From the IMG/VR virus record IMGVR_UViG_3300034105_003429, positions 1 through 47,993 of that record: 47,993 nucleotides of DNA; one strand, 5' to 3'. The stretch comes from a virus. Position numbers and translations under genes: made by a program. How positions within the stretch are numbered: position 1 is the stretch's first letter; every line of letters starts with the position of its first letter. Under the pieces are notes generated by a model. That model made no database searches. It was not told the DNA's origin and saw only the letters and a list, made by a program, of their open reading frames with translations. Below, piece after piece: positions 1 through 47,993 of the stretch.

Positions 1-2
1 AA

Positions 3-71
3 GGTACCAAGTATATTATAGTCCTGAATGAGAAACAAACCAGATTTAAAAGACAATATATAAAATTATGA
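3..71 (+). CDS. C-terminal end of an upstream gene (partial)
   Basis: An open frame enters from the left edge and stops at 69-71, overlapping the next start codon as ATGA, the junction style used throughout this genome. Only about 22 residues are visible, basic and hydrophobic, too few to identify. The call rests only on the open frame and the overlap, so it could be chance. Confidence 0.35.
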   Translation, partial: GTKYIIVLNEKQTRFKRQYIKL

Positions 72-451
72 TAAAATATCTAATTTTACTGTTTTACTTA
101 ACAACATACTCACAAGAGGTTATACTAACATCTGGTCAATATGAATACAGTATTGGTCAAATATTTTATGTAGCACCTGAAGGGATACAAATTTCTGATG
201 AAGAACCTAAGTTAAATTTACTAAATAACTTAATTTCCGAAGTTACTATTTATCCAAATCCTACTAAGAATAATATAATTGTGAATTCTAGAATTGATGA
301 GTCTATAGACTATGAAGTCTATGATTTAACTGGAAGATTGATTAAAAGTAGTAGAATAAAAAATGAAGAAACTATTTTTTTTGAATCCCTGCCCAATACT
401 TTATATTTAATAAAAATCAATAATAGAATTTATAAACTACTTAAAATATAA
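68..451 (+). CDS. Small secreted protein with type IX secretion C-terminal sorting domain
   Basis: The 127-residue product starts with a short hydrophobic Sec-type signal (about residues 1-15, ending near TYSQE). A short segment with a YSIGQ motif follows, as is common in flavobacterial secreted proteins. The last ~70 residues look like a T9SS type A sorting domain: a YPNPT motif near residue 62, the YEVYDLTGRLIKS block near residue 82, and a C-terminal YLIKI/LLKI strand. In Bacteroidota such a domain directs export across the outer membrane through the Por machinery. There is almost no room for cargo between signal and sorting domain. The gene starts by ATGA overlap with the preceding frame and lies 3 bp before the next gene. 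Its role in a phage is unknown; uptake from the host is an inference. Confidence 0.72.
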   Translation: MIKYLILLFYLTTYSQEVILTSGQYEYSIGQIFYVAPEGIQISDEEPKLNLLNNLISEVTIYPNPTKNNIIVNSRIDESIDYEVYDLTGRLIKSSRIKNEETIFFESLPNTLYLIKINNRIYKLLKI

Positions 452-454
452 AAA

Positions 455-646
455 ATGAGCAAAGTAAAAATTGTACTTGAGTACATTATAGACAACGAGG
501 ATTGGACAGACCAAGAGTATGAAGACAATCAAGATGTAGAAAGAACTTTGGAAATAACCGAAGAGATGCTAAGAGCTTTAATACTTCAAAATGTTGAACT
601 GCAACCTGGAGACTTTATAGACCAAATTATAATAAATAAAAAATAA
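455..646 (+). CDS. Small acidic hypothetical protein
   Basis: A 63-residue, strongly acidic protein in the same tight series as its neighbours (3 bp after the previous stop, 1 bp before the next start). No signal peptide, membrane segment or recognisable motif is visible. Its reality is supported by spacing and by an unbroken reading frame with genome-typical codon use. The function is not recognised. Confidence 0.6.
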   Translation: MSKVKIVLEYIIDNEDWTDQEYEDNQDVERTLEITEEMLRALILQNVELQPGDFIDQIIINKK

Positions 647-647
647 G

Positions 648-1355
648 ATGAGAATCACATTAATTAGCGACACACATACTAAGCACGGTTTAATAGACCC
701 TAAATTGGACCTTCCAGGTGGAGACTTATTACTTCATGCTGGGGATTTAATGAACTCTGGTTATAATAAAAATGACATTAAAGATTTTTGTCACTGGTAT
801 AATTCGCTTGAGCATTATGACCAAAAGATATTTATTGCCGGAAATCATGATAGAACCTTTGAGGATTTTCCAGATGATGCAAGAGAGATTTATAGTTCTT
901 ATAAAGGCATTACATATTTACAAGACGAAAGACTTGATTTATGGGACGAGGATGACCAACAAACAGTTATTTATGGTACTCCATGGCAGCCATGGTTCTA
1001 TGACTGGGCTTTTAACCTACCGAAAGGCGGACCAGGATTAATGAGCAAATGGGAAGCCATTCCGGAAGACACTGATATATTAATCACTCACGGACCACCT
1101 CAAGAGATTTTGGATATTAGTGGACCTCCATATAATGAGCCACTCTTAGGATGCGCCTTATTGAGAGAACGAGTAGATGTAGTTAAACCAAAGATACATG
1201 TTTTTGGGCATATTCACGGTAGTTATGGTTATAAGTTCTTGAATGGAACTCATTTCTTTAATGCTTCAATCTTGAATGAAGAGTATAAGTACACGAACAA
1301 ACCAGTAACATTCGATTGGGACCCGGTTACTAATGAAGTAACATTCATAAATTAA
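648..1355 (+). CDS. Calcineurin-like metallophosphoesterase (MPPED/UPF0046 type)
   Basis: The 235-residue protein carries all metallophosphoesterase signature blocks in order: SDTH (residues 7-10), HAGDL (31-35), AGNHD (about 64-68), THGPP (about 147-151) and GHIHG (about 187-191). These supply the Asp/His/Asn ligands for a dinuclear metal centre. The layout matches the MPPED-like branch, whose members hydrolyse phosphodiesters or phosphomonoesters; the substrate cannot be read from sequence. It is the last gene before a merged terminator/promoter. A second, unrelated phosphoesterase lies at 5761-6426. Confidence 0.85.
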   Translation: MRITLISDTHTKHGLIDPKLDLPGGDLLLHAGDLMNSGYNKNDIKDFCHWYNSLEHYDQKIFIAGNHDRTFEDFPDDAREIYSSYKGITYLQDERLDLWDEDDQQTVIYGTPWQPWFYDWAFNLPKGGPGLMSKWEAIPEDTDILITHGPPQEILDISGPPYNEPLLGCALLRERVDVVKPKIHVFGHIHGSYGYKFLNGTHFFNASILNEEYKYTNKPVTFDWDPVTNEVTFIN

Positions 1356-1362
1356 CAAAACA

Positions 1363-1408
1363 TTAACACTCCAGATTTTACGGTCTGGGGTTTTTTGTTT
1401 ATATTTAC
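1363..1408 (+). promoter_or_regulatory. Early-type phage promoter P1
   Basis: TTAACAC (1363-1369), six bases, TTTTAC (1376-1381), 18 bases, then TATATTTAC (1400-1408). The next start codon is 21 bases downstream. The -7 box resembles the Bacteroidota TAnnTTTG consensus. The same arrangement recurs 11 more times in the window. Confidence 0.8.
1368..1396 (+). terminator. Intrinsic terminator overlapping a promoter
   Basis: An 8-bp stem (1368-1375 with 1384-1391, one G-U pair) closes an 8-base loop TTTTACGG and is followed by a T run. It ends the phosphoesterase transcript. The loop is also the upstream box of the next promoter. Confidence 0.8.
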
Positions 1409-1429
1409 ATTATAATTAAAACAAACAAT

Positions 1430-1735
1430 ATGTCTGAAAAAGTAGAAATTACCGTAGTTAAAACAAAGCCCTTAAAATCCACAACAAGTGTTGAAGGAGT
1501 ATTAGTACAATGCAGTGATAATAAATGGTACGCCATTTTAACAATGAGACCTAGTAGAAATCCATGGTATATGAAGGCCGTAAGTGCTACTTCTACCGGA
1601 AGAACTAATATTTCTGACGAACTATTCTCTAAGAGATGTACTGGAAGTGTTAAACCTGATGTAGAGGAAGGAACTCAAATCTTATTAAACGCCCTGAACG
1701 GACTTGAAGTTCCAAAGGACAAAATTGCATACTAA
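1430..1735 (+). CDS. Hypothetical protein, first gene of promoter P1 cassette
   Basis: A 101-residue soluble protein with mixed alpha/beta character, no cysteine cluster beyond two isolated Cys, and no recognised motif. It begins right after a strong early promoter, which supports expression. The following gene starts 1 bp after its stop. Function is not recognised. Confidence 0.7.
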   Translation: MSEKVEITVVKTKPLKSTTSVEGVLVQCSDNKWYAILTMRPSRNPWYMKAVSATSTGRTNISDELFSKRCTGSVKPDVEEGTQILLNALNGLEVPKDKIAY

Positions 1736-1736
1736 A

Positions 1737-2342
1737 ATGATAAACAACTTAGAAATAATCAAACCACTTTTAAACTTTGAAAACAAAGGAGACTTTTATA
1801 TGCTCTATGTTTTTAAACGTAAAAAGGACCAGCCAGCAGATGAACGAGATAATCACCAATCGGTGCGGACTATTAAGACCTATTGTATCGAGAGCATCGA
1901 CCACTTGGAGAGACGATGGGATGAGGTTATTCAACTTTGTGAAATGTTTAAAGCCAGAGCCTACATCCACGTTCAAAAACAAAACCAATTCGACGTAAGT
2001 CTAAATATGATGGTCGACTTGGCTCAACGTATCCAAAATGGTCAACATAACCAAAAGGGTCTATTCGACTCAGTAGTTGGACAAATCAAAACTGGAGAGA
2101 AGAGATGGATAATCGATGTTGATGATATTATGGAAGCCAGTCCTATAATGATGGCCTACATAGACCATGAATGCGGACCATTTGGAGAGTCAAAAATCGA
2201 GGCTATTATCCCAACCAAGAATGGACATCACTTGATTACTAAGAAATTCAATGTGTTAAAGTTTAAAGAGAAATATCCCGACCTGGACATACAAAAACGT
2301 AATCCGACCCTCTTATATTACCCTAATAGTTTAGACCTATAA
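1737..2342 (+). CDS. Hypothetical protein with weak archaeo-eukaryotic-primase-like motifs
   Basis: The start at 1737 is chosen because it follows the previous stop by one base; a longer frame from 1704 would run into the upstream gene. The 201-residue product has a hydrophobic strand ending in an acidic IDVDD cluster (about residue 122) and later a KNGHHLI block (about 160). These resemble motif I (hhhDhD) and motif II (sxH) of the archaeo-eukaryotic primase fold, and a basic RAYIHV strand precedes them. The resemblance is by motif only and the third acidic motif is uncertain. A nucleotidyltransferase or RNA-ligase-like enzyme are other possibilities. Confidence 0.6.
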   Translation: MINNLEIIKPLLNFENKGDFYMLYVFKRKKDQPADERDNHQSVRTIKTYCIESIDHLERRWDEVIQLCEMFKARAYIHVQKQNQFDVSLNMMVDLAQRIQNGQHNQKGLFDSVVGQIKTGEKRWIIDVDDIMEASPIMMAYIDHECGPFGESKIEAIIPTKNGHHLITKKFNVLKFKEKYPDLDIQKRNPTLLYYPNSLDL

Positions 2343-2365
2343 AGAAAAGAAGGTCGTTTTAAATG

Positions 2366-2373
2366 GATATATA
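2366..2373 (+). promoter_or_regulatory. Putative late promoter (GATATATA)
   Basis: GATATATA lies 26 bases before the large virion-type gene at 2399. The same octamer recurs upstream of the Hc1-like, ferritin, capsid-targeting-like and homing-endonuclease genes, and resembles the T4 late -10 TATAAATA. There is no early-type promoter here. Confidence 0.45.
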
Positions 2374-2398
2374 CTTTAAATAAAAAAAAAGTTAAAGT

Positions 2399-4723
2399 AT
2401 GTCAATATTTAAAACGACTTTAAGTGTAGAGTCAGCCGATCAATCTACACCTGTTAAATTTACCACTTCATATAACAACGATCTACTAGATAATATTGTT
2501 ATGAGCAAGGTAACAGTTAATACTAATCCTACAGAAATTCCATTAGGCGGTGGTAGATCTAGAGGTTCATTCCTTTATGTTAAATCAACTGCAACAAACC
2601 CAAAGCAAAATATAATTGGTATTGTAACTGGTGGAGGCGTAATCACTCTTTCTCCTGGAGAATTTGCCGCTGTTCCTCTTTATACATATAATGAAAACGA
2701 GGGTCCTTTTGGAAGTAACAGTATTGGAGCATTTACAACAAATGGAACTGCAGAATTAGAATATTTTACTGGAAGTCGAGGAGAAGATGTTGGAGAAAAT
2801 GTGCTTGTAAAATTCAAAGACTCTGGTACTACGTGGAAATATTTTACATTAGACGCTAATACAGCAATCCCTGGACAAGGGCCTAATATATTTATGAACG
2901 GATCAATAGTAGATACTACAATTAACACCACCGACTATCCAAATGAGACAACTCAAGCAGTTGTTAATCGAAAGGGTTATATTTGGAGATTTTATGATAA
3001 TGCCGGAAACAATATATTTGTTTTTGTAAATAGTAGAGGTTCTATAATCGGTGCTGAAAATATTAATCAAGCTTTTAACAGTTACAATGGAGATGGAAGA
3101 GCCAACCTAATATATTGGTATGACGGAGACGACGGACATGCAATCTATTTTGATGGTGATAACTTTTATCAACATGATTTTATAGGTATTAGTAATATCT
3201 ACGTTGAAAATAACTGGGATACCTGCGCTGCTGATGGAACTTTTCCTGTATACATTGAAGGTTATAATGGAACAGTAAATGAAGCCGTATTTTTAATTAA
3301 AGGTGCTAATAAAACCCTAATCAAAAACACCAATCCAAGCACTAATTTCACAAATTCTTATGTATACTCACATGGTAACTTTATTGCAGTTGAAACCTTA
3401 ACTGAAGGAAGTACATACGATGTTATAGAAACTCTTGAAATTTTTAACACAGATGGTACACTTCTTAAAACTGTAAATATTAATACAGAAATGACACAGC
3501 GTGACTACTATTTCTATGGTTCGGGTAAAATGCAAGTGGTATATACAGAAACCAATTCTGGAGATTTTATATTCTTGAACTACAACCAACTTACTGGAAA
3601 ACTTATTGGAGAGGACCTAACTTGGACTTCAAATCATAACGCTTATGAGGTTATCAGTGATACTTATTACACTGGAAGTGGAAGGGACTACAAACCAGAA
3701 TCGGTTGCAATTATTTTGCACGGAGATTTTGCCTTCAGTAATAGTCATTTATTAGATATAGACACTGACGGAGACCTTGAAGTAACCTATATTATCAATA
3801 ATGATTTGGAAGCAAGAAATTATATTGTACCAAATACCGAAGATACTTTCTATGCAAGTAATATCTCCACCAACAAAATCTATGCAACTGATAAAGATTT
3901 TATATTACTATCAGGTGATAATGACACAAGTGGACCATTGGTTGCAACTCGTTTTACATCCGGAGCTGAACCAACTCGTTTTAACCTTATTAATGATTTG
4001 AGTGCTTATAATGTTTCAACTTATTGGTCAGAATGTTTTGGAGATTATCGTGCATTATGGCTTAGACCTGATACTGTTTCACCATACACTCGTGAAATAA
4101 CAGTTTATGATTCAAAAGTACTGGACAAAATTTTAATCAGTGACAATGACGACTGGTCTAGTGAATTTAATACATTAATTGCAATAGATTACACTACTGA
4201 CAAAGAGTGGTACTTTAATACCTCTACTAAAAAATGGACACTACTTCCAACATTTACTAATGGAAGTTATTGGAACAATGGTTCTGAAGGTGACCAATAC
4301 CCTGTAAGTCCTGGTAAAATTTTATTAGTTAGACCTCAATTCACCTCAACATTAGACACCTTATATGGTAGAATGATAACCAGAGGAGCTGCGGCTAATG
4401 AAAAGGAATTACTTAAACTTGGAAACATATATACTTGGAGTTTAAACATGAGTACCGAAACAGTAGTTTTAGCCTATAAGGAAACCTCAAATAGTAATTG
4501 GAAAGTTCGTGTCTTTGACCTTAACCTTAGTTTTTTATATGAAATCGATACTGAAAAACCAAATTATGATAATTATACTAACTACGGAAAATTAAATTAC
4601 TGGGTATTTAATGACAACAATCGTAACTACACTCATTATAAATTTGGGAAATTGCTAAGCTCGTTAACTACAACCCATCCTAATGGATACAATTATGCTT
4701 TTGATAGCAACGGCTGGTGGTAA
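2399..4723 (+). CDS. Large beta-rich virion protein, probably tail fibre or decoration type
   Basis: The 774-residue product is rich in Thr, Ser, Asn, Gly and aromatic residues with alternating hydrophobic strands, typical of fibre and propeller-like virion proteins. It has no signal peptide or membrane helix. Repeated short blocks such as GDGR, DGDDG and DTDGDLE suggest beta-propeller or calcium-binding-like loops, but no repeat period is certain. The N-terminus (KTTLSVES) resembles that of the small protein at 5203 (KTTITLDS), suggesting a shared attachment or assembly domain. The putative late promoter just upstream fits a structural role. A catalytic activity cannot be excluded. Confidence 0.65.
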   Translation: MSIFKTTLSVESADQSTPVKFTTSYNNDLLDNIVMSKVTVNTNPTEIPLGGGRSRGSFLYVKSTATNPKQNIIGIVTGGGVITLSPGEFAAVPLYTYNENEGPFGSNSIGAFTTNGTAELEYFTGSRGEDVGENVLVKFKDSGTTWKYFTLDANTAIPGQGPNIFMNGSIVDTTINTTDYPNETTQAVVNRKGYIWRFYDNAGNNIFVFVNSRGSIIGAENINQAFNSYNGDGRANLIYWYDGDDGHAIYFDGDNFYQHDFIGISNIYVENNWDTCAADGTFPVYIEGYNGTVNEAVFLIKGANKTLIKNTNPSTNFTNSYVYSHGNFIAVETLTEGSTYDVIETLEIFNTDGTLLKTVNINTEMTQRDYYFYGSGKMQVVYTETNSGDFIFLNYNQLTGKLIGEDLTWTSNHNAYEVISDTYYTGSGRDYKPESVAIILHGDFAFSNSHLLDIDTDGDLEVTYIINNDLEARNYIVPNTEDTFYASNISTNKIYATDKDFILLSGDNDTSGPLVATRFTSGAEPTRFNLINDLSAYNVSTYWSECFGDYRALWLRPDTVSPYTREITVYDSKVLDKILISDNDDWSSEFNTLIAIDYTTDKEWYFNTSTKKWTLLPTFTNGSYWNNGSEGDQYPVSPGKILLVRPQFTSTLDTLYGRMITRGAAANEKELLKLGNIYTWSLNMSTETVVLAYKETSNSNWKVRVFDLNLSFLYEIDTEKPNYDNYTNYGKLNYWVFNDNNRNYTHYKFGKLLSSLTTTHPNGYNYAFDSNGWW

Positions 4724-4759
4724 TCTTTAAAATTTAATATAAAACAAAAACATATAAAT

Positions 4760-5182
4760 ATGAACTATACAGTTAACGCAAACATCTACGAAACAGTAGA
4801 TGTAAATTATAAAAAGAAAGATTCAAAAGGAGTACAACTTCTTTCTGAATATAAAAAAGAACCCGTTAAAAAAAGAGCTTTTAGTTTATCAACAGAGGCT
4901 AATATTGAAACATACACTGCAGATGAAATTATCACATCAGTGAAAGCCAAATTAAATCTTCCAGAAGGGGTAGTTGATGTTAAACTTACAGCGCACGGAA
5001 AAGATTTAGTTGGAACCGAGGCAGTAACCTCTTACGGAGTAAAATTTGAAGCAACTCTTCCACTTAAAACAAAAGCAGAAGTTCCTGTTGCTCCAGTAGT
5101 TGAAGAAACTCCAGTAGTAGAAGAAACTCCAGTAGTAGAAGAAACTCCAGTAGTAGAAGAAACTCCAGAAAACCCTGCATAA
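4760..5182 (+). CDS. Hypothetical structural-type protein with VVEETP tail
   Basis: The 140-residue protein has a Lys-rich N-terminal half, a central globular section and an acidic C-terminal tail of four VVEETP repeats (about residues 112-135). Such Pro/Glu tails are flexible linkers or charged surface extensions. It sits between two proteins that look like virion components, so a structural or assembly role is inferred. No enzyme motif is visible. Confidence 0.65.
   Translation: MNYTVNANIYETVDVNYKKKDSKGVQLLSEYKKEPVKKRAFSLSTEANIETYTADEIITSVKAKLNLPEGVVDVKLTAHGKDLVGTEAVTSYGVKFEATLPLKTKAEVPVAPVVEETPVVEETPVVEETPVVEETPENPA
5093..5164 (+). repeat. In-frame 18-bp tandem repeat, four copies
   Basis: Four consecutive 18-base units run from 5093 to 5164, differing by one base in the first copy, each encoding PVVEET. 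Copy number probably varies between related phages by replication slippage, changing tail length without a frameshift. Confidence 0.9.
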
Positions 5183-5202
5183 ATAAAAAATAATATAAAG
5201 AG

Positions 5203-5619
5203 ATGGCATCATTAAAAACAACAATAACACTGGATTCAAGTACTCTTTTCCCAAATCCATTGTCAATAAAATCAACAGATACTGAGACTATTAATGGTGA
5301 TTCAACATCATTAATTACTAATCAAATTCAGCCATCTGCTACAGAAGTATTATTAGAAACTAACGAACAATCTGGAAATTTTGGAATTATTTATCTATAT
5401 TGTCAATCTGCAAGTACTAATTCAAACTTCGGAATTGATATTTATTTAACACATAAAAGCGCACCTACAGTTACCATACATTTCGCAAGATTGCTATCTG
5501 GAAATGCAACATTCCTACCAATTTATGCAGCAGACATTGCAGGTTTCAAAATCGATATTAAAAATAATGACCCGGTTAGCCCAGCAACAGTAACATATTT
5601 TTACGGTTCTAAAGACTAA
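5203..5619 (+). CDS. Small beta-rich virion-type protein
   Basis: A 138-residue protein of Ser/Thr-rich beta strands starting KTTITLDS, similar to the first residues of the 774-residue protein upstream. It ends in an aromatic strand (TYFYGS). No signal peptide or membrane segment is present. It is the last gene before a strong terminator, so 2399-5619 forms one transcription unit of probable structural genes. A fibre, head-decoration or adaptor role is an inference from composition and context. Confidence 0.65.
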   Translation: MASLKTTITLDSSTLFPNPLSIKSTDTETINGDSTSLITNQIQPSATEVLLETNEQSGNFGIIYLYCQSASTNSNFGIDIYLTHKSAPTVTIHFARLLSGNATFLPIYAADIAGFKIDIKNNDPVSPATVTYFYGSKD

Positions 5620-5642
5620 TTAAAAGATACATTTAATACAGG

Positions 5643-5669
5643 AGAGGAGCAATATTGCTCCTCTTTTTT
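5643..5669 (+). terminator. Strong intrinsic terminator
   Basis: A perfect 11-bp inverted repeat (5643-5653 with 5654-5664) with no extra loop bases is followed by a T-rich run. It closes the structural-type cassette and has a different stem from the terminator/promoter hybrids. Confidence 0.85.
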
Positions 5670-5690
5670 GTTAATAACTTTAACAAAATT

Positions 5691-5736
5691 TTAACACTTA
5701 AAGTTTTACCGATTCAAAACTATTGATTATATTTAC
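5691..5736 (+). promoter_or_regulatory. Early-type phage promoter P2
   Basis: TTAACAC (5691-5697), six bases, TTTTAC (5704-5709), 18 bases, TATATTTAC (5728-5736); ATG 24 bases downstream. The upstream box is not in a hairpin here because a separate terminator precedes it. Confidence 0.8.
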
Positions 5737-5760
5737 ATATCAAATTAAAACAAACACATT

Positions 5761-6426
5761 ATGAAAATAGTAGTTAACCCAGGACAAAGAGTCTTTTTTA
5801 CTTCAGACACTCACTACAACCATACAAATATTTGTAGAGGAGTCAGTAAATGGGATGGTGCCCGAGGTACTAGGGATTACAAGACATTGGACCAGATGAA
5901 CATCGACTTGCAGGACAATATAAACATGTTGGTTATGGAAAACGACATCCTGATTCACTTGGGTGATTGGAGCTTTGGTGGTTTTGATTCTATTGTAGAA
6001 TTTAGAAACAAATTAAACTGTAAAAATATCCACCTTTTCTTAGGAAATCACGACCATCATATCCTTACAAACCGTGGAGATGTTCAAGACCTTTTCGCCT
6101 CAGTAAATGAGCAAAGAATGGTTACAATCGTTATGCCTCCATTGGTTAAAAACGGACCAAGTGCAAAACACCGATTCGTAATGAGTCACTACCCTATGGC
6201 TAGTTGGCAAGATATGGGACAGGGAGTTATGCACATCCACGGACATATTCACACACCTCACCAGTTTAAAGTTGGACCTGGCCGAATGATGGATGTTGGA
6301 ATCGATGGAAGTCCTGATTTTCAGCCATACACAATTCAACAAGTTTTGAAACTAATTGGCAATAGACCTATAAAATCTTTATTAACCCATGAATTTGACC
6401 ACCATAATGACGCGGCAACTTCTTAA
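5761..6426 (+). CDS. Calcineurin-like metallophosphoesterase, phage type
   Basis: The 221-residue protein shows the metallophosphoesterase blocks SDTHYNH (about residues 15-21), HLGDWSFGG (about 68-76), LGNHDHH (about 95-101), SHYPM (about 141-145), GHIH (about 161-164) and DVGID. All metal ligands appear present. Phages often carry this compact form, whose substrate is usually unknown. First gene after promoter P2, so probably expressed early. Confidence 0.85.
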   Translation: MKIVVNPGQRVFFTSDTHYNHTNICRGVSKWDGARGTRDYKTLDQMNIDLQDNINMLVMENDILIHLGDWSFGGFDSIVEFRNKLNCKNIHLFLGNHDHHILTNRGDVQDLFASVNEQRMVTIVMPPLVKNGPSAKHRFVMSHYPMASWQDMGQGVMHIHGHIHTPHQFKVGPGRMMDVGIDGSPDFQPYTIQQVLKLIGNRPIKSLLTHEFDHHNDAATS

Positions 6427-6438
6427 TTTTAAACAACT

Positions 6439-6723
6439 ATGAATACATTTTCTAAATTTTTCTTGATGATTCTTGGTATCTTTATCGGAATCGCCGGAGT
6501 ATTTCAACTCCAACAAATTGCATTTGAACTATTAAGTGCACCGGACGATGGTCTCTTCTTTCTGGGACTTTTTTATCTAGCAATTGTAATTTTTATATGG
6601 GGAAGTGCCGTATATGTTATAGCTGACTATTTAATAAAGTTAAAGAACAAAAAAGACTCTGAATGCACTACATGCAAATGTGGAGCAAAAAAAGTAAGTA
6701 ATAAACAAAAACCAAATAATTAA
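6439..6723 (+). CDS. Small membrane protein with two TM segments and Cys-rich tail
   Basis: The 94-residue protein has two hydrophobic stretches (about residues 6-28 and 40-62), then a basic tail with a TTCKCG cysteine pair. It is an inner-membrane candidate with a cytosolic C-terminus by the positive-inside rule. It sits between a phosphoesterase and an SPFH protein in one operon. No family recognised. Confidence 0.65.
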   Translation: MNTFSKFFLMILGIFIGIAGVFQLQQIAFELLSAPDDGLFFLGLFYLAIVIFIWGSAVYVIADYLIKLKNKKDSECTTCKCGAKKVSNKQKPNN

Positions 6724-6739
6724 TTTAAAACAAAAAAAA

Positions 6740-7585
6740 ATGAGATTAAAATCAATTGTAGTAATTTTAGCAGTAGTAGTAGGTATTTTCGCAATGTTTA
6801 GTTCATGCGAAGTAATTGATGCAGGACATGTAGGAGTAAAGGTTAACATGTATGGCTCAGGTAAAGGGGTCAATAATGTAACAGCATGCACAGGATGGGT
6901 ATTTTTTAATCCTGTTACAACAAAGATTTATGAGTTTCCAACATTTATTCAACATAAAGAATATAAGAACTCAGAGGAAGGAGACAATTCATTTACTGTA
7001 AATACAAAAGATGGTTCGGAGTTCCGAGTTGCACCTATATTAAATTACTCAGTGAGTGCAGACAAAGCACCTTCAATATTTGCCAAATATCGTAGAACCT
7101 TACCAGAATTGGAGGAAGGTTTCTTAAAGACGGCAATATATGACGCATTCCGACTTGCAACTAATAAATATTCAGCAGAACAATTAATATCAAATAGAGC
7201 CCTTTTCGAAGTTGAAGTAAGAAGGTTATTAGAAGCGCAGATTGTTAAAGAAGGATTTATAGTTAATCAATTTACATCTAACTTAGAATATCCTACATCA
7301 TTTAAGAATGCCATTAATGCGAAGAACAATGCAGTTCAGGCAGCCCTAACCGCAGAGAATCAAGTACAAACTGCGACAGCTCAAGCTAAAATTAAAGTAG
7401 CAAAAGCACAAGGAGACGCTGAAGCCCTGTTAACAAACGCAAGAGCAGAAGCAGAGTCTAATAAATTAAGACAATCGACCTTGACTCCGATGTTATTACA
7501 ACAACAGTGGATAGAGAGATGGGATGGAGCACTTCCTACCACTCAATTGGCAAGTGGAGCTAATACTATGTACGGTTTAAAATAA
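6740..7585 (+). CDS. SPFH/band-7 (prohibitin-like) membrane protein, possible lipoprotein
   Basis: The 281-residue protein has an N-terminal hydrophobic segment (residues 5-20) ending FSSCE, which could be a lipobox or the end of a TM anchor. An SPFH domain follows with the characteristic DAGHVGVKVN start and a tail of Ala/Gln/Glu-rich coiled coil (NAVQAAL, AQAKIKVAKAQGDAEA). SPFH proteins oligomerise into membrane-bound rings or microdomains and often control proteases. A phage copy may reshape or protect the host envelope; this role is inferred. It closes the P2 cassette before a terminator/promoter hybrid. Confidence 0.85.
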   Translation: MRLKSIVVILAVVVGIFAMFSSCEVIDAGHVGVKVNMYGSGKGVNNVTACTGWVFFNPVTTKIYEFPTFIQHKEYKNSEEGDNSFTVNTKDGSEFRVAPILNYSVSADKAPSIFAKYRRTLPELEEGFLKTAIYDAFRLATNKYSAEQLISNRALFEVEVRRLLEAQIVKEGFIVNQFTSNLEYPTSFKNAINAKNNAVQAALTAENQVQTATAQAKIKVAKAQGDAEALLTNARAEAESNKLRQSTLTPMLLQQQWIERWDGALPTTQLASGANTMYGLK

Positions 7586-7610
7586 ACTTTAACAAAACAT
7601 TAACAAAACA

Positions 7611-7656
7611 TTAACACTCCAGATTTTACCGTCTGGAGTTTTTTGATTATATTTAC
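7611..7656 (+). promoter_or_regulatory. Early-type phage promoter P3
   Basis: TTAACAC (7611-7617), TTTTAC (7624-7629) in the hairpin loop, 18 bases, TATATTTAC (7648-7656); ATG 26 bases downstream. A short tandem of AACAAAACATT lies just upstream. Confidence 0.8.
7616..7645 (+). terminator. Intrinsic terminator overlapping promoter P3
   Basis: A perfect 8-bp stem ACTCCAGA/TCTGGAGT (7616-7623, 7632-7639) with loop TTTTACCG and a T run. It ends the SPFH transcript and is embedded in the next promoter. Confidence 0.85.
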
Positions 7657-7682
7657 ATATCTAAATTTAACAAAGAAACATT

Positions 7683-8021
7683 ATGAGAAATTCAATTTTA
7701 ACAATTCAAATTTTAGTAGTAGCAATTATTATCGTGGCCATTGGTTTTGGAATCACTGGATATGCTAACGTAAACACAGTTACCGCAAAGGTAGAAGGTA
7801 AGGAGAGAATTACCGAACAAAACGGAAAAACAATCGACTCTTATTATTTAGTGTACACTGACAAAGGTACATTAAAATTAGAAGATGACCTTTTCCGCGG
7901 TAATTTTTATTCAAGCGACGAGTATGGTAAACTGAGACAAGATTCTACGTACACCTTTAAAACATCAGGTTACCGTATCGGTTTTTTGAGTTCATACCCT
8001 AACATTATAGAAGTAAAGTAA
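7683..8021 (+). CDS. Membrane-anchored protein resembling DUF1523
   Basis: The 112-residue protein has an N-terminal TM segment (residues 6-26) and a periplasmic beta domain with the pattern YLVYTDKGTLKLEDDL...SSDEYG...SYPNIIEVK. That pattern of a strand, a small SSD.YG motif and a closing YPNII strand is what I associate with DUF1523-like phage proteins. Function unknown. It leads a run of small early genes behind P3, with TAATG overlap to the next gene. Confidence 0.7.
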   Translation: MRNSILTIQILVVAIIIVAIGFGITGYANVNTVTAKVEGKERITEQNGKTIDSYYLVYTDKGTLKLEDDLFRGNFYSSDEYGKLRQDSTYTFKTSGYRIGFLSSYPNIIEVK

Positions 8022-8266
8022 TGTTAAGCGCCGCAAAATACGTAATTGTTGATGGATGTGCCATCATATTCTCAGCAGCTATCCAACATAAAGATATGGT
8101 TGGACACAACGAAATAGCAACTGGAGCCGGATTTGTCAGATTTATCTTTGATGAAAAAGATGATCAGATTAAAGCAATGGCTTATGGAAAATCAATATCA
8201 TTAGGAATCGGGTCGCAAGAAAGAGACACACATATACTAACAACACAAATAACTAATACCTATTAA
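8021..8266 (+). CDS. Hypothetical protein
   Basis: An 81-residue protein starting with a TAATG overlap after the DUF1523-like gene. It has alternating strands (KYVIVDGCAIIF, GAGFVRFIFD) like a compact beta/alpha domain. No motif recognised. Translational coupling to its neighbour supports it as real. Confidence 0.65.
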   Translation: MLSAAKYVIVDGCAIIFSAAIQHKDMVGHNEIATGAGFVRFIFDEKDDQIKAMAYGKSISLGIGSQERDTHILTTQITNTY

Positions 8267-8267
8267 G

Positions 8268-8678
8268 ATGCAAAAACATTATTTTGAATTAGACAAAGTA
8301 GAATCAATTACTTTAACACTAGAAAGAGAAACGGCTTACCGATGGTATCCAGAGATTCCTGCAACACCTAAGATGTTCTTAGGAATTCCAATTGGTACTA
8401 ATAAGGCAATTCCAGCAGGTTGGAACGAATACAAAGATTGTGCAGGAAATGAAAAATGGCAGTGGGATAGAACTAAAACATCATATTTTGAAGGTTATTC
8501 ATCATATCGAATTGATGAAACCAACAAAAGGATTTACAATAAATCTCATGTTGAAATCCGACTAGGTTACAAACAATCTTTTGGAAAAACATTCGACTCG
8601 AATAATGAGGCTCAAACTTATGTAGATGACTTAATCCTAAGTTCAGACAAAAACTTTCACGTAATCATTAACAAATAA
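8268..8678 (+). CDS. Hypothetical protein
   Basis: A 136-residue soluble protein with many aromatic residues and no signal or membrane helix. A Pro/Ile-rich stretch (IPATPKMFLGIPIG) lies near residue 30. It follows the previous stop by 1 bp. Function not recognised. Confidence 0.65.
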   Translation: MQKHYFELDKVESITLTLERETAYRWYPEIPATPKMFLGIPIGTNKAIPAGWNEYKDCAGNEKWQWDRTKTSYFEGYSSYRIDETNKRIYNKSHVEIRLGYKQSFGKTFDSNNEAQTYVDDLILSSDKNFHVIINK

Positions 8679-8682
8679 AACT

Positions 8683-9117
8683 ATGAGCGCAAACGAAACA
8701 CTTAAGCAAGGATTAGAATACATGAAGAGTCCTGAAGGACAAAAAAGTATGGAAGACTATTTTAATAAACTTGCCCAACGGGACGCTATCGAACAGGAAA
8801 GAGCCCAGAAACTATTAGAAATGTATGGTGTTTGCGACGATTCCACCTTTGACTATTTAATGCTGGACATTTTAGTGAAGCAGGAGAAATATGACAAGAG
8901 ACACTACTCAACATACGCTGAAAGACCCTTACACCTTATGAATTTAATGTGGGAAATTGCATCAAAGGAAGGTGTTGAAATCGACCCAATCGATGGTCTA
9001 ACCGAGAACTTCTCTTCAATGGTTTATGACTATTATGGGTACCAATTTGCAATCACACACGGACAGGGTTCAGTGCTGAGCGTTTATCGTCAAAATGAAT
9101 TAAGATACCGTAGCTAA
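8683..9117 (+). CDS. Hypothetical protein, helical
   Basis: A 144-residue, charged, mostly helical protein with no membrane segment. The first 50 residues look coiled (KSMEDYFNKLAQRDAIEQE). It sits in the early P3 cassette, 4 bp after its neighbour. No family recognised. Confidence 0.65.
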   Translation: MSANETLKQGLEYMKSPEGQKSMEDYFNKLAQRDAIEQERAQKLLEMYGVCDDSTFDYLMLDILVKQEKYDKRHYSTYAERPLHLMNLMWEIASKEGVEIDPIDGLTENFSSMVYDYYGYQFAITHGQGSVLSVYRQNELRYRS

Positions 9118-9118
9118 T

Positions 9119-9259
9119 ATGAAACACCTATCAATTGCACTAATTTACATAGCATTCTTTGGATTAATCGGTGGTGCATGCTATCTTACCCAATCAGCAA
9201 CCCCTTTATGGGCCTTATTATTAACTCCAACGTATAAAACTAAAAGCGATGAAGATTAA
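9119..9259 (+). CDS. Small single-pass membrane protein
   Basis: A 46-residue frame starting 1 bp after the previous stop and overlapping the next gene by 11 bp. Residues 4-22 form one hydrophobic helix (IALIYIAFFGLIGG) followed by a second weakly hydrophobic stretch and a charged tail KTKSDED. Tight packing and clear membrane character support a real gene. Function unknown. Confidence 0.6.
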   Translation: MKHLSIALIYIAFFGLIGGACYLTQSATPLWALLLTPTYKTKSDED

Positions 9260-9617
9260 AGAACTATTAAACCATGAGGTTGACCTAAAAACCTTCTTTT
9301 TAACCGGACCTCTTGGAGCGATTTTCAACATGTTTAGCCGCAAGGTTGTCAAAGAGTCTAAAAATACAAATATCGTATATGATATTCGGCATGGCAAACC
9401 AGTTGTTATCCAATCCGAGAAATACATGAATCAATATGACAAAACGTATGGAGCTGGAGAGGCAATGAGACCTGGATTTGCACTAGATTCTGTGAAGTAT
9501 GGAATTAAACGTGAGATTTGCGACCAAATTATGAAAGGAGACCTATTTGAATGGGCTATTGATGAAACTGTAACAGGCACCCGAGTTGCTGCCAGAATAA
9601 TTGTTAATAAGTTTTAA
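9249..9617 (+). CDS. Hypothetical protein
   Basis: A 122-residue basic protein, last in the P3 cassette. A moderately hydrophobic stretch occurs early (TFFLTGPLGAIFNMF) but is too polar for a confident TM helix. No known motif. It overlaps the preceding small membrane-protein gene by 11 bp, which suggests coupled translation. Confidence 0.6.
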   Translation: MKIKELLNHEVDLKTFFLTGPLGAIFNMFSRKVVKESKNTNIVYDIRHGKPVVIQSEKYMNQYDKTYGAGEAMRPGFALDSVKYGIKREICDQIMKGDLFEWAIDETVTGTRVAARIIVNKF

Positions 9618-9634
9618 AAATAAAGTGTTAAAAG

Positions 9635-9667
9635 TTTTACCGATTAAAAACTTTTGTTTATATTTAC
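9635..9667 (+). promoter_or_regulatory. Early-type phage promoter P4
   Basis: TTTTAC (9635-9640), 18 bases, TATATTTAC (9659-9667); ATG at 9692. The TTAACAC box and hairpin are absent. It drives the Prs-like gene and the NAD/ADP-ribose module. Confidence 0.75.
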
Positions 9668-9691
9668 ATATAATTAAAAACAACATATCAG

Positions 9692-10567
9692 ATGATACAG
9701 AAATTAAACTTGGTAAATGCGGAGAATTCAGACATTAAGTACAAAATCTCAAAATACCCAGACGGCCAACAATCAATCTCAATAGACCTTCCAGACACCG
9801 ACTTTCATGAAAAAATCACAGTAAGTATTACAAGTCGATTAAATTCGTTCAGGGACTTAGAGGTTATTATTGCAGCTAATCAGGCACTTAGAGAATTCTC
9901 ATACGTTGAGAACGTTAAGTTAAATGTTCCGTATTTCTTAGGAGCCCGTTCAGACCGTAAATTTGAGGCTGGAACAAGTAACTATCTTAAAACAGTTATT
10001 TGCCCAATTATAAACTCTCAGAATTTCTCAAGAGTAACTGTACTGGACCCACACTCTGATGTATTAGAAGCCTGTTTAAATAATTATCATAAACACGACA
10101 ATCACCGTTTAGTCAAAGATGCATTATCAAAGATTGATAATCGTGACGGAGCCCAAGACAGAATTTGCTTAGTCAGTCCGGATGCCGGAGCCTACAAAAA
10201 AATCTTTGATGTTGCTAAAAAGTTCAACATCGAAAATATCATTACGGCAACTAAAGTCCGAGATATTAGAAGCGGAAACATTATCCGAACAGAGATTCCT
10301 ACCTTAAATCAACACGACGACCTTAAATATGTTATCATCGATGATATTTGTGATGGTGGCCGAACCTTTATTGAATTAGCAAAAGCAATTAAAGGAAGTC
10401 GACCAACTGCTAAAGTTTATCTAGTAGTAACTCATGGTATTTTTAGCGCCGGATTCGAGCAATTAAATCAATACTTTGAAGGTATCTATACAACAAATAG
10501 TTACCGAGATGTAGCAGACAATGAATACGAACAAAAAACAAACACAACCTCATTTAATATATTTTAA
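9692..10567 (+). CDS. prs: Ribose-phosphate pyrophosphokinase family (Prs-like; possible ADP-ribose pyrophosphate synthetase)
   Basis: The 291-residue protein matches the Prs family in length and order. An ATP/ribose-phosphate loop YFLGARSDRKFE lies at about residues 80-91, a DPHSD block near 120, a catalytic-loop equivalent (KVRD) near 187, and the PRPP-binding motif VIIDDICDGGRTF at about 211-223. The canonical motif is VDDmidTGGT, so GGRT is divergent. Prs makes PRPP from ribose-5-phosphate and ATP. Divergent phage relatives (Adps of the NARP1 pathway) instead pyrophosphorylate ADP-ribose, and sequence reading alone cannot decide between them. First gene after P4, and a NAMPT-family gene lies 1.9 kb downstream. 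Confidence 0.85.
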   Translation: MIQKLNLVNAENSDIKYKISKYPDGQQSISIDLPDTDFHEKITVSITSRLNSFRDLEVIIAANQALREFSYVENVKLNVPYFLGARSDRKFEAGTSNYLKTVICPIINSQNFSRVTVLDPHSDVLEACLNNYHKHDNHRLVKDALSKIDNRDGAQDRICLVSPDAGAYKKIFDVAKKFNIENIITATKVRDIRSGNIIRTEIPTLNQHDDLKYVIIDDICDGGRTFIELAKAIKGSRPTAKVYLVVTHGIFSAGFEQLNQYFEGIYTTNSYRDVADNEYEQKTNTTSFNIF

Positions 10568-10568
10568 C

Positions 10569-10766
10569 ATGTCAAAAAAACCAAACACAATATTTGTAGA
10601 GCAACTAGTATTAGTGCAAGACGTAATTCTAGGCTCTAAATATGAGTTGCAAGAAGTAGAAATAGAAGTTATTGATGTAGTTACTGAACTAACAGAAACA
10701 TTAACTAAAGAGCTTAAAAAAGCAACTAAAAAAGCAACTAAAAAGGCGCCTAAAAATGAACAATAG
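10569..10766 (+). CDS. Small protein with Lys/Ala/Thr-rich tail
   Basis: The start at 10569 (1 bp after the Prs stop) is preferred over an in-frame ATG at 10521 inside prs. The 65-residue product has an acidic beta-like N-terminal half and a C-terminal tail repeating KKAT (about residues 47-60), reminiscent of nucleic-acid-binding tails. Function unknown. Confidence 0.6.
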   Translation: MSKKPNTIFVEQLVLVQDVILGSKYELQEVEIEVIDVVTELTETLTKELKKATKKATKKAPKNEQ

Positions 10767-11259
10767 AGACAATAGAGAATTTAGAATGTACGGACTAGTT
10801 CCTTACAATATAAGTCCAATTCAACAAGGCATCCAGTTTGGTCATGCTGTTGTTGAATACGGACTTGAATTCTCAGAGACTCCAGAGTACCAGACATGGG
10901 CCCGAAGAGACAAGACCTTTATAGTCCTAAATGGAGGTACTACTAACAATACGGCTTTTATCAAAGGAACTCTTAACAATCATTATTTTACATTATATGA
11001 CCAATGCATCCGTATTGGAGAATTCCACGAACCAGATTTGGGAGACCAATTAACTGCCGTAGTTTTCTTAGTTGATGATAGAGTATATGATAAAGTTGCT
11101 TGGCCAGATTATGAAGGAGATGCTATAGAAGAAAAACTAGGAGGTAGAAGTCTTGAAAAACAATTTTATGAATGGAAGATGAACTTTGCCGAAACTGAAG
11201 AGGAAGCAGACCAAATCATATTCCTAAGAGATTTCCTTAAACAATTTAGATTTGCATAA
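10756..11259 (+). CDS. Hypothetical protein, possible Pth2-like fold
   Basis: The 167-residue protein starts with a strand (MYGLVPYNISP) followed by QQGIQFGHAVVEYG, then KTFIVLNGGTTN. The order strand / (G/A)HA helix / second strand resembles the Pth2 peptidyl-tRNA hydrolase fold, where a His lies on the first helix, but the Pth2 motifs are not fully matched. It sits between the Prs-like and macro-domain genes and ends with an A-base overlap (TAATG). Tentative. Confidence 0.6.
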   Translation: MNNRDNREFRMYGLVPYNISPIQQGIQFGHAVVEYGLEFSETPEYQTWARRDKTFIVLNGGTTNNTAFIKGTLNNHYFTLYDQCIRIGEFHEPDLGDQLTAVVFLVDDRVYDKVAWPDYEGDAIEEKLGGRSLEKQFYEWKMNFAETEEEADQIIFLRDFLKQFRFA

Positions 11260-11897
11260 TGGGATATTTGAACGAACAAATAGTATCAGCGATGGGAACA
11301 AACTATCAAGAAATCCAAGGTGACCTAATCCGTTTGGCGAAACAGGGTACTTTTGATGTAATTACCCATGGTTGTAATTGTTTTTGTACTATGGGCGCCG
11401 GAATAGCACCTCAAATGGCAGATGCATTTGGATGTGATGAATTTGAAATGGAACTAACTCAATATATTGAGCATGACGACGAGGGTTACGAACATTTGGT
11501 AAAAACCAAAAATCGTGGGGACATTAATAAACTTGGTACTATTGATTATCAACACCAATATCTATGGTTTAAGCATCCATCGGTTACAGAACCCGGAGTT
11601 GCAATTCCAATGAACTCGAAGTCATCAGGTCAACCAGGTGTTAAAGATATTATAGTTGTGAATTCATACACACAGTACAATTATGGTGCTAACCATAAAG
11701 ATGGTGTTGCCAAGCCAATTGATTATGAGGCACTTACACTTTGCCTACGTAAAATCAATAAGACCTTTGCTGGTAAACATATTGGACTTCCAAAAATTGG
11801 AGCCGGACTGGCTGGTGGAGATTGGAACAGGATTAAAAACATTATTCAAACAGAATTAAAGGACATGAAAGTGTCAGTTGTAATTTATAAACCATGA
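11259..11897 (+). CDS. Macro-domain protein (ADP-ribose / ADP-ribose-1''-phosphate processing)
   Basis: The 212-residue protein has the macro-domain signatures: a GDLI strand start near residue 20, ITHGCNCFCTMGAGIA at about 34-49 (the N and GAGIA bind ADP-ribose), a VVNSYTQY strand near 130 and the GLPKIGAGLAGGDW loop at about 176-189. Macro domains bind or hydrolyse ADP-ribose, its 1''-phosphate or ADP-ribosylated targets. Its position between Prs-like and NAMPT-family genes supports a role in ADP-ribose handling during infection, for example after NAD-depleting defences or ADP-ribosylation of phage components; that role is inferred. It overlaps the next gene by 4 bp. Confidence 0.85.
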   Translation: MGYLNEQIVSAMGTNYQEIQGDLIRLAKQGTFDVITHGCNCFCTMGAGIAPQMADAFGCDEFEMELTQYIEHDDEGYEHLVKTKNRGDINKLGTIDYQHQYLWFKHPSVTEPGVAIPMNSKSSGQPGVKDIIVVNSYTQYNYGANHKDGVAKPIDYEALTLCLRKINKTFAGKHIGLPKIGAGLAGGDWNRIKNIIQTELKDMKVSVVIYKP

Positions 11898-12088
11898 GAA
11901 ATTATAAAGTAATACACAAGCACGATGGTAATACTACCATACAAAAAATTGAATGCCGAGAAATGACAATTGAACATAGTTCTTATTGCTTTTGGACTGG
12001 AGATTATGGAGCAACCAATAGGCTTGCATGGGCATTTCCAATTATGTTTACAATTGTAGAAGGTTTACCAGACCCTGAAGAAATTTAA
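11894..12088 (+). CDS. Small hypothetical protein
   Basis: A 64-residue protein with ATGA overlap to the macro-domain gene. It has alternating strands and one FWTGDYG aromatic patch, and no recognised motif. Last gene before promoter P5. Confidence 0.6.
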   Translation: MRNYKVIHKHDGNTTIQKIECREMTIEHSSYCFWTGDYGATNRLAWAFPIMFTIVEGLPDPEEI

Positions 12089-12095
12089 CATAATT

Positions 12096-12141
12096 TTAAC
12101 ACTCCCAATTTTCCGGAATCATACTTATTGATTATATTTAC
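12096..12141 (+). promoter_or_regulatory. Early-type phage promoter P5
   Basis: TTAACAC (12096-12102), TTTTCC (12109-12114), 18 bases, TATATTTAC (12133-12141); ATG 23 bases downstream. No hairpin: the upstream box is TTTTCCGG. It drives the NAMPT-family gene. Confidence 0.8.
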
Positions 12142-12164
12142 ATTATAATTAAAACAGATACACT

Positions 12165-12410
12165 ATGACAGAATTACAAAAATGGGAAGCAGTTAATCAA
12201 TGTAAAAATGCAAAACAATTAGCAGATTTAATTCTATCCTTTGCAGATCCTTTAGGAATGATACAAGGAAGAGATAGTTTTCATGATGCAACTGAAATGT
12301 CTAATAATGTTATGGTTGTTATGCGTGATGATTATGCAGACCGCTTACTTACCCGAGAGTATGGAATTAGACAACAAGCAATTTATTTAAGAACAATATC
12401 TAAATATTAA
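12165..12410 (+). CDS. Hypothetical protein preceding the NAMPT-family gene
   Basis: An 81-residue helical protein, first after promoter P5 and 4 bp before the NAMPT-family gene. No motif is recognised. Its position suggests co-expression with NAD synthesis. Confidence 0.65.
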   Translation: MTELQKWEAVNQCKNAKQLADLILSFADPLGMIQGRDSFHDATEMSNNVMVVMRDDYADRLLTREYGIRQQAIYLRTISKY

Positions 12411-12414
12411 TACT

Positions 12415-13914
12415 ATGAACCCATTATTTTTAACAGACGGTTACAAAACAGGACATCACCAACAATATCCAAAAGGGACTACGTTGGTCTATTCAAACTT
12501 TACTCCTCGTAGTAATAAATATGCTCCTAAAGGTTGCGACCAACTAGTTAGTTTCGGCCAACAAATGGTAATGAAACAAATCCACGAGGCTTTTGACAAA
12601 GATTTCTTTAGCAAACCAAAAGACGAAGTTTGTGGCGAAATGAAAAACGAATTGTCAATGTACTTAAATACTGACTACGATGTTAGCCACTTTGAAGCCC
12701 TACATGATTTGGGTTACCTACCAATCGCAGTTAAATCAATTGAGGAAGGAGCTACAGTACCAATGAGAGTACCTGTCTTGACAATTTACAACACACATCC
12801 AGATTTCTATTGGATTACCAATTACTTGGAGACAGTTATTTCTAACTTGTTATGGAAACCAATGACAAGTGCAACTATTTCCCATGCTTACCGTAAATTA
12901 TTTACAGAATGGCAATTAAAAACCGATGCCGAAAAAGGTTGGTTCGTAGATTGGCAAGCCCATGATTTCTCAATGAGAGGTATGGATTCTATAGATGCTA
13001 CAATCTCTTCAGGTCTTGGTCACTTAACAAGTTTCTCTGGTTCAGATAGTTTACCAGCAATCTTTGGAGCCCGTAAATTCTATAATGAAGAAGGATTTGT
13101 CGCTGGATCTGTGAATGCAACTGAACACTCAGTTATGTGCGCTGGATCTAAAGAAGATGAGGTTGGAACATTTAGAAACTTGATGGAAACATATCCAACA
13201 GGAATTCTTTCAATCGTATCAGATACTTGGGACTTATGGAAAGTTTGTACTGAACATATTGTTACCTTGAAAGAAGAGATTTTAGCACGTGATGGTAAGG
13301 TAGTTATTAGACCTGACTCTGGAGATCCAGTAGATATTATTTGTGGAATTCCAGATGCTACGCCACTTACAAAAGACAAATTACAGTACAGAACACTTAC
13401 TGATGATATTTCTTGGAAAGAACAAAAAGGGGTTATTGAACTACTTTGGGATGTATTTGGTGGAACTATCAATGAACAAGGTTACAAAGTTCTTGACAGT
13501 CATATTGGAGCAATCTACGGAGACAGTATTACATTAGACCGTGCTGAACAAATCTTCACAAGATTAGAGGCAAAAGGTTTTGCAAGTACAAATATTGTAT
13601 TAGGTGTTGGAAGTTTTACATACCAATATAACACTAGAGATACATTTGGTTTTGCAATGAAAGCCACCTATGTAGAAGTTGATGGAGTTGGAAGAGAAAT
13701 CTTTAAAGACCCAATCACTGATGATGGAGTTAAAAAATCTGCAAAAGGTTTATTAAGAGTTGCTGGAGCTGTAGAAGATAATTTCTACATACTAGAAGAC
13801 CAATGTACTTGGGAAGATGAAAAGTCTGGATTGTTAAAAACTATCTATTTGAATGGTCAATTTGAAAACCAAACAACTCTTACAGAAATTAGAGAACGTT
13901 TAAAACAAGCATAA
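12415..13914 (+). CDS. nadV: Nicotinamide phosphoribosyltransferase family (NAMPT or Namat)
   Basis: The 499-residue protein aligns by eye along its length with human NAMPT. It has the N-terminal DGYKTGHHQQYP (human DSYKVTHYKQYP), the HDFSMRG block near residue 182 (R196/D219 region), FSGSDS near 207, ATEHS near 234 (catalytic His247 equivalent), RPDSGDP near 298 (R311/D313) and a KDP block near 430. NAMPT condenses nicotinamide with PRPP to NMN. The phage NARP1 enzyme Namat is a distant NAMPT homologue that uses ADP-ribose pyrophosphate and makes NAD directly. No NMN adenylyltransferase is visible in this window, which keeps both options open. The last base overlaps the next start. Confidence 0.9.
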   Translation: MNPLFLTDGYKTGHHQQYPKGTTLVYSNFTPRSNKYAPKGCDQLVSFGQQMVMKQIHEAFDKDFFSKPKDEVCGEMKNELSMYLNTDYDVSHFEALHDLGYLPIAVKSIEEGATVPMRVPVLTIYNTHPDFYWITNYLETVISNLLWKPMTSATISHAYRKLFTEWQLKTDAEKGWFVDWQAHDFSMRGMDSIDATISSGLGHLTSFSGSDSLPAIFGARKFYNEEGFVAGSVNATEHSVMCAGSKEDEVGTFRNLMETYPTGILSIVSDTWDLWKVCTEHIVTLKEEILARDGKVVIRPDSGDPVDIICGIPDATPLTKDKLQYRTLTDDISWKEQKGVIELLWDVFGGTINEQGYKVLDSHIGAIYGDSITLDRAEQIFTRLEAKGFASTNIVLGVGSFTYQYNTRDTFGFAMKATYVEVDGVGREIFKDPITDDGVKKSAKGLLRVAGAVEDNFYILEDQCTWEDEKSGLLKTIYLNGQFENQTTLTEIRERLKQA

Positions 13915-14189
13915 TGAATAGACAGTACTCACCAGTACCTTTAATAATAGTAATTCTGACTGCACTAGTAATCTTTATGGTTACTAGTTGCAAACCAGAT
14001 AATTATAAAGACCCACATCAAAATACTAGTGCTAGTCGTTACGAATTAGATAGTACTTCAGAATATTCCGACAGAATTTATACAACATATACTCTTGAAG
14101 GTTGTGAATATATTGTAGTTGGTTATGGCAATAACAAATGGGGTTCACATAAAGGTAATTGTAAAAATCCAATACACGAATGCAAATAA
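13914..14189 (+). CDS. Small lipoprotein-like protein with GCEYIV...HKGNC core
   Basis: The 91-residue protein has an N-terminal hydrophobic segment (about residues 7-25) ending VTSC, a likely lipobox. The exported part has the block EGCEYIVVGYG...HKGNCKN, a small Cys/His pattern seen in many phage and bacterial short proteins of unknown function. It starts by TAATG overlap with the NAMPT-family gene. Confidence 0.7.
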   Translation: MNRQYSPVPLIIVILTALVIFMVTSCKPDNYKDPHQNTSASRYELDSTSEYSDRIYTTYTLEGCEYIVVGYGNNKWGSHKGNCKNPIHECK

Positions 14190-14893
14190 CAATTTACACG
14201 GTAGCATATAACGAAGAACTTATGCTACCGTTTTTTATTAAACATTATAGAACATTATTTCCAGGGTGCCGCATTGTTGTATATGATAACCAATCTACAG
14301 ATAGAACTGCAGAAATTGCCAAAGAATCTAATTGTGAAGTTATTCAATACGACACTGGAGATAAAATTTCTGATAGAAAATATCTAGAAATTAAAAACAA
14401 TTGCTGGAAAGATTCAAAAACCGACTGGAATATTGTCTGTGATGCTGATGAACTTGGTCTCATTACTAGAGAACAATTAGAATATGAATCTGGACTGGGA
14501 ACATCAATAATAAAATTTACCGGTTGGAATATGGTTAATATGTCCGAAGACCCAGCAGATATTAGCATTGATACCTTACAATATGGTGAGTATACACATT
14601 GTTACAATAAAAGTATTGCATTTGATAAAAGCAAAATCTCTGAAATCAATTTCTATCCAGGATGCCATGAGGCAGCCCCTCAGGGTGATGTTACATATTC
14701 ATTAAATCAATATAACCTACTGCATTATAAATATATTGGAGAGGACTATATGGTTAATCGATACCGTCTATTCCGTTCAAGACTATCGGAAGATAACATA
14801 AAACTGGGATGGGGTTACCATTATAATGAAGAAGAGGAAAAACTTCGACAATCATTTAAAATTAAAAAACACAACGCAATTAAAATAATATAA
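14180..14893 (+). CDS. Family 2-type glycosyltransferase
   Basis: The 237-residue protein begins with a GT-A strand (ITIYTVAYNEELMLPFFIKHY), then DNQSTDRTAEIA and a CDADE motif near residue 87, the Asp-X-Asp metal/nucleotide-sugar site. This is a compact GT2-like glycosyltransferase, and a C-terminal R/H-rich segment could form the acceptor site. Phage enzymes of this kind modify phage DNA bases, virion proteins or host surface sugars; nothing here fixes the acceptor. It overlaps the upstream lipoprotein gene by 10 bp. Similar but distinct enzymes occur at 39654 and 40372. Confidence 0.8.
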   Translation: MQITIYTVAYNEELMLPFFIKHYRTLFPGCRIVVYDNQSTDRTAEIAKESNCEVIQYDTGDKISDRKYLEIKNNCWKDSKTDWNIVCDADELGLITREQLEYESGLGTSIIKFTGWNMVNMSEDPADISIDTLQYGEYTHCYNKSIAFDKSKISEINFYPGCHEAAPQGDVTYSLNQYNLLHYKYIGEDYMVNRYRLFRSRLSEDNIKLGWGYHYNEEEEKLRQSFKIKKHNAIKII

Positions 14894-14895
14894 GT

Positions 14896-15363
14896 ATGCA
14901 AGTAATTAAACCAAATAGCAGGTACCAAAACCAAGAAAATAAATGTTCAGTATTTTTAGCCGGTTCTATAGAAATGGGAAAGGCAGAAGATTGGCAAAAG
15001 AGAATCGAGAACAATTACATTAATACCAATGTAACACTTTACAATCCAAGACGTGATGATTGGGATGCTAGCTGGACTCAAGAACAATCAAATCCTCAAT
15101 TTAACCAACAAGTAAACTGGGAAATGAATAGTCTTGAAAATGCAGATATAATCTTCATGTACTTCTCTCCAGAAACTAAGAGTCCAATTAGTCTCCTAGA
15201 ATTAGGTTTACATGTCAGAGATAATATTATCGTATGTTGTCCTAAAGGGTTTTGGCGAAAAGGAAATGTCGACATTGTATGTACTCGATATAACATTCCA
15301 ATCTTTGAAAATCTAGACGATGCAATTGGCGCACTAACCACAAAGATTAATCAAAAACTTTAA
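14896..15363 (+). CDS. Nucleoside 2-deoxyribosyltransferase-like protein
   Basis: The 155-residue protein has VFLAGSIEMG near residue 19, NPRRDDWDASW near 52, a QQVNWEM helix near 73 and the SPISLLELGLHV block near 96, followed by a CCPKGFWRKGNVD loop. These are signatures of the N-deoxyribosyltransferase-like fold (LAGS nucleotide site and catalytic Glu in LLELG). Members cleave or exchange bases on (deoxy)nucleosides or nucleotides. It ends the NAD/nucleotide cassette, just before a terminator/promoter hybrid, so a role in nucleotide salvage or in clearing a nucleotide signal is plausible. Confidence 0.8.
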   Translation: MQVIKPNSRYQNQENKCSVFLAGSIEMGKAEDWQKRIENNYINTNVTLYNPRRDDWDASWTQEQSNPQFNQQVNWEMNSLENADIIFMYFSPETKSPISLLELGLHVRDNIIVCCPKGFWRKGNVDIVCTRYNIPIFENLDDAIGALTTKINQKL

Positions 15364-15370
15364 CATAATT

Positions 15371-15416
15371 TTAACACTCCAGATTTTACAGTCTGGAGTT
15401 TTTTGTTTATATTTAC
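15371..15416 (+). promoter_or_regulatory. Early-type phage promoter P6
   Basis: TTAACAC (15371-15377), TTTTAC (15384-15389) in the hairpin loop, 18 bases, TATATTTAC (15408-15416); ATG at 15441. Confidence 0.8.
15376..15405 (+). terminator. Intrinsic terminator overlapping promoter P6
   Basis: A perfect 8-bp stem ACTCCAGA/TCTGGAGT (15376-15383, 15392-15399) with loop TTTTACAG and a T run. Same stem as at 7616 and 22694. Confidence 0.85.
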
Positions 15417-15440
15417 ATTATAATTAAAACAGATATAAAA

Positions 15441-16181
15441 ATGGCAAAAATATTTAAAGTTGGTGGATGTATTCGGGATAAATTCCTTGGATTGGACTCT
15501 AAAGATATAGATTTCACATTCGTATTGGAAGACACTAAAGGTTTTACGGTTGAGGATGGTTTTCAAATCATGACAAACTGGATGACAGACCAAGGGTTTG
15601 AAATCTTTTTAAGTACTCCAGATTGTTTTACTATTCGTGCTAAGTTTCCAAAAGACCATCAGTTCGCCGGACTGGTTGCAGATTTTGTAATGGCCCGTAA
15701 AGAGGTTGGATATGTTGAAGGAACCCGTAGACCTATCCTAGAACTTGGAACTTTAGAAGACGATTTAATTCGTAGAGATTTTACCCTAAACGCCCTTGCA
15801 GAAGATGTTGATGGTAATCTTATTGACCTATTCGGTGGAGTAGAGGACTTAAAGGCTGGAATTTTAAGAACTCCGATGCACGCTAGCGCTACCCTAATGG
15901 ATGACCCACTTCGTTTGCTAAGAGCACTAAGATTTACTATCACTAAAGATTTTCAAATGCACGCTGATATTTGGAATGCGATGAAGCAACCAAACATTTT
16001 ACAGAAACTAGAACAAACTGTAAGTGGAGAGAGAATCAGAGAGGAAATCATAAAAATGATGAAACATGATACTCCAAGAAGTTTTAGACTACTTGCTGAC
16101 GTTGACCAAGATATTCCAGGATTCTTAGATTTAATCTTTAAAAATGGGATGTGGCTGAAACCAACTTTTGAAAAAATATAA
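15441..16181 (+). CDS. cca: tRNA nucleotidyltransferase / poly(A) polymerase head-domain protein (class II CCA type)
   Basis: The 246-residue protein has the class II nucleotidyltransferase motifs: VGGCIRD (residues 7-13), the catalytic DIDF near 22-25, DFVMARKE near 78, RRDFTLNALA near 111-120 and DDPLRLLRALRF near 154-165. Normal CCA enzymes are about 400 residues, so the body/tail helices are shortened here. The expected reaction is adding or repairing the 3' CCA of tRNAs. The phage tRNA-Leu at 29274 has no encoded CCA, as does each tRNA-like element at 25.2-26.0 kb, so the enzyme probably matures or repairs them. First gene of promoter P6. Confidence 0.85.
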   Translation: MAKIFKVGGCIRDKFLGLDSKDIDFTFVLEDTKGFTVEDGFQIMTNWMTDQGFEIFLSTPDCFTIRAKFPKDHQFAGLVADFVMARKEVGYVEGTRRPILELGTLEDDLIRRDFTLNALAEDVDGNLIDLFGGVEDLKAGILRTPMHASATLMDDPLRLLRALRFTITKDFQMHADIWNAMKQPNILQKLEQTVSGERIREEIIKMMKHDTPRSFRLLADVDQDIPGFLDLIFKNGMWLKPTFEKI

Positions 16182-16183
16182 TT

Positions 16184-16438
16184 ATGAAAAAGTTTTTAGA
16201 ATTTATTTGGGAATTGGTTGGACCGACAGTTACGTTTATCGCAGGAATAGTTGCCGGTTTTCTAGGATTAGTTTGGGTATTTACCGGGTTTGGTGTATTA
16301 ATATTGTTAGGTCCAGATACATTCCCAACACCAGACTTTGTAAAATGGATTATAGCGATCTTAGATTCTTTCTGTGCAATCATGATAATCTATAGTTGGA
16401 TTTACGGAGCTTACAAAAGAGTTTATAAACAAAACTAG
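16184..16438 (+). CDS. Small membrane protein, two to three TM segments
   Basis: An 84-residue hydrophobic protein with TM-like stretches around residues 8-32, 36-52 and 54-72 and a basic C-terminus (YKRVYKQN). The start at 16184 directly follows the cca stop; another frame from 16168 overlaps cca and looks like a shadow. No family recognised. Confidence 0.65.
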   Translation: MKKFLEFIWELVGPTVTFIAGIVAGFLGLVWVFTGFGVLILLGPDTFPTPDFVKWIIAILDSFCAIMIIYSWIYGAYKRVYKQN

Positions 16439-16457
16439 TTTTTTAAATATAATACTT

Positions 16458-16748
16458 ATGAAACAACTTGAAGACAAAGAAATTTTAATATGTGCATGTC
16501 ACTCGACTGACCATCAACTTATTATCTTATATGATGAGGATGAGGTTGAAGGACACAGATATCCAACATGTTACTTTCATATACATTTAACTAAAAGACC
16601 ATTTTTGGAACGAGTTAAGTACGGATTAAAATACATTTTTGGAAGACAATGCAACTACGGAGCATTTGATGAATTTATATTTAATCCAAAAGATGCCGAC
16701 AAACTACAAGAACTTGTTAACTATTTAAAAGATTTAAGAAATGATTAG
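16458..16748 (+). CDS. Hypothetical phage protein (CACHSTDHQ motif)
   Basis: A 96-residue soluble protein with a conserved-looking start ILICACHSTDHQLIILYDE, a central HIHL strand and a YGAFDEFIF strand, a pattern I recall from other tailed phages. The Cys/His group (CACHS, HQ, HIH) could bind a metal, but this is not shown. It overlaps the cREC gene by 8 bp. Confidence 0.65.
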   Translation: MKQLEDKEILICACHSTDHQLIILYDEDEVEGHRYPTCYFHIHLTKRPFLERVKYGLKYIFGRQCNYGAFDEFIFNPKDADKLQELVNYLKDLRND

Positions 16749-17145
16749 AGTATATTTAGATGACGTAAGAACACCAGTTGAAAAAGACTGGGTTGTTGTT
16801 AGAAGTTACGATGAATTTGTAGAAAAAGTTACCGAAATTGGACTTGAAAATATTGACTTGATTTCATTAGACCATGACTTAGGAGACACTGCAATGGCTG
16901 AATGGCATAAAAATGTTTACCACAATTACGAATTGAACTATGACAATATTACAGAAAAAACTGGAATGGATTGCACTAAATGGTTGGTCAATCAATGGTT
17001 GGATGGAGCTAATGTTGTTGATGTTGTAATACACTCTGCAAATGCAGTTGGTAGTGCAAATATGATGGGTTATATTAATAACTATAGACATATTCATAGA
17101 TTGCCACAGAATTGCATCCGTGTAAGAATCGAACATACTGTATAA
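16741..17145 (+). CDS. Cyclic-phosphate-processing receiver-like domain (cREC) protein
   Basis: The 134-residue protein shows the cREC pattern: VYLDDVRTP (residues 4-12), a strand to SLDHDLGD near 42-49, a helix with TKWLVNQW near 80, and VIHSANAVGSANMMGYI near 98-114. The Asp residues correspond to the acidic receiver pocket, but the DHDLGD and HSAN signatures distinguish it from two-component receivers. The family has been proposed to process cyclic phosphates at RNA ends within RNA-repair gene sets. It sits between the CCA-type nucleotidyltransferase and a HAD phosphatase, consistent with RNA-end healing. Confidence 0.75.
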   Translation: MIRVYLDDVRTPVEKDWVVVRSYDEFVEKVTEIGLENIDLISLDHDLGDTAMAEWHKNVYHNYELNYDNITEKTGMDCTKWLVNQWLDGANVVDVVIHSANAVGSANMMGYINNYRHIHRLPQNCIRVRIEHTV

Positions 17146-17147
17146 CT

Positions 17148-17354
17148 ATGGCATATTATAACGGACCTCGTAGAAAAAAGAAAGTTGACCCAAGTACGGT
17201 AAGACAGAGAACATCCCAAGAGGACTTTGAAAACGTACTTGGAAAACTTAAGAAAGAGGAAATCAATGTAGACCCTCATTCACAATTCAGAACTATTAAC
17301 GGAATCCCACACAAGTATAAAGAAGGAAAGTGGGTACCACTAACAAAATTATAA
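17148..17354 (+). CDS. Small basic hypothetical protein
   Basis: The start at 17148 is chosen because it follows the cREC stop by 2 bp. The 68-residue product is very basic near the N-terminus (GPRRKKKVD) and ends in GIPHKYKEGKWVPL. It may bind nucleic acid, judged by charge only. Confidence 0.6.
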   Translation: MAYYNGPRRKKKVDPSTVRQRTSQEDFENVLGKLKKEEINVDPHSQFRTINGIPHKYKEGKWVPLTKL

Positions 17355-17355
17355 A

Positions 17356-17580
17356 ATGGCAGCAGAAGGAAATACATTTTTAGAAATCGAGGAATGGGTA
17401 GTTAAAACGATTAATTCGTGCACTACAATGCAACAGATAATTCGTTCCAGAAATTTAATAGATTTATATTGTCAAAAACTGGCAAATGAAACTGACCTAT
17501 CTTGGGAAGTTAGACATCACATTAAAGATAATCTAGTAGAGCACTACAAGAATACAAAATTAGAATTAATTAGAAACTAG
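17356..17580 (+). CDS. Small helical hypothetical protein
   Basis: A 74-residue helical protein starting 1 bp after its neighbour and ending 1 bp before the HAD gene. A basic helix near the centre (QQIIRSRNLIDLY) is the only feature. Function unknown. Confidence 0.6.
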   Translation: MAAEGNTFLEIEEWVVKTINSCTTMQQIIRSRNLIDLYCQKLANETDLSWEVRHHIKDNLVEHYKNTKLELIRN

Positions 17581-17581
17581 G

Positions 17582-18157
17582 ATGAAAGTAATATTTTTAG
17601 ATAACGATGGCGTAATCTGTCTCTACAATAACTGGGGAGGTCGTATGAAAAAATGGAGTAAGTATAAAAAACTTAATCCAGAAGCAACAAGCGATGTAAT
17701 GGCTCCTGTTGATGTTCGTTTTGATGACTTTGACAAAAAAGCAGTTAAGGTACTTAATCAAATCTTGGAAGAGACCGGTGCAGAAATTGTAGTAAGTTCC
17801 GACTGGAGGCTACATGCAAACCTAGAGGAAATCGGAGAATATTATTTGGCAAAAGAAATCTCGAAGGCTCCAATAGCATTCACTAAAAGATATATTGGTT
17901 GTGATAAACCTGATGAATTTGAATGGAAGCGAAGTACGATGTACGAACAACAGAGATGTATTGAAGTTAGACAATATCTCACCGACAATCCTGAAATCAC
18001 CAATTGGGTTTGTATTGATGACTTAGAACTGGGAGAAAAAGATTCTCATGGGTTTGATAGAAAATGGGGACTATCCAACTTTGTGCATACCCCAAACGAG
18101 AAAGAGGGAATTAAACAACAAGGTGTTAAAGAAAAGATTTTACAATTTTTAAAATAA
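17582..18157 (+). CDS. HAD-superfamily phosphatase resembling RNA-repair HAD (SAK type)
   Basis: The 191-residue protein has HAD motif I FLDNDGVICL (residues 5-14; catalytic Asp7 and Asp9), motif II IVVSSDWRLH near 69-78 and motif IV WVCIDDLELGE near 140-150. The VVSSDWR form and small insert resemble the HAD domain of 'Swiss army knife' RNA-repair proteins. The likely activity is removal of a phosphate, perhaps from an RNA end or nucleotide. Proximity to cREC and the CCA enzyme supports RNA repair; a deoxynucleotidase remains possible. Confidence 0.8.
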   Translation: MKVIFLDNDGVICLYNNWGGRMKKWSKYKKLNPEATSDVMAPVDVRFDDFDKKAVKVLNQILEETGAEIVVSSDWRLHANLEEIGEYYLAKEISKAPIAFTKRYIGCDKPDEFEWKRSTMYEQQRCIEVRQYLTDNPEITNWVCIDDLELGEKDSHGFDRKWGLSNFVHTPNEKEGIKQQGVKEKILQFLK

Positions 18158-18163
18158 AAGGTT

Positions 18164-18535
18164 ATGTTTAGAAGAACTAAGATTAAATTTGCTAAAAAAT
18201 TTAGACAAGAATTATCTTCGGAAGACTTAAGAGGTTACCGAAATATTCTAAAGTTGTTGTATCACCCTAAGGCTGAAACACCTCTTAAAGATCCGGACGT
18301 TGCAAAATTTTATATCCAAGTACCATCACTTCACCTTGACTTAATTATCGATGCCGAAAAGGCAGAAATTGTAAACACAAAACAAATCTATCCATTAAAT
18401 CTAAATGTAAAAGTAACGGAAAGAGCTGTTAAAAGAATTAGAGAGGAAGTATCAAAACAGCGAGCAGACCTTGAAGAGGTAATCCGCGGTAAAAAAGATA
18501 CTATATTAAATAAACTATACAACCAAATAAAATAA
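18164..18535 (+). CDS. Hypothetical basic protein
   Basis: A 123-residue basic helical protein without signal or TM. The C-terminal 45 residues are strongly charged (VKRIREEVSKQRADLEE) and probably coiled. It ends with a TAATG overlap to the next gene. No family recognised. Confidence 0.65.
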   Translation: MFRRTKIKFAKKFRQELSSEDLRGYRNILKLLYHPKAETPLKDPDVAKFYIQVPSLHLDLIIDAEKAEIVNTKQIYPLNLNVKVTERAVKRIREEVSKQRADLEEVIRGKKDTILNKLYNQIK

Positions 18536-18939
18536 TGAGTAACAATAACTATATGACCGATGAGGACTTTGAGGCTTTTTTAAAAGGTATTGGAGGACTT
18601 GAAAATGGTTACTACATTGGACGGGATCCCATTACGGCTAGAGGTTACTTCAGTGTAGATAATGGTTGGCTAGGAATCTTAAAGAGACTTATAGTAGACC
18701 TTATTGAACTTGGATGGGACAAACAGATTTGTCAAGTTAAAGAAAAGTTTGGAGGACTACGATTCTATACAAATGGAGTTAGTGAAGATGTTTACAGTCG
18801 AATCCGTTTGGCTGAAGATGCCTCATATATTACTTGCGAAAAGTGTGGAGAGCTGGGAGAACTCAGAGGCGGTGGATGGATGGCAACCCTATGCGATGAA
18901 CATGCCGAAGGTCGAGAAACTTATAATAACACATTTTAA
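18535..18939 (+). CDS. Zinc-ribbon-like hypothetical protein (QVKEKFGGLRFY family)
   Basis: The 134-residue protein contains QVKEKFGGLRFYTNG near residue 65 followed by SYITCEKCGELG and TLCDEHAEGR. This is a recurring arrangement in phage and bacterial proteins of unknown role. The CxxC...C..H set (about residues 101, 104, 121, 124) probably binds zinc. It sits between an RNA-repair-like module and a glutamine amidotransferase. Confidence 0.7.
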   Translation: MSNNNYMTDEDFEAFLKGIGGLENGYYIGRDPITARGYFSVDNGWLGILKRLIVDLIELGWDKQICQVKEKFGGLRFYTNGVSEDVYSRIRLAEDASYITCEKCGELGELRGGGWMATLCDEHAEGRETYNNTF

Positions 18940-19529
18940 TGATTAAAACACCTAAAGTATTAGTTGCTCCGCCATATGGAGAACTTGAAAAGCAGATGTA
19001 CCGCGAATGGTTAATTGAAAATGGGTACAAACCATATTTCTTAGGAACCGAATGTAAAAACATCGATGCTCCACTAATACTTTGCGGAGGTGGAGATATT
19101 GGTAAAAGTCCAAAAAGAGATGCTAGAGAAACTAGTTGGATTACTAGTGCTCTTGAAAATGGACAACCAATAATTGGAATCTGTAGAGGAATGCAACTCT
19201 TAAACCACTACTTTGGCGGAGAGGTTGAAAATATACCCGAGCATCTTACTGAAAACCATCTCAATGATGTATTTGACGATGATGAAGACCATTCATTCAG
19301 ACTATCCGAGTTTCATCAAGTCTATGATATTGATGGAGATTCAAAGACCGTTAATTCACGACACCATCAATACTGTAGTATAGTTGCAAGGAACTTTGAG
19401 ATTACTCACAGGGCTACTGATGGTACTGTTGAAGGATTTCAAGACTTAGAGAAGAGGATTTGGGCAGTTCAATGGCACCCTGAACGGGACGAATGCGAGA
19501 ACAATGAATATCCACTCAATAAACTTTAA
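18939..19529 (+). CDS. Class I glutamine amidotransferase-like hydrolase (peptidase C26 type)
   Basis: The 196-residue protein has LCGGGDIG near residue 50, GICRGMQLLNHYFGG near 80-94 with the Cys nucleophile, SRHHQY near 139-144 and the catalytic VQWHPER near 176-182. This Cys-His-Glu layout matches stand-alone gamma-glutamyl hydrolase/PuuD-like amidotransferases, which cleave gamma-glutamyl bonds. The substrate is unknown; glutamylated polyamines, folates or a modified nucleotide are possible. It ends the cassette at promoter P7 with no hairpin terminator. Confidence 0.8.
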   Translation: MIKTPKVLVAPPYGELEKQMYREWLIENGYKPYFLGTECKNIDAPLILCGGGDIGKSPKRDARETSWITSALENGQPIIGICRGMQLLNHYFGGEVENIPEHLTENHLNDVFDDDEDHSFRLSEFHQVYDIDGDSKTVNSRHHQYCSIVARNFEITHRATDGTVEGFQDLEKRIWAVQWHPERDECENNEYPLNKL

Positions 19530-19536
19530 CATAATT

Positions 19537-19582
19537 TTAACACTTAGGATTTTCCGGAATCATACATATTGATTATATTTAC
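19537..19582 (+). promoter_or_regulatory. Early-type phage promoter P7
   Basis: TTAACAC (19537-19543), TTTTCC (19550-19555), 18 bases, TATATTTAC (19574-19582). The ATG is 35 bases downstream, a longer leader than the other copies. Confidence 0.8.
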
Positions 19583-19617
19583 ATTATAATTAAAACAACA
19601 ATTTAAAAACAAATCAC

Positions 19618-19812
19618 ATGAAAACAGTAATTGGAAGTATTTTGGTAGAATTAAGTGTAGACACAATCATGATTAAAGATGCTAAGACATTAGACTTGAT
19701 TAGAGCTAAAACAGTTAATGCAAACGACGCGGTCGACACCTACAAAGAATTAGTAGTGACACTTACTGAAAAACATAGAAATTTAGTAGCAAAAGAACAA
19801 GAAAATGATTAA
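19618..19812 (+). CDS. Small hypothetical protein
   Basis: A 64-residue soluble protein, first in the P7 cassette, overlapping the next gene by 8 bp. Predicted strand-strand-helix; no known motif. Confidence 0.65.
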   Translation: MKTVIGSILVELSVDTIMIKDAKTLDLIRAKTVNANDAVDTYKELVVTLTEKHRNLVAKEQEND

Positions 19813-20026
19813 AACACAAACAAACATTTATGATTCGTCCACGATTAAAGCATCGACATACGAGTATGAGAGTAAAAACCTTTATGTGGTTTTTGGCCAT
19901 GCGACTTACAGATATATTGAGGTACCTGCGGAGGTTTACAAAGAATTTGCAAACGCCGAATCGCAAGGAATTGCCCTAAACAGTTTGATTAAGGGTACAT
20001 ATGAATTTGTAAAACTAGAGGAATAA
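19805..20026 (+). CDS. Small hypothetical protein (KTYVVFGHATYRY type)
   Basis: A 73-residue protein with the pattern NLYVVFGHATYRYIEVPAEV and a later SLIKGTYEF, a small domain shape like KTSC-type proteins (Tyr-rich strand then a short helix). The likeness is weak. It is coupled to its neighbours by an 8-bp overlap upstream and 1 bp spacing downstream. Confidence 0.65.
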   Translation: MIKTQTNIYDSSTIKASTYEYESKNLYVVFGHATYRYIEVPAEVYKEFANAESQGIALNSLIKGTYEFVKLEE

Positions 20027-20027
20027 G

Positions 20028-20390
20028 ATGGGAAATTTCATAGTACATAAAGACCTTAAAACGGTAGAAATCTTAATGAGCTTCCAGCGATTAGAAGATG
20101 GCAAAGAACTTCCAAGTGTAATTGCGCTTGGAGCATCAACACAAAGACCATACGTTTCACCAAAATGGGGTAGGTTTGAAAAAACAACTTACAAGACTTC
20201 TTATAATAAGAAGACTGGCCAAAAGGTATCGAACTATTATTTATTTTGGGGAGTTGATAACCGATTCGAAGAGTCAGGATTCGAACTACTAACTACCAGA
20301 ACAGGTAGAAAAGTAAGCATGAAAAGTGCTTTAAAGATATTCAATGATGCCAGAAAGGCGACAGAATTTGTAAACTTTTCACGAATTTAA
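20028..20390 (+). CDS. Hypothetical protein
   Basis: A 120-residue basic protein containing RFEKTTYKTSYNKKTGQKVSN at its centre. No membrane segment, cysteine cluster or enzyme motif is visible. Part of the early P7 cassette. Confidence 0.65.
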   Translation: MGNFIVHKDLKTVEILMSFQRLEDGKELPSVIALGASTQRPYVSPKWGRFEKTTYKTSYNKKTGQKVSNYYLFWGVDNRFEESGFELLTTRTGRKVSMKSALKIFNDARKATEFVNFSRI

Positions 20391-20399
20391 GATATAATT

Positions 20400-20615
20400 A
20401 TGACACTAAACGAAAGATTCCAACAATGGTTTGTTAATGATGTTGAAGAGCATTATGAAGGTACTGTAGAGGAGGTTGCTATCGAACATGAAAGATTAGC
20501 AGGTGAATTTGCTATTGAATTTGCAGAATGGTGTATATTGAATGAGGTAAATAAATCTCCTAACTATTCTTATAAAAAACTATTAGAAATCTATAAAAAA
20601 GAAAAAGGATTATGA
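20400..20615 (+). CDS. Small acidic hypothetical protein
   Basis: A 71-residue helical acidic protein upstream of, and overlapping by 4 bp (ATGA), the exonuclease gene. This suggests co-translation. No motif recognised. Confidence 0.65.
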   Translation: MTLNERFQQWFVNDVEEHYEGTVEEVAIEHERLAGEFAIEFAEWCILNEVNKSPNYSYKKLLEIYKKEKGL

Positions 20616-21292
20616 AATACATTTCCATCGATATCGAAACTACAGGATTAGACTCTGAATTTAATCAAATCCTTTCAATAGGTGCAGTGATTGAAGACAC
20701 TTTAAATCAACTTCCATTCGAAGACCTACCAAAATTCCACGCGGTTATTAAACGCGAAAGTGTTTATGGTAGTATTTTTGCCTTAAATTTAAACAAGGAT
20801 TTAATTCAGGCGATGAAGGACTATTCTGAAGCCAAAACGGATGAATTAAAACAAGAGATTGAAGAATCATTTGGAGCCAAGTTTTATCATGAAGATGAGG
20901 TTGTAGAGGCCCTGTATCAATTTTGTTACAGAAATGGTTTGGTTGATTTAGACCCTAACTTTTTGAATAAACAAATGAAAGTTGTCGACGGTATTCCATA
21001 TCCAATCTTAGGTTCGAATATGGTAAAAACTTACCTAAATTGTGCTGGTAAAAACTTTGCAGGATTTGACAAGAAATTCTTAGAGAAACTTCCAAGATGG
21101 AAACAAGTCTTTTCAATTCGCAGTAGAGTATTGGACCCAGGAATCCTATTTGTTGATTGGATTAACGATGAGAGCATTCCAGGATTGGACGAATGTAAAA
21201 AACGTGCAGGAATCGATGGTGTGGTAACTCACAATGCAGTCGAAGATGCAATGGATGTAGTAATGTTACTTAGAACGTGTTATGAGCTATGA
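20612..21292 (+). CDS. DnaQ-like DEDD 3'-5' exonuclease
   Basis: The 226-residue protein has Exo I SIDIETTGLD (residues 5-14), Exo II KNFAGFDKKFL near 147-157 and Exo III HNAVEDAMD near 208-216. The last has the His typical of the DEDDh subclass. It would remove nucleotides from 3' ends of DNA or RNA using two metal ions. Stand-alone size fits an oligoribonuclease/RNase T or proofreading-type exonuclease; the insertion between Exo I and II is large. It overlaps both neighbours by 4 bp. Confidence 0.85.
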   Translation: MKYISIDIETTGLDSEFNQILSIGAVIEDTLNQLPFEDLPKFHAVIKRESVYGSIFALNLNKDLIQAMKDYSEAKTDELKQEIEESFGAKFYHEDEVVEALYQFCYRNGLVDLDPNFLNKQMKVVDGIPYPILGSNMVKTYLNCAGKNFAGFDKKFLEKLPRWKQVFSIRSRVLDPGILFVDWINDESIPGLDECKKRAGIDGVVTHNAVEDAMDVVMLLRTCYEL

Positions 21293-21483
21293 CAAGAAGT
21301 TTTACACTAACTGAAAGACAGGAGGCGGAACTCCAAGAATGGCAAGCAAAGATTAAAGAACTCTTTGGAGAGTACGGTCACTATGATTATACATTCACCC
21401 CGTATGGAATGGGTATGGGAGTAGTGGTTAAGAGCCATAAAACTGGAACAACATTAGACATAAGTCACGAAGAGGATTGGTAA
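21289..21483 (+). CDS. Small hypothetical protein
   Basis: A 64-residue protein coupled to the exonuclease by ATGA overlap. An N-terminal Glu-rich helix is followed by a Gly/Met-rich GMGMGVVVKS strand. Function unknown. Confidence 0.65.
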   Translation: MTRSFTLTERQEAELQEWQAKIKELFGEYGHYDYTFTPYGMGMGVVVKSHKTGTTLDISHEEDW

Positions 21484-21484
21484 T

Positions 21485-21880
21485 ATGAAAGAACAATATA
21501 TAACATTTGAAACTGCCCAATTAGCAGCCGAAAAAAAGTTTGATGTAGATGCAAGAGGCTTAAAGTACATGGTTGATGGCGATAATATCGGTAAAAAAGG
21601 AGCATGCCATACATGCACTACCTATATTATATGCCCAACCCAGACACTACTTCAGAAATGGTTGCGAGAGGCACATCAAATCTATGTAGACGTCGATATT
21701 GACCAGACTACCGCTCCTAAATTTTGCTACATGATTAGTAGATTTATTGGCAATCCAATGAATTTAGCAGCTGAGGAATGGGATTGGCAAAACCTTCCAA
21801 ATGGAGCGGATTGGGGACTTCACCGAAAATGGGAAGATGCACTTGAGGAAGGATTATTTGAAGCACTAAAATTAATATAA
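21485..21880 (+). CDS. Hypothetical protein with CHTCTTY motif
   Basis: A 131-residue protein with a Cys/His cluster ACHTCTTYIICPTQ near residue 40 that could bind metal, and a Trp-rich C-terminal half (EEWDWQNLPNGADWGL). No family recognised. Central in the P7 cassette. Confidence 0.65.
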   Translation: MKEQYITFETAQLAAEKKFDVDARGLKYMVDGDNIGKKGACHTCTTYIICPTQTLLQKWLREAHQIYVDVDIDQTTAPKFCYMISRFIGNPMNLAAEEWDWQNLPNGADWGLHRKWEDALEEGLFEALKLI

Positions 21881-21884
21881 AGAT

Positions 21885-22520
21885 ATGGAACCAGAATTAG
21901 ACATATTTGACGAATGGGCCAAAGAAAGAGAAAAGGAATCTTGGATTGTAAGAAAACTTCGATACATTCCGATTTGGTGGAATCATGATGGTAGGTATAT
22001 GCATACAACGTTTAAACGAGGAATCCAAAGTGTTTGGTATTGGTTACCTATCATTTGGAAGGACCGTCACTGGGATTCTCATTATATCTTCGAGATAATG
22101 AAACATAAAATCTCGGCGCAGGCTGAGTATATTGGTCGCAGAGATTTACATACTAGGGCTCAATCAGACGCTCGTACCATGAGATTATGTGTTAAATTAA
22201 TGGGATTGGTTCAAGACGAATTTTATTCAGGAGAGTACTCTGATTATCACAAGACAAAACATTGGTTTGAACCCGTTCCGGATAAACCAACACTATCATC
22301 CTGGGAGTCTAAATTACTTGAAGAGAACTTCGATGATTACTTTAAGAAATACCCATTGATTTATAAAAGAGTCCTAAATGGAGAAGGAGTTTTTGGTAGA
22401 GAGGGTCGCGAAGAGGACAAACAAATAATTGCAATGAACATCGGACATATTAATCATGACAGAGCAAGAAAATTGTTATTCAAATTAATGGAACAAAATA
22501 TTGAAAGATGGTGGGACTAG
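21885..22520 (+). CDS. Conserved-type phage protein of unknown function (WxPIIWKDRHWD)
   Basis: The 211-residue protein contains YIPIWWNHDGRY near residue 27 and WYWLPIIWKDRHWDSHYIFEIM near 51-72, a block I associate with a widespread tailed-phage family of unknown function. It is Trp- and Tyr-rich, soluble and helical in its C-terminal half. It overlaps the following small membrane-protein gene by 13 bp. Confidence 0.75.
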   Translation: MEPELDIFDEWAKEREKESWIVRKLRYIPIWWNHDGRYMHTTFKRGIQSVWYWLPIIWKDRHWDSHYIFEIMKHKISAQAEYIGRRDLHTRAQSDARTMRLCVKLMGLVQDEFYSGEYSDYHKTKHWFEPVPDKPTLSSWESKLLEENFDDYFKKYPLIYKRVLNGEGVFGREGREEDKQIIAMNIGHINHDRARKLLFKLMEQNIERWWD

Positions 22521-22672
22521 CAGTTATAATTTATTTTGTAATTGTAGGTATATATGCAGCATACGAATTACATAGCGCTCCCCATTTAGATGATAATGGA
22601 AACGAGATTAAAAAAGAGACCAAGACGGATAATCTTCTTGATTTCGATGAAGATGAAGAATTTTTAGGTTAA
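22508..22672 (+). CDS. Small membrane protein with acidic tail
   Basis: A 54-residue frame begins inside the end of the previous gene. Residues 2-19 are hydrophobic (GLAVIIYFVIVGIYAAY), followed by a charged tail ending LDFDEDEEFLG. Single-pass membrane protein; function unknown. Last gene before a terminator/promoter hybrid. Confidence 0.6.
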   Translation: MVGLAVIIYFVIVGIYAAYELHSAPHLDDNGNEIKKETKTDNLLDFDEDEEFLG

Positions 22673-22688
22673 AAACTTTAACATAATT

Positions 22689-22734
22689 TTAACACTCCAG
22701 ATTTTACGGTCTGGAGTTTTTTGATTATATTTAC
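22689..22734 (+). promoter_or_regulatory. Early-type phage promoter P8
   Basis: TTAACAC (22689-22695), TTTTAC (22702-22707) in the loop, 18 bases, TATATTTAC (22726-22734); ATG 24 bases downstream. The leader (ATCTAATTAAAACAAAGAAA) is identical to those of P9 and P10. Confidence 0.8.
22694..22722 (+). terminator. Intrinsic terminator overlapping promoter P8
   Basis: A perfect 8-bp stem ACTCCAGA/TCTGGAGT (22694-22701, 22710-22717), loop TTTTACGG, T run. Confidence 0.85.
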
Positions 22735-22758
22735 ATATCTAATTAAAACAAAGAAATC

Positions 22759-23061
22759 ATGTACAACGAATTTTCAACACTACTTAGAATTTATTTTTAT
22801 ACCGACGTAAACAAAGGGTATGGAGACTCAGGAACCTTTAGATATGTAAAAGTATCGGGTAAAGATTTTACATCGGAACTTAAAGAGGCATTTGATAAAT
22901 CTACTTACATTAAGTGGATTCCAACTCCGGAATTAATGGAAAGAATTAAATCTCTAGGATATGATTATTACACAATGGGGTTTGACTTTGGTACTGAAGA
23001 AAAGTACAATGAGGAACTTACAAAATTAAGAGCCAAATTAGAAAGATTAGAAACTATTTAA
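22759..23061 (+). CDS. Hypothetical protein
   Basis: A 100-residue protein with an aromatic N-terminal half and an alpha-helical, charged C-terminus. First gene of promoter P8. No motif recognised. Confidence 0.65.
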   Translation: MYNEFSTLLRIYFYTDVNKGYGDSGTFRYVKVSGKDFTSELKEAFDKSTYIKWIPTPELMERIKSLGYDYYTMGFDFGTEEKYNEELTKLRAKLERLETI

Positions 23062-23073
23062 AACCAAAAAAAT

Positions 23074-23310
23074 ATGAACTACCAACAACTTCAATTAGTA
23101 AAACAGGCAAAAGATGGTGTAATTAATTTAGGCACTGCGAACGGATGGAACAAACAAACGGGTGAAGATTATCGAGCCCTGCAAGAATACAAAGTACCTG
23201 GTTCGGGAACTCAAAGAAACTTAGGTAGATGTTATAATGAGTATGGATTTGATGTCCTTATTGAAGACCAAACCTACACTGTAATTCATACTGTCGATTC
23301 AGGAGATTAA
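23074..23310 (+). CDS. Hypothetical protein
   Basis: A 78-residue soluble protein with a Gly-rich centre (VPGSGTQRNLGRCY). It lies 12 bp after its neighbour and 1 bp before the DenV-like gene. Function unknown. Confidence 0.65.
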   Translation: MNYQQLQLVKQAKDGVINLGTANGWNKQTGEDYRALQEYKVPGSGTQRNLGRCYNEYGFDVLIEDQTYTVIHTVDSGD

Positions 23311-23311
23311 T

Positions 23312-23752
23312 ATGACACGAATCAACGCACATATCCGACCGATAAAATTATGCGACCAGCATCTTGTTGCAGAGTATCGAGAAATTTTAAGGACTAATGC
23401 ACTTGCAATCAAAAGAGCCAGAAAGGAGGGAAAGTCGATGTTAGGTAACATTCAACAATCCTTTACACTCGGCAGTGGACACGTTACATTCTTTTATGAC
23501 AAATTGTTGTATATCCATCTCAGGTTTAATGCTCTTAGAAGTGAACTGATTAATCGAGGAATGAATGCCACAATTGAATGGCAGTTAGATGAGATAGAGG
23601 AGTTCAAATGGTTATACAATGACTGGCTGGAAGACCCAGAGGCTGATCAATTGATTGTTGCACGAATCCTGGAAAGGGCCCGAACTATGAAAAAGATTTC
23701 GCATACTTCTAAGAATATTGACTACGAAACATATTGTGAAATTTTAACATAA
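23312..23752 (+). CDS. denV: Pyrimidine-dimer DNA glycosylase (T4 endonuclease V-like)
   Basis: The 146-residue protein starts MTRIN, as T4 DenV does, so Thr2 would be the N-terminal catalytic amine after Met removal. It continues DQHLVAEYREI (DenV DQHLMAEYREL, with the catalytic Glu at residue 24 here after a one-residue insertion) and SGHVTFFYDKLLY, near identical to the T4 core. It should cleave the glycosyl bond at UV-induced cyclobutane pyrimidine dimers and nick the abasic site. Third gene of the P8 cassette. Confidence 0.92.
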   Translation: MTRINAHIRPIKLCDQHLVAEYREILRTNALAIKRARKEGKSMLGNIQQSFTLGSGHVTFFYDKLLYIHLRFNALRSELINRGMNATIEWQLDEIEEFKWLYNDWLEDPEADQLIVARILERARTMKKISHTSKNIDYETYCEILT

Positions 23753-23754
23753 AT

Positions 23755-23800
23755 TTAACACAAAATAGTTTCCAGAATCAAAACTATTGATTATATTTAC
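23755..23800 (+). promoter_or_regulatory. Early-type phage promoter P9
   Basis: TTAACAC (23755-23761), GTTTCC (23768-23773), 18 bases, TATATTTAC (23792-23800); ATG at 23825. No hairpin. Confidence 0.8.
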
Positions 23801-23824
23801 ATATCTAATTAAAACAAAGAAATC

Positions 23825-24172
23825 ATGACAAAAACACAAACAATCGGACTAATTGAATTAACAACCGAAAGACAGGCAAATAATGGAACTCAATGTTTTC
23901 ATGACCCAATTGCTGGATGCGATTATTTAAGCTATGAAAGTGGATACGTCCGCCGTAAATATTCTGGTTTAAGTTATCGTGGATACGTACAAAGCACAAT
24001 GTACCAATTAAATAAAACCCAAAGGGTCCTAAGAGAATCAACATATACTCCTGGTAAATTTTATGATTGTGTTGAACGTATCTTGGAAATGAACCCGGAT
24101 TCTAGAATCGATATTATTGTTAGAGCAACTGCAAACTATAGAAAACACTTAAGAAAATTTACAAAAAACTAA
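23825..24172 (+). CDS. Hypothetical basic protein
   Basis: A 115-residue basic, Tyr-rich protein (RRKYSGLSYRGYVQ near residue 40). First gene behind P9. No known motif; its charge would suit nucleic-acid binding, an inference only. Confidence 0.65.
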   Translation: MTKTQTIGLIELTTERQANNGTQCFHDPIAGCDYLSYESGYVRRKYSGLSYRGYVQSTMYQLNKTQRVLRESTYTPGKFYDCVERILEMNPDSRIDIIVRATANYRKHLRKFTKN

Positions 24173-24173
24173 T

Positions 24174-24755
24174 ATGAAATTATACAACGAAAAACAGGTC
24201 CAAGAAATTTTAGCAACCCAAAGAGGTAATTGTTATGTTGCAGTTCTTACAGAAACTAAAGATGAAAAAATTGCAAGTTTAGCAGGTTCTGCACCTCTTC
24301 CAGGAGGAGGACAATTTGGTCAATTCTACGGAATCGACCCAGAAGCTCTATTCAAAGAGGACCAAGAGGACGGAGAATTACAAAGAAACTTTGAAGGGTT
24401 TCAACGTGCAAGAGAATCTGCAAAGACCTCTTATAATGCAACTGTTCCGACCCTTAATTCAATGGTTGATAAAATTGTAAATCTTAAAGAATTGATAGTA
24501 ACTCTAGCAGTACAGGGTCTTCCAACCGAGAAAGTGGTAAAACGTCTTGCAAAACTAGACAATAGTTTTACGGCTCTTGCAAAAAAATCAGAAGCATATA
24601 AACAAGAATTGGATAGACAGGATGCCTTGATTAAGAACTATAAAGACTGGAATGAACGCAAATTGTTTATGCATTGGAAATATTTAACTCACTTCGGAGT
24701 AACCTCTGAACCTTGGTTAGATTGGAAGAAACAATTTGTTGATGTAATGATATAA
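24174..24755 (+). CDS. Hypothetical protein with coiled-coil segment
   Basis: A 193-residue protein with a Gly-rich N-terminal stretch (PLPGGGQFGQF near residue 41) and a long helical, probably coiled-coil region about 80-150. It ends in aromatic strands. Function unknown; second gene after P9. Confidence 0.65.
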   Translation: MKLYNEKQVQEILATQRGNCYVAVLTETKDEKIASLAGSAPLPGGGQFGQFYGIDPEALFKEDQEDGELQRNFEGFQRARESAKTSYNATVPTLNSMVDKIVNLKELIVTLAVQGLPTEKVVKRLAKLDNSFTALAKKSEAYKQELDRQDALIKNYKDWNERKLFMHWKYLTHFGVTSEPWLDWKKQFVDVMI

Positions 24756-24767
24756 TAGAAAAGAGAT

Positions 24768-24983
24768 ATGAAAAAGTTTGATGCTAAGGAAATTACTGAT
24801 AAATTAGATGATATTGGTGTTATCTATACAGTAAATAACAATCCAACACCGGAACAACTTGAAAAACTAAGAAAAGGTGTTGAATCAAGAGATTTAAGAA
24901 TTCAACAAATGGTAGAAGATTATCACTCAGGCAAGTATGATGAGTTAATTGAATCCATGGATAATGAAGAACCTGCTACATAA
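24768..24983 (+). CDS. Small acidic hypothetical protein
   Basis: A 71-residue helical, charged protein. It is the last protein gene before about 1.1 kb without a convincing coding frame. No motif recognised. Confidence 0.65.
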   Translation: MKKFDAKEITDKLDDIGVIYTVNNNPTPEQLEKLRKGVESRDLRIQQMVEDYHSGKYDELIESMDNEEPAT

Positions 24984-25088
24984 CACGGCGCCAAATTAAT
25001 TGTGACATGTACTATCTGGAAGGTCAGGTCAGGTTCTTTAGATTTACCAATGCTCGCTGTTAATTGAGAGGTAGAGCGCATAATTTCC

Positions 25089-25152
25089 GAACAAGGGTTA
25101 ACAGTAGGAAGACGTCGCCCATTGCACTCAATCAGTAACCCTGCTCTTGTTC
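25089..25152 (+). ncRNA. Long hairpin in the non-coding region
   Basis: GAACAAG (25089-25095) pairs with CTTGTTC (25146-25152) and GGTTA (25096-25100) with TAACC (25136-25140), leaving a five-base bulge on the 3' side. It lacks a T-run, so it is not an obvious terminator. It may be a domain of a larger RNA or a processing signal. Confidence 0.4.
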
Positions 25153-25205
25153 TTCTAATGTGAGAAATCCTGTTAGTTAATAAGAAAGACCAAGGTTGGT
25201 AAATT

Positions 25206-25289
25206 AATCGGTTGGTGTAACAGGAGTATTCCTGCTAGGGTTAACATGGACGGTAAGTCCGGATAGGGGTTCGAATCCCTTACCGATTT
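25206..25289 (+). tRNA. tRNA-like element A, probable tRNA-Ser(GCU) with reduced D arm
   Basis: A perfect 7-bp acceptor (25206-25212 with 25282-25288) and a T arm with TTCGAAT loop (25265-25281). U8 is present. An anticodon arm can be drawn with loop CTGCTAG (25232-25238): U33, anticodon GCT, A37, on a stem with one T-T mismatch. A class II variable arm GGAC/GTCC (25248-25251, 25257-25260) fits Ser. The D region is only about 12 bases instead of about 18. No encoded CCA. Identity is moderate and function uncertain. Confidence 0.5.
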
Positions 25290-25315
25290 CAAAAATAAAA
25301 CGGCTCTGCAGAGCT

Positions 25316-25376
25316 AGGAGAGGTCTGGTTAAAGTGGGCAGTGCCAACACAGGAAGTTCGAATCTTCCCTCTCTAC
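25316..25376 (+). tRNA. tRNA-like element B, very short (61 nt)
   Basis: A T arm GGAAG-TTCGAAT-CTTCC (25352-25368) and an acceptor-like pairing of 25316-25322 with 25369-25375 (one mismatch, one wobble). Only 29 bases lie between acceptor and T arm, too few for both D and anticodon arms; they form a TGG/CCA or GGC/GCC hairpin at most. Probably a degenerate tRNA or a tRNA-like structure, not a decoding tRNA. Confidence 0.35.
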
Positions 25377-25533
25377 TAAAAACTACTTGAGTAGGTGGGA
25401 GTGGTCAATCAACAACTCACTGAAGTTTCAGGTAAACCTATATTTAAAACGGGACGGGCGAGCCTATTATAGAGTAAGTAGCAAGTTGATGTATTTTTAG
25501 GAGGATTGGATTAGTTTTTAACATTAACGAAGG

Positions 25534-25635
25534 AGTCAGGTAGTGGAATTGGTATACACATGATAGTGAACACTTGGAGGATTTATCAACTCATGTAAGT
25601 AAGTAACACTGCAGGTTCGAATCCTGTCCTGACCA
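25534..25635 (+). tRNA. tRNA-like element C, Leu-type with an 18-base anticodon loop
   Basis: The acceptor (25534-25540 with 25628-25634, first pair mismatched) and T arm (25611-25627) are clear, and the D arm GTG...CAC (25543-25559) is like that of bacterial tRNA-Leu. A perfect 5-bp anticodon stem TGATA/TATCA (25561-25565, 25584-25588) encloses an 18-base loop rather than 7. The discriminator is A, as for Leu. Removing 11 bases gives no obvious Leu anticodon, so splicing to a normal tRNA is not supported. Total 102 nt. Confidence 0.4.
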
Positions 25636-25796
25636 CAATGAGTTGATTACTCAGATGATGTGCGTATCTACAAAACGTACCGACATACTCTTGGGCGTGA
25701 GGCAAGAGCGGGTTTTGAAATTCAGTTGCGCCGTTACGGAAACTGGGCTTGGAGGGCAATAAACTTCATGAGGTCTAATCAACCACAATTGCAAAT

Positions 25797-25893
25797 GGTC
25801 AGGAGTCCATTGGTTGGAGTCACCTCTCCAAGGTTGAGTTGAAATATACTCTTTATGGCAAAGACGGAACAGGTTCGAATCCTGTCCTGACTA
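25797..25893 (+). tRNA. tRNA-like element D, possible Gly(UCC) with a long extra arm
   Basis: Acceptor 25797-25803 with 25886-25892 (first pair G-U) and a T arm with TTCGAAT (25869-25885). A D arm TCC-ATTGGTT-GGA (25806-25818) and an anticodon arm with loop TCTCCAA (25825-25831) can be drawn, giving anticodon TCC, but position 33 is C rather than U and the stem has one mismatch. The variable region is about 32 bases and includes a GAGT/ACTC hairpin, unusual for Gly. No encoded CCA. Confidence 0.4.
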
Positions 25894-25951
25894 CGCTAAT
25901 TAAACTAGTTTATGAACAGTCTTTGAGGTGCGATGCCTCCATTAGAACGGA

Positions 25952-26017
25952 AGTCAGGTGAAAGTAGGCTAAGACAAATTAAGTTTTGCGTTGCAGGTTC
26001 GATTCCTGTCCTGACTG
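25952..26017 (+). tRNA. tRNA-like element E, short (66 nt), apparently lacking a D arm
   Basis: A perfect 7-bp acceptor AGTCAGG/CCTGACT (25952-25958, 26010-26016), U8, and a T arm with TTCGATT (25993-26009). A 5-bp anticodon stem AAGAC/GTTTT (25971-25975, 25983-25987) has a 7-base loop AAATTAA and a 5-base variable loop. Only about 10 bases replace the D arm, and position 33 is A. Either degenerate or a D-armless form. No encoded CCA. Confidence 0.4.
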
Positions 26018-26044
26018 CAAATTGTTAATAACTTTAACAAAAAA

Positions 26045-26090
26045 TTAACACTCTAGATTTTCCCTATTCAAATATATTGATTATATTTAC
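26045..26090 (+). promoter_or_regulatory. Early-type phage promoter P10
   Basis: TTAACAC (26045-26051), TTTTCC (26058-26063), 18 bases, TATATTTAC (26082-26090); DNA ligase ATG 24 bases downstream. Confidence 0.8.
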
Positions 26091-26114
26091 ATATCTAATT
26101 AAAACAAAGAAATC

Positions 26115-27404
26115 ATGACAAATTTAGAACAAATACAAGAATTCGTAGATGCACAAAATGCTACAAACTCAAACACTGACAAGTTAAATGTACTTAAAAA
26201 GTATGCCAATAATGAAGCAGTTCGTAGCGCTCTAGAATATACTTACAATACTTTTAAACAGTATGGAGTAACTTCAGCTAATTGCAAAAAGAATTCTAAC
26301 TTAATCAAATATGGTTATTCTGACCTTTTTAAATTGTTGGATGATTTATCGATAAGATTTATTACAGGACATACTGCAATTAGTTTGGTAAATGGATTCG
26401 TAGAAGCAAATAAGAAACACGAGGATTTGATTTTTTCTATTATTGATAGAAACCTTAAGACCCGTTCGACAACATCTATGATTAACAAAGTAATTCCAGG
26501 GTTGATTCCTACATTCGATGTTGCATTGGCTAATTCTTACGATGAGAAAATGGCAAAGAAGGTAGACTTTAATGATACTTGGTTTGTAAGTCGTAAACTG
26601 GACGGATGTAGATGTATTTGTATCATTAATGAAGATGGAGAACCTACATATTTCTCTAGAGCTGGAAATGAATTCCTAACTCTTAAGAACTTGGACGCTG
26701 AGATTATCTCATTAGGCCTAAAGAATATGGTTATTGACGGAGAAATTTGTATGTTGGATGCTAATGGAAATGAAAACTTCCAAGGTATCATTAAAGAAAT
26801 CAAACGTAAAGACCATACAATTGAGAACCCATTCTTTTACATGTTTGACCTCTTAACAATGGAGGAATTCATTAACAAAGAAGGTACTACACCGTTTGGA
26901 ATCCGAAATGTTCAATTAGATAACCTTTTCTTTCAAAGAGAATTTACCAAAATCGACTACTTACCTCAAACGGTCCTATTAGATGAGCAAATGTTAATGA
27001 TTCATGTTACAACCGCAAAAGAAAACGGATGGGAAGGACTAATGTTACGTAAAGATGCTCCTTACCAAGGAAAACGTAGTAATGATGTACTTAAGGTAAA
27101 ACAATTCTACGATGCAGAATATGTTGTAGTTGACATTGAGAATGCAGTCAATAGAGTTATTGTTAATGGTAAGGAGGTTGAAGAACTTATGATGAAAAAT
27201 GTTGTAATTGAGCACAAAGGTTATAGAGTTCAAGTCGGTAGCGGCTTTTCTCACGAACAGAAACGTTACTACTTCGAGAATCCTAGTGAAATCATTGGAA
27301 AACAAATAACTGTACAATACTTCGAAGAATCACATACTGATAAAGGTGTTAGTTTAAGATTTCCAACCGTAAAAGCAATATATGAAAATGGAAGAGATTG
27401 TTAA
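26115..27404 (+). CDS. ATP-dependent DNA ligase
   Basis: The 429-residue protein has the nucleotidyltransferase motif I SRKLDGCR near residue 158 (catalytic Lys), an FSRAGNEF block near 178, VIDGEICM near 201, the FYMFDLL motif near 238, EGLMLRK near 310 and DVLKVKQF near 324, followed by an OB-fold-like domain ending RFPTVKAI. It seals nicks in phage DNA with ATP. The length is close to T4 gp30 and much shorter than NAD-dependent ligases. First gene of promoter P10, following the tRNA-like region. Confidence 0.92.
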   Translation: MTNLEQIQEFVDAQNATNSNTDKLNVLKKYANNEAVRSALEYTYNTFKQYGVTSANCKKNSNLIKYGYSDLFKLLDDLSIRFITGHTAISLVNGFVEANKKHEDLIFSIIDRNLKTRSTTSMINKVIPGLIPTFDVALANSYDEKMAKKVDFNDTWFVSRKLDGCRCICIINEDGEPTYFSRAGNEFLTLKNLDAEIISLGLKNMVIDGEICMLDANGNENFQGIIKEIKRKDHTIENPFFYMFDLLTMEEFINKEGTTPFGIRNVQLDNLFFQREFTKIDYLPQTVLLDEQMLMIHVTTAKENGWEGLMLRKDAPYQGKRSNDVLKVKQFYDAEYVVVDIENAVNRVIVNGKEVEELMMKNVVIEHKGYRVQVGSGFSHEQKRYYFENPSEIIGKQITVQYFEESHTDKGVSLRFPTVKAIYENGRDC

Positions 27405-27627
27405 TCCTTATGCAGAACGTTTCTTAGAGAGAAATGGATTTAAAAATGTTGGCCCTAATAAATGGGCAAACGATAAATGTTTAATAACAATTCTAGAGGA
27501 CTGTTACATGATTGAATTTACCAATTTTGATGGAGATTGGGAAATGAACACTGATTCATATTCACTTCCACATTTGGTTGGAGTACTTACATGGCATGAC
27601 CTTTTAGACCGTAACTACGCAAAATAA
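27382..27627 (+). CDS. Hypothetical protein
   Basis: An 81-residue protein overlapping the ligase end by 23 bp; a second ATG two codons later (27388) is equally possible. The pattern NGFKNVGPNKWANDKCLITI...MIEFTNFDGDWEM looks like a small beta-sheet domain. Function unknown. Confidence 0.65.
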   Translation: MKMEEIVNPYAERFLERNGFKNVGPNKWANDKCLITILEDCYMIEFTNFDGDWEMNTDSYSLPHLVGVLTWHDLLDRNYAK

Positions 27628-27632
27628 TTAAG

Positions 27633-27965
27633 ATGACAATTAGACACTATAAGAAAGCATATTGGATAGGAAGAGATTCTTTTGGCAAAATGATTTATGA
27701 TGGAGATACTGTTGAGGTTTGGTTACCTTGGGAGACTGGAAGTCCACACCAATCTAAAGTATTTTGGAATCGTATGGATGGAGCATTCATTGAGTCACAT
27801 CCGGCGCATAATGCAATTCATGGAAAGGTACATCATCGAGACCTACGTTCATATCTCAACACCGAACCTGTTCCTACTTGGAGTTATGAGGAAAACGATG
27901 AAGGAACTATTGTTGGCTACAAACAAGGATATGTAAAGAAAGTTAAATCATTTTATACCGAATAA
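27633..27965 (+). CDS. Hypothetical protein with YDGDTVEVWLPW motif
   Basis: The 110-residue protein contains MIYDGDTVEVWLPWETGSPHQSKVFWN, resembling the short beta-barrel patterns of YopX-like phage proteins in which a small molecule or nucleic acid may bind. The similarity is loose. One base separates it from the next gene. Confidence 0.65.
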   Translation: MTIRHYKKAYWIGRDSFGKMIYDGDTVEVWLPWETGSPHQSKVFWNRMDGAFIESHPAHNAIHGKVHHRDLRSYLNTEPVPTWSYEENDEGTIVGYKQGYVKKVKSFYTE

Positions 27966-27966
27966 T

Positions 27967-28182
27967 ATGGCAAGAGAAGTATCACTTACAATATGTACAA
28001 ACTGCTTGGATGATTTTCCTAGCAAGGACCTTTACACAGTTTCCAGGAAATCGCATCGAGGAGTCGAAGATAATCATGACGAATATTATGCGCCTTATTG
28101 TACAAAGTGTCTAAAAGACAAGGCATCATACCTAAAAATTATTAGTGAGCCTAAGAGCATGAAATTAAAACAAAAGAAATAA
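27967..28182 (+). CDS. Small zinc-ribbon protein
   Basis: The 71-residue protein has two cysteine pairs, TICTNCLDDF (residues 8-17) and PYCTKCLKDK (about 43-52), consistent with one zinc ribbon, and a Lys-rich C-terminus. It could bind RNA or DNA. No specific family recognised. Confidence 0.7.
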   Translation: MAREVSLTICTNCLDDFPSKDLYTVSRKSHRGVEDNHDEYYAPYCTKCLKDKASYLKIISEPKSMKLKQKK

Positions 28183-28183
28183 C

Positions 28184-28429
28184 ATGGAAGAACAAGGATT
28201 AATATTAGAAGAGGCATCATTCCGTTTCACACAAGATGGTAATTGTATATCTGACCCTGATGAGTTTGAATTCCTAGAAATCGAAGCCCGTTCAAGTCTT
28301 GGAATTGACCGAGATAATGATTGTTTCTTTGTCCTTAAAACCAAAAAATGGTCAGTAGATTCTATAGAAGACCTTGAAAAATTATTTAACAGAATTAGAA
28401 AAGTAGTACTAAATGAAAAAACATTTTAG
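28184..28429 (+). CDS. Hypothetical acidic protein
   Basis: An 81-residue acidic protein, 1 bp after the zinc-ribbon gene and overlapping the next by 17 bp. No motif visible. Confidence 0.65.
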   Translation: MEEQGLILEEASFRFTQDGNCISDPDEFEFLEIEARSSLGIDRDNDCFFVLKTKKWSVDSIEDLEKLFNRIRKVVLNEKTF

Positions 28430-28751
28430 AAAAACGGAGTATTATAGATCCCATAACACAAACACTCCAGTAGAATTAGATAGTGAAAAGTTTCCTGACT
28501 TTAAAGGAGAAACAGAAGAAGAATTTTTGGAATATATCTATGCCAATCTAGATGGATGGGTTGATGCTGATGAATCCCCCTTTGATGAAGAAACACAAGA
28601 AGCCCTTTATGAGCTACAACATGGAGAAATGACCGAATATTGGGGTTCTTACCAAAAATATTTTGAAGGCGACCTTCAAATAGGTGCAGTAACTCCTGGT
28701 GATAATTACAAAAATGGAAATTTTAAAGAAGTACATTCAATTTCAATATAA
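28413..28751 (+). CDS. Hypothetical acidic protein
   Basis: A 112-residue, strongly acidic protein (DESPFDEETQEAL near residue 50). The start inside the previous gene gives a 17-bp overlap. It could be a DNA mimic by charge, but no structural evidence is available. Confidence 0.65.
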   Translation: MKKHFRKTEYYRSHNTNTPVELDSEKFPDFKGETEEEFLEYIYANLDGWVDADESPFDEETQEALYELQHGEMTEYWGSYQKYFEGDLQIGAVTPGDNYKNGNFKEVHSISI

Positions 28752-28756
28752 TACAA

Positions 28757-28969
28757 ATGGAAAAAAATAAAGTATTTGTCGGACAAGAATTCCGAACTAA
28801 CCCGCAATCAGCCATCCCAGGTGGAAGTGTAGTTGAGGTTCATTATGCAACCAGAATTAAAGTGTATGATAACATTAAGAACCCAAAGGCCTATGTTAAA
28901 TACATAACATCAAATAGTGATGAGCCTGTTATTTCAATCTTAGTTGATGGAAAACCAACCAGTTTTTGA
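28757..28969 (+). CDS. Small hypothetical protein
   Basis: A 70-residue beta-rich protein with an N-terminal VFVGQEFRTNP block. It ends the ligase cassette just before a GATATATAA motif. Function unknown. Confidence 0.65.
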   Translation: MEKNKVFVGQEFRTNPQSAIPGGSVVEVHYATRIKVYDNIKNPKAYVKYITSNSDEPVISILVDGKPTSF

Positions 28970-28985
28970 AACATTATTTAAAAGG

Positions 28986-28994
28986 GATATATAA
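28986..28994 (+). promoter_or_regulatory. Putative late promoter (GATATATAA)
   Basis: GATATATAA ends 24 bases before the Hc1-like start codon, the same spacing as at 44402 and 45740. It is consistent with a phage late promoter. Confidence 0.45.
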
Positions 28995-29018
28995 CATCTG
29001 AATTTAAAAACTATAACA

Positions 29019-29195
29019 ATGGAAGATTTATTAAATCAAATCGTAGAGGCTGTTGATTCTATTAGAGTAGACGCTGCTAAATTTGAAGAAAAACAAAATG
29101 GCGCTGCTGGGACAAGAGTTCGTAAAGCAATGCAAACTATTAAGACTTTGGCCCAAGATGTGAGAACTCATATCTCTGAAGCTAAAAATGCTTAA
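29019..29195 (+). CDS. Histone H1-like protein (Hc1, Bacteroidota type)
   Basis: A 58-residue frame with a helical N-terminal segment and the core GAAGTRVRKAMQTIKTLAQD (about residues 28-47), the conserved block of the short Hc1-like proteins common in Bacteroidota (KAAGTRxRKxxxxLxxLAxxxR). Those proteins bind and compact DNA. A phage copy behind a late-type promoter could help condense phage DNA or be packaged, or could act on host nucleoids; this is inference. Too short for many gene finders. Confidence 0.75.
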   Translation: MEDLLNQIVEAVDSIRVDAAKFEEKQNGAAGTRVRKAMQTIKTLAQDVRTHISEAKNA

Positions 29196-29273
29196 AACAA
29201 TATTTTAAAGGATACGTTCAGCAAACTAAAAAACTTTGACTGTAATTCAAACAAACAGTTATCCTGTAAATTT

Positions 29274-29352
29274 AGGCCGGTGGTGGAATGGTAGACACAT
29301 CATCCTTAAACGGTGACGCTTATGCGTGAGGGTTCGACTCCCTTTCGGCCTA
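29274..29352 (+). tRNA. tRNA-Leu(UAA)
   Basis: Canonical class II cloverleaf. Acceptor AGGCCGG/TCGGCCT (29274-29280, 29345-29351), a Leu-type D arm with GGTAGACAC, an anticodon stem TCATC/GGTGA with loop CTTAAAC (anticodon TAA, U33, A37), a variable arm CGC/GCG, and a T loop TTCGACT. The discriminator is A. CCA is not encoded, so the phage cca-type enzyme or the host would add it. UUA is a common codon in this AT-rich genome, so the tRNA may support phage translation. Confidence 0.92.
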
Positions 29353-29629
29353 CAATCTTAAAACCAGTTCGCGTTGAGGTATCAAGTAGTGGCGTGCGGT
29401 AGCGATGAAACAGTCGTTGAGTCTTTCAGAACAAGACATAAAAGAATTCGAAACCTTGGAATGCGCAATAATTATTCCGCGTTCCTAAAGCTACCACTGA
29501 AGGTGATGTTGGTGACCTTCTAAAAACAAAGTGTCTTGGTACGCTCTGCTGTTGTGGCAACGACAAGGTCTCGGTAGGCAGAAGGCCTCTGACCTACTAA
29601 AACTAAAGGGACCTATCGGTCCCTTTTTT
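29353..29629 (+). ncRNA. Candidate structured non-coding RNA downstream of tRNA-Leu
   Basis: About 275 bases without a protein frame contain several strong hairpins. GGTAGC (29397-29402 region) pairs with GCTACC far downstream with AGTGG/CCACT support. GGAATGCG pairs with CGCGTTCC (8 bp), GAAGGT with ACCTTC, GTTG with CAAC, and GTAGGCAGA with TCTGaCCTAC. The segment ends in a strong terminator. It may be a discrete RNA or the processed 3' part of the tRNA transcript. No tmRNA tag or RNase P signature was found. Family not recognised. Confidence 0.55.
29605..29629 (+). terminator. Strong intrinsic terminator
   Basis: A perfect 9-bp stem AAAGGGACC/GGTCCCTTT (29605-29613, 29618-29626) with tetraloop TATC and a T run. 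It ends the tRNA/ncRNA transcript. Confidence 0.9.
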
Positions 29630-29679
29630 AATGTAGAAACAAATCTAAAAAGTAGAATATAAATATAAAAATCAGTACT

Positions 29680-30102
29680 ATGAAAAATGCACTATTATAT
29701 TGGCCTCGTTTTATTAAAGAGGCATGGATTACCCGTAAATATTATAAAGCAGTTAAGGCCGTCGAGCCAGAACTTACTGCGGCCGGTCTTAGAGTTGACA
29801 TGATTGGTCGAATTTATGGTGTTGTAGAAATTCAAAATGAATTTTTAAGTCAACCAGACCTGGTACAACAATCGATAGTATTTCAACAATTGGGACCTAT
29901 CAACGATATTTTAATCAAATACGGACTTTCAGACCTTTCATACCCTGAAATAAGTAAAATTCCAGGAAGCGCGCAATACCTTGTAGTACTCTATCCTGAC
30001 AATGATTACTTTACATGGACGGCAGTTGTTAGAAACATATTATTTGCTGGGTTACTAACAGGGGTTGGATTCTTTATCAATTGGATAATTTCCATGTTTT
30101 AA
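29680..30102 (+). CDS. Membrane-anchored hypothetical protein
   Basis: The 140-residue protein has a mostly soluble N-terminal part and one C-terminal TM segment (about residues 116-138, ending INWIISMF), so it is probably tail-anchored. An exact TATAAATA lies upstream (29658-29665), identical to the T4 late -10 box. It overlaps the following gene by one base (TAATG). No family recognised. Confidence 0.65.
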   Translation: MKNALLYWPRFIKEAWITRKYYKAVKAVEPELTAAGLRVDMIGRIYGVVEIQNEFLSQPDLVQQSIVFQQLGPINDILIKYGLSDLSYPEISKIPGSAQYLVVLYPDNDYFTWTAVVRNILFAGLLTGVGFFINWIISMF

Positions 30103-30857
30103 TGGAAGAATCTATTGAACGGGTAGAAATCAATGGCCGTAGATATTACAGAGTAACCACAAATGGACTTGTACTTGGAACCTATCCAAGTATGACAACA
30201 ATTCTTGGAAATACAAAAGACCAAAGTGGACTTGACGAATGGCGAAACAAAATTGGACATGAAGAGGCCGATAGAATCTCAAATCTATCGATGAATAGAG
30301 GAACTATAATGCACCGTCTCCTAGAATTATACAAAGGACTCCAAGGTACGCCGAATCAACGACTATCCCAATTGATATTCATATCAAAGACAGATATTGA
30401 AGTCAACCAGTTCAATGAGGATCCCTTAGGGGAAACATGGTTGAAGGCTGGTTGGGAATTCTTTCTGAAGTTCTGGACACACCACCCGGAATTCTTTGAT
30501 AGAGTTGTTAAAGTCCTAGCGGCTGAGAAATTTATATGGTCTGGAAGGGGTTATGCAGGAACATTGGATAATGCTTCCGAAATGGTTGGAAACAAAATCT
30601 TAATTATAGACTATAAGAATAGTCGAAAGCCTAAACGGGACGAGTGGATAGAAGATTATTTCCTTCAAGTCGCAGGATATGCAATTGCATTTTGGGAACG
30701 TACTGGAAATATTCCAAACGGAGGAGAAGTATGGATTGCAAATGAACTGGAAGACAAGCCCCAGATATTTACACTAACGCAAAGTGACATAAAGCATTAC
30801 TTTAAAGAATTTATGAAACGATTAAACCAATATAATGAAGAAAACAAAACAAATTAA
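30102..30857 (+). CDS. PD-(D/E)XK exonuclease (MGME1/RecB-like)
   Basis: The start at 30102 (TAATG overlap) is preferred over an in-frame ATG at 30081, giving 251 residues. Motifs are the RGTIMHRLLE helix near residue 65, the acidic GYAGTLD near 147-153, ILIIDYKNS near 165-173 (D-x-K catalytic pair) and FLQVAGYAIAF near 186-196 (Q and Y of motif IV). This matches Cas4/RecB-like nucleases such as MGME1 and phage recombination exonucleases acting on single-stranded DNA ends. It overlaps the M42 gene by 23 bp. Confidence 0.82.
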   Translation: MEESIERVEINGRRYYRVTTNGLVLGTYPSMTTILGNTKDQSGLDEWRNKIGHEEADRISNLSMNRGTIMHRLLELYKGLQGTPNQRLSQLIFISKTDIEVNQFNEDPLGETWLKAGWEFFLKFWTHHPEFFDRVVKVLAAEKFIWSGRGYAGTLDNASEMVGNKILIIDYKNSRKPKRDEWIEDYFLQVAGYAIAFWERTGNIPNGGEVWIANELEDKPQIFTLTQSDIKHYFKEFMKRLNQYNEENKTN

Positions 30858-31941
30858 GAAAAACAAAGAGTTCTTATATAACTATCTTAATGCATATTCT
30901 CCAGTTGGACAAGAAGGAGAGGGTCAAAAAATCTGGTTGGATTATGTTAGACCATTAGTAAATGGAAATGTAAAAACCGATGCTTACGGTACGGCTTATG
31001 CAGTCTTCCGCGGAAAAACAAAATCTGGACAAGGTTTAGAGCCATGGACTCCTAAAGTTGTAATTGAAGCGCATTGTGATGAAATTGCATGGATTATTAC
31101 AAACATCGACAGTGATGGAATGATCCGGGTAAAAAGGCATGGTGGAAGCGACAATATGATTGCACCTTCTAAAACGATAATGATACACACACATGATGGT
31201 AGAAAATTAAGAGGACTTTTTGGATGGCCAGCAATTCATACCCGAAAAGAATACACTTCAATGGGTTATAATCCAGAAGAATTATGGGTTGATATGGGTC
31301 TTAAAGACAAGGAGGCTGTTGTAAAAGCTGGAGTTGAAATTGGAAACTTAATCACATTTGACACTCAATTAGAAGAGATTGGAAACTATTATGTTGGACG
31401 TTCATTAGACAACAAGATTGGTGGTTATATTATTGCTGAAGCCCTAAGAAAACTGGTAGAAGAGGATGCATATTTACCTTATGATTTATATGTAGTTAAT
31501 TCAGTTCAAGAGGAGGTAGGATTACATGGAGCCACTCTAATTGCAAAAACACTTAAAGCTGATTTGGCCCTAGTGCATGATGTTTGTCATGCAACCGATA
31601 CTCCTAAAATTGATAAAGCAAAAGATGGAGATAATAAAGGTGGAGATGGTCCATGCCTAGAGTACACTGCGCAAAATCACCGAAAAATTAACAAAATGTT
31701 AAGAGAGGTTGCAAAAGAGGCTAAGATTCCAGTTCAATTAACAGTCGGCTCAATGGGTAATGACACTATGTCTTTCTTTTTAGAGGGTACACCAACTGCA
31801 ATCCTTGCAACTCCACTGAGATACATGCATACCACTGTAGAAATGTGTCACAAGAACGATGTTAAATATGCCATACGATTATATGTTGAATTCTTAAAGG
31901 CATTAACACCTGAAAAGATAAAAGAAATAAATAACAAATAA
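30835..31941 (+). CDS. M42-family aminopeptidase (glutamyl aminopeptidase/FrvX type)
   Basis: The 368-residue protein has the M42 metal and catalytic blocks: EAHCDEIAW near residue 78, GRSLDNKIGG near 190, SVQEEVGLHGA near 223, LVHDVCHATD near 246 and LRYMHTTVEM near 325. It would be a dinuclear-metal, multimeric aminopeptidase trimming peptides in the cytosol. A peptidase in a phage may recycle amino acids or act on a host peptide; unknown. Its last 12 codons are duplicated, with mostly synonymous changes, on the far side of the homing gene (32767-32805), suggesting the 3' end was replaced during that insertion. Confidence 0.88.
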   Translation: MKKTKQIKKNKEFLYNYLNAYSPVGQEGEGQKIWLDYVRPLVNGNVKTDAYGTAYAVFRGKTKSGQGLEPWTPKVVIEAHCDEIAWIITNIDSDGMIRVKRHGGSDNMIAPSKTIMIHTHDGRKLRGLFGWPAIHTRKEYTSMGYNPEELWVDMGLKDKEAVVKAGVEIGNLITFDTQLEEIGNYYVGRSLDNKIGGYIIAEALRKLVEEDAYLPYDLYVVNSVQEEVGLHGATLIAKTLKADLALVHDVCHATDTPKIDKAKDGDNKGGDGPCLEYTAQNHRKINKMLREVAKEAKIPVQLTVGSMGNDTMSFFLEGTPTAILATPLRYMHTTVEMCHKNDVKYAIRLYVEFLKALTPEKIKEINNK

Positions 31942-31946
31942 TTTAT

Positions 31947-32015
31947 AAGGTCTTTGGTAGAAAGATATATTTGGTCGTTCTCTTATTTCATGTTCATATC
32001 CAAGGACCTTTCTTT
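31947..32015 (+). terminator. Long-loop hairpin after the M42 gene, possible terminator
   Basis: AAGGTCTTTGG (31947-31957) pairs with CCAAGGACCTT (32000-32010) over 11 bp with one G-U pair, enclosing a 42-base loop; TCTTTT follows. It may end M42 transcription before the homing gene. Confidence 0.4.
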
Positions 32016-32035
32016 TAAGCTTCATAAAAAATAAA

Positions 32036-32044
32036 GATATATAT
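32036..32044 (+). promoter_or_regulatory. Putative late promoter (GATATATAT)
   Basis: GATATATAT lies 27 bases before the GIY-YIG gene start. T4 homing genes are likewise often driven from late promoters; here the link is inferred from the motif only. Confidence 0.35.
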
Positions 32045-32071
32045 TATAACGACTAAATATATTTTAAAATT

Positions 32072-32746
32072 ATGAACAAATATCACTATGTGTATAGGAT
32101 TACCAACACAAAACTCAACAAACATTATTACGGCACAAGGAGTTCAAATATAGAGCCATGTAAAGATTTAGGTGTCAAGTATTTTTCAAGCGCATCAGAC
32201 AAAGAATTCAGAAATGACCAGAAGAACAATCCTCAAGATTATAAATATGTTATTGTCTCTGTGTTTAATTCACGAAAAGAAGCAATGCAACTTGAGATTA
32301 AACTACATACTAAATTTAATGTAGGAATAAATGAATCTTTTTACAATAAATCAAAGCAAACAAGCTCCGGATTTGATTGGAATGGCCCATATTCATTAGA
32401 AACTAGAGAAAAGTTAAGGCAAGCACATCTTGGAAATACTTATTGTAAGGGAAATAAAATGTCTGAAGAAACCAAAGCTAAAATCAAGAAAAAACAATTA
32501 GAGTTTGATTATAAACCCTCTGAAGAGTTTAAAGAATATTTAAGAGAATTAAATACAGGAGTAAATGTTTATCATGACCCAAATACCAAAGAGAATAGGA
32601 GATTCAAAAATATTGATGAAGTACCTAAAGGTTGGATTAAAGGTCAATCAATTGTGAAAACTGCAAAATGCATACATTGTAATAGAATTGGCAATAAAGC
32701 AGCAATGGTTAGATGGCATTTTGACAATTGTAAAAAGAAACAATAG
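32072..32746 (+). CDS. GIY-YIG homing endonuclease
   Basis: The 224-residue protein has an N-terminal GIY-YIG-type module YVYRITNTKLNKHYYGTRSS (residues 6-25), a middle region with helix-turn-helix/NUMOD-like repeats (SLETREKLRQAHLGN, SEETKAKIKKK), and a C-terminal zinc-finger-like CIHCNRIG...HFDNC. It would nick or cut an intron- or gene-less target to copy its own gene. It stands between the M42 gene and 32820, with a copy of the M42 3' end immediately downstream. Confidence 0.85.
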   Translation: MNKYHYVYRITNTKLNKHYYGTRSSNIEPCKDLGVKYFSSASDKEFRNDQKNNPQDYKYVIVSVFNSRKEAMQLEIKLHTKFNVGINESFYNKSKQTSSGFDWNGPYSLETREKLRQAHLGNTYCKGNKMSEETKAKIKKKQLEFDYKPSEEFKEYLRELNTGVNVYHDPNTKENRRFKNIDEVPKGWIKGQSIVKTAKCIHCNRIGNKAAMVRWHFDNCKKKQ

Positions 32747-32766
32747 ACCGATTCTTAATATAATCC

Positions 32767-32805
32767 CTAACTCCTGCAAAAATAAAAGAGATAAATAATA
32801 AATAA
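32767..32805 (+). pseudogene. Remnant of the original M42 gene 3' end
   Basis: These 39 bases read LTPAKIKEINNK and a stop, against LTPEKIKEINNK at the M42 C-terminus (31903-31941). I count 33 of 39 identical bases, and five of six differences are synonymous. A stop codon just upstream shows it is no longer part of a gene. It is best read as the old gene end displaced by homing-gene insertion. Confidence 0.75.
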
Positions 32806-32819
32806 CAAAATTAACAATT

Positions 32820-33110
32820 ATGAACAAAATTAATCAATTTTTTGCAACACATGGTCTTAAAGTTATTGCAGTGCTACTAGTACTTGTATATTTTAAATCA
32901 TGTAGTATTGACTCTGAGGTAACAACCTTAAAGAAAGTTAATAAGGCAAACACTGAAATTATCAATCAACTTCCAACATCAAAAGATGTTAAAATTGAAG
33001 GATTAAACGCTGAGAAGCGAATGATACAAGCAACGGATAGAAAAATTCTGGATGTTCAAAGACAAAATCAAATCGAAGCAGAAATAGAAGTATTGCAGAA
33101 ATCTAAGTAA
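32820..33110 (+). CDS. Membrane-anchored coiled-coil protein
   Basis: The 96-residue protein has an N-terminal TM segment (about residues 13-28, ending FKSCS) followed by a helical, probably coiled tail (VEIEVLQKSK at the end). It may be an Rz-type spanin component or a small lipoprotein, but the lipobox is poor. It overlaps the next gene by one base. Confidence 0.6.
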   Translation: MNKINQFFATHGLKVIAVLLVLVYFKSCSIDSEVTTLKKVNKANTEIINQLPTSKDVKIEGLNAEKRMIQATDRKILDVQRQNQIEAEIEVLQKSK

Positions 33111-33334
33111 TGGCTATCGAGAAAAAAACCCACGGATTCGGAACTGACCTGTCAAAAGCTGCCAGGTTTGTTAGAGCCGACATTGCAGCCGACAGGATTG
33201 CAAAGGCCCTGGGTTATGAAGATTGTGGATGTGCTGGTCGAGCTGAGGCCCTAGATAATCCGGATCTATTAGTTAATAAGATTTTTTATAAAAACAAAGA
33301 TAACGATGAAATCAACAAAGAGCAAGACAGTTAA
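33110..33334 (+). CDS. Small hypothetical protein
   Basis: A 74-residue protein starting by TAATG overlap. The block DRIAKALGYEDCGCAGRAEALDNP near residue 31 is a compact Cys-containing helix-turn pattern often seen in phage proteins of unknown function. It overlaps the next gene by 29 bp. Confidence 0.65.
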   Translation: MAIEKKTHGFGTDLSKAARFVRADIAADRIAKALGYEDCGCAGRAEALDNPDLLVNKIFYKNKDNDEINKEQDS

Positions 33335-34076
33335 CACATTTATAATTGGAACATTTGTTTCCCTTTATTTATTGGTGAGTATTATATCAACAATCCACGT
33401 AGTTGACTTTTTTAGGCTATCAAATCCAGAATGGTTAGCAATATCATTAGCAGTTGGATTTGAATTAGGAGCTGCTGCATCTCTAGCTGCATTAATTACC
33501 TTAGATAAAATGAATAAAACCATAGTATGGTCCTTATTTATTTTAATCACTGGAATGCAAATGCAAGGAAATATGTACTACGCATATACAAATATTAAAG
33601 ATTATCAGGGATGGGTAGAATTATTTAACCTTGTAGAATGGGAACCTATAGCACAAAAAAGATTACTTGCAGGTGTTTCTGGAGCAATCTTACCGCTTGT
33701 AGCACTTGGGTTTATAAAATCATTGGTAGATTATATTAAACCAGAGGATGATGTAGTAGGTGAAACAGTTGGTGTAGAAGATCAAGTTGATTCAATGAGA
33801 AAGGTTGTAGAATCTTATGATGACTTACAAGAAGAGATGGATGAATGGGAAAGGGCTTCTCTTGAAGATTTTATTGATGAAGAGGATTTAATTGAAGATG
33901 TGTACGACGGAATAGTAGGTGCTCCTATCGAAATCGATCGTATAATTGTTAATGATGAATCCGGATTAATAGCTAGAACTGGAGAAACCCGAGCAGTAAC
34001 CGCACCTGATGTTATGCAAGTGTATGACAACGCGCATAGAAACTTTGTATCTATTAAAGAAAAAAATGTATGCTAA
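33306..34076 (+). CDS. Polytopic membrane protein with acidic C-terminal tail
   Basis: The 256-residue protein has four hydrophobic segments (about residues 10-32, 42-64, 71-88 and 122-140) and then a long acidic cytosolic tail. The segment LAISLAVGFELGAAASLAALITLD is notable for small residues. Similar-looking proteins occur in large Bacteroidota phages, function unknown. It precedes a lysis gene, so an envelope role is plausible. Confidence 0.7.
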   Translation: MKSTKSKTVNTFIIGTFVSLYLLVSIISTIHVVDFFRLSNPEWLAISLAVGFELGAAASLAALITLDKMNKTIVWSLFILITGMQMQGNMYYAYTNIKDYQGWVELFNLVEWEPIAQKRLLAGVSGAILPLVALGFIKSLVDYIKPEDDVVGETVGVEDQVDSMRKVVESYDDLQEEMDEWERASLEDFIDEEDLIEDVYDGIVGAPIEIDRIIVNDESGLIARTGETRAVTAPDVMQVYDNAHRNFVSIKEKNVC

Positions 34077-34495
34077 TTGAAGTCCTATTTGAAAAAGTAA
34101 AACTACCAAAACCATACATTAGTAAGAAAATAGATGCAACAACATTACGTGCAGTTCTTGATTCAACCTATCAAACTGCATATAGGCTTTATTTAATTGC
34201 AAATGGTATTAAAGAACTTCAGAAATTTGCTTCAATATCAAGTGACGAGTATTTACTAACTGCAAATGTTGTAATTGAATGTGGATTTATTGGAGAGGCT
34301 AAAAGTCAAATTTGGAATGTAATTCACTTACAGCCACTTCTACTTAAAAAACCAAAGTTTATTGTGAGATGTGAATTAGTTCATCTTATGTCTAATAAAA
34401 CAGTTTATAGATGTATTTTTGAACATAAGAATCCTGATGCAATTTATAACCAAGTACAAGAATGTATAGATAATTTAAAAAACATATTAGAATGA
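34070..34495 (+). CDS. Hypothetical protein
   Basis: A 141-residue mixed alpha/beta protein without membrane segments, overlapping the neighbouring genes by 7 bp and 4 bp. No recognised motif. Placed directly before the endolysin and probably cotranscribed. Confidence 0.65.
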   Translation: MLIEVLFEKVKLPKPYISKKIDATTLRAVLDSTYQTAYRLYLIANGIKELQKFASISSDEYLLTANVVIECGFIGEAKSQIWNVIHLQPLLLKKPKFIVRCELVHLMSNKTVYRCIFEHKNPDAIYNQVQECIDNLKNILE

Positions 34496-35388
34496 GAAAT
34501 TTATTAAAAAGAGGAGATAGTGGCGAAGACGTTAAGTTGCTACAAAAAGCCTTAGGTGTTAAAGTTGATGGAACCTTTGGACCTGGAACAGATTTAGCAG
34601 TTAAGAACTTTCAAGGGAGCCATGGATTGGCAATTGATGGACTCGTTGGTCCAACCACGCAGAAATTAATTTTTGGTGCTGAACTTGAAAAACATTTGGA
34701 CAGTGAAATTACATTAAATGCCTTCGATATTTATTATCTTGACAAAGATGAGTACCATGCAGGTCCTAATAAACCTGAGTACTTATTCCTGCATCATACT
34801 GCCGGAGGAGAAAATCCAATTGCCGTAGTAGACCAATGGAATGATGATACTCGAGGTAAAATTGCAACAGAGTTTTTAATTGGAGGACCTTCAGTTAATG
34901 GTAAAAGTACAAAATACGATGGTGTTATTGTAAAATGCATGCCAGATGGAGGATTTGCAGCCCACTTAGGAGATAATGGTTCTCAAAGTATGCATAATAA
35001 TTCAGTTGGGATTGAAGTATGTAACTTTGGACCTTTAACAAAGGTTGGAAATGTATTTAAAACTTATGTTGGAACAATTGTACATCCAGACCAGGTTTGT
35101 GACTTAGGATTCAAATTCAGAGGTTCACAATATCACCATAAATATTCAGAGGCTCAAATCGAGGCACTTAGAGAACTTATACTATTCATTAAAGACCGTA
35201 ATGGTATTAATATCAAAAAAGGACTTGTTGAATGGTTAACCACTAAAACACCAAATGAAGCATTTGAATTTAATAAAGATGCATGGGCCGGAAAGGTGAA
35301 AGGGATGTTGACTCATACAAACACAAGACGCGACAAGACTGACATGTCACCGCAGCCGGAATTAATTAAAATGTTAAAATCACTATAG
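34492..35388 (+). CDS. Endolysin: peptidoglycan-binding domain plus N-acetylmuramoyl-L-alanine amidase
   Basis: The 298-residue protein has an N-terminal PG_binding_1-type domain (LKRGDSGEDVKLLQKALG... DGTFGPGTDLAVKNFQ, residues 4-60) and an amidase_2-like domain with FLHHTAGG near residue 99 (zinc His), SVGIEVCNFG near 170 and a final THTNTRRDKTDMSPQPE near 275-291 supplying His and Asp. It would cut the bond between muramic acid and L-Ala in the host wall at lysis. No signal peptide, so release would need a holin or pinholin. Confidence 0.88.
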   Translation: MRNLLKRGDSGEDVKLLQKALGVKVDGTFGPGTDLAVKNFQGSHGLAIDGLVGPTTQKLIFGAELEKHLDSEITLNAFDIYYLDKDEYHAGPNKPEYLFLHHTAGGENPIAVVDQWNDDTRGKIATEFLIGGPSVNGKSTKYDGVIVKCMPDGGFAAHLGDNGSQSMHNNSVGIEVCNFGPLTKVGNVFKTYVGTIVHPDQVCDLGFKFRGSQYHHKYSEAQIEALRELILFIKDRNGINIKKGLVEWLTTKTPNEAFEFNKDAWAGKVKGMLTHTNTRRDKTDMSPQPELIKMLKSL

Positions 35389-35443
35389 GGTGAAACAAAC
35401 CTAAAAAATATTATATAATAATTTTAAATCAAAACAAATCAAA

Positions 35444-35728
35444 ATGGAAAAACAAAGTGTATTAGACCAAAATCCAGAATCTGAAAGAGTATTTGGACCA
35501 GATTCAGCTCTAGTAAATGAAGGACCTCAAGCTGAGAACCCAACAAATGGACTTGGTGTTGAAGAAATCATCCCAATCTTCGATCAAATTGAAGGTATGG
35601 ACCAAAATGGTGCAGTAAATGTATTAATCCAAGCTGCTCAAATGGCACAATCTTCTGGAGCTCTTACTGTAAGAGATTCAGTTATGATTGCTAAAGCAAT
35701 TTCAGTACTACAGCCTGGTTCTATATAA
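35444..35728 (+). CDS. Small acidic protein, possibly virion-associated
   Basis: A 94-residue acidic protein with a Gln/Ala-rich C-terminal helix (VNVLIQAAQMAQSSGALT). It has its own leader and is followed by a terminator, so it is transcribed as a short, perhaps strongly expressed unit. No motif recognised. Confidence 0.65.
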   Translation: MEKQSVLDQNPESERVFGPDSALVNEGPQAENPTNGLGVEEIIPIFDQIEGMDQNGAVNVLIQAAQMAQSSGALTVRDSVMIAKAISVLQPGSI

Positions 35729-35754
35729 GAATCAGACCGGATTAGATTTTTAGG

Positions 35755-35782
35755 AGACCTTAAGTAATTAAGGTCTTTTTTG
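35755..35782 (+). terminator. Intrinsic terminator
   Basis: A perfect 9-bp stem AGACCTTAA/TTAAGGTCT (35755-35763, 35768-35776) with tetraloop GTAA and a T run. Confidence 0.85.
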
Positions 35783-35850
35783 TTTTTAAATCGTTAATAA
35801 ATATAATGAAACAAATAGGACCAAACCTATATAAATTATAAATCTAACGA

Positions 35851-36159
35851 ATGGACAGCATTAAAACTACCGTCAAAGAATTCTTAAGTTGCTTCAAACA
35901 ATTTTCATTTAATGTAATTAATAAAGAAAAGACTCCTGAAATTATTAAAGTTAATAAGGACACTGAATCTTACAAGCAATCAGATTCTCATCTATATAAA
36001 ATGCTACAATCTGCAAAAAAGGAACTTGCTGCTGCAAGAAAATTATGCAAACATGGCAAGATTACTACAGATGAACTTTTTGATTATGAATGGAGAGTAA
36101 CTGAATTGCAACAAGAAATCAAAGACCTAAAAGATTTTACCGATAACGAGAGTGTTTAA
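35851..36159 (+). CDS. Hypothetical helical protein
   Basis: A 102-residue protein with long amphipathic helices (MLQSAKKELAAARKLCKHG, WRVTELQQEIKDLKD) and so probably coiled-coil. No membrane helix or motif. A scaffold-like role is possible given the protease-like gene downstream, but not shown. Confidence 0.6.
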   Translation: MDSIKTTVKEFLSCFKQFSFNVINKEKTPEIIKVNKDTESYKQSDSHLYKMLQSAKKELAAARKLCKHGKITTDELFDYEWRVTELQQEIKDLKDFTDNESV

Positions 36160-36176
36160 TTTTAAAACTTTATATA

Positions 36177-36392
36177 ATGATTAACAAAATCAAGGCAATC
36201 TTTGCCGCAATTGGCTCTATTGGAGTCTTAATGTTCATAGTTAGTGCCTTTCTATGGGTATTTACAAATTACCCAGGTCCTGCAATAGAATTCTTTATTG
36301 TTTCATGGTTTGCGTATTGCGGGTACAAAGCATATAAGTACTTCTTAGGAAGATTTGACAAAGGGACTGACAACGAGCAAATCAATAGCTAG
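36177..36392 (+). CDS. Small membrane protein
   Basis: A 71-residue protein with two TM segments (about residues 8-30 and 34-52) and a charged tail. It could be a holin candidate given the endolysin upstream, but nothing specific shows this. It ends 0 bp before the next start codon. Confidence 0.6.
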   Translation: MINKIKAIFAAIGSIGVLMFIVSAFLWVFTNYPGPAIEFFIVSWFAYCGYKAYKYFLGRFDKGTDNEQINS

Positions 36393-37103
36393 ATGGAACT
36401 AAATAAGAAATATATTGAATTTATGCTAGACAATGTTATTGGTTCTAGTGTAAAGGTTCAATTGCCAAAACCCCAAGAAGGTGGAAGGGTGTTGTGGGTT
36501 AAACTTGGCCCTGTAGTTTATATGAACGTTGATTTAGAAGTTATTGAAAAATACTCACGTTCGGTTAAATTCAAACTTAAATTTGACAAATACGAAATTG
36601 AGGAATTGATATTCCTTCCAGTAGAATCGGCTCCAATGAGCATCAAATCAAAGTTAATTAGCAAGATTGAAAAATTAGTTTTTAAAACCCTTCTTGATGA
36701 TGGAAGACGTGAAGATATTGTAAAAATGTATGAAGAAAAGCAAAAGCATATCAATTCAGCAATATTAAAAGTTGCAACTAAAATCAAAGAACTTGATAAA
36801 TCAAAGGCCAATTATGTGCATACGACGCACTGTCCTCGTTTAAGTCTCTTAAACTTTGAAGGTGACCTTTTCAGAGTGTATGATTTACTGGATGGTAGAT
36901 TTACAATTGTTAATGAAAAGCATCAAGACGTAGTTACTACAAATGCTGTTGGAATTTTAGAGTATATGATTACGCCAAAGCCTATTGTTAATTATGACGG
37001 AAAGGCTTGGATTATACCACACCAACATGAGAATGCCAGACCATCTCAAGAGGCACTTTACAAATTTCTTAAATTAGAACTTCCAACTCAAATAGTTAAA
37101 TGA
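36393..37103 (+). CDS. Hypothetical protein
   Basis: A 236-residue soluble protein with a Lys-rich centre and a C-terminal HQHENARPSQEALYKFL helix. Immediately followed by the protease-like gene. No motif recognised. Confidence 0.65.
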   Translation: MELNKKYIEFMLDNVIGSSVKVQLPKPQEGGRVLWVKLGPVVYMNVDLEVIEKYSRSVKFKLKFDKYEIEELIFLPVESAPMSIKSKLISKIEKLVFKTLLDDGRREDIVKMYEEKQKHINSAILKVATKIKELDKSKANYVHTTHCPRLSLLNFEGDLFRVYDLLDGRFTIVNEKHQDVVTTNAVGILEYMITPKPIVNYDGKAWIIPHQHENARPSQEALYKFLKLELPTQIVK

Positions 37104-37502
37104 ATGAAAACATCAGTATTAAAATCCAACACGGTTAATCTTAATGGTAGAATGTACACTGATGAATGTTTAGAACAAATGGTTGCTCAATTTAAACAGA
37201 AAGTTTCGAATGGAGTTCAAATGTTTGGAGAACTTGGTTATCCTGAAAGTACTTCTTTTACCTCTTTAGAAAGAGTTTCGCATCAAGTCGAAAACCTTCA
37301 AGTGGAAGGAGATACTCTTTTTGCAGAAATCAAAGTCCTCGATACGCCCAGGGGAAAGGAGTTAAAAACTCTATTAGATGATATTGTATTTAGACCTAGG
37401 ATGATAGGACATGTCCTTGAAGATAATACAGTTAGGGTTGATAATTTAATCTCATTTGACGCAATATTAAAAGAAACAGATTCATATAAAGACATATTGT
37501 AA
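37104..37502 (+). CDS. Prohead protease-like protein (T4 gp21/S80-like core, short)
   Basis: The 132-residue protein has the NLNGRMYTDECLEQMV block near residue 12, then MFGELGYPESTSFTSLERVSHQVENLQVEG (about 39-69), IKVLDTPRGKELKTLL and the final VDNLISFDAI strand. This order is typical of the phage capsid-maturation protease fold. It is shorter than T4 gp21 (212 residues), so it may be a minimal or partial member, or a related non-proteolytic protein. A protease would fit the capsid-targeting-like peptides at 43-48 kb. Confidence 0.65.
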   Translation: MKTSVLKSNTVNLNGRMYTDECLEQMVAQFKQKVSNGVQMFGELGYPESTSFTSLERVSHQVENLQVEGDTLFAEIKVLDTPRGKELKTLLDDIVFRPRMIGHVLEDNTVRVDNLISFDAILKETDSYKDIL

Positions 37503-37520
37503 TGAACAATTTAGATAATA
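37502..37520 (+). pseudogene. Possible remnant of the original thyA 5' end
   Basis: A TAATG junction after the protease-like gene starts a 12-codon frame beginning MNNLDN that ends at a stop near 37540. It resembles NNTLDKQ near the start of the present ThyA. If real, thyA once began here and was split by the GIY-YIG insertion. The match is short and could be chance. Confidence 0.35.
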
Positions 37521-37527
37521 TTATCGT

Positions 37528-37536
37528 GATATATAA
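37528..37536 (+). promoter_or_regulatory. Putative late promoter (GATATATAA)
   Basis: GATATATAA ends 15 bases before the GIY-YIG start codon. Same motif as upstream of the other homing gene and the virion-type genes. Confidence 0.35.
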
Positions 37537-37551
37537 ATAAAACAATTTATC

Positions 37552-38112
37552 ATGATAATATTATATTTAAAAGAATCACCATTAGGTTTAAAATATCTAG
37601 GAAAATGTGTAAATACCGATCCTTATAAATATAAGGGAAGTGGCACCGTATGGAAAAGACATTTAAAAACACATAACATATCATCTAATGATATAAAAAC
37701 AACAATTTTATTTGAAACTGAAGATAAAGAAAAATTAATACAAATGGGTTTGTATTATTCAAAATTATGGGATGTTGTTAATAGTAAAGAATTTGCAAAT
37801 TTAATACCTGAGCAAGGAGATGGAGGTAATACTGGAGGTTTTAAAAAAGGTGTTATATTTACAGACGAGCACAGAAAAAAATTAAGTATTGCTAGAAGTA
37901 AACAAAAAGATTCACCTGAAAGAATTAAAAAAAGAAGTGAATCAACTTCAAAAACTAAAAAAGGAAAACCTTTAAGTAATACACATATAGAGTCACTAAA
38001 AAAACCAAAAAATAAAGAAAAAAACTGTGCTACATGTAGTATATGTGGAAAATTTACAACAAAAACCGTTATTAGTAGAGACCATGGAAAAAATAAATGC
38101 GATAAAAAATAA
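37552..38112 (+). CDS. GIY-YIG-type homing endonuclease (SegD-like)
   Basis: The 186-residue protein begins with LYLKESPLGLKYLGKCVN (GIY-YIG-like module with YLG), has a YKGSG block near residue 28 and a C-terminal zinc-binding-like tail CATCSICGKF...HGKNKC. Numerous Lys/Ser-rich linkers (SKQKDSPERIKKRSES) match modular homing proteins. Its last 29 bases overlap the start of thyA in another frame, so it appears fused to a replacement thyA 5' end. Confidence 0.8.
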   Translation: MIILYLKESPLGLKYLGKCVNTDPYKYKGSGTVWKRHLKTHNISSNDIKTTILFETEDKEKLIQMGLYYSKLWDVVNSKEFANLIPEQGDGGNTGGFKKGVIFTDEHRKKLSIARSKQKDSPERIKKRSESTSKTKKGKPLSNTHIESLKKPKNKEKNCATCSICGKFTTKTVISRDHGKNKCDKK

Positions 38113-39301
38113 TACTTTAGACAAGCAATACACCAACCTGCTCCAAGACATATTAGACAATGGAGTAGTTAAAGGTGACAGGACAGGTACAGGAACGGTC
38201 TCAGTTTTTGGACGCCAAATAAGACACAAAATGTCCGAAGGGTTTCCACTACTTACAACTAAAAAGATGCCATTCAAAACAATCGTAACAGAACTTCTTT
38301 GGTTCTTACGAGGTGATACAAATATTAAGTATTTGGTTGATAATAATTGCCATATTTGGGATGGAGACTGTTATAAGAGATATTCAATTACAATGGGAAT
38401 GACTGGTCAGGTAGAATCATTAACGCAAGAAGAGTTCATCAACAAAATTAAAACAGATAATGAGTTTGGAAAGATGTGGGGTGAGTTGGGGCCTATTTAT
38501 GGTAAGCAATGGAGAAAATGGGATGTAAAACCTACCATGAACTCAGAAACAGGTGAAATCTTTATTGGGAACGTATGGGTAGACCAAATCCAAAATCTAA
38601 TCAACGATCTTAAAACAAATCCAGACTCAAGACGATTAATGGTCAATGCTTGGAATGTTGGAGAATTAGACCAAATGGTTCTTCCACCTTGTCATTATGG
38701 AATTCAAGTTTATACAAGAGAGTTGAGTGAAGGTGAAAGAGAAGATTTATATTGGAAAAGATATGGTTATGATTCAGTAAATATGGAAGGTAATGATTTA
38801 ACTGGAATCCCAACCAGAGCAATCTCCCTAATGTGGAATCAACGTTCAGTAGATACGTTCTTAGGTTTACCATTCAACATTACAAGTTATGGACTCCTAT
38901 TAGAAATCTTGGCAAAAGAGGTCAATATGGTTCCTGATCAGTTAATTGGAAATCTTGGCGATGTTCACCTTTATTCAAATCATATTGAACAAGCAAAGAA
39001 ACAAATAGGAAGAGAATTAAAATTCCCAGAAAGGGCAGAAATGCTAAAAGACAAAATGGGTGAGGAACAATACAATAAAGCAGTTGATGAATTAATGCCA
39101 TTTGGTGGGGGTATGAGTGAGTATTTTGAAACTTATAACATTCCATACAGTACTAGTGAACCTTTTCCATTACCGACGTTAAAAATAAACCCAAACAATA
39201 AAATGAGAATAGGTGGCGGAATATTTACATATGATAGAGGTGATTTTACTGTTGAGAACTATCAATCACACGCAGAAATTAAAGCACCACTAAGTAACTA
39301 G
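38084..39301 (+). CDS. thyA: Thymidylate synthase (ThyA)
   Basis: The start at 38084 is chosen because the family N-terminus (KQYTNLLQDILDNGVVKGDRTGTGT) begins just after it; upstream in-frame codons to 38027 lie in the homing gene. The ~405-residue product shows GDRTGTGT near residue 26, the LLWFLRGDTN block near 70, LPPCHYG with the nucleophilic Cys near 201, FLGLPFNITSYG near 258, GNLGDVHLYSNH near 285 and NYQSHAEIKAPLSN at the end. It methylates dUMP to dTMP with methylene-tetrahydrofolate. It is longer than bacterial ThyA (about 264), with insertions in the middle and near the C-terminus, as in several phages. Confidence 0.9.
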   Translation: MEKINAIKNNTLDKQYTNLLQDILDNGVVKGDRTGTGTVSVFGRQIRHKMSEGFPLLTTKKMPFKTIVTELLWFLRGDTNIKYLVDNNCHIWDGDCYKRYSITMGMTGQVESLTQEEFINKIKTDNEFGKMWGELGPIYGKQWRKWDVKPTMNSETGEIFIGNVWVDQIQNLINDLKTNPDSRRLMVNAWNVGELDQMVLPPCHYGIQVYTRELSEGEREDLYWKRYGYDSVNMEGNDLTGIPTRAISLMWNQRSVDTFLGLPFNITSYGLLLEILAKEVNMVPDQLIGNLGDVHLYSNHIEQAKKQIGRELKFPERAEMLKDKMGEEQYNKAVDELMPFGGGMSEYFETYNIPYSTSEPFPLPTLKINPNNKMRIGGGIFTYDRGDFTVENYQSHAEIKAPLSN

Positions 39302-39302
39302 T

Positions 39303-39617
39303 ATGAAACAGCATAAAGCAAAAGTCCGTAAAATAGTTAAGGAGTGGAAAGAAGCCACCAATACAGAAATTTGGGAAGGCGTTCGAGATAACTTTATATT
39401 TGCTTTTATCGGAGCCACCTTAGTAGTATTTATAGCAACCAAAACCGACATTGCAGTTCTACTAGGTTATTTGACATATTATTCTTTTATGGGTAAGATT
39501 TTAAATAGACCTAAATATGTTACAGATTTTGGAAAACTAATAGTGTTTCCAATACCATCTGCAATTGGAGCCTACATAGGTTACAAATTAAGTTATTTCA
39601 TATTAAATCACCTGTAA
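39303..39617 (+). CDS. Small membrane protein
   Basis: A 104-residue protein starting 1 bp after thyA. It has a basic N-terminal helix and then two or three hydrophobic segments (about residues 32-48, 50-64, 80-100). No family recognised. Confidence 0.65.
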   Translation: MKQHKAKVRKIVKEWKEATNTEIWEGVRDNFIFAFIGATLVVFIATKTDIAVLLGYLTYYSFMGKILNRPKYVTDFGKLIVFPIPSAIGAYIGYKLSYFILNHL

Positions 39618-39653
39618 AATTGAAACTTTTAAATTAACTTAAGTATAATTAGT

Positions 39654-40367
39654 ATGAAGAAACTTACTATAATAAGCCACATATACAACGAGGAATATTT
39701 ATTACCTTGGTGGTTAAAACACCATAAAGATATCGCCGATCATGGTATAATTATTGACTATCATTCGACAGATAGATCGCTAGAAATAGTTAAAGAAATT
39801 TGCCCAGATTGGACAATTATTACATCAAGAAATGAAAAATTTCAGGCAGATCTTGTCGATGCTGAAGTTATGGATATTGAAAGTACAATTGATGGGTTTA
39901 AATTATGTCTTAATACTACAGAGTTCTTTGTACCTAAAGAAGACTTAAATATATTATTTGACGATCAATTACCAGATACTGTCTATAGAATAACAAAAGC
40001 AACTATGGTAGATAATGATGAAACCAATATAGTTTTACCAGAAGAAAGTTTAGTAGAAAAAAAGAACTTTGGATTAATAGAAGACGAATGGTATGTCTAT
40101 AGATATTCTCATAATAATACAACAGGTGAGTATACTTTAGGAAGACATCATTCTTATTTGCCAAATATTAAAAACATAGATTCATTGATATATTTCTATC
40201 AATTTTCTCCATGGACACCTGAACTTATAGCAAGAAAGCTACAGATTAAAAACAATATTCCAGATTCAGACAAAGAAGCCGGCTATGGTTCTCAACATTT
40301 TTGGACATATAAGGACATGCTTCATGTAAAACAAAAATTTTTAGAAAAATCATTTACAATAAATTAA
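39654..40367 (+). CDS. Glycosyltransferase family 2-like protein
   Basis: The 237-residue protein starts ISHIYNEEYLLPWWLKHHK and continues IIDYHSTDRSLEIVKEICPDW, the GT-A fold nucleotide-binding start seen in GT2/GT92-like enzymes. The usual DxD position is instead LNTTEFF near residue 85, as in its neighbour, so catalysis may use an altered metal site. It opens an AT-rich sugar island with an epimerase and a C-methyltransferase. The acceptor is unknown. Confidence 0.75.
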   Translation: MKKLTIISHIYNEEYLLPWWLKHHKDIADHGIIIDYHSTDRSLEIVKEICPDWTIITSRNEKFQADLVDAEVMDIESTIDGFKLCLNTTEFFVPKEDLNILFDDQLPDTVYRITKATMVDNDETNIVLPEESLVEKKNFGLIEDEWYVYRYSHNNTTGEYTLGRHHSYLPNIKNIDSLIYFYQFSPWTPELIARKLQIKNNIPDSDKEAGYGSQHFWTYKDMLHVKQKFLEKSFTIN

Positions 40368-40371
40368 TTGC

Positions 40372-41142
40372 ATGAAAACAATCATATCACATTTTTACAA
40401 TGAAGAATATCTTCTCCCTTGGTGGCTTAAACATCACAAACAATTTTTTGACCACGGAATTATGATTGATTACCATTCTACGGATAATTCAGTTAATATA
40501 ATTAAAGAAATTTGTCCGACTTGGGAGATAGTTGAAAGTAAAAATCTTTTTTTTGATAGTTCAGATATTGATAGGGAAATTGAAGAAATAGAGAAGAGAA
40601 TTAATGGATGGAGAATAGTTTTAAATACTACTGAATTTTTAGTGGGTGATTATTCTTACATTGATAATCATGATAATAATACGATATTAATTGGTAATTA
40701 TGTTTTTGTTGACGATAAAACTGAAAATTTAGATAAAAATAAACCAATTTACAATCAAATAAGTTTTGGTTATATTGAACATGACGCTACACACGCTTGT
40801 CAAACTATTAATTTAGGTAATAGACCAAATAGATTGCTACACACTGGAAATTTAAAATATCCTATCTCAGGCGGTAGACATTATGATGGAAAAGTCTCAA
40901 CCGAAGATTTGGCTATTTTTTATTATGCTTATTTGTTAAAAAATGAACAAATAATTAAACGTAAATTACAAATTCAAAATAAAATATCTGAATATGAAAT
41001 TAATTTGTTTAAAGAAGTTTCACACCCAAATATAACAAATTACGAAGATTTTATATTTAAAATTTTAAAACATCAATACCCAAAATGCGAAGATTTAACC
41101 CTTCAAATCTCACGATTAGTTAATTTACAAACAAATCATTAA
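40372..41142 (+). CDS. Glycosyltransferase family 2-like protein, paralogue
   Basis: The 256-residue protein is a clear paralogue of the preceding gene: both begin with ISH-YNEEYLLPWWLKHHK followed by IDYHSTD and LNTTEF. It differs downstream, with a HDATHACQT block. A tandem duplication followed by divergence suggests different acceptors or sugars. Codon use is very AT-rich compared with the rest of the window, suggesting recent acquisition. Confidence 0.75.
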   Translation: MKTIISHFYNEEYLLPWWLKHHKQFFDHGIMIDYHSTDNSVNIIKEICPTWEIVESKNLFFDSSDIDREIEEIEKRINGWRIVLNTTEFLVGDYSYIDNHDNNTILIGNYVFVDDKTENLDKNKPIYNQISFGYIEHDATHACQTINLGNRPNRLLHTGNLKYPISGGRHYDGKVSTEDLAIFYYAYLLKNEQIIKRKLQIQNKISEYEINLFKEVSHPNITNYEDFIFKILKHQYPKCEDLTLQISRLVNLQTNH

Positions 41143-41149
41143 ATTTTTC

Positions 41150-42082
41150 ATGAAAAAAATACTTATTCTTGGTGGTGAAGGATACATTGGAAGTCAATTA
41201 AAAAATATCTATAACTCACAGTATGATATTACGTCAGTTGATTTATGCTGGTATAACGCTACATCTAAAGAAACTATCGTAACTGACTTTAATTTATTAT
41301 CACAATCAGACATTCAAAAGCATGACGTTGTTATTCTTCTTGCAGGGCATTCTAGTGTTAAGATGTGTGAAGGGGATATTAAATATGCATATAATAATAA
41401 TGTTAGAAATTTCGTTAATTTATTATCTAATCTTTTACCTAGTCAAAAATTAATATATGCTAGTAGTTCAAGTGTATATGGCACAGCTATTGAAACAGAG
41501 GTTAATGAAAATTTTCATAGTTTTATGCCACATAATCAATATGATATATCTAAACATATTATTGATTTATATGCACCAAAATTTAATGTTCAATATTATG
41601 GCTTAAGATTTGGTACAGTTAATGGGTATTCACCGCACACAAGAAAGGATGTTATGATAAATTCTATGGTGTATAGCGCTTTAAATAATAATGAAATAAA
41701 ATTATTTGGTAAAGATATTAGAAGACCTATACTAGGATTAAATGATTTAACTAGAGCCATTAAAATAATTATTGATTGCAGTGAAGATAAACGAGGTATT
41801 TATAATTTAGCATCATTTAATAAAACTTCCGGAGAAATAGCGTATGGCGTAAGTTCTATTATAAATATACCTGTTAAAGAATATGATTCCGATCCTTTCT
41901 CTTTAATAGCAAAAGCAGAACAACCAAAAACATATAATTTTTCAATAGATAGTTCTAAATTTTGTGAAGCATTTAATTTTAAGTTCAAAGATACTATTGA
42001 AACAATTACAAATAGCATTTTTATTAACTTTAATAATATAACATTTACAGACAGATCAAATATAATAGAATATGAAAAATAA
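41150..42082 (+). CDS. NAD-dependent sugar epimerase/dehydratase (extended SDR)
   Basis: The 310-residue protein has the Rossmann start LILGGEGYIGSQL (residues 5-17), SSSSVYG near 104, the catalytic YDISK near 134 and a GLRFGTVNGY block near 152. It matches NAD-dependent epimerase/dehydratases that make activated sugars for surface glycans. It overlaps the methyltransferase gene by 11 bp, so the two probably act in one pathway. Acceptor and exact product unknown. Confidence 0.85.
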   Translation: MKKILILGGEGYIGSQLKNIYNSQYDITSVDLCWYNATSKETIVTDFNLLSQSDIQKHDVVILLAGHSSVKMCEGDIKYAYNNNVRNFVNLLSNLLPSQKLIYASSSSVYGTAIETEVNENFHSFMPHNQYDISKHIIDLYAPKFNVQYYGLRFGTVNGYSPHTRKDVMINSMVYSALNNNEIKLFGKDIRRPILGLNDLTRAIKIIIDCSEDKRGIYNLASFNKTSGEIAYGVSSIINIPVKEYDSDPFSLIAKAEQPKTYNFSIDSSKFCEAFNFKFKDTIETITNSIFINFNNITFTDRSNIIEYEK

Positions 42083-43304
42083 ATTTACAATACCTTGTGT
42101 TCAAAATACGGAATGCCTTGCATGCGGAAATTCCAATATTAGATCTGTATTAGATCTAGGTAGTCAGCCATTAGCAAATAATTATCATAGCGGTGAAGTG
42201 CAAGAAGAATACCCACTTAATTTAATGTTGTGCCAATCATGTTTTCATTTGCAACTTAGTCATATTGTTAATCCCGATTTGATGTTTAAGAATTATTTAT
42301 ATGTTAGTGGAACCACTAAAACTCTTAAAGAATACTTTGATTATTTTGCAGCTAAGACTATCGAATATTTGCCAATTGCAACTTCTATTTTAGACATTGC
42401 ATGTAATGATGGCACGCAATTAGATTCATATAGCAGGCTAGGATTAGCAACGTATGGAATAGATCCGGCTGAAAACTTATATGCTGATTCTAAAATAAAA
42501 GAACATAAAATAATATGTGACTATTTTAACTCAACATCAGTTCATAAATTTGAAGGCAAAACTTTCGATATTATAACTGCACAGAATGTATTTGCACATA
42601 CAAGCTATACAGTAGACTTTTTAAATACATGTAAAAAAGTAATGAATGACAATTCACTTTTATTTATTCAGACTTCACAATCAAACATGATACAGAATAA
42701 TGAATTCGATACAATTTATCATGAGCATTTATCATTTTTCAATAGTAATTCTATGAAGGCTCTTGTTGAAAGATGCGGTCTAACATTATATGATGTATTT
42801 AAAACTGATATCCATGGCACTAGCTATGTTTTTGTAATATCTAAAAGTAATATTGAACCTAAGAAGGGTGTTAGTGAAAATCTATTAATAGAGAAAACTA
42901 TTGGATTGACTGAAATTTTAACATATCCTGAATATGCGTTAAAATGTTATAAAACAACATTTGAATTAAAAAATAAATTAATTGAATTTAAAAAAGATGG
43001 GTATATCTTAGTTGGCTATGGCGCTGCCGCTAAAGGAAATACTTTTTTAAATTTTGGAAAAATAGAATTAGATTTTATTATAGATGATAATCCTTTAAAA
43101 CAAAATCTTATGACTCCAGGAATGAATATATCAATATTTGGACCGGAAAAAATTACTGAAATTCCGGAAGATGCTAAAATTGTTTTTGTTCCACTAGCTT
43201 GGAATTTTTATTCTGAAATTAAATCACGAATAACTTTACGTAGAAAAAACAAAAACGATATATTTGTTAGGTATTTTCCAAATCTTGTATTAGAACAAAA
43301 CTAG
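42072..43304 (+). CDS. Sugar C-methyltransferase (SAM-dependent, zinc-finger N-terminus)
   Basis: The 410-residue protein has an N-terminal zinc site (ECLACGN...LCQSCFH, about residues 15-59), a SAM-binding LDIACNDGTQL near 107, the catalytic YHEHLSFF near 216 and a C-terminal domain with GYGAAAKGNT near 314. This order is diagnostic of TylC3/NovU-type deoxysugar C-3 methyltransferases acting on nucleotide-linked keto sugars. With the epimerase and two glycosyltransferases it would build a branched-chain sugar. The gene is AT-rich like the rest of the island. Confidence 0.88.
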   Translation: MKNKFTIPCVQNTECLACGNSNIRSVLDLGSQPLANNYHSGEVQEEYPLNLMLCQSCFHLQLSHIVNPDLMFKNYLYVSGTTKTLKEYFDYFAAKTIEYLPIATSILDIACNDGTQLDSYSRLGLATYGIDPAENLYADSKIKEHKIICDYFNSTSVHKFEGKTFDIITAQNVFAHTSYTVDFLNTCKKVMNDNSLLFIQTSQSNMIQNNEFDTIYHEHLSFFNSNSMKALVERCGLTLYDVFKTDIHGTSYVFVISKSNIEPKKGVSENLLIEKTIGLTEILTYPEYALKCYKTTFELKNKLIEFKKDGYILVGYGAAAKGNTFLNFGKIELDFIIDDNPLKQNLMTPGMNISIFGPEKITEIPEDAKIVFVPLAWNFYSEIKSRITLRRKNKNDIFVRYFPNLVLEQN

Positions 43305-43321
43305 ACAATGATATATAGTTA

Positions 43322-43516
43322 ATGAAGACATTTAAAGAATTTATGATTGATGAAGCCAAAACAATCGGCTTAGAGGATATTCAACCTAATAATGAAATTA
43401 ATCCAGTCGAACCAGGAGATGGCGAAGACCCAAGACTGGTAAAAATTAGACAATTCAAAGGAACTGTTGCAGATTATGCAAGTTACTGGGAAGACCGAAT
43501 TAAAGGCGATATATAA
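43322..43516 (+). CDS. Small protein with capsid-targeting-like N-terminus
   Basis: The 64-residue protein begins MKTFKEFMIDEAK, close to the T4 internal-protein signal (MKTYQEFIAEA) with an apparent I-D-E/A cleavage point after residue 11. The rest is acidic and Pro-rich. It could be a packaged internal protein or a scaffold fragment. A GATATATAG occurs just 5' of the start, too close to be its own promoter. Confidence 0.65.
   Translation: MKTFKEFMIDEAKTIGLEDIQPNNEINPVEPGDGEDPRLVKIRQFKGTVADYASYWEDRIKGDI
43508..43516 (+). promoter_or_regulatory. Putative late promoter (GATATATAA)
   Basis: GATATATAA overlaps the stop codon of the previous gene and lies 32 bases before the start at 43549. It may be partly coding coincidence. 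Confidence 0.3.
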
Positions 43517-43548
43517 ACTGGTACTAAAACCTAAAATATCTTAATACA

Positions 43549-43716
43549 ATGGAGTTTATCGAAGCAGAAGCCACTTTGATAGACATTCCAAGGGTTAAAG
43601 AAAAGATTAACGAGGATCAAATTAATGAAGTAGTCCGTTTTGACTGCGATTATTTTGATTTAGATTACTATGAATCGGAAGACTTGGTAATGTTTGGAGT
43701 TGGCGGTCCGGGTTAA
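43549..43716 (+). CDS. Small acidic hypothetical protein
   Basis: A 55-residue acidic frame (MEFIEAEATLID..., CDYFDLDYYES) between the previous gene and a terminator. It has an AT-rich start region and genome-like codons. Function unknown. Below common length cut-offs. Confidence 0.6.
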   Translation: MEFIEAEATLIDIPRVKEKINEDQINEVVRFDCDYFDLDYYESEDLVMFGVGGPG

Positions 43717-43723
43717 AAGAATT

Positions 43724-43751
43724 AAAGCGTATCTTATGGTACGCTTTTTTT
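43724..43751 (+). terminator. Intrinsic terminator
   Basis: An 8-bp stem AAAGCGTA/TACGCTTT (43724-43731, 43740-43747) with an 8-base loop and a T run. Confidence 0.8.
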
Positions 43752-43773
43752 ATTAAAAATAATTCAATAAAAG

Positions 43774-43806
43774 TTTTACCGTGTCAGGTTTTTTGTTTAT
43801 ATTTAC
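43774..43806 (+). promoter_or_regulatory. Early-type phage promoter P11
   Basis: TTTTAC (43774-43779), 18 bases, TATATTTAC (43798-43806); ATG 23 bases downstream. Only the 3' half (TGTCAGG) of the P12 stem is present, so no hairpin forms. Confidence 0.75.
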
Positions 43807-43829
43807 ATATTAATATTAAACACTAAATT

Positions 43830-44399
43830 ATGATTTACACTTATTGCAAAGATTCTTTAGCATTTAAAAGGATTAGAACATCTATTTATTTTAAGATTGG
43901 AACCATCTTTTTAATTATGTTTATTAGCGCGAGTTTTATTGCGTACCAGATTGGACTCAGTAATTCTATTCAAAATTTAACATCAGAGGAGAGAATCACC
44001 CTCATTAATGAAAAGGATGCATTTAGTAAAGAGAAGATGGCTACCATGCTTGCTGACTTAAACGTAAGATATCCATGGATTCCTATGGCACAATCGATGA
44101 TAGAAACTGGCCAATGGAAGAGCGAAGTTTTCCTTGAGAACAATAATCTCTTTGGTATGCGAGAGGCCAAATCCAGGATAACCACATCAATTGGGACCAA
44201 TCTTAACCATGCTGAATATAATTCGTGGAGAGAAAGTGTCTATGATTATGCATTCTATCAGAGTAGGTACTTAGGAAATATTAAAAGTGAATCGGAGTAC
44301 TATCAATATTTGGATGCAAGTTATGCAGAAGACCCTGGGTATGTTAATAAAGTTAAACAAATTGTAGAAAGTCGTAGCCTAAAGAAACTTTTTAATTAA
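43830..44399 (+). CDS. Membrane-anchored glucosaminidase (GH73-like) lytic enzyme
   Basis: The 189-residue protein has an N-terminal TM/signal-anchor (about residues 22-42), then a glucosaminidase domain with AQSMIETGQWKSEVFLENNNLFGM near residue 87-110 (catalytic Glu in SMIETG) and YNSWRESVYDYAFYQ near 130-144. It cuts the glycan strand of peptidoglycan. The anchor places it in the envelope, complementing the cytosolic amidase at 34492. It has its own early-type promoter, so it may also aid DNA entry or wall remodelling. Confidence 0.82.
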   Translation: MIYTYCKDSLAFKRIRTSIYFKIGTIFLIMFISASFIAYQIGLSNSIQNLTSEERITLINEKDAFSKEKMATMLADLNVRYPWIPMAQSMIETGQWKSEVFLENNNLFGMREAKSRITTSIGTNLNHAEYNSWRESVYDYAFYQSRYLGNIKSESEYYQYLDASYAEDPGYVNKVKQIVESRSLKKLFN

Positions 44400-44401
44400 T
44401 G

Positions 44402-44410
44402 GATATATAA
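44402..44410 (+). promoter_or_regulatory. Putative late promoter (GATATATAA)
   Basis: GATATATAA ends 24 bases before the ferritin start, the spacing also found at 28986 and 45740. Confidence 0.45.
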
Positions 44411-44434
44411 CCTATAAAAAATATAATAAATTTT

Positions 44435-44929
44435 ATGGTAAATCCAATGACTCTTAGTGACGTGGTAGTAAATACTCTTAATGCCCGAATTGGTGATGAG
44501 TACACTGCACATTATTTTTACAACGCTGCTCACAACTGGTGTGCTGATAAAAACTACAAAAATGCAACAGCTTTCTTTGCTGGTGAAACTGCATCAGAAT
44601 TAGAACATGCTCAAAAATTACAAAAGTATTTAGTAGATTGGAATTGTGTTCCTGCCTTACCAAAGGTTGAACCTAATTTTAAATTTACAAGTCTAGTTGA
44701 TATTGTTGAAAAAGCATACCAATTAGAACTGGATCTTTTTAATAAATATATGAAAGATTCTCAATCAATTTTTGCAATTGACTTAGCAACCTTTGATTTC
44801 TTACAAGGGTTTAGACAAATTCAAACAGATTCTGTTATTGAATATTCTGACTTAATTAATGCATTAGAATTAATTAATGTTAATAATAAACTTGATGTTC
44901 TTCACTTTGAAGAAATATATTTCGTTTAA
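44435..44929 (+). CDS. Ferritin-like protein
   Basis: The 164-residue protein is a four-helix ferritin-type chain. Helix A has RIGDEYTAHYFYNAAHNW with a ligand Glu near residue 22, helix B GETASELEHAQKLQKYL with Glu/His ligands near 54-57, helix C EKAYQLELDLFNKYM near 95, and helix D FLQGFRQIQTDSVIEY near 127. The ExxH and paired Glu pattern suits a ferroxidase ferritin. It would store or detoxify iron. A late-type promoter precedes it, so it may be virion-linked or protect phage DNA late in infection. Confidence 0.8.
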   Translation: MVNPMTLSDVVVNTLNARIGDEYTAHYFYNAAHNWCADKNYKNATAFFAGETASELEHAQKLQKYLVDWNCVPALPKVEPNFKFTSLVDIVEKAYQLELDLFNKYMKDSQSIFAIDLATFDFLQGFRQIQTDSVIEYSDLINALELINVNNKLDVLHFEEIYFV

Positions 44930-44971
44930 TATTCAGTATTTTAACTAAATTAATAATTATGGACCCCGATA

Positions 44972-45214
44972 GTGAAACTTATACAAAAAATAAAAATAAC
45001 CAAATCAAACTTGGCGACATGGTGCATGATGTTAGCCCTGTTTTTCAACCCTTTGGGGTTCGACGCCGTCCAATATTGGCTGATAGGGATGACTGGAAGT
45101 TTGCTATGGGCGAATTTCGCTTTGTATTGTATTGCGGGATCATTCTTTGGGCTCTCTATGGTTTTTCGAAGATTGTATAAAAGAGACGAAAGAAGACGTA
45201 ACGATAAATATTAA
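44972..45214 (+). CDS. Small membrane protein, GTG start (alternative overlapping frame 44959-45180)
   Basis: This frame gives an 80-residue protein with two clean TM segments (CMMLALFFNPLGFDAVQYW, WANFALYCIAGSFFGLSMVF) and a basic tail. It resembles a common small bacterial/phage membrane protein with an N-P-L/F-G-F-D motif. It uses GTG. Another frame, ATG at 44959 to 45180, gives a 73-residue protein with one TM at its end and a better start codon, but less typical composition. Both could be translated; I favour this one on protein character. Confidence 0.5.
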   Translation: MKLIQKIKITKSNLATWCMMLALFFNPLGFDAVQYWLIGMTGSLLWANFALYCIAGSFFGLSMVFRRLYKRDERRRNDKY

Positions 45215-45233
45215 AACTTTAACAAAAATAATC

Positions 45234-45264
45234 AACCTGACATTTTACCGTGTCAGGTTTTTTG
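45234..45264 (+). terminator. Intrinsic terminator overlapping promoter P12
   Basis: A 9-bp stem AACCTGACA/TGTCAGGTT (45234-45242, 45251-45259) with loop TTTTACCG and a T run. The stem differs from the other copies but the loop is the same promoter box. Confidence 0.85.
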
Positions 45265-45275
45265 TTTATATTTAC
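45243..45275 (+). promoter_or_regulatory. Early-type phage promoter P12
   Basis: TTTTAC (45243-45248) in the loop of the terminator, 18 bases, TATATTTAC (45267-45275); ATG at 45293, 17 bases downstream, the shortest leader. Confidence 0.8.
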
Positions 45276-45292
45276 ATTATAATTAAAACACT

Positions 45293-45748
45293 ATGAAAAA
45301 AATACTTTATATTGACCTTGATGGAGTAATGGTAGACTTAGAGAGTCATGCAATCAAGAGACATGGACCCAATGCAGTTGAAAAACTTGGGCGATTAACT
45401 TCAATTGACAAAGAACTTTTTGAAGAACCTGAACCTATTCCAGGCGCTATTGAAGCAGTCAAATACCTATGGGATAAATTTGACATCTACTTCTTAACAA
45501 CTGCACCTTGGAGCAATCCAACAAGTTTCTCATCTAAAAGAAGATGGGTACAAAAGAACCTTGGCAAATATGCCCATAAGAGATTAATTATCTCACATCG
45601 TAAAGACCTTTGTATTGGAGACTTTTTAATCGATGACCGTCCAAATAATGGAGCTGCCGAATTCCGTGGAGAATGGATTCAATTCGGACAACCAGGATTT
45701 GAGGATTGGACCGAGATTATAAACTATCTTGAAAATCTTGATATATAA
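45293..45748 (+). CDS. 5'(3')-deoxyribonucleotidase (NT5C-like HAD)
   Basis: The 151-residue protein has the HAD motif I YIDLDGVMVDL (residues 6-16), motif II YFLTTAPWSNP near 69-79, and KRLIISHRKDLCIGDFLIDDRPNNG near 95-119 (Lys and DD of motifs III/IV). This compact arrangement with TTAPW matches 5'-nucleotidase type C, which removes phosphate from (deoxy)nucleoside monophosphates. It may tune dNMP pools with ThyA. Confidence 0.85.
   Translation: MKKILYIDLDGVMVDLESHAIKRHGPNAVEKLGRLTSIDKELFEEPEPIPGAIEAVKYLWDKFDIYFLTTAPWSNPTSFSSKRRWVQKNLGKYAHKRLIISHRKDLCIGDFLIDDRPNNGAAEFRGEWIQFGQPGFEDWTEIINYLENLDI
45740..45748 (+). promoter_or_regulatory. Putative late promoter (GATATATAA)
   Basis: GATATATAA overlaps the stop of the nucleotidase gene and ends 23 bases before the start at 45772, the first of the capsid-targeting-like genes. 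Confidence 0.45.
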
Positions 45749-45771
45749 AACAAATATAATATATTAATAAT

Positions 45772-46794
45772 ATGAAACATACTCAATTATTCGAAGACTT
45801 TTTAAATGAAGGAAAATCATTCCAATTCTCTTTTAATTACAATACTGATGAGGATGATGTAGAATACATTCAAAATATTTTAATGAACGCTGGAGTTGAT
45901 GCAATTGCAGAGCCTGGAATAGATTCTGAAGAGATGGTTGTTAAAGCCAAAAATGCAGTTGAATTGCGTAAGGCTAAGAAAGCAATCCAATCAGATGGAT
46001 TTGAAGTTAATGAATCAGAAGTTAGCGAAGGAATCAATGTTAAAGACATTAAAGTTGGTACTATTCTAAACTTTAAAGATGGTGAAACATGGAAAGTTAC
46101 TAAAACTTCTGGAATCTCTTCCGGAAAGATTTTTGCAGCCCCTTATGGCGATACTAAAAAGAGTTACGTTTCATTACCTATCGAGTTTTCAATTGAAAAC
46201 TTAGAAAACGATGTAAAATCATTAAATGAATCTCAAGAGTTTATTGATGAATCTAAGATTGGAGACATTCACATTATGGCAGGAGAGGCAGATTCTTTTA
46301 CAGCATTCAGAAAGGAATTTATGGATGAATATGGTAAACCAAAATCTGTTAAAGAACTTAAACAACTTGAGGCTTGGTTACAAACTATTTGGAACGAAAA
46401 TCAAACTAATGAGAATAACATGAAATACGCAACTACATTCGAAGGATTTGTAACTGAATCAAAAAAAGAGAAAATGAGTGGTGCAACCTACTGGGAAGAA
46501 GTTACCATACCAAACGTTGGTTCAAACAATACGGTAAAAGCAAATAATGATTCAACTAAAGCAGCACAGGCATTAGTTAGTTTCTGGGAGAAAGGTAAAT
46601 CACCTGAATCAGCAGGATTCAGTGTTAGAGATATGGCTTCTTTGGACCTATCAAAAGCCAAAACTGGTGATGTAATTACTTGTAAGTTTATTGATGGTAA
46701 AACTGATAAAGATTATTTAATTAGAATGGAACTTCGAGATACTCTATTAGGAGTTCCTAACAAAAACATATATACTTGGGTTTCTCGAGTATAA
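45772..46794 (+). CDS. Putative internal virion protein with capsid-targeting-like peptide (possible fusion)
   Basis: The 340-residue protein begins MKHTQLFEDFLNEGK, a T4-style capsid-targeting signal with a probable LNE/G cleavage site (residues 11-14). A second copy of the same pattern, MKYATTFEGFVTES, occurs internally at about residue 217 (DNA 46420), so two precursors may have fused, or an internal start may exist. The rest is acidic, low-complexity and helical with no enzyme motif. It heads a run of three more such proteins. Confidence 0.65.
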   Translation: MKHTQLFEDFLNEGKSFQFSFNYNTDEDDVEYIQNILMNAGVDAIAEPGIDSEEMVVKAKNAVELRKAKKAIQSDGFEVNESEVSEGINVKDIKVGTILNFKDGETWKVTKTSGISSGKIFAAPYGDTKKSYVSLPIEFSIENLENDVKSLNESQEFIDESKIGDIHIMAGEADSFTAFRKEFMDEYGKPKSVKELKQLEAWLQTIWNENQTNENNMKYATTFEGFVTESKKEKMSGATYWEEVTIPNVGSNNTVKANNDSTKAAQALVSFWEKGKSPESAGFSVRDMASLDLSKAKTGDVITCKFIDGKTDKDYLIRMELRDTLLGVPNKNIYTWVSRV

Positions 46795-46803
46795 TTCATT
46801 AGT

Positions 46804-47571
46804 ATGAAAAAAGTAAAATTATTCGAGCAGTACATTACTGAAGGTAAGGATGTATTTCCAAATGAAATTGTTGGAAACGACCAAATTCTTTTTAAGAAAG
46901 AATGGGAGAAAATGAATGGTGGAAAACTTGCTGCCAAATATAACCAATACTACAAAGGTTATGATATTGATGCAGGTGGACGTATATTTAACAGTGTTGA
47001 CCAGTTAGAAAAGTACATTAAGGCTACAGAGCTTTCAAACAACCAATACAGTAAGTATAAAAACATGCCGGAAATTCCAATTAAGGAGTCCAATAATGCA
47101 ATTGATAGCGATATTAAAAAACTGGAAACTTTAATCAGAAAACAATTCAATGTTGTAGAGTTTAAGGCCCCATCAAAGAGACCCTCAAGTAATGAGGAAT
47201 ATTTAATGGTTAAAGTAAAAGACGATAAATACGGAGGACCTCAATCAGGTTTAGGTAAATTTATTAAAAGATGGACAGGCGTAGAATCCAGTTTTGTAGA
47301 CAATTACGGAAATGATAAAGTATATTGGGTTTCATTAGAGAAAATAGAAAATGGACCAGGTGTTCATGAATCTACAGTTAACGAATCTACCAATATAAAA
47401 GATTTCTTTAAAGACCCGATGAATCTAGCAGATGCTAAAGGTTGGGTAAGAAATTTGAAACTATCTGATGATGAGATAAAAACTAAGATAAAAGCAGTAA
47501 TGAAAGATCCGTCTAAATTTAATGATTTAATGGATGCGATGACTGACGAATTAAACTTAAAATGGAAATGA
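46804..47571 (+). CDS. Putative internal virion protein with capsid-targeting-like peptide
   Basis: The 255-residue protein begins MKKVKLFEQYITEGKD, with a probable ITE/G cleavage point after residue 13. It also has a later NESTN segment near residue 197 that could be a secondary site. The middle is Lys-rich. No enzymatic motif. It overlaps the following gene by 10 bp. Confidence 0.65.
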   Translation: MKKVKLFEQYITEGKDVFPNEIVGNDQILFKKEWEKMNGGKLAAKYNQYYKGYDIDAGGRIFNSVDQLEKYIKATELSNNQYSKYKNMPEIPIKESNNAIDSDIKKLETLIRKQFNVVEFKAPSKRPSSNEEYLMVKVKDDKYGGPQSGLGKFIKRWTGVESSFVDNYGNDKVYWVSLEKIENGPGVHESTVNESTNIKDFFKDPMNLADAKGWVRNLKLSDDEIKTKIKAVMKDPSKFNDLMDAMTDELNLKWK

Positions 47572-47933
47572 AACATGTAAAACTATACGAAGAATTTGTT
47601 AACGAGGCTAATCTAATAGATACTCTTTTACCAGTTGCTTGGGGACTTACATGGTTTTCTCCATGGATTTTTGCAATGTGGTTAGGAACTGACGCAGGAC
47701 AAGACTTTCAAAACTCAACGTCTTGGAAAGACCAATATAAAAAATGGAAATCGGATGCTGCCGTTACTAAAATTGTTTCACGTCTAGAAAGTGATGAGGA
47801 CATTAAACAATTTTTATTACTACCTCGTACAAAACAAAGAGGACAATGGCAAAAGTTAATTGCATCTAAATTGACTGACTCTGAAATGACATATCTTAAA
47901 AAAATAAACAAAGGACCTTTTTATTCACTATGA
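47562..47933 (+). CDS. Putative internal virion protein with capsid-targeting-like peptide and membrane-like segment
   Basis: The 123-residue protein begins MKHVKLYEEFVNEAN, with VNE/A as probable cleavage site after residue 13. Residues about 19-36 are hydrophobic (LLPVAWGLTWFSPWIFAMW), which would be unusual in a packaged protein unless it inserts into the host membrane on entry. It ends with ATGA overlap to the next gene. Confidence 0.65.
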   Translation: MEMKHVKLYEEFVNEANLIDTLLPVAWGLTWFSPWIFAMWLGTDAGQDFQNSTSWKDQYKKWKSDAAVTKIVSRLESDEDIKQFLLLPRTKQRGQWQKLIASKLTDSEMTYLKKINKGPFYSL

Positions 47934-47993
47934 AAAAAGTAAAATTATTTGAACAATATATCGCAGAAGCCACAACTTCTTGGGGTAAAATGA
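47930..47993 (+). CDS. Start of another capsid-targeting-like protein (partial)
   Basis: The frame starts by ATGA overlap and runs off the window. Its first residues, MKKVKLFEQYIAEA, nearly repeat those of the gene at 46804, with IAE/A as cleavage-like site. Only 21 residues are visible. Confidence 0.6.
   Translation, partial: MKKVKLFEQYIAEATTSWGKM

Follow-up and report, generated by a model that had tools for sequence, protein, structure and literature searches.

We identified, in a 48-kb virus record, a set of fused units that probably place a predicted intrinsic terminator and a Bacteroidota-type -33/-7 promoter in the same ~33 bp. The record, probably a fragment, was analyzed over its full 47,993 nucleotides (here, the window). 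In each unit, two hairpin arms surround an 8-nt promoter box and are followed by TTTTTTG, 2 nt, and TATATTTAC. We propose that at the RNA level the arms and TTTTTTG would end the upstream operon, and that in duplex DNA the loop would serve as the -33 box, the right arm and T-run would occupy the 16-nt spacer, and TATATTTAC would act as the -7 element of the promoter for the following operon. Judging from the Bacteroidota -33/-7 register, RNA would be released ~12 to 13 nt before the next start site; the upstream transcript would then never enter the next leader, and the two operons would therefore be insulated in minimal space. The repeated unit also marks cassette boundaries and could offer a homology patch for cassette gain or loss. 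Composite structure, register, covariation, gene context, and spread are all evident at the level of sequence, and we infer that both terminator and promoter are active in vivo.

Promoter family and fused units in the window

The window carries 12 promoter units, all on the plus strand and all with a gap of exactly 16 nt between the box and TATATTTAC (Table 1). The pair TTTTACNG...TATATTTAC occurs 8 times against 0.01 expected, with the same 16-nt gap every time when 5 to 30 nt were permitted, and a weight matrix scan of the window returned 12 sites scoring at least 33.8, the next best scoring 3.6. The hairpin is absent from 7 of the 12, while in the other 5 the box lies in a hairpin loop and TTTTTTG follows. 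The first-pass annotation had placed such hairpins at 1368, 7616, 15376, 22694, and 45234, and all five lie at exactly these positions, with arms ACTCCAGA/TCTGGAGT (TCTGGGGT at 1368) or AACCTGACA/TGTCAGGTT and with precisely TTTTAC(C/G/A)G as the 8 nt between them. Its description of the box as the whole loop holds for these 8 inter-arm nucleotides but not for the predicted fold, in which RNAfold pairs one or two more positions within the box and leaves a loop of just 4 to 6 nt; similarly, TTTTTTG does precede TATATTTAC, but 2 nt intervene where the T-run had been said to end immediately before it. Predicted RNA energies of the five hairpins range from -11.7 to -13.0 kcal/mol (z of -4.1 to -6.2 against shuffles). 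As in an intrinsic (Rho-independent) terminator, a stable, G+C-containing hairpin leads directly into the T-tract; the loop of such a terminator is free sequence, whereas that of a fused unit is the box of the next promoter.

Table 1. Fused units, other promoters of the family, and associated elements in the window
Feature	Position	Strand	Box	Components and remarks
Fused unit 1	1368-1408	+	TTTTACGG	left arm 1368-1375; box/loop 1376-1383; right arm 1384-1391; T-run to 1397; -7 element 1400-1408
Fused unit 2 (site first flagged)	7616-7656	+	TTTTACCG	left arm 7616-7623; box/loop 7624-7631; right arm 7632-7639; T-run 7639-7644; -7 element 7648-7656; boundary of a cassette carried by relative G003
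Fused unit 3	15376-15416	+	TTTTACAG	left arm 15376-15383; box/loop 15384-15391; right arm 15392-15399; -7 element 15408-15416
Fused unit 4	22694-22734	+	TTTTACGG	left arm 22694-22701; box/loop 22702-22709; right arm 22710-22717; -7 element 22726-22734
Fused unit 5 (other stem)	45234-45275	+	TTTTACCG	left arm 45234-45242; box/loop 45243-45250; right arm 45251-45259; -7 element 45267-45275
Half unit	43774-43806	+		promoter with right arm and T-run (TGTCAGGTTTTTTG), without left arm
Separate terminator at the boundary of promoter 43774	43724-43747	+		-12.1 kcal/mol; TTTTATTA tail
Separate terminator upstream of promoter 5704	5642-5665	+		-15.6 kcal/mol
Family promoter without hairpin	5704-5736	+		
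Family promoter without hairpin	9635-9667	+		
Family promoter without hairpin	12109-12141	+	TTTTCCGG	
Family promoter without hairpin	19550-19582	+	TTTTCCGG	
Family promoter without hairpin	23768-23800	+	GTTTCCAG	
Family promoter without hairpin	26058-26090	+	TTTTCCCT	
TTTAACA-N4-TTTAACA repeats	5679-5696, 12084-12101, 15359-15376, 19525-19542, 22677-22694, 23743-23760			

Several other features of the window were observed alongside the promoter family. A spaced TTTAACA-N4-TTTAACA repeat, with a period of one helical turn, stands directly 5' of six promoter boxes, occurs at no other position in the window, and is a possible UP-like element or activator site. Strong free-standing terminators at 29606-29625 and 35754-35777 have no family promoter behind them, and the operons that follow may be started by another promoter class. 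The window also holds a tRNA-like element at 25534-25635, recognized by Rfam (36.3 bits) and not called by ARAGORN, and a thymidylate synthase open reading frame of 424 aa at 38027-39301 that matches a 335-position profile in two stretches, possibly reflecting an inserted segment.

A DNA search of phage records with window positions 7000 to 9700 gave no match. The nearest relatives of the window are IMG/VR records of 200 to 236 kb, and one record, G003, is ~90 to 98% identical to it across most of its length. The Gp23 capsid protein (PF07068) was found in G001, G003, G006, G007, G008, G010, G016 to G018, and W01 to W04, and was not found in the window fragment itself. Box variants among the relatives are TTTTACCG, TTTTCCGG, GTTTCCGG, CTTTCGGG, and TTTTTTTA, in all of which TTT is invariant.

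Covariation and register of the shared bases

From the window and 12 relatives we drew 139 non-redundant intergenic units, of which 39 are fused and 100 carry the family promoter without the hairpin. When units were split by the T-run alone and only then scored for all seven stem pairs, all seven were present in 39 of 59 units with a T-run and in 0 of 80 without one (p = 6e-20), and the register of the hairpin on the promoter was constant across fused units. Covariation was assessed in 34 distinct T-run units, unpaired ones included, in a gap-free alignment: 82.7% of cells pair compared with 63.1% after shuffling, and the covariation score is 0.465, a value reached by none of 500 shuffles, compared with 0.206 for shuffled data. 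Sliding the partner arm by 1 to 3 nt lowers the score to at most 0.141. There are about ten arm sequences (among them CTCCAGA/TCTGGAG, CCTGACA/TGTCAGG, CCCGACA/TGTCGGG, ACCCAGA/TCTGGGT, CTCGGCA/TGTCGAG, and TCTGAGA/TCTCAGA), with pairing maintained by compensatory change. Because shuffling ignores relatedness, most weight rests on the slide control and on the count of distinct arms; the unit counts are likewise not independent events, since units are linked by descent and by copying and some of the 17 records scanned below are near-duplicates. The box is constrained as well, with TTT in the central 8 nt of 23 of 23 fused units and of 22 of 152 free-standing terminators from the same phages (p = 1e-16), and the -7 element lies a median of 23 to 24 nt from the ATG in fused and non-fused units alike. 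Selection-free repetition of one sequence is ruled out by the fact that both arms change in register. The earlier proposal that terminator and promoter share about 30 bases (~33 bp here) thus draws strong support from covariation, from the co-occurrence of hairpin and T-run, and from recurrence in unrelated phages.

Distribution among phages and bacterial genomes

In an unbiased scan, all predicted terminators (n = 791) of 17 phage records were taken and the position of the next TAnnTTT[AG] was recorded. The -7 element peaks 5 to 7 nt after the start of the T-tract, with 93 hits against ~3 per offset elsewhere. At that offset TATATTT[AG] is enriched 112-fold in the window clade and 56-fold in G016 to G018, TAnnTTTG is enriched 7.7-fold in Tenacibaculum phages, and enrichment is weak, 2.6- to 4.4-fold, in MA9V phages. 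Interleaving with unrelated stems was found in cultured phages, namely Tenacibaculum pT24 and PTm1, Chryseobacterium MA9V-1 and MA9V-2, and Flavobacterium FCL-2, a 47-kb phage with the same layout; the units of PTm1 and MA9V-2 display the layout directly, and in pT24 most loops contain TTT(T)G 23 to 25 nt before TAnnTTTG. Because the stems in the cultured phages are unrelated to those of the window, the geometry has recurred, probably independently. The five sites of the first-pass annotation are instances of an architecture found in several groups of Bacteroidota phages.

The layout does not appear to be general in host chromosomes: in small samples (Chryseobacterium, 400 kb; Bacteroides and Lacihabitans, 200 kb apiece) the 5- to 7-nt excess is near background. 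When genome contigs were searched for a T-run plus TATnTTTGC, 17 of the 118 sites had a hairpin, several of them, though not all, in Bacteroidota; cellular contigs L436, L395, L471, L452, and L482 have terminator-like hairpins directly before the motif. Sporadic cases may thus exist in bacterial genomes or prophages. In phage RB49 (locus L533, ~3191-3162, minus strand) a sigma-70 -10 element, TATAAT, sits inside a terminator-like hairpin loop; interleaving is therefore also seen, as an isolated case, beyond the Bacteroidota phages.

Gene context

A co-directional gene lies upstream in 39 of 39 fused units, and in none of the 39 does a second terminator separate that gene from the box. The 100 non-fused units comprise 15 in divergent context, 13 with a separate terminator 40 to 100 nt upstream, and 72 in tandem with no terminator detected, which are presumably internal promoters; among tandem units with a terminator, 39 of 52 are fused. 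Fused and non-fused contexts differ with Fisher p values of 0.011 and 0.009, which ignore relatedness. The insulation of cassettes envisaged in the first-pass annotation fits this context, and on sequence grounds a fused unit likely insulates neighboring operons. Insulation is evidently not needed everywhere, given the 72 tandem promoters without a detected terminator, and read-through may be substantial because the hairpins are of moderate strength (-12 to -13 kcal/mol).

Comparison with known promoters and composite motifs

Housekeeping promoters of Bacteroidota consist of a -33 TTTG and a -7 TAnnTTTG. The fused units resemble them in having two elements ~19 to 20 nt apart and a short leader before the ATG, and the units of pT24 match closely, with the TTTG of the loop corresponding to the classical -33 element. 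The window clade departs from the textbook form by a final G-to-A change in both elements (TTTTAC/TTTA; TATATTTAC, TATATTTA) with spacing unchanged, possibly a version read by a phage sigma factor. Many relatives encode a protein with sigma-70 region 2. In G003, a sigma-70-like factor gene of 204 aa (90759-90950, minus strand, locus L370) starts 26 nt behind a promoter of the same family as that of the window, an arrangement that suggests self-reinforcing expression or a phage-sigma regulon.

Arbiol et al. in 2010 and Comeau et al. in 2014 reportedly treated PeSLs as composite motifs of T4-like phages. One account (PMC4503421) describes these promoter-early stem-loops as composite promoter-terminator motifs that are reported to mediate gene shuffling. 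Like PeSLs, fused units combine a terminator stem-loop with a promoter in one short, repeated element that separates co-directional genes, they belong to phages with a gp23-type capsid, and they may likewise be tied to cassette gain and loss. The promoter type appears to differ, resembling Bacteroidota -33/-7 in fused units, whereas PeSLs carry a strong early promoter of the Escherichia coli sigma-70 type, and the order of elements differs as well. In the 50 kb of RB49 that we scanned, a stem and T-run are followed by a -35 TTGACA 10 to 15 nt past the stem, so that the promoter is adjacent to and after the stem, whereas the loop of a fused unit holds the -33 box, positioned 16 nt ahead of the end of the stem, and the T-run falls within the promoter spacer; the two signals are interleaved rather than placed one downstream of the other. 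The t97/p98 pair of Kayvirus vB_SauM-515A1, in which a promoter immediately follows a terminator (PMC7698491), is likewise described as adjacency, whereas fused units share bases. The literature searched, of which coverage was partial, yielded no account of such interleaving, and our best reading is that this geometry is a new form of the composite terminator-promoter cassettes known as PeSLs.

Alternative explanations

Interleaving might be selected for operon coupling rather than compactness, with a terminated polymerase staying over the next promoter and reinitiating there; we regard such a functional hand-off as conceivable but rather doubtful. Single-molecule work found that E. coli polymerase, once it has terminated, often remains on the DNA, diffuses, and starts again from promoters close by (Kang et al. 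2020, PMC6978380), and the release point in a fused unit would lie inside the next promoter. The local recycling of RNA polymerase raised in the first-pass annotation is by this analogy physically plausible. However, the sequence does not distinguish a hand-off from compactness or insulation, and the 13 separate terminators farther upstream would also lie within diffusion range. If a hand-off did operate, Bacteroidota phages might, we suggest tentatively, have repeatedly evolved a relay-like joint in which termination takes place exactly on the following promoter and the polymerase starts again from there, coupling neighboring operons. Such a joint would perhaps be enabled by a -33 element of 4 bases, which a hairpin loop can hold, and by a spacer of ~19 nt with room for one stem arm plus a U-tract. 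Another possibility, which we consider unlikely, is that the unit is a recombination module first, a recurring patch of homology by which cassettes are spread and shuffled, with the overlap mostly carried along by copying. Two stem families do predominate, the gene shuffling reported for T4-like PeSLs (PMC4503421) is in keeping with such a role, and at site 7624, where the window has a single unit with stem CTCCAGA, G003 carries a further cassette of ~1.1 kb between two units that differ from each other (unit A with stem CCTGACA, unit B with no hairpin); the window aligns to the left flank in G003 up to 7689 and to the right flank from 7592. Copying alone is nevertheless insufficient because the geometry is kept while stems differ wholly among phage groups, and just 4 of 11 window/G003 breakpoints are no farther than 80 nt from a unit (random mean 1.4, P = 0.044), an excess that is suggestive only.

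Phage N4 virion RNA polymerase uses hairpin promoters, and fused units likewise carry a promoter signal on a hairpin loop, with the box exactly within it. A DNA cruciform or single strand that displays the box for recognition by a polymerase or sigma factor in the manner of N4 is nonetheless very improbable, and we rejected it: unlike in N4, most promoters of the family (100 of 139) have no hairpin, half-hairpins exist, and the hairpin is restricted to units with a T-run, a feature for which a hairpin promoter in DNA would have no use. No T7/N4-type polymerase domain (PF00940) was matched, although control genomes likewise gave no match. The idea that hairpin extrusion tunes the promoter accordingly went unsupported, and such control is unlikely because most family promoters are conserved without hairpins. 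We give equally little credence to the view that the hairpin merely protects the 3' end of the upstream mRNA or that the overlap arose by chance. Intrinsic terminator hairpins do also protect 3' ends, but pure protection would require neither a T-run nor a fixed register on the promoter, and chance overlap of terminator and promoter is ruled out by the counts, the covariation, and the unbiased offset scan.

Implications

A composite terminator-promoter cassette thus remains our preferred reading of the fused units, in which a terminator is fully interleaved with the promoter that follows it, an arrangement maintained by compensatory change and recurring in unrelated phages. Operon boundaries of this kind would be missed by prediction tools for promoters and terminators when each masks the hits of the other. 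The units are a candidate compact insulating part for engineering in Bacteroidota, and they provide a natural test bed for asking whether a terminated polymerase reinitiates in place.
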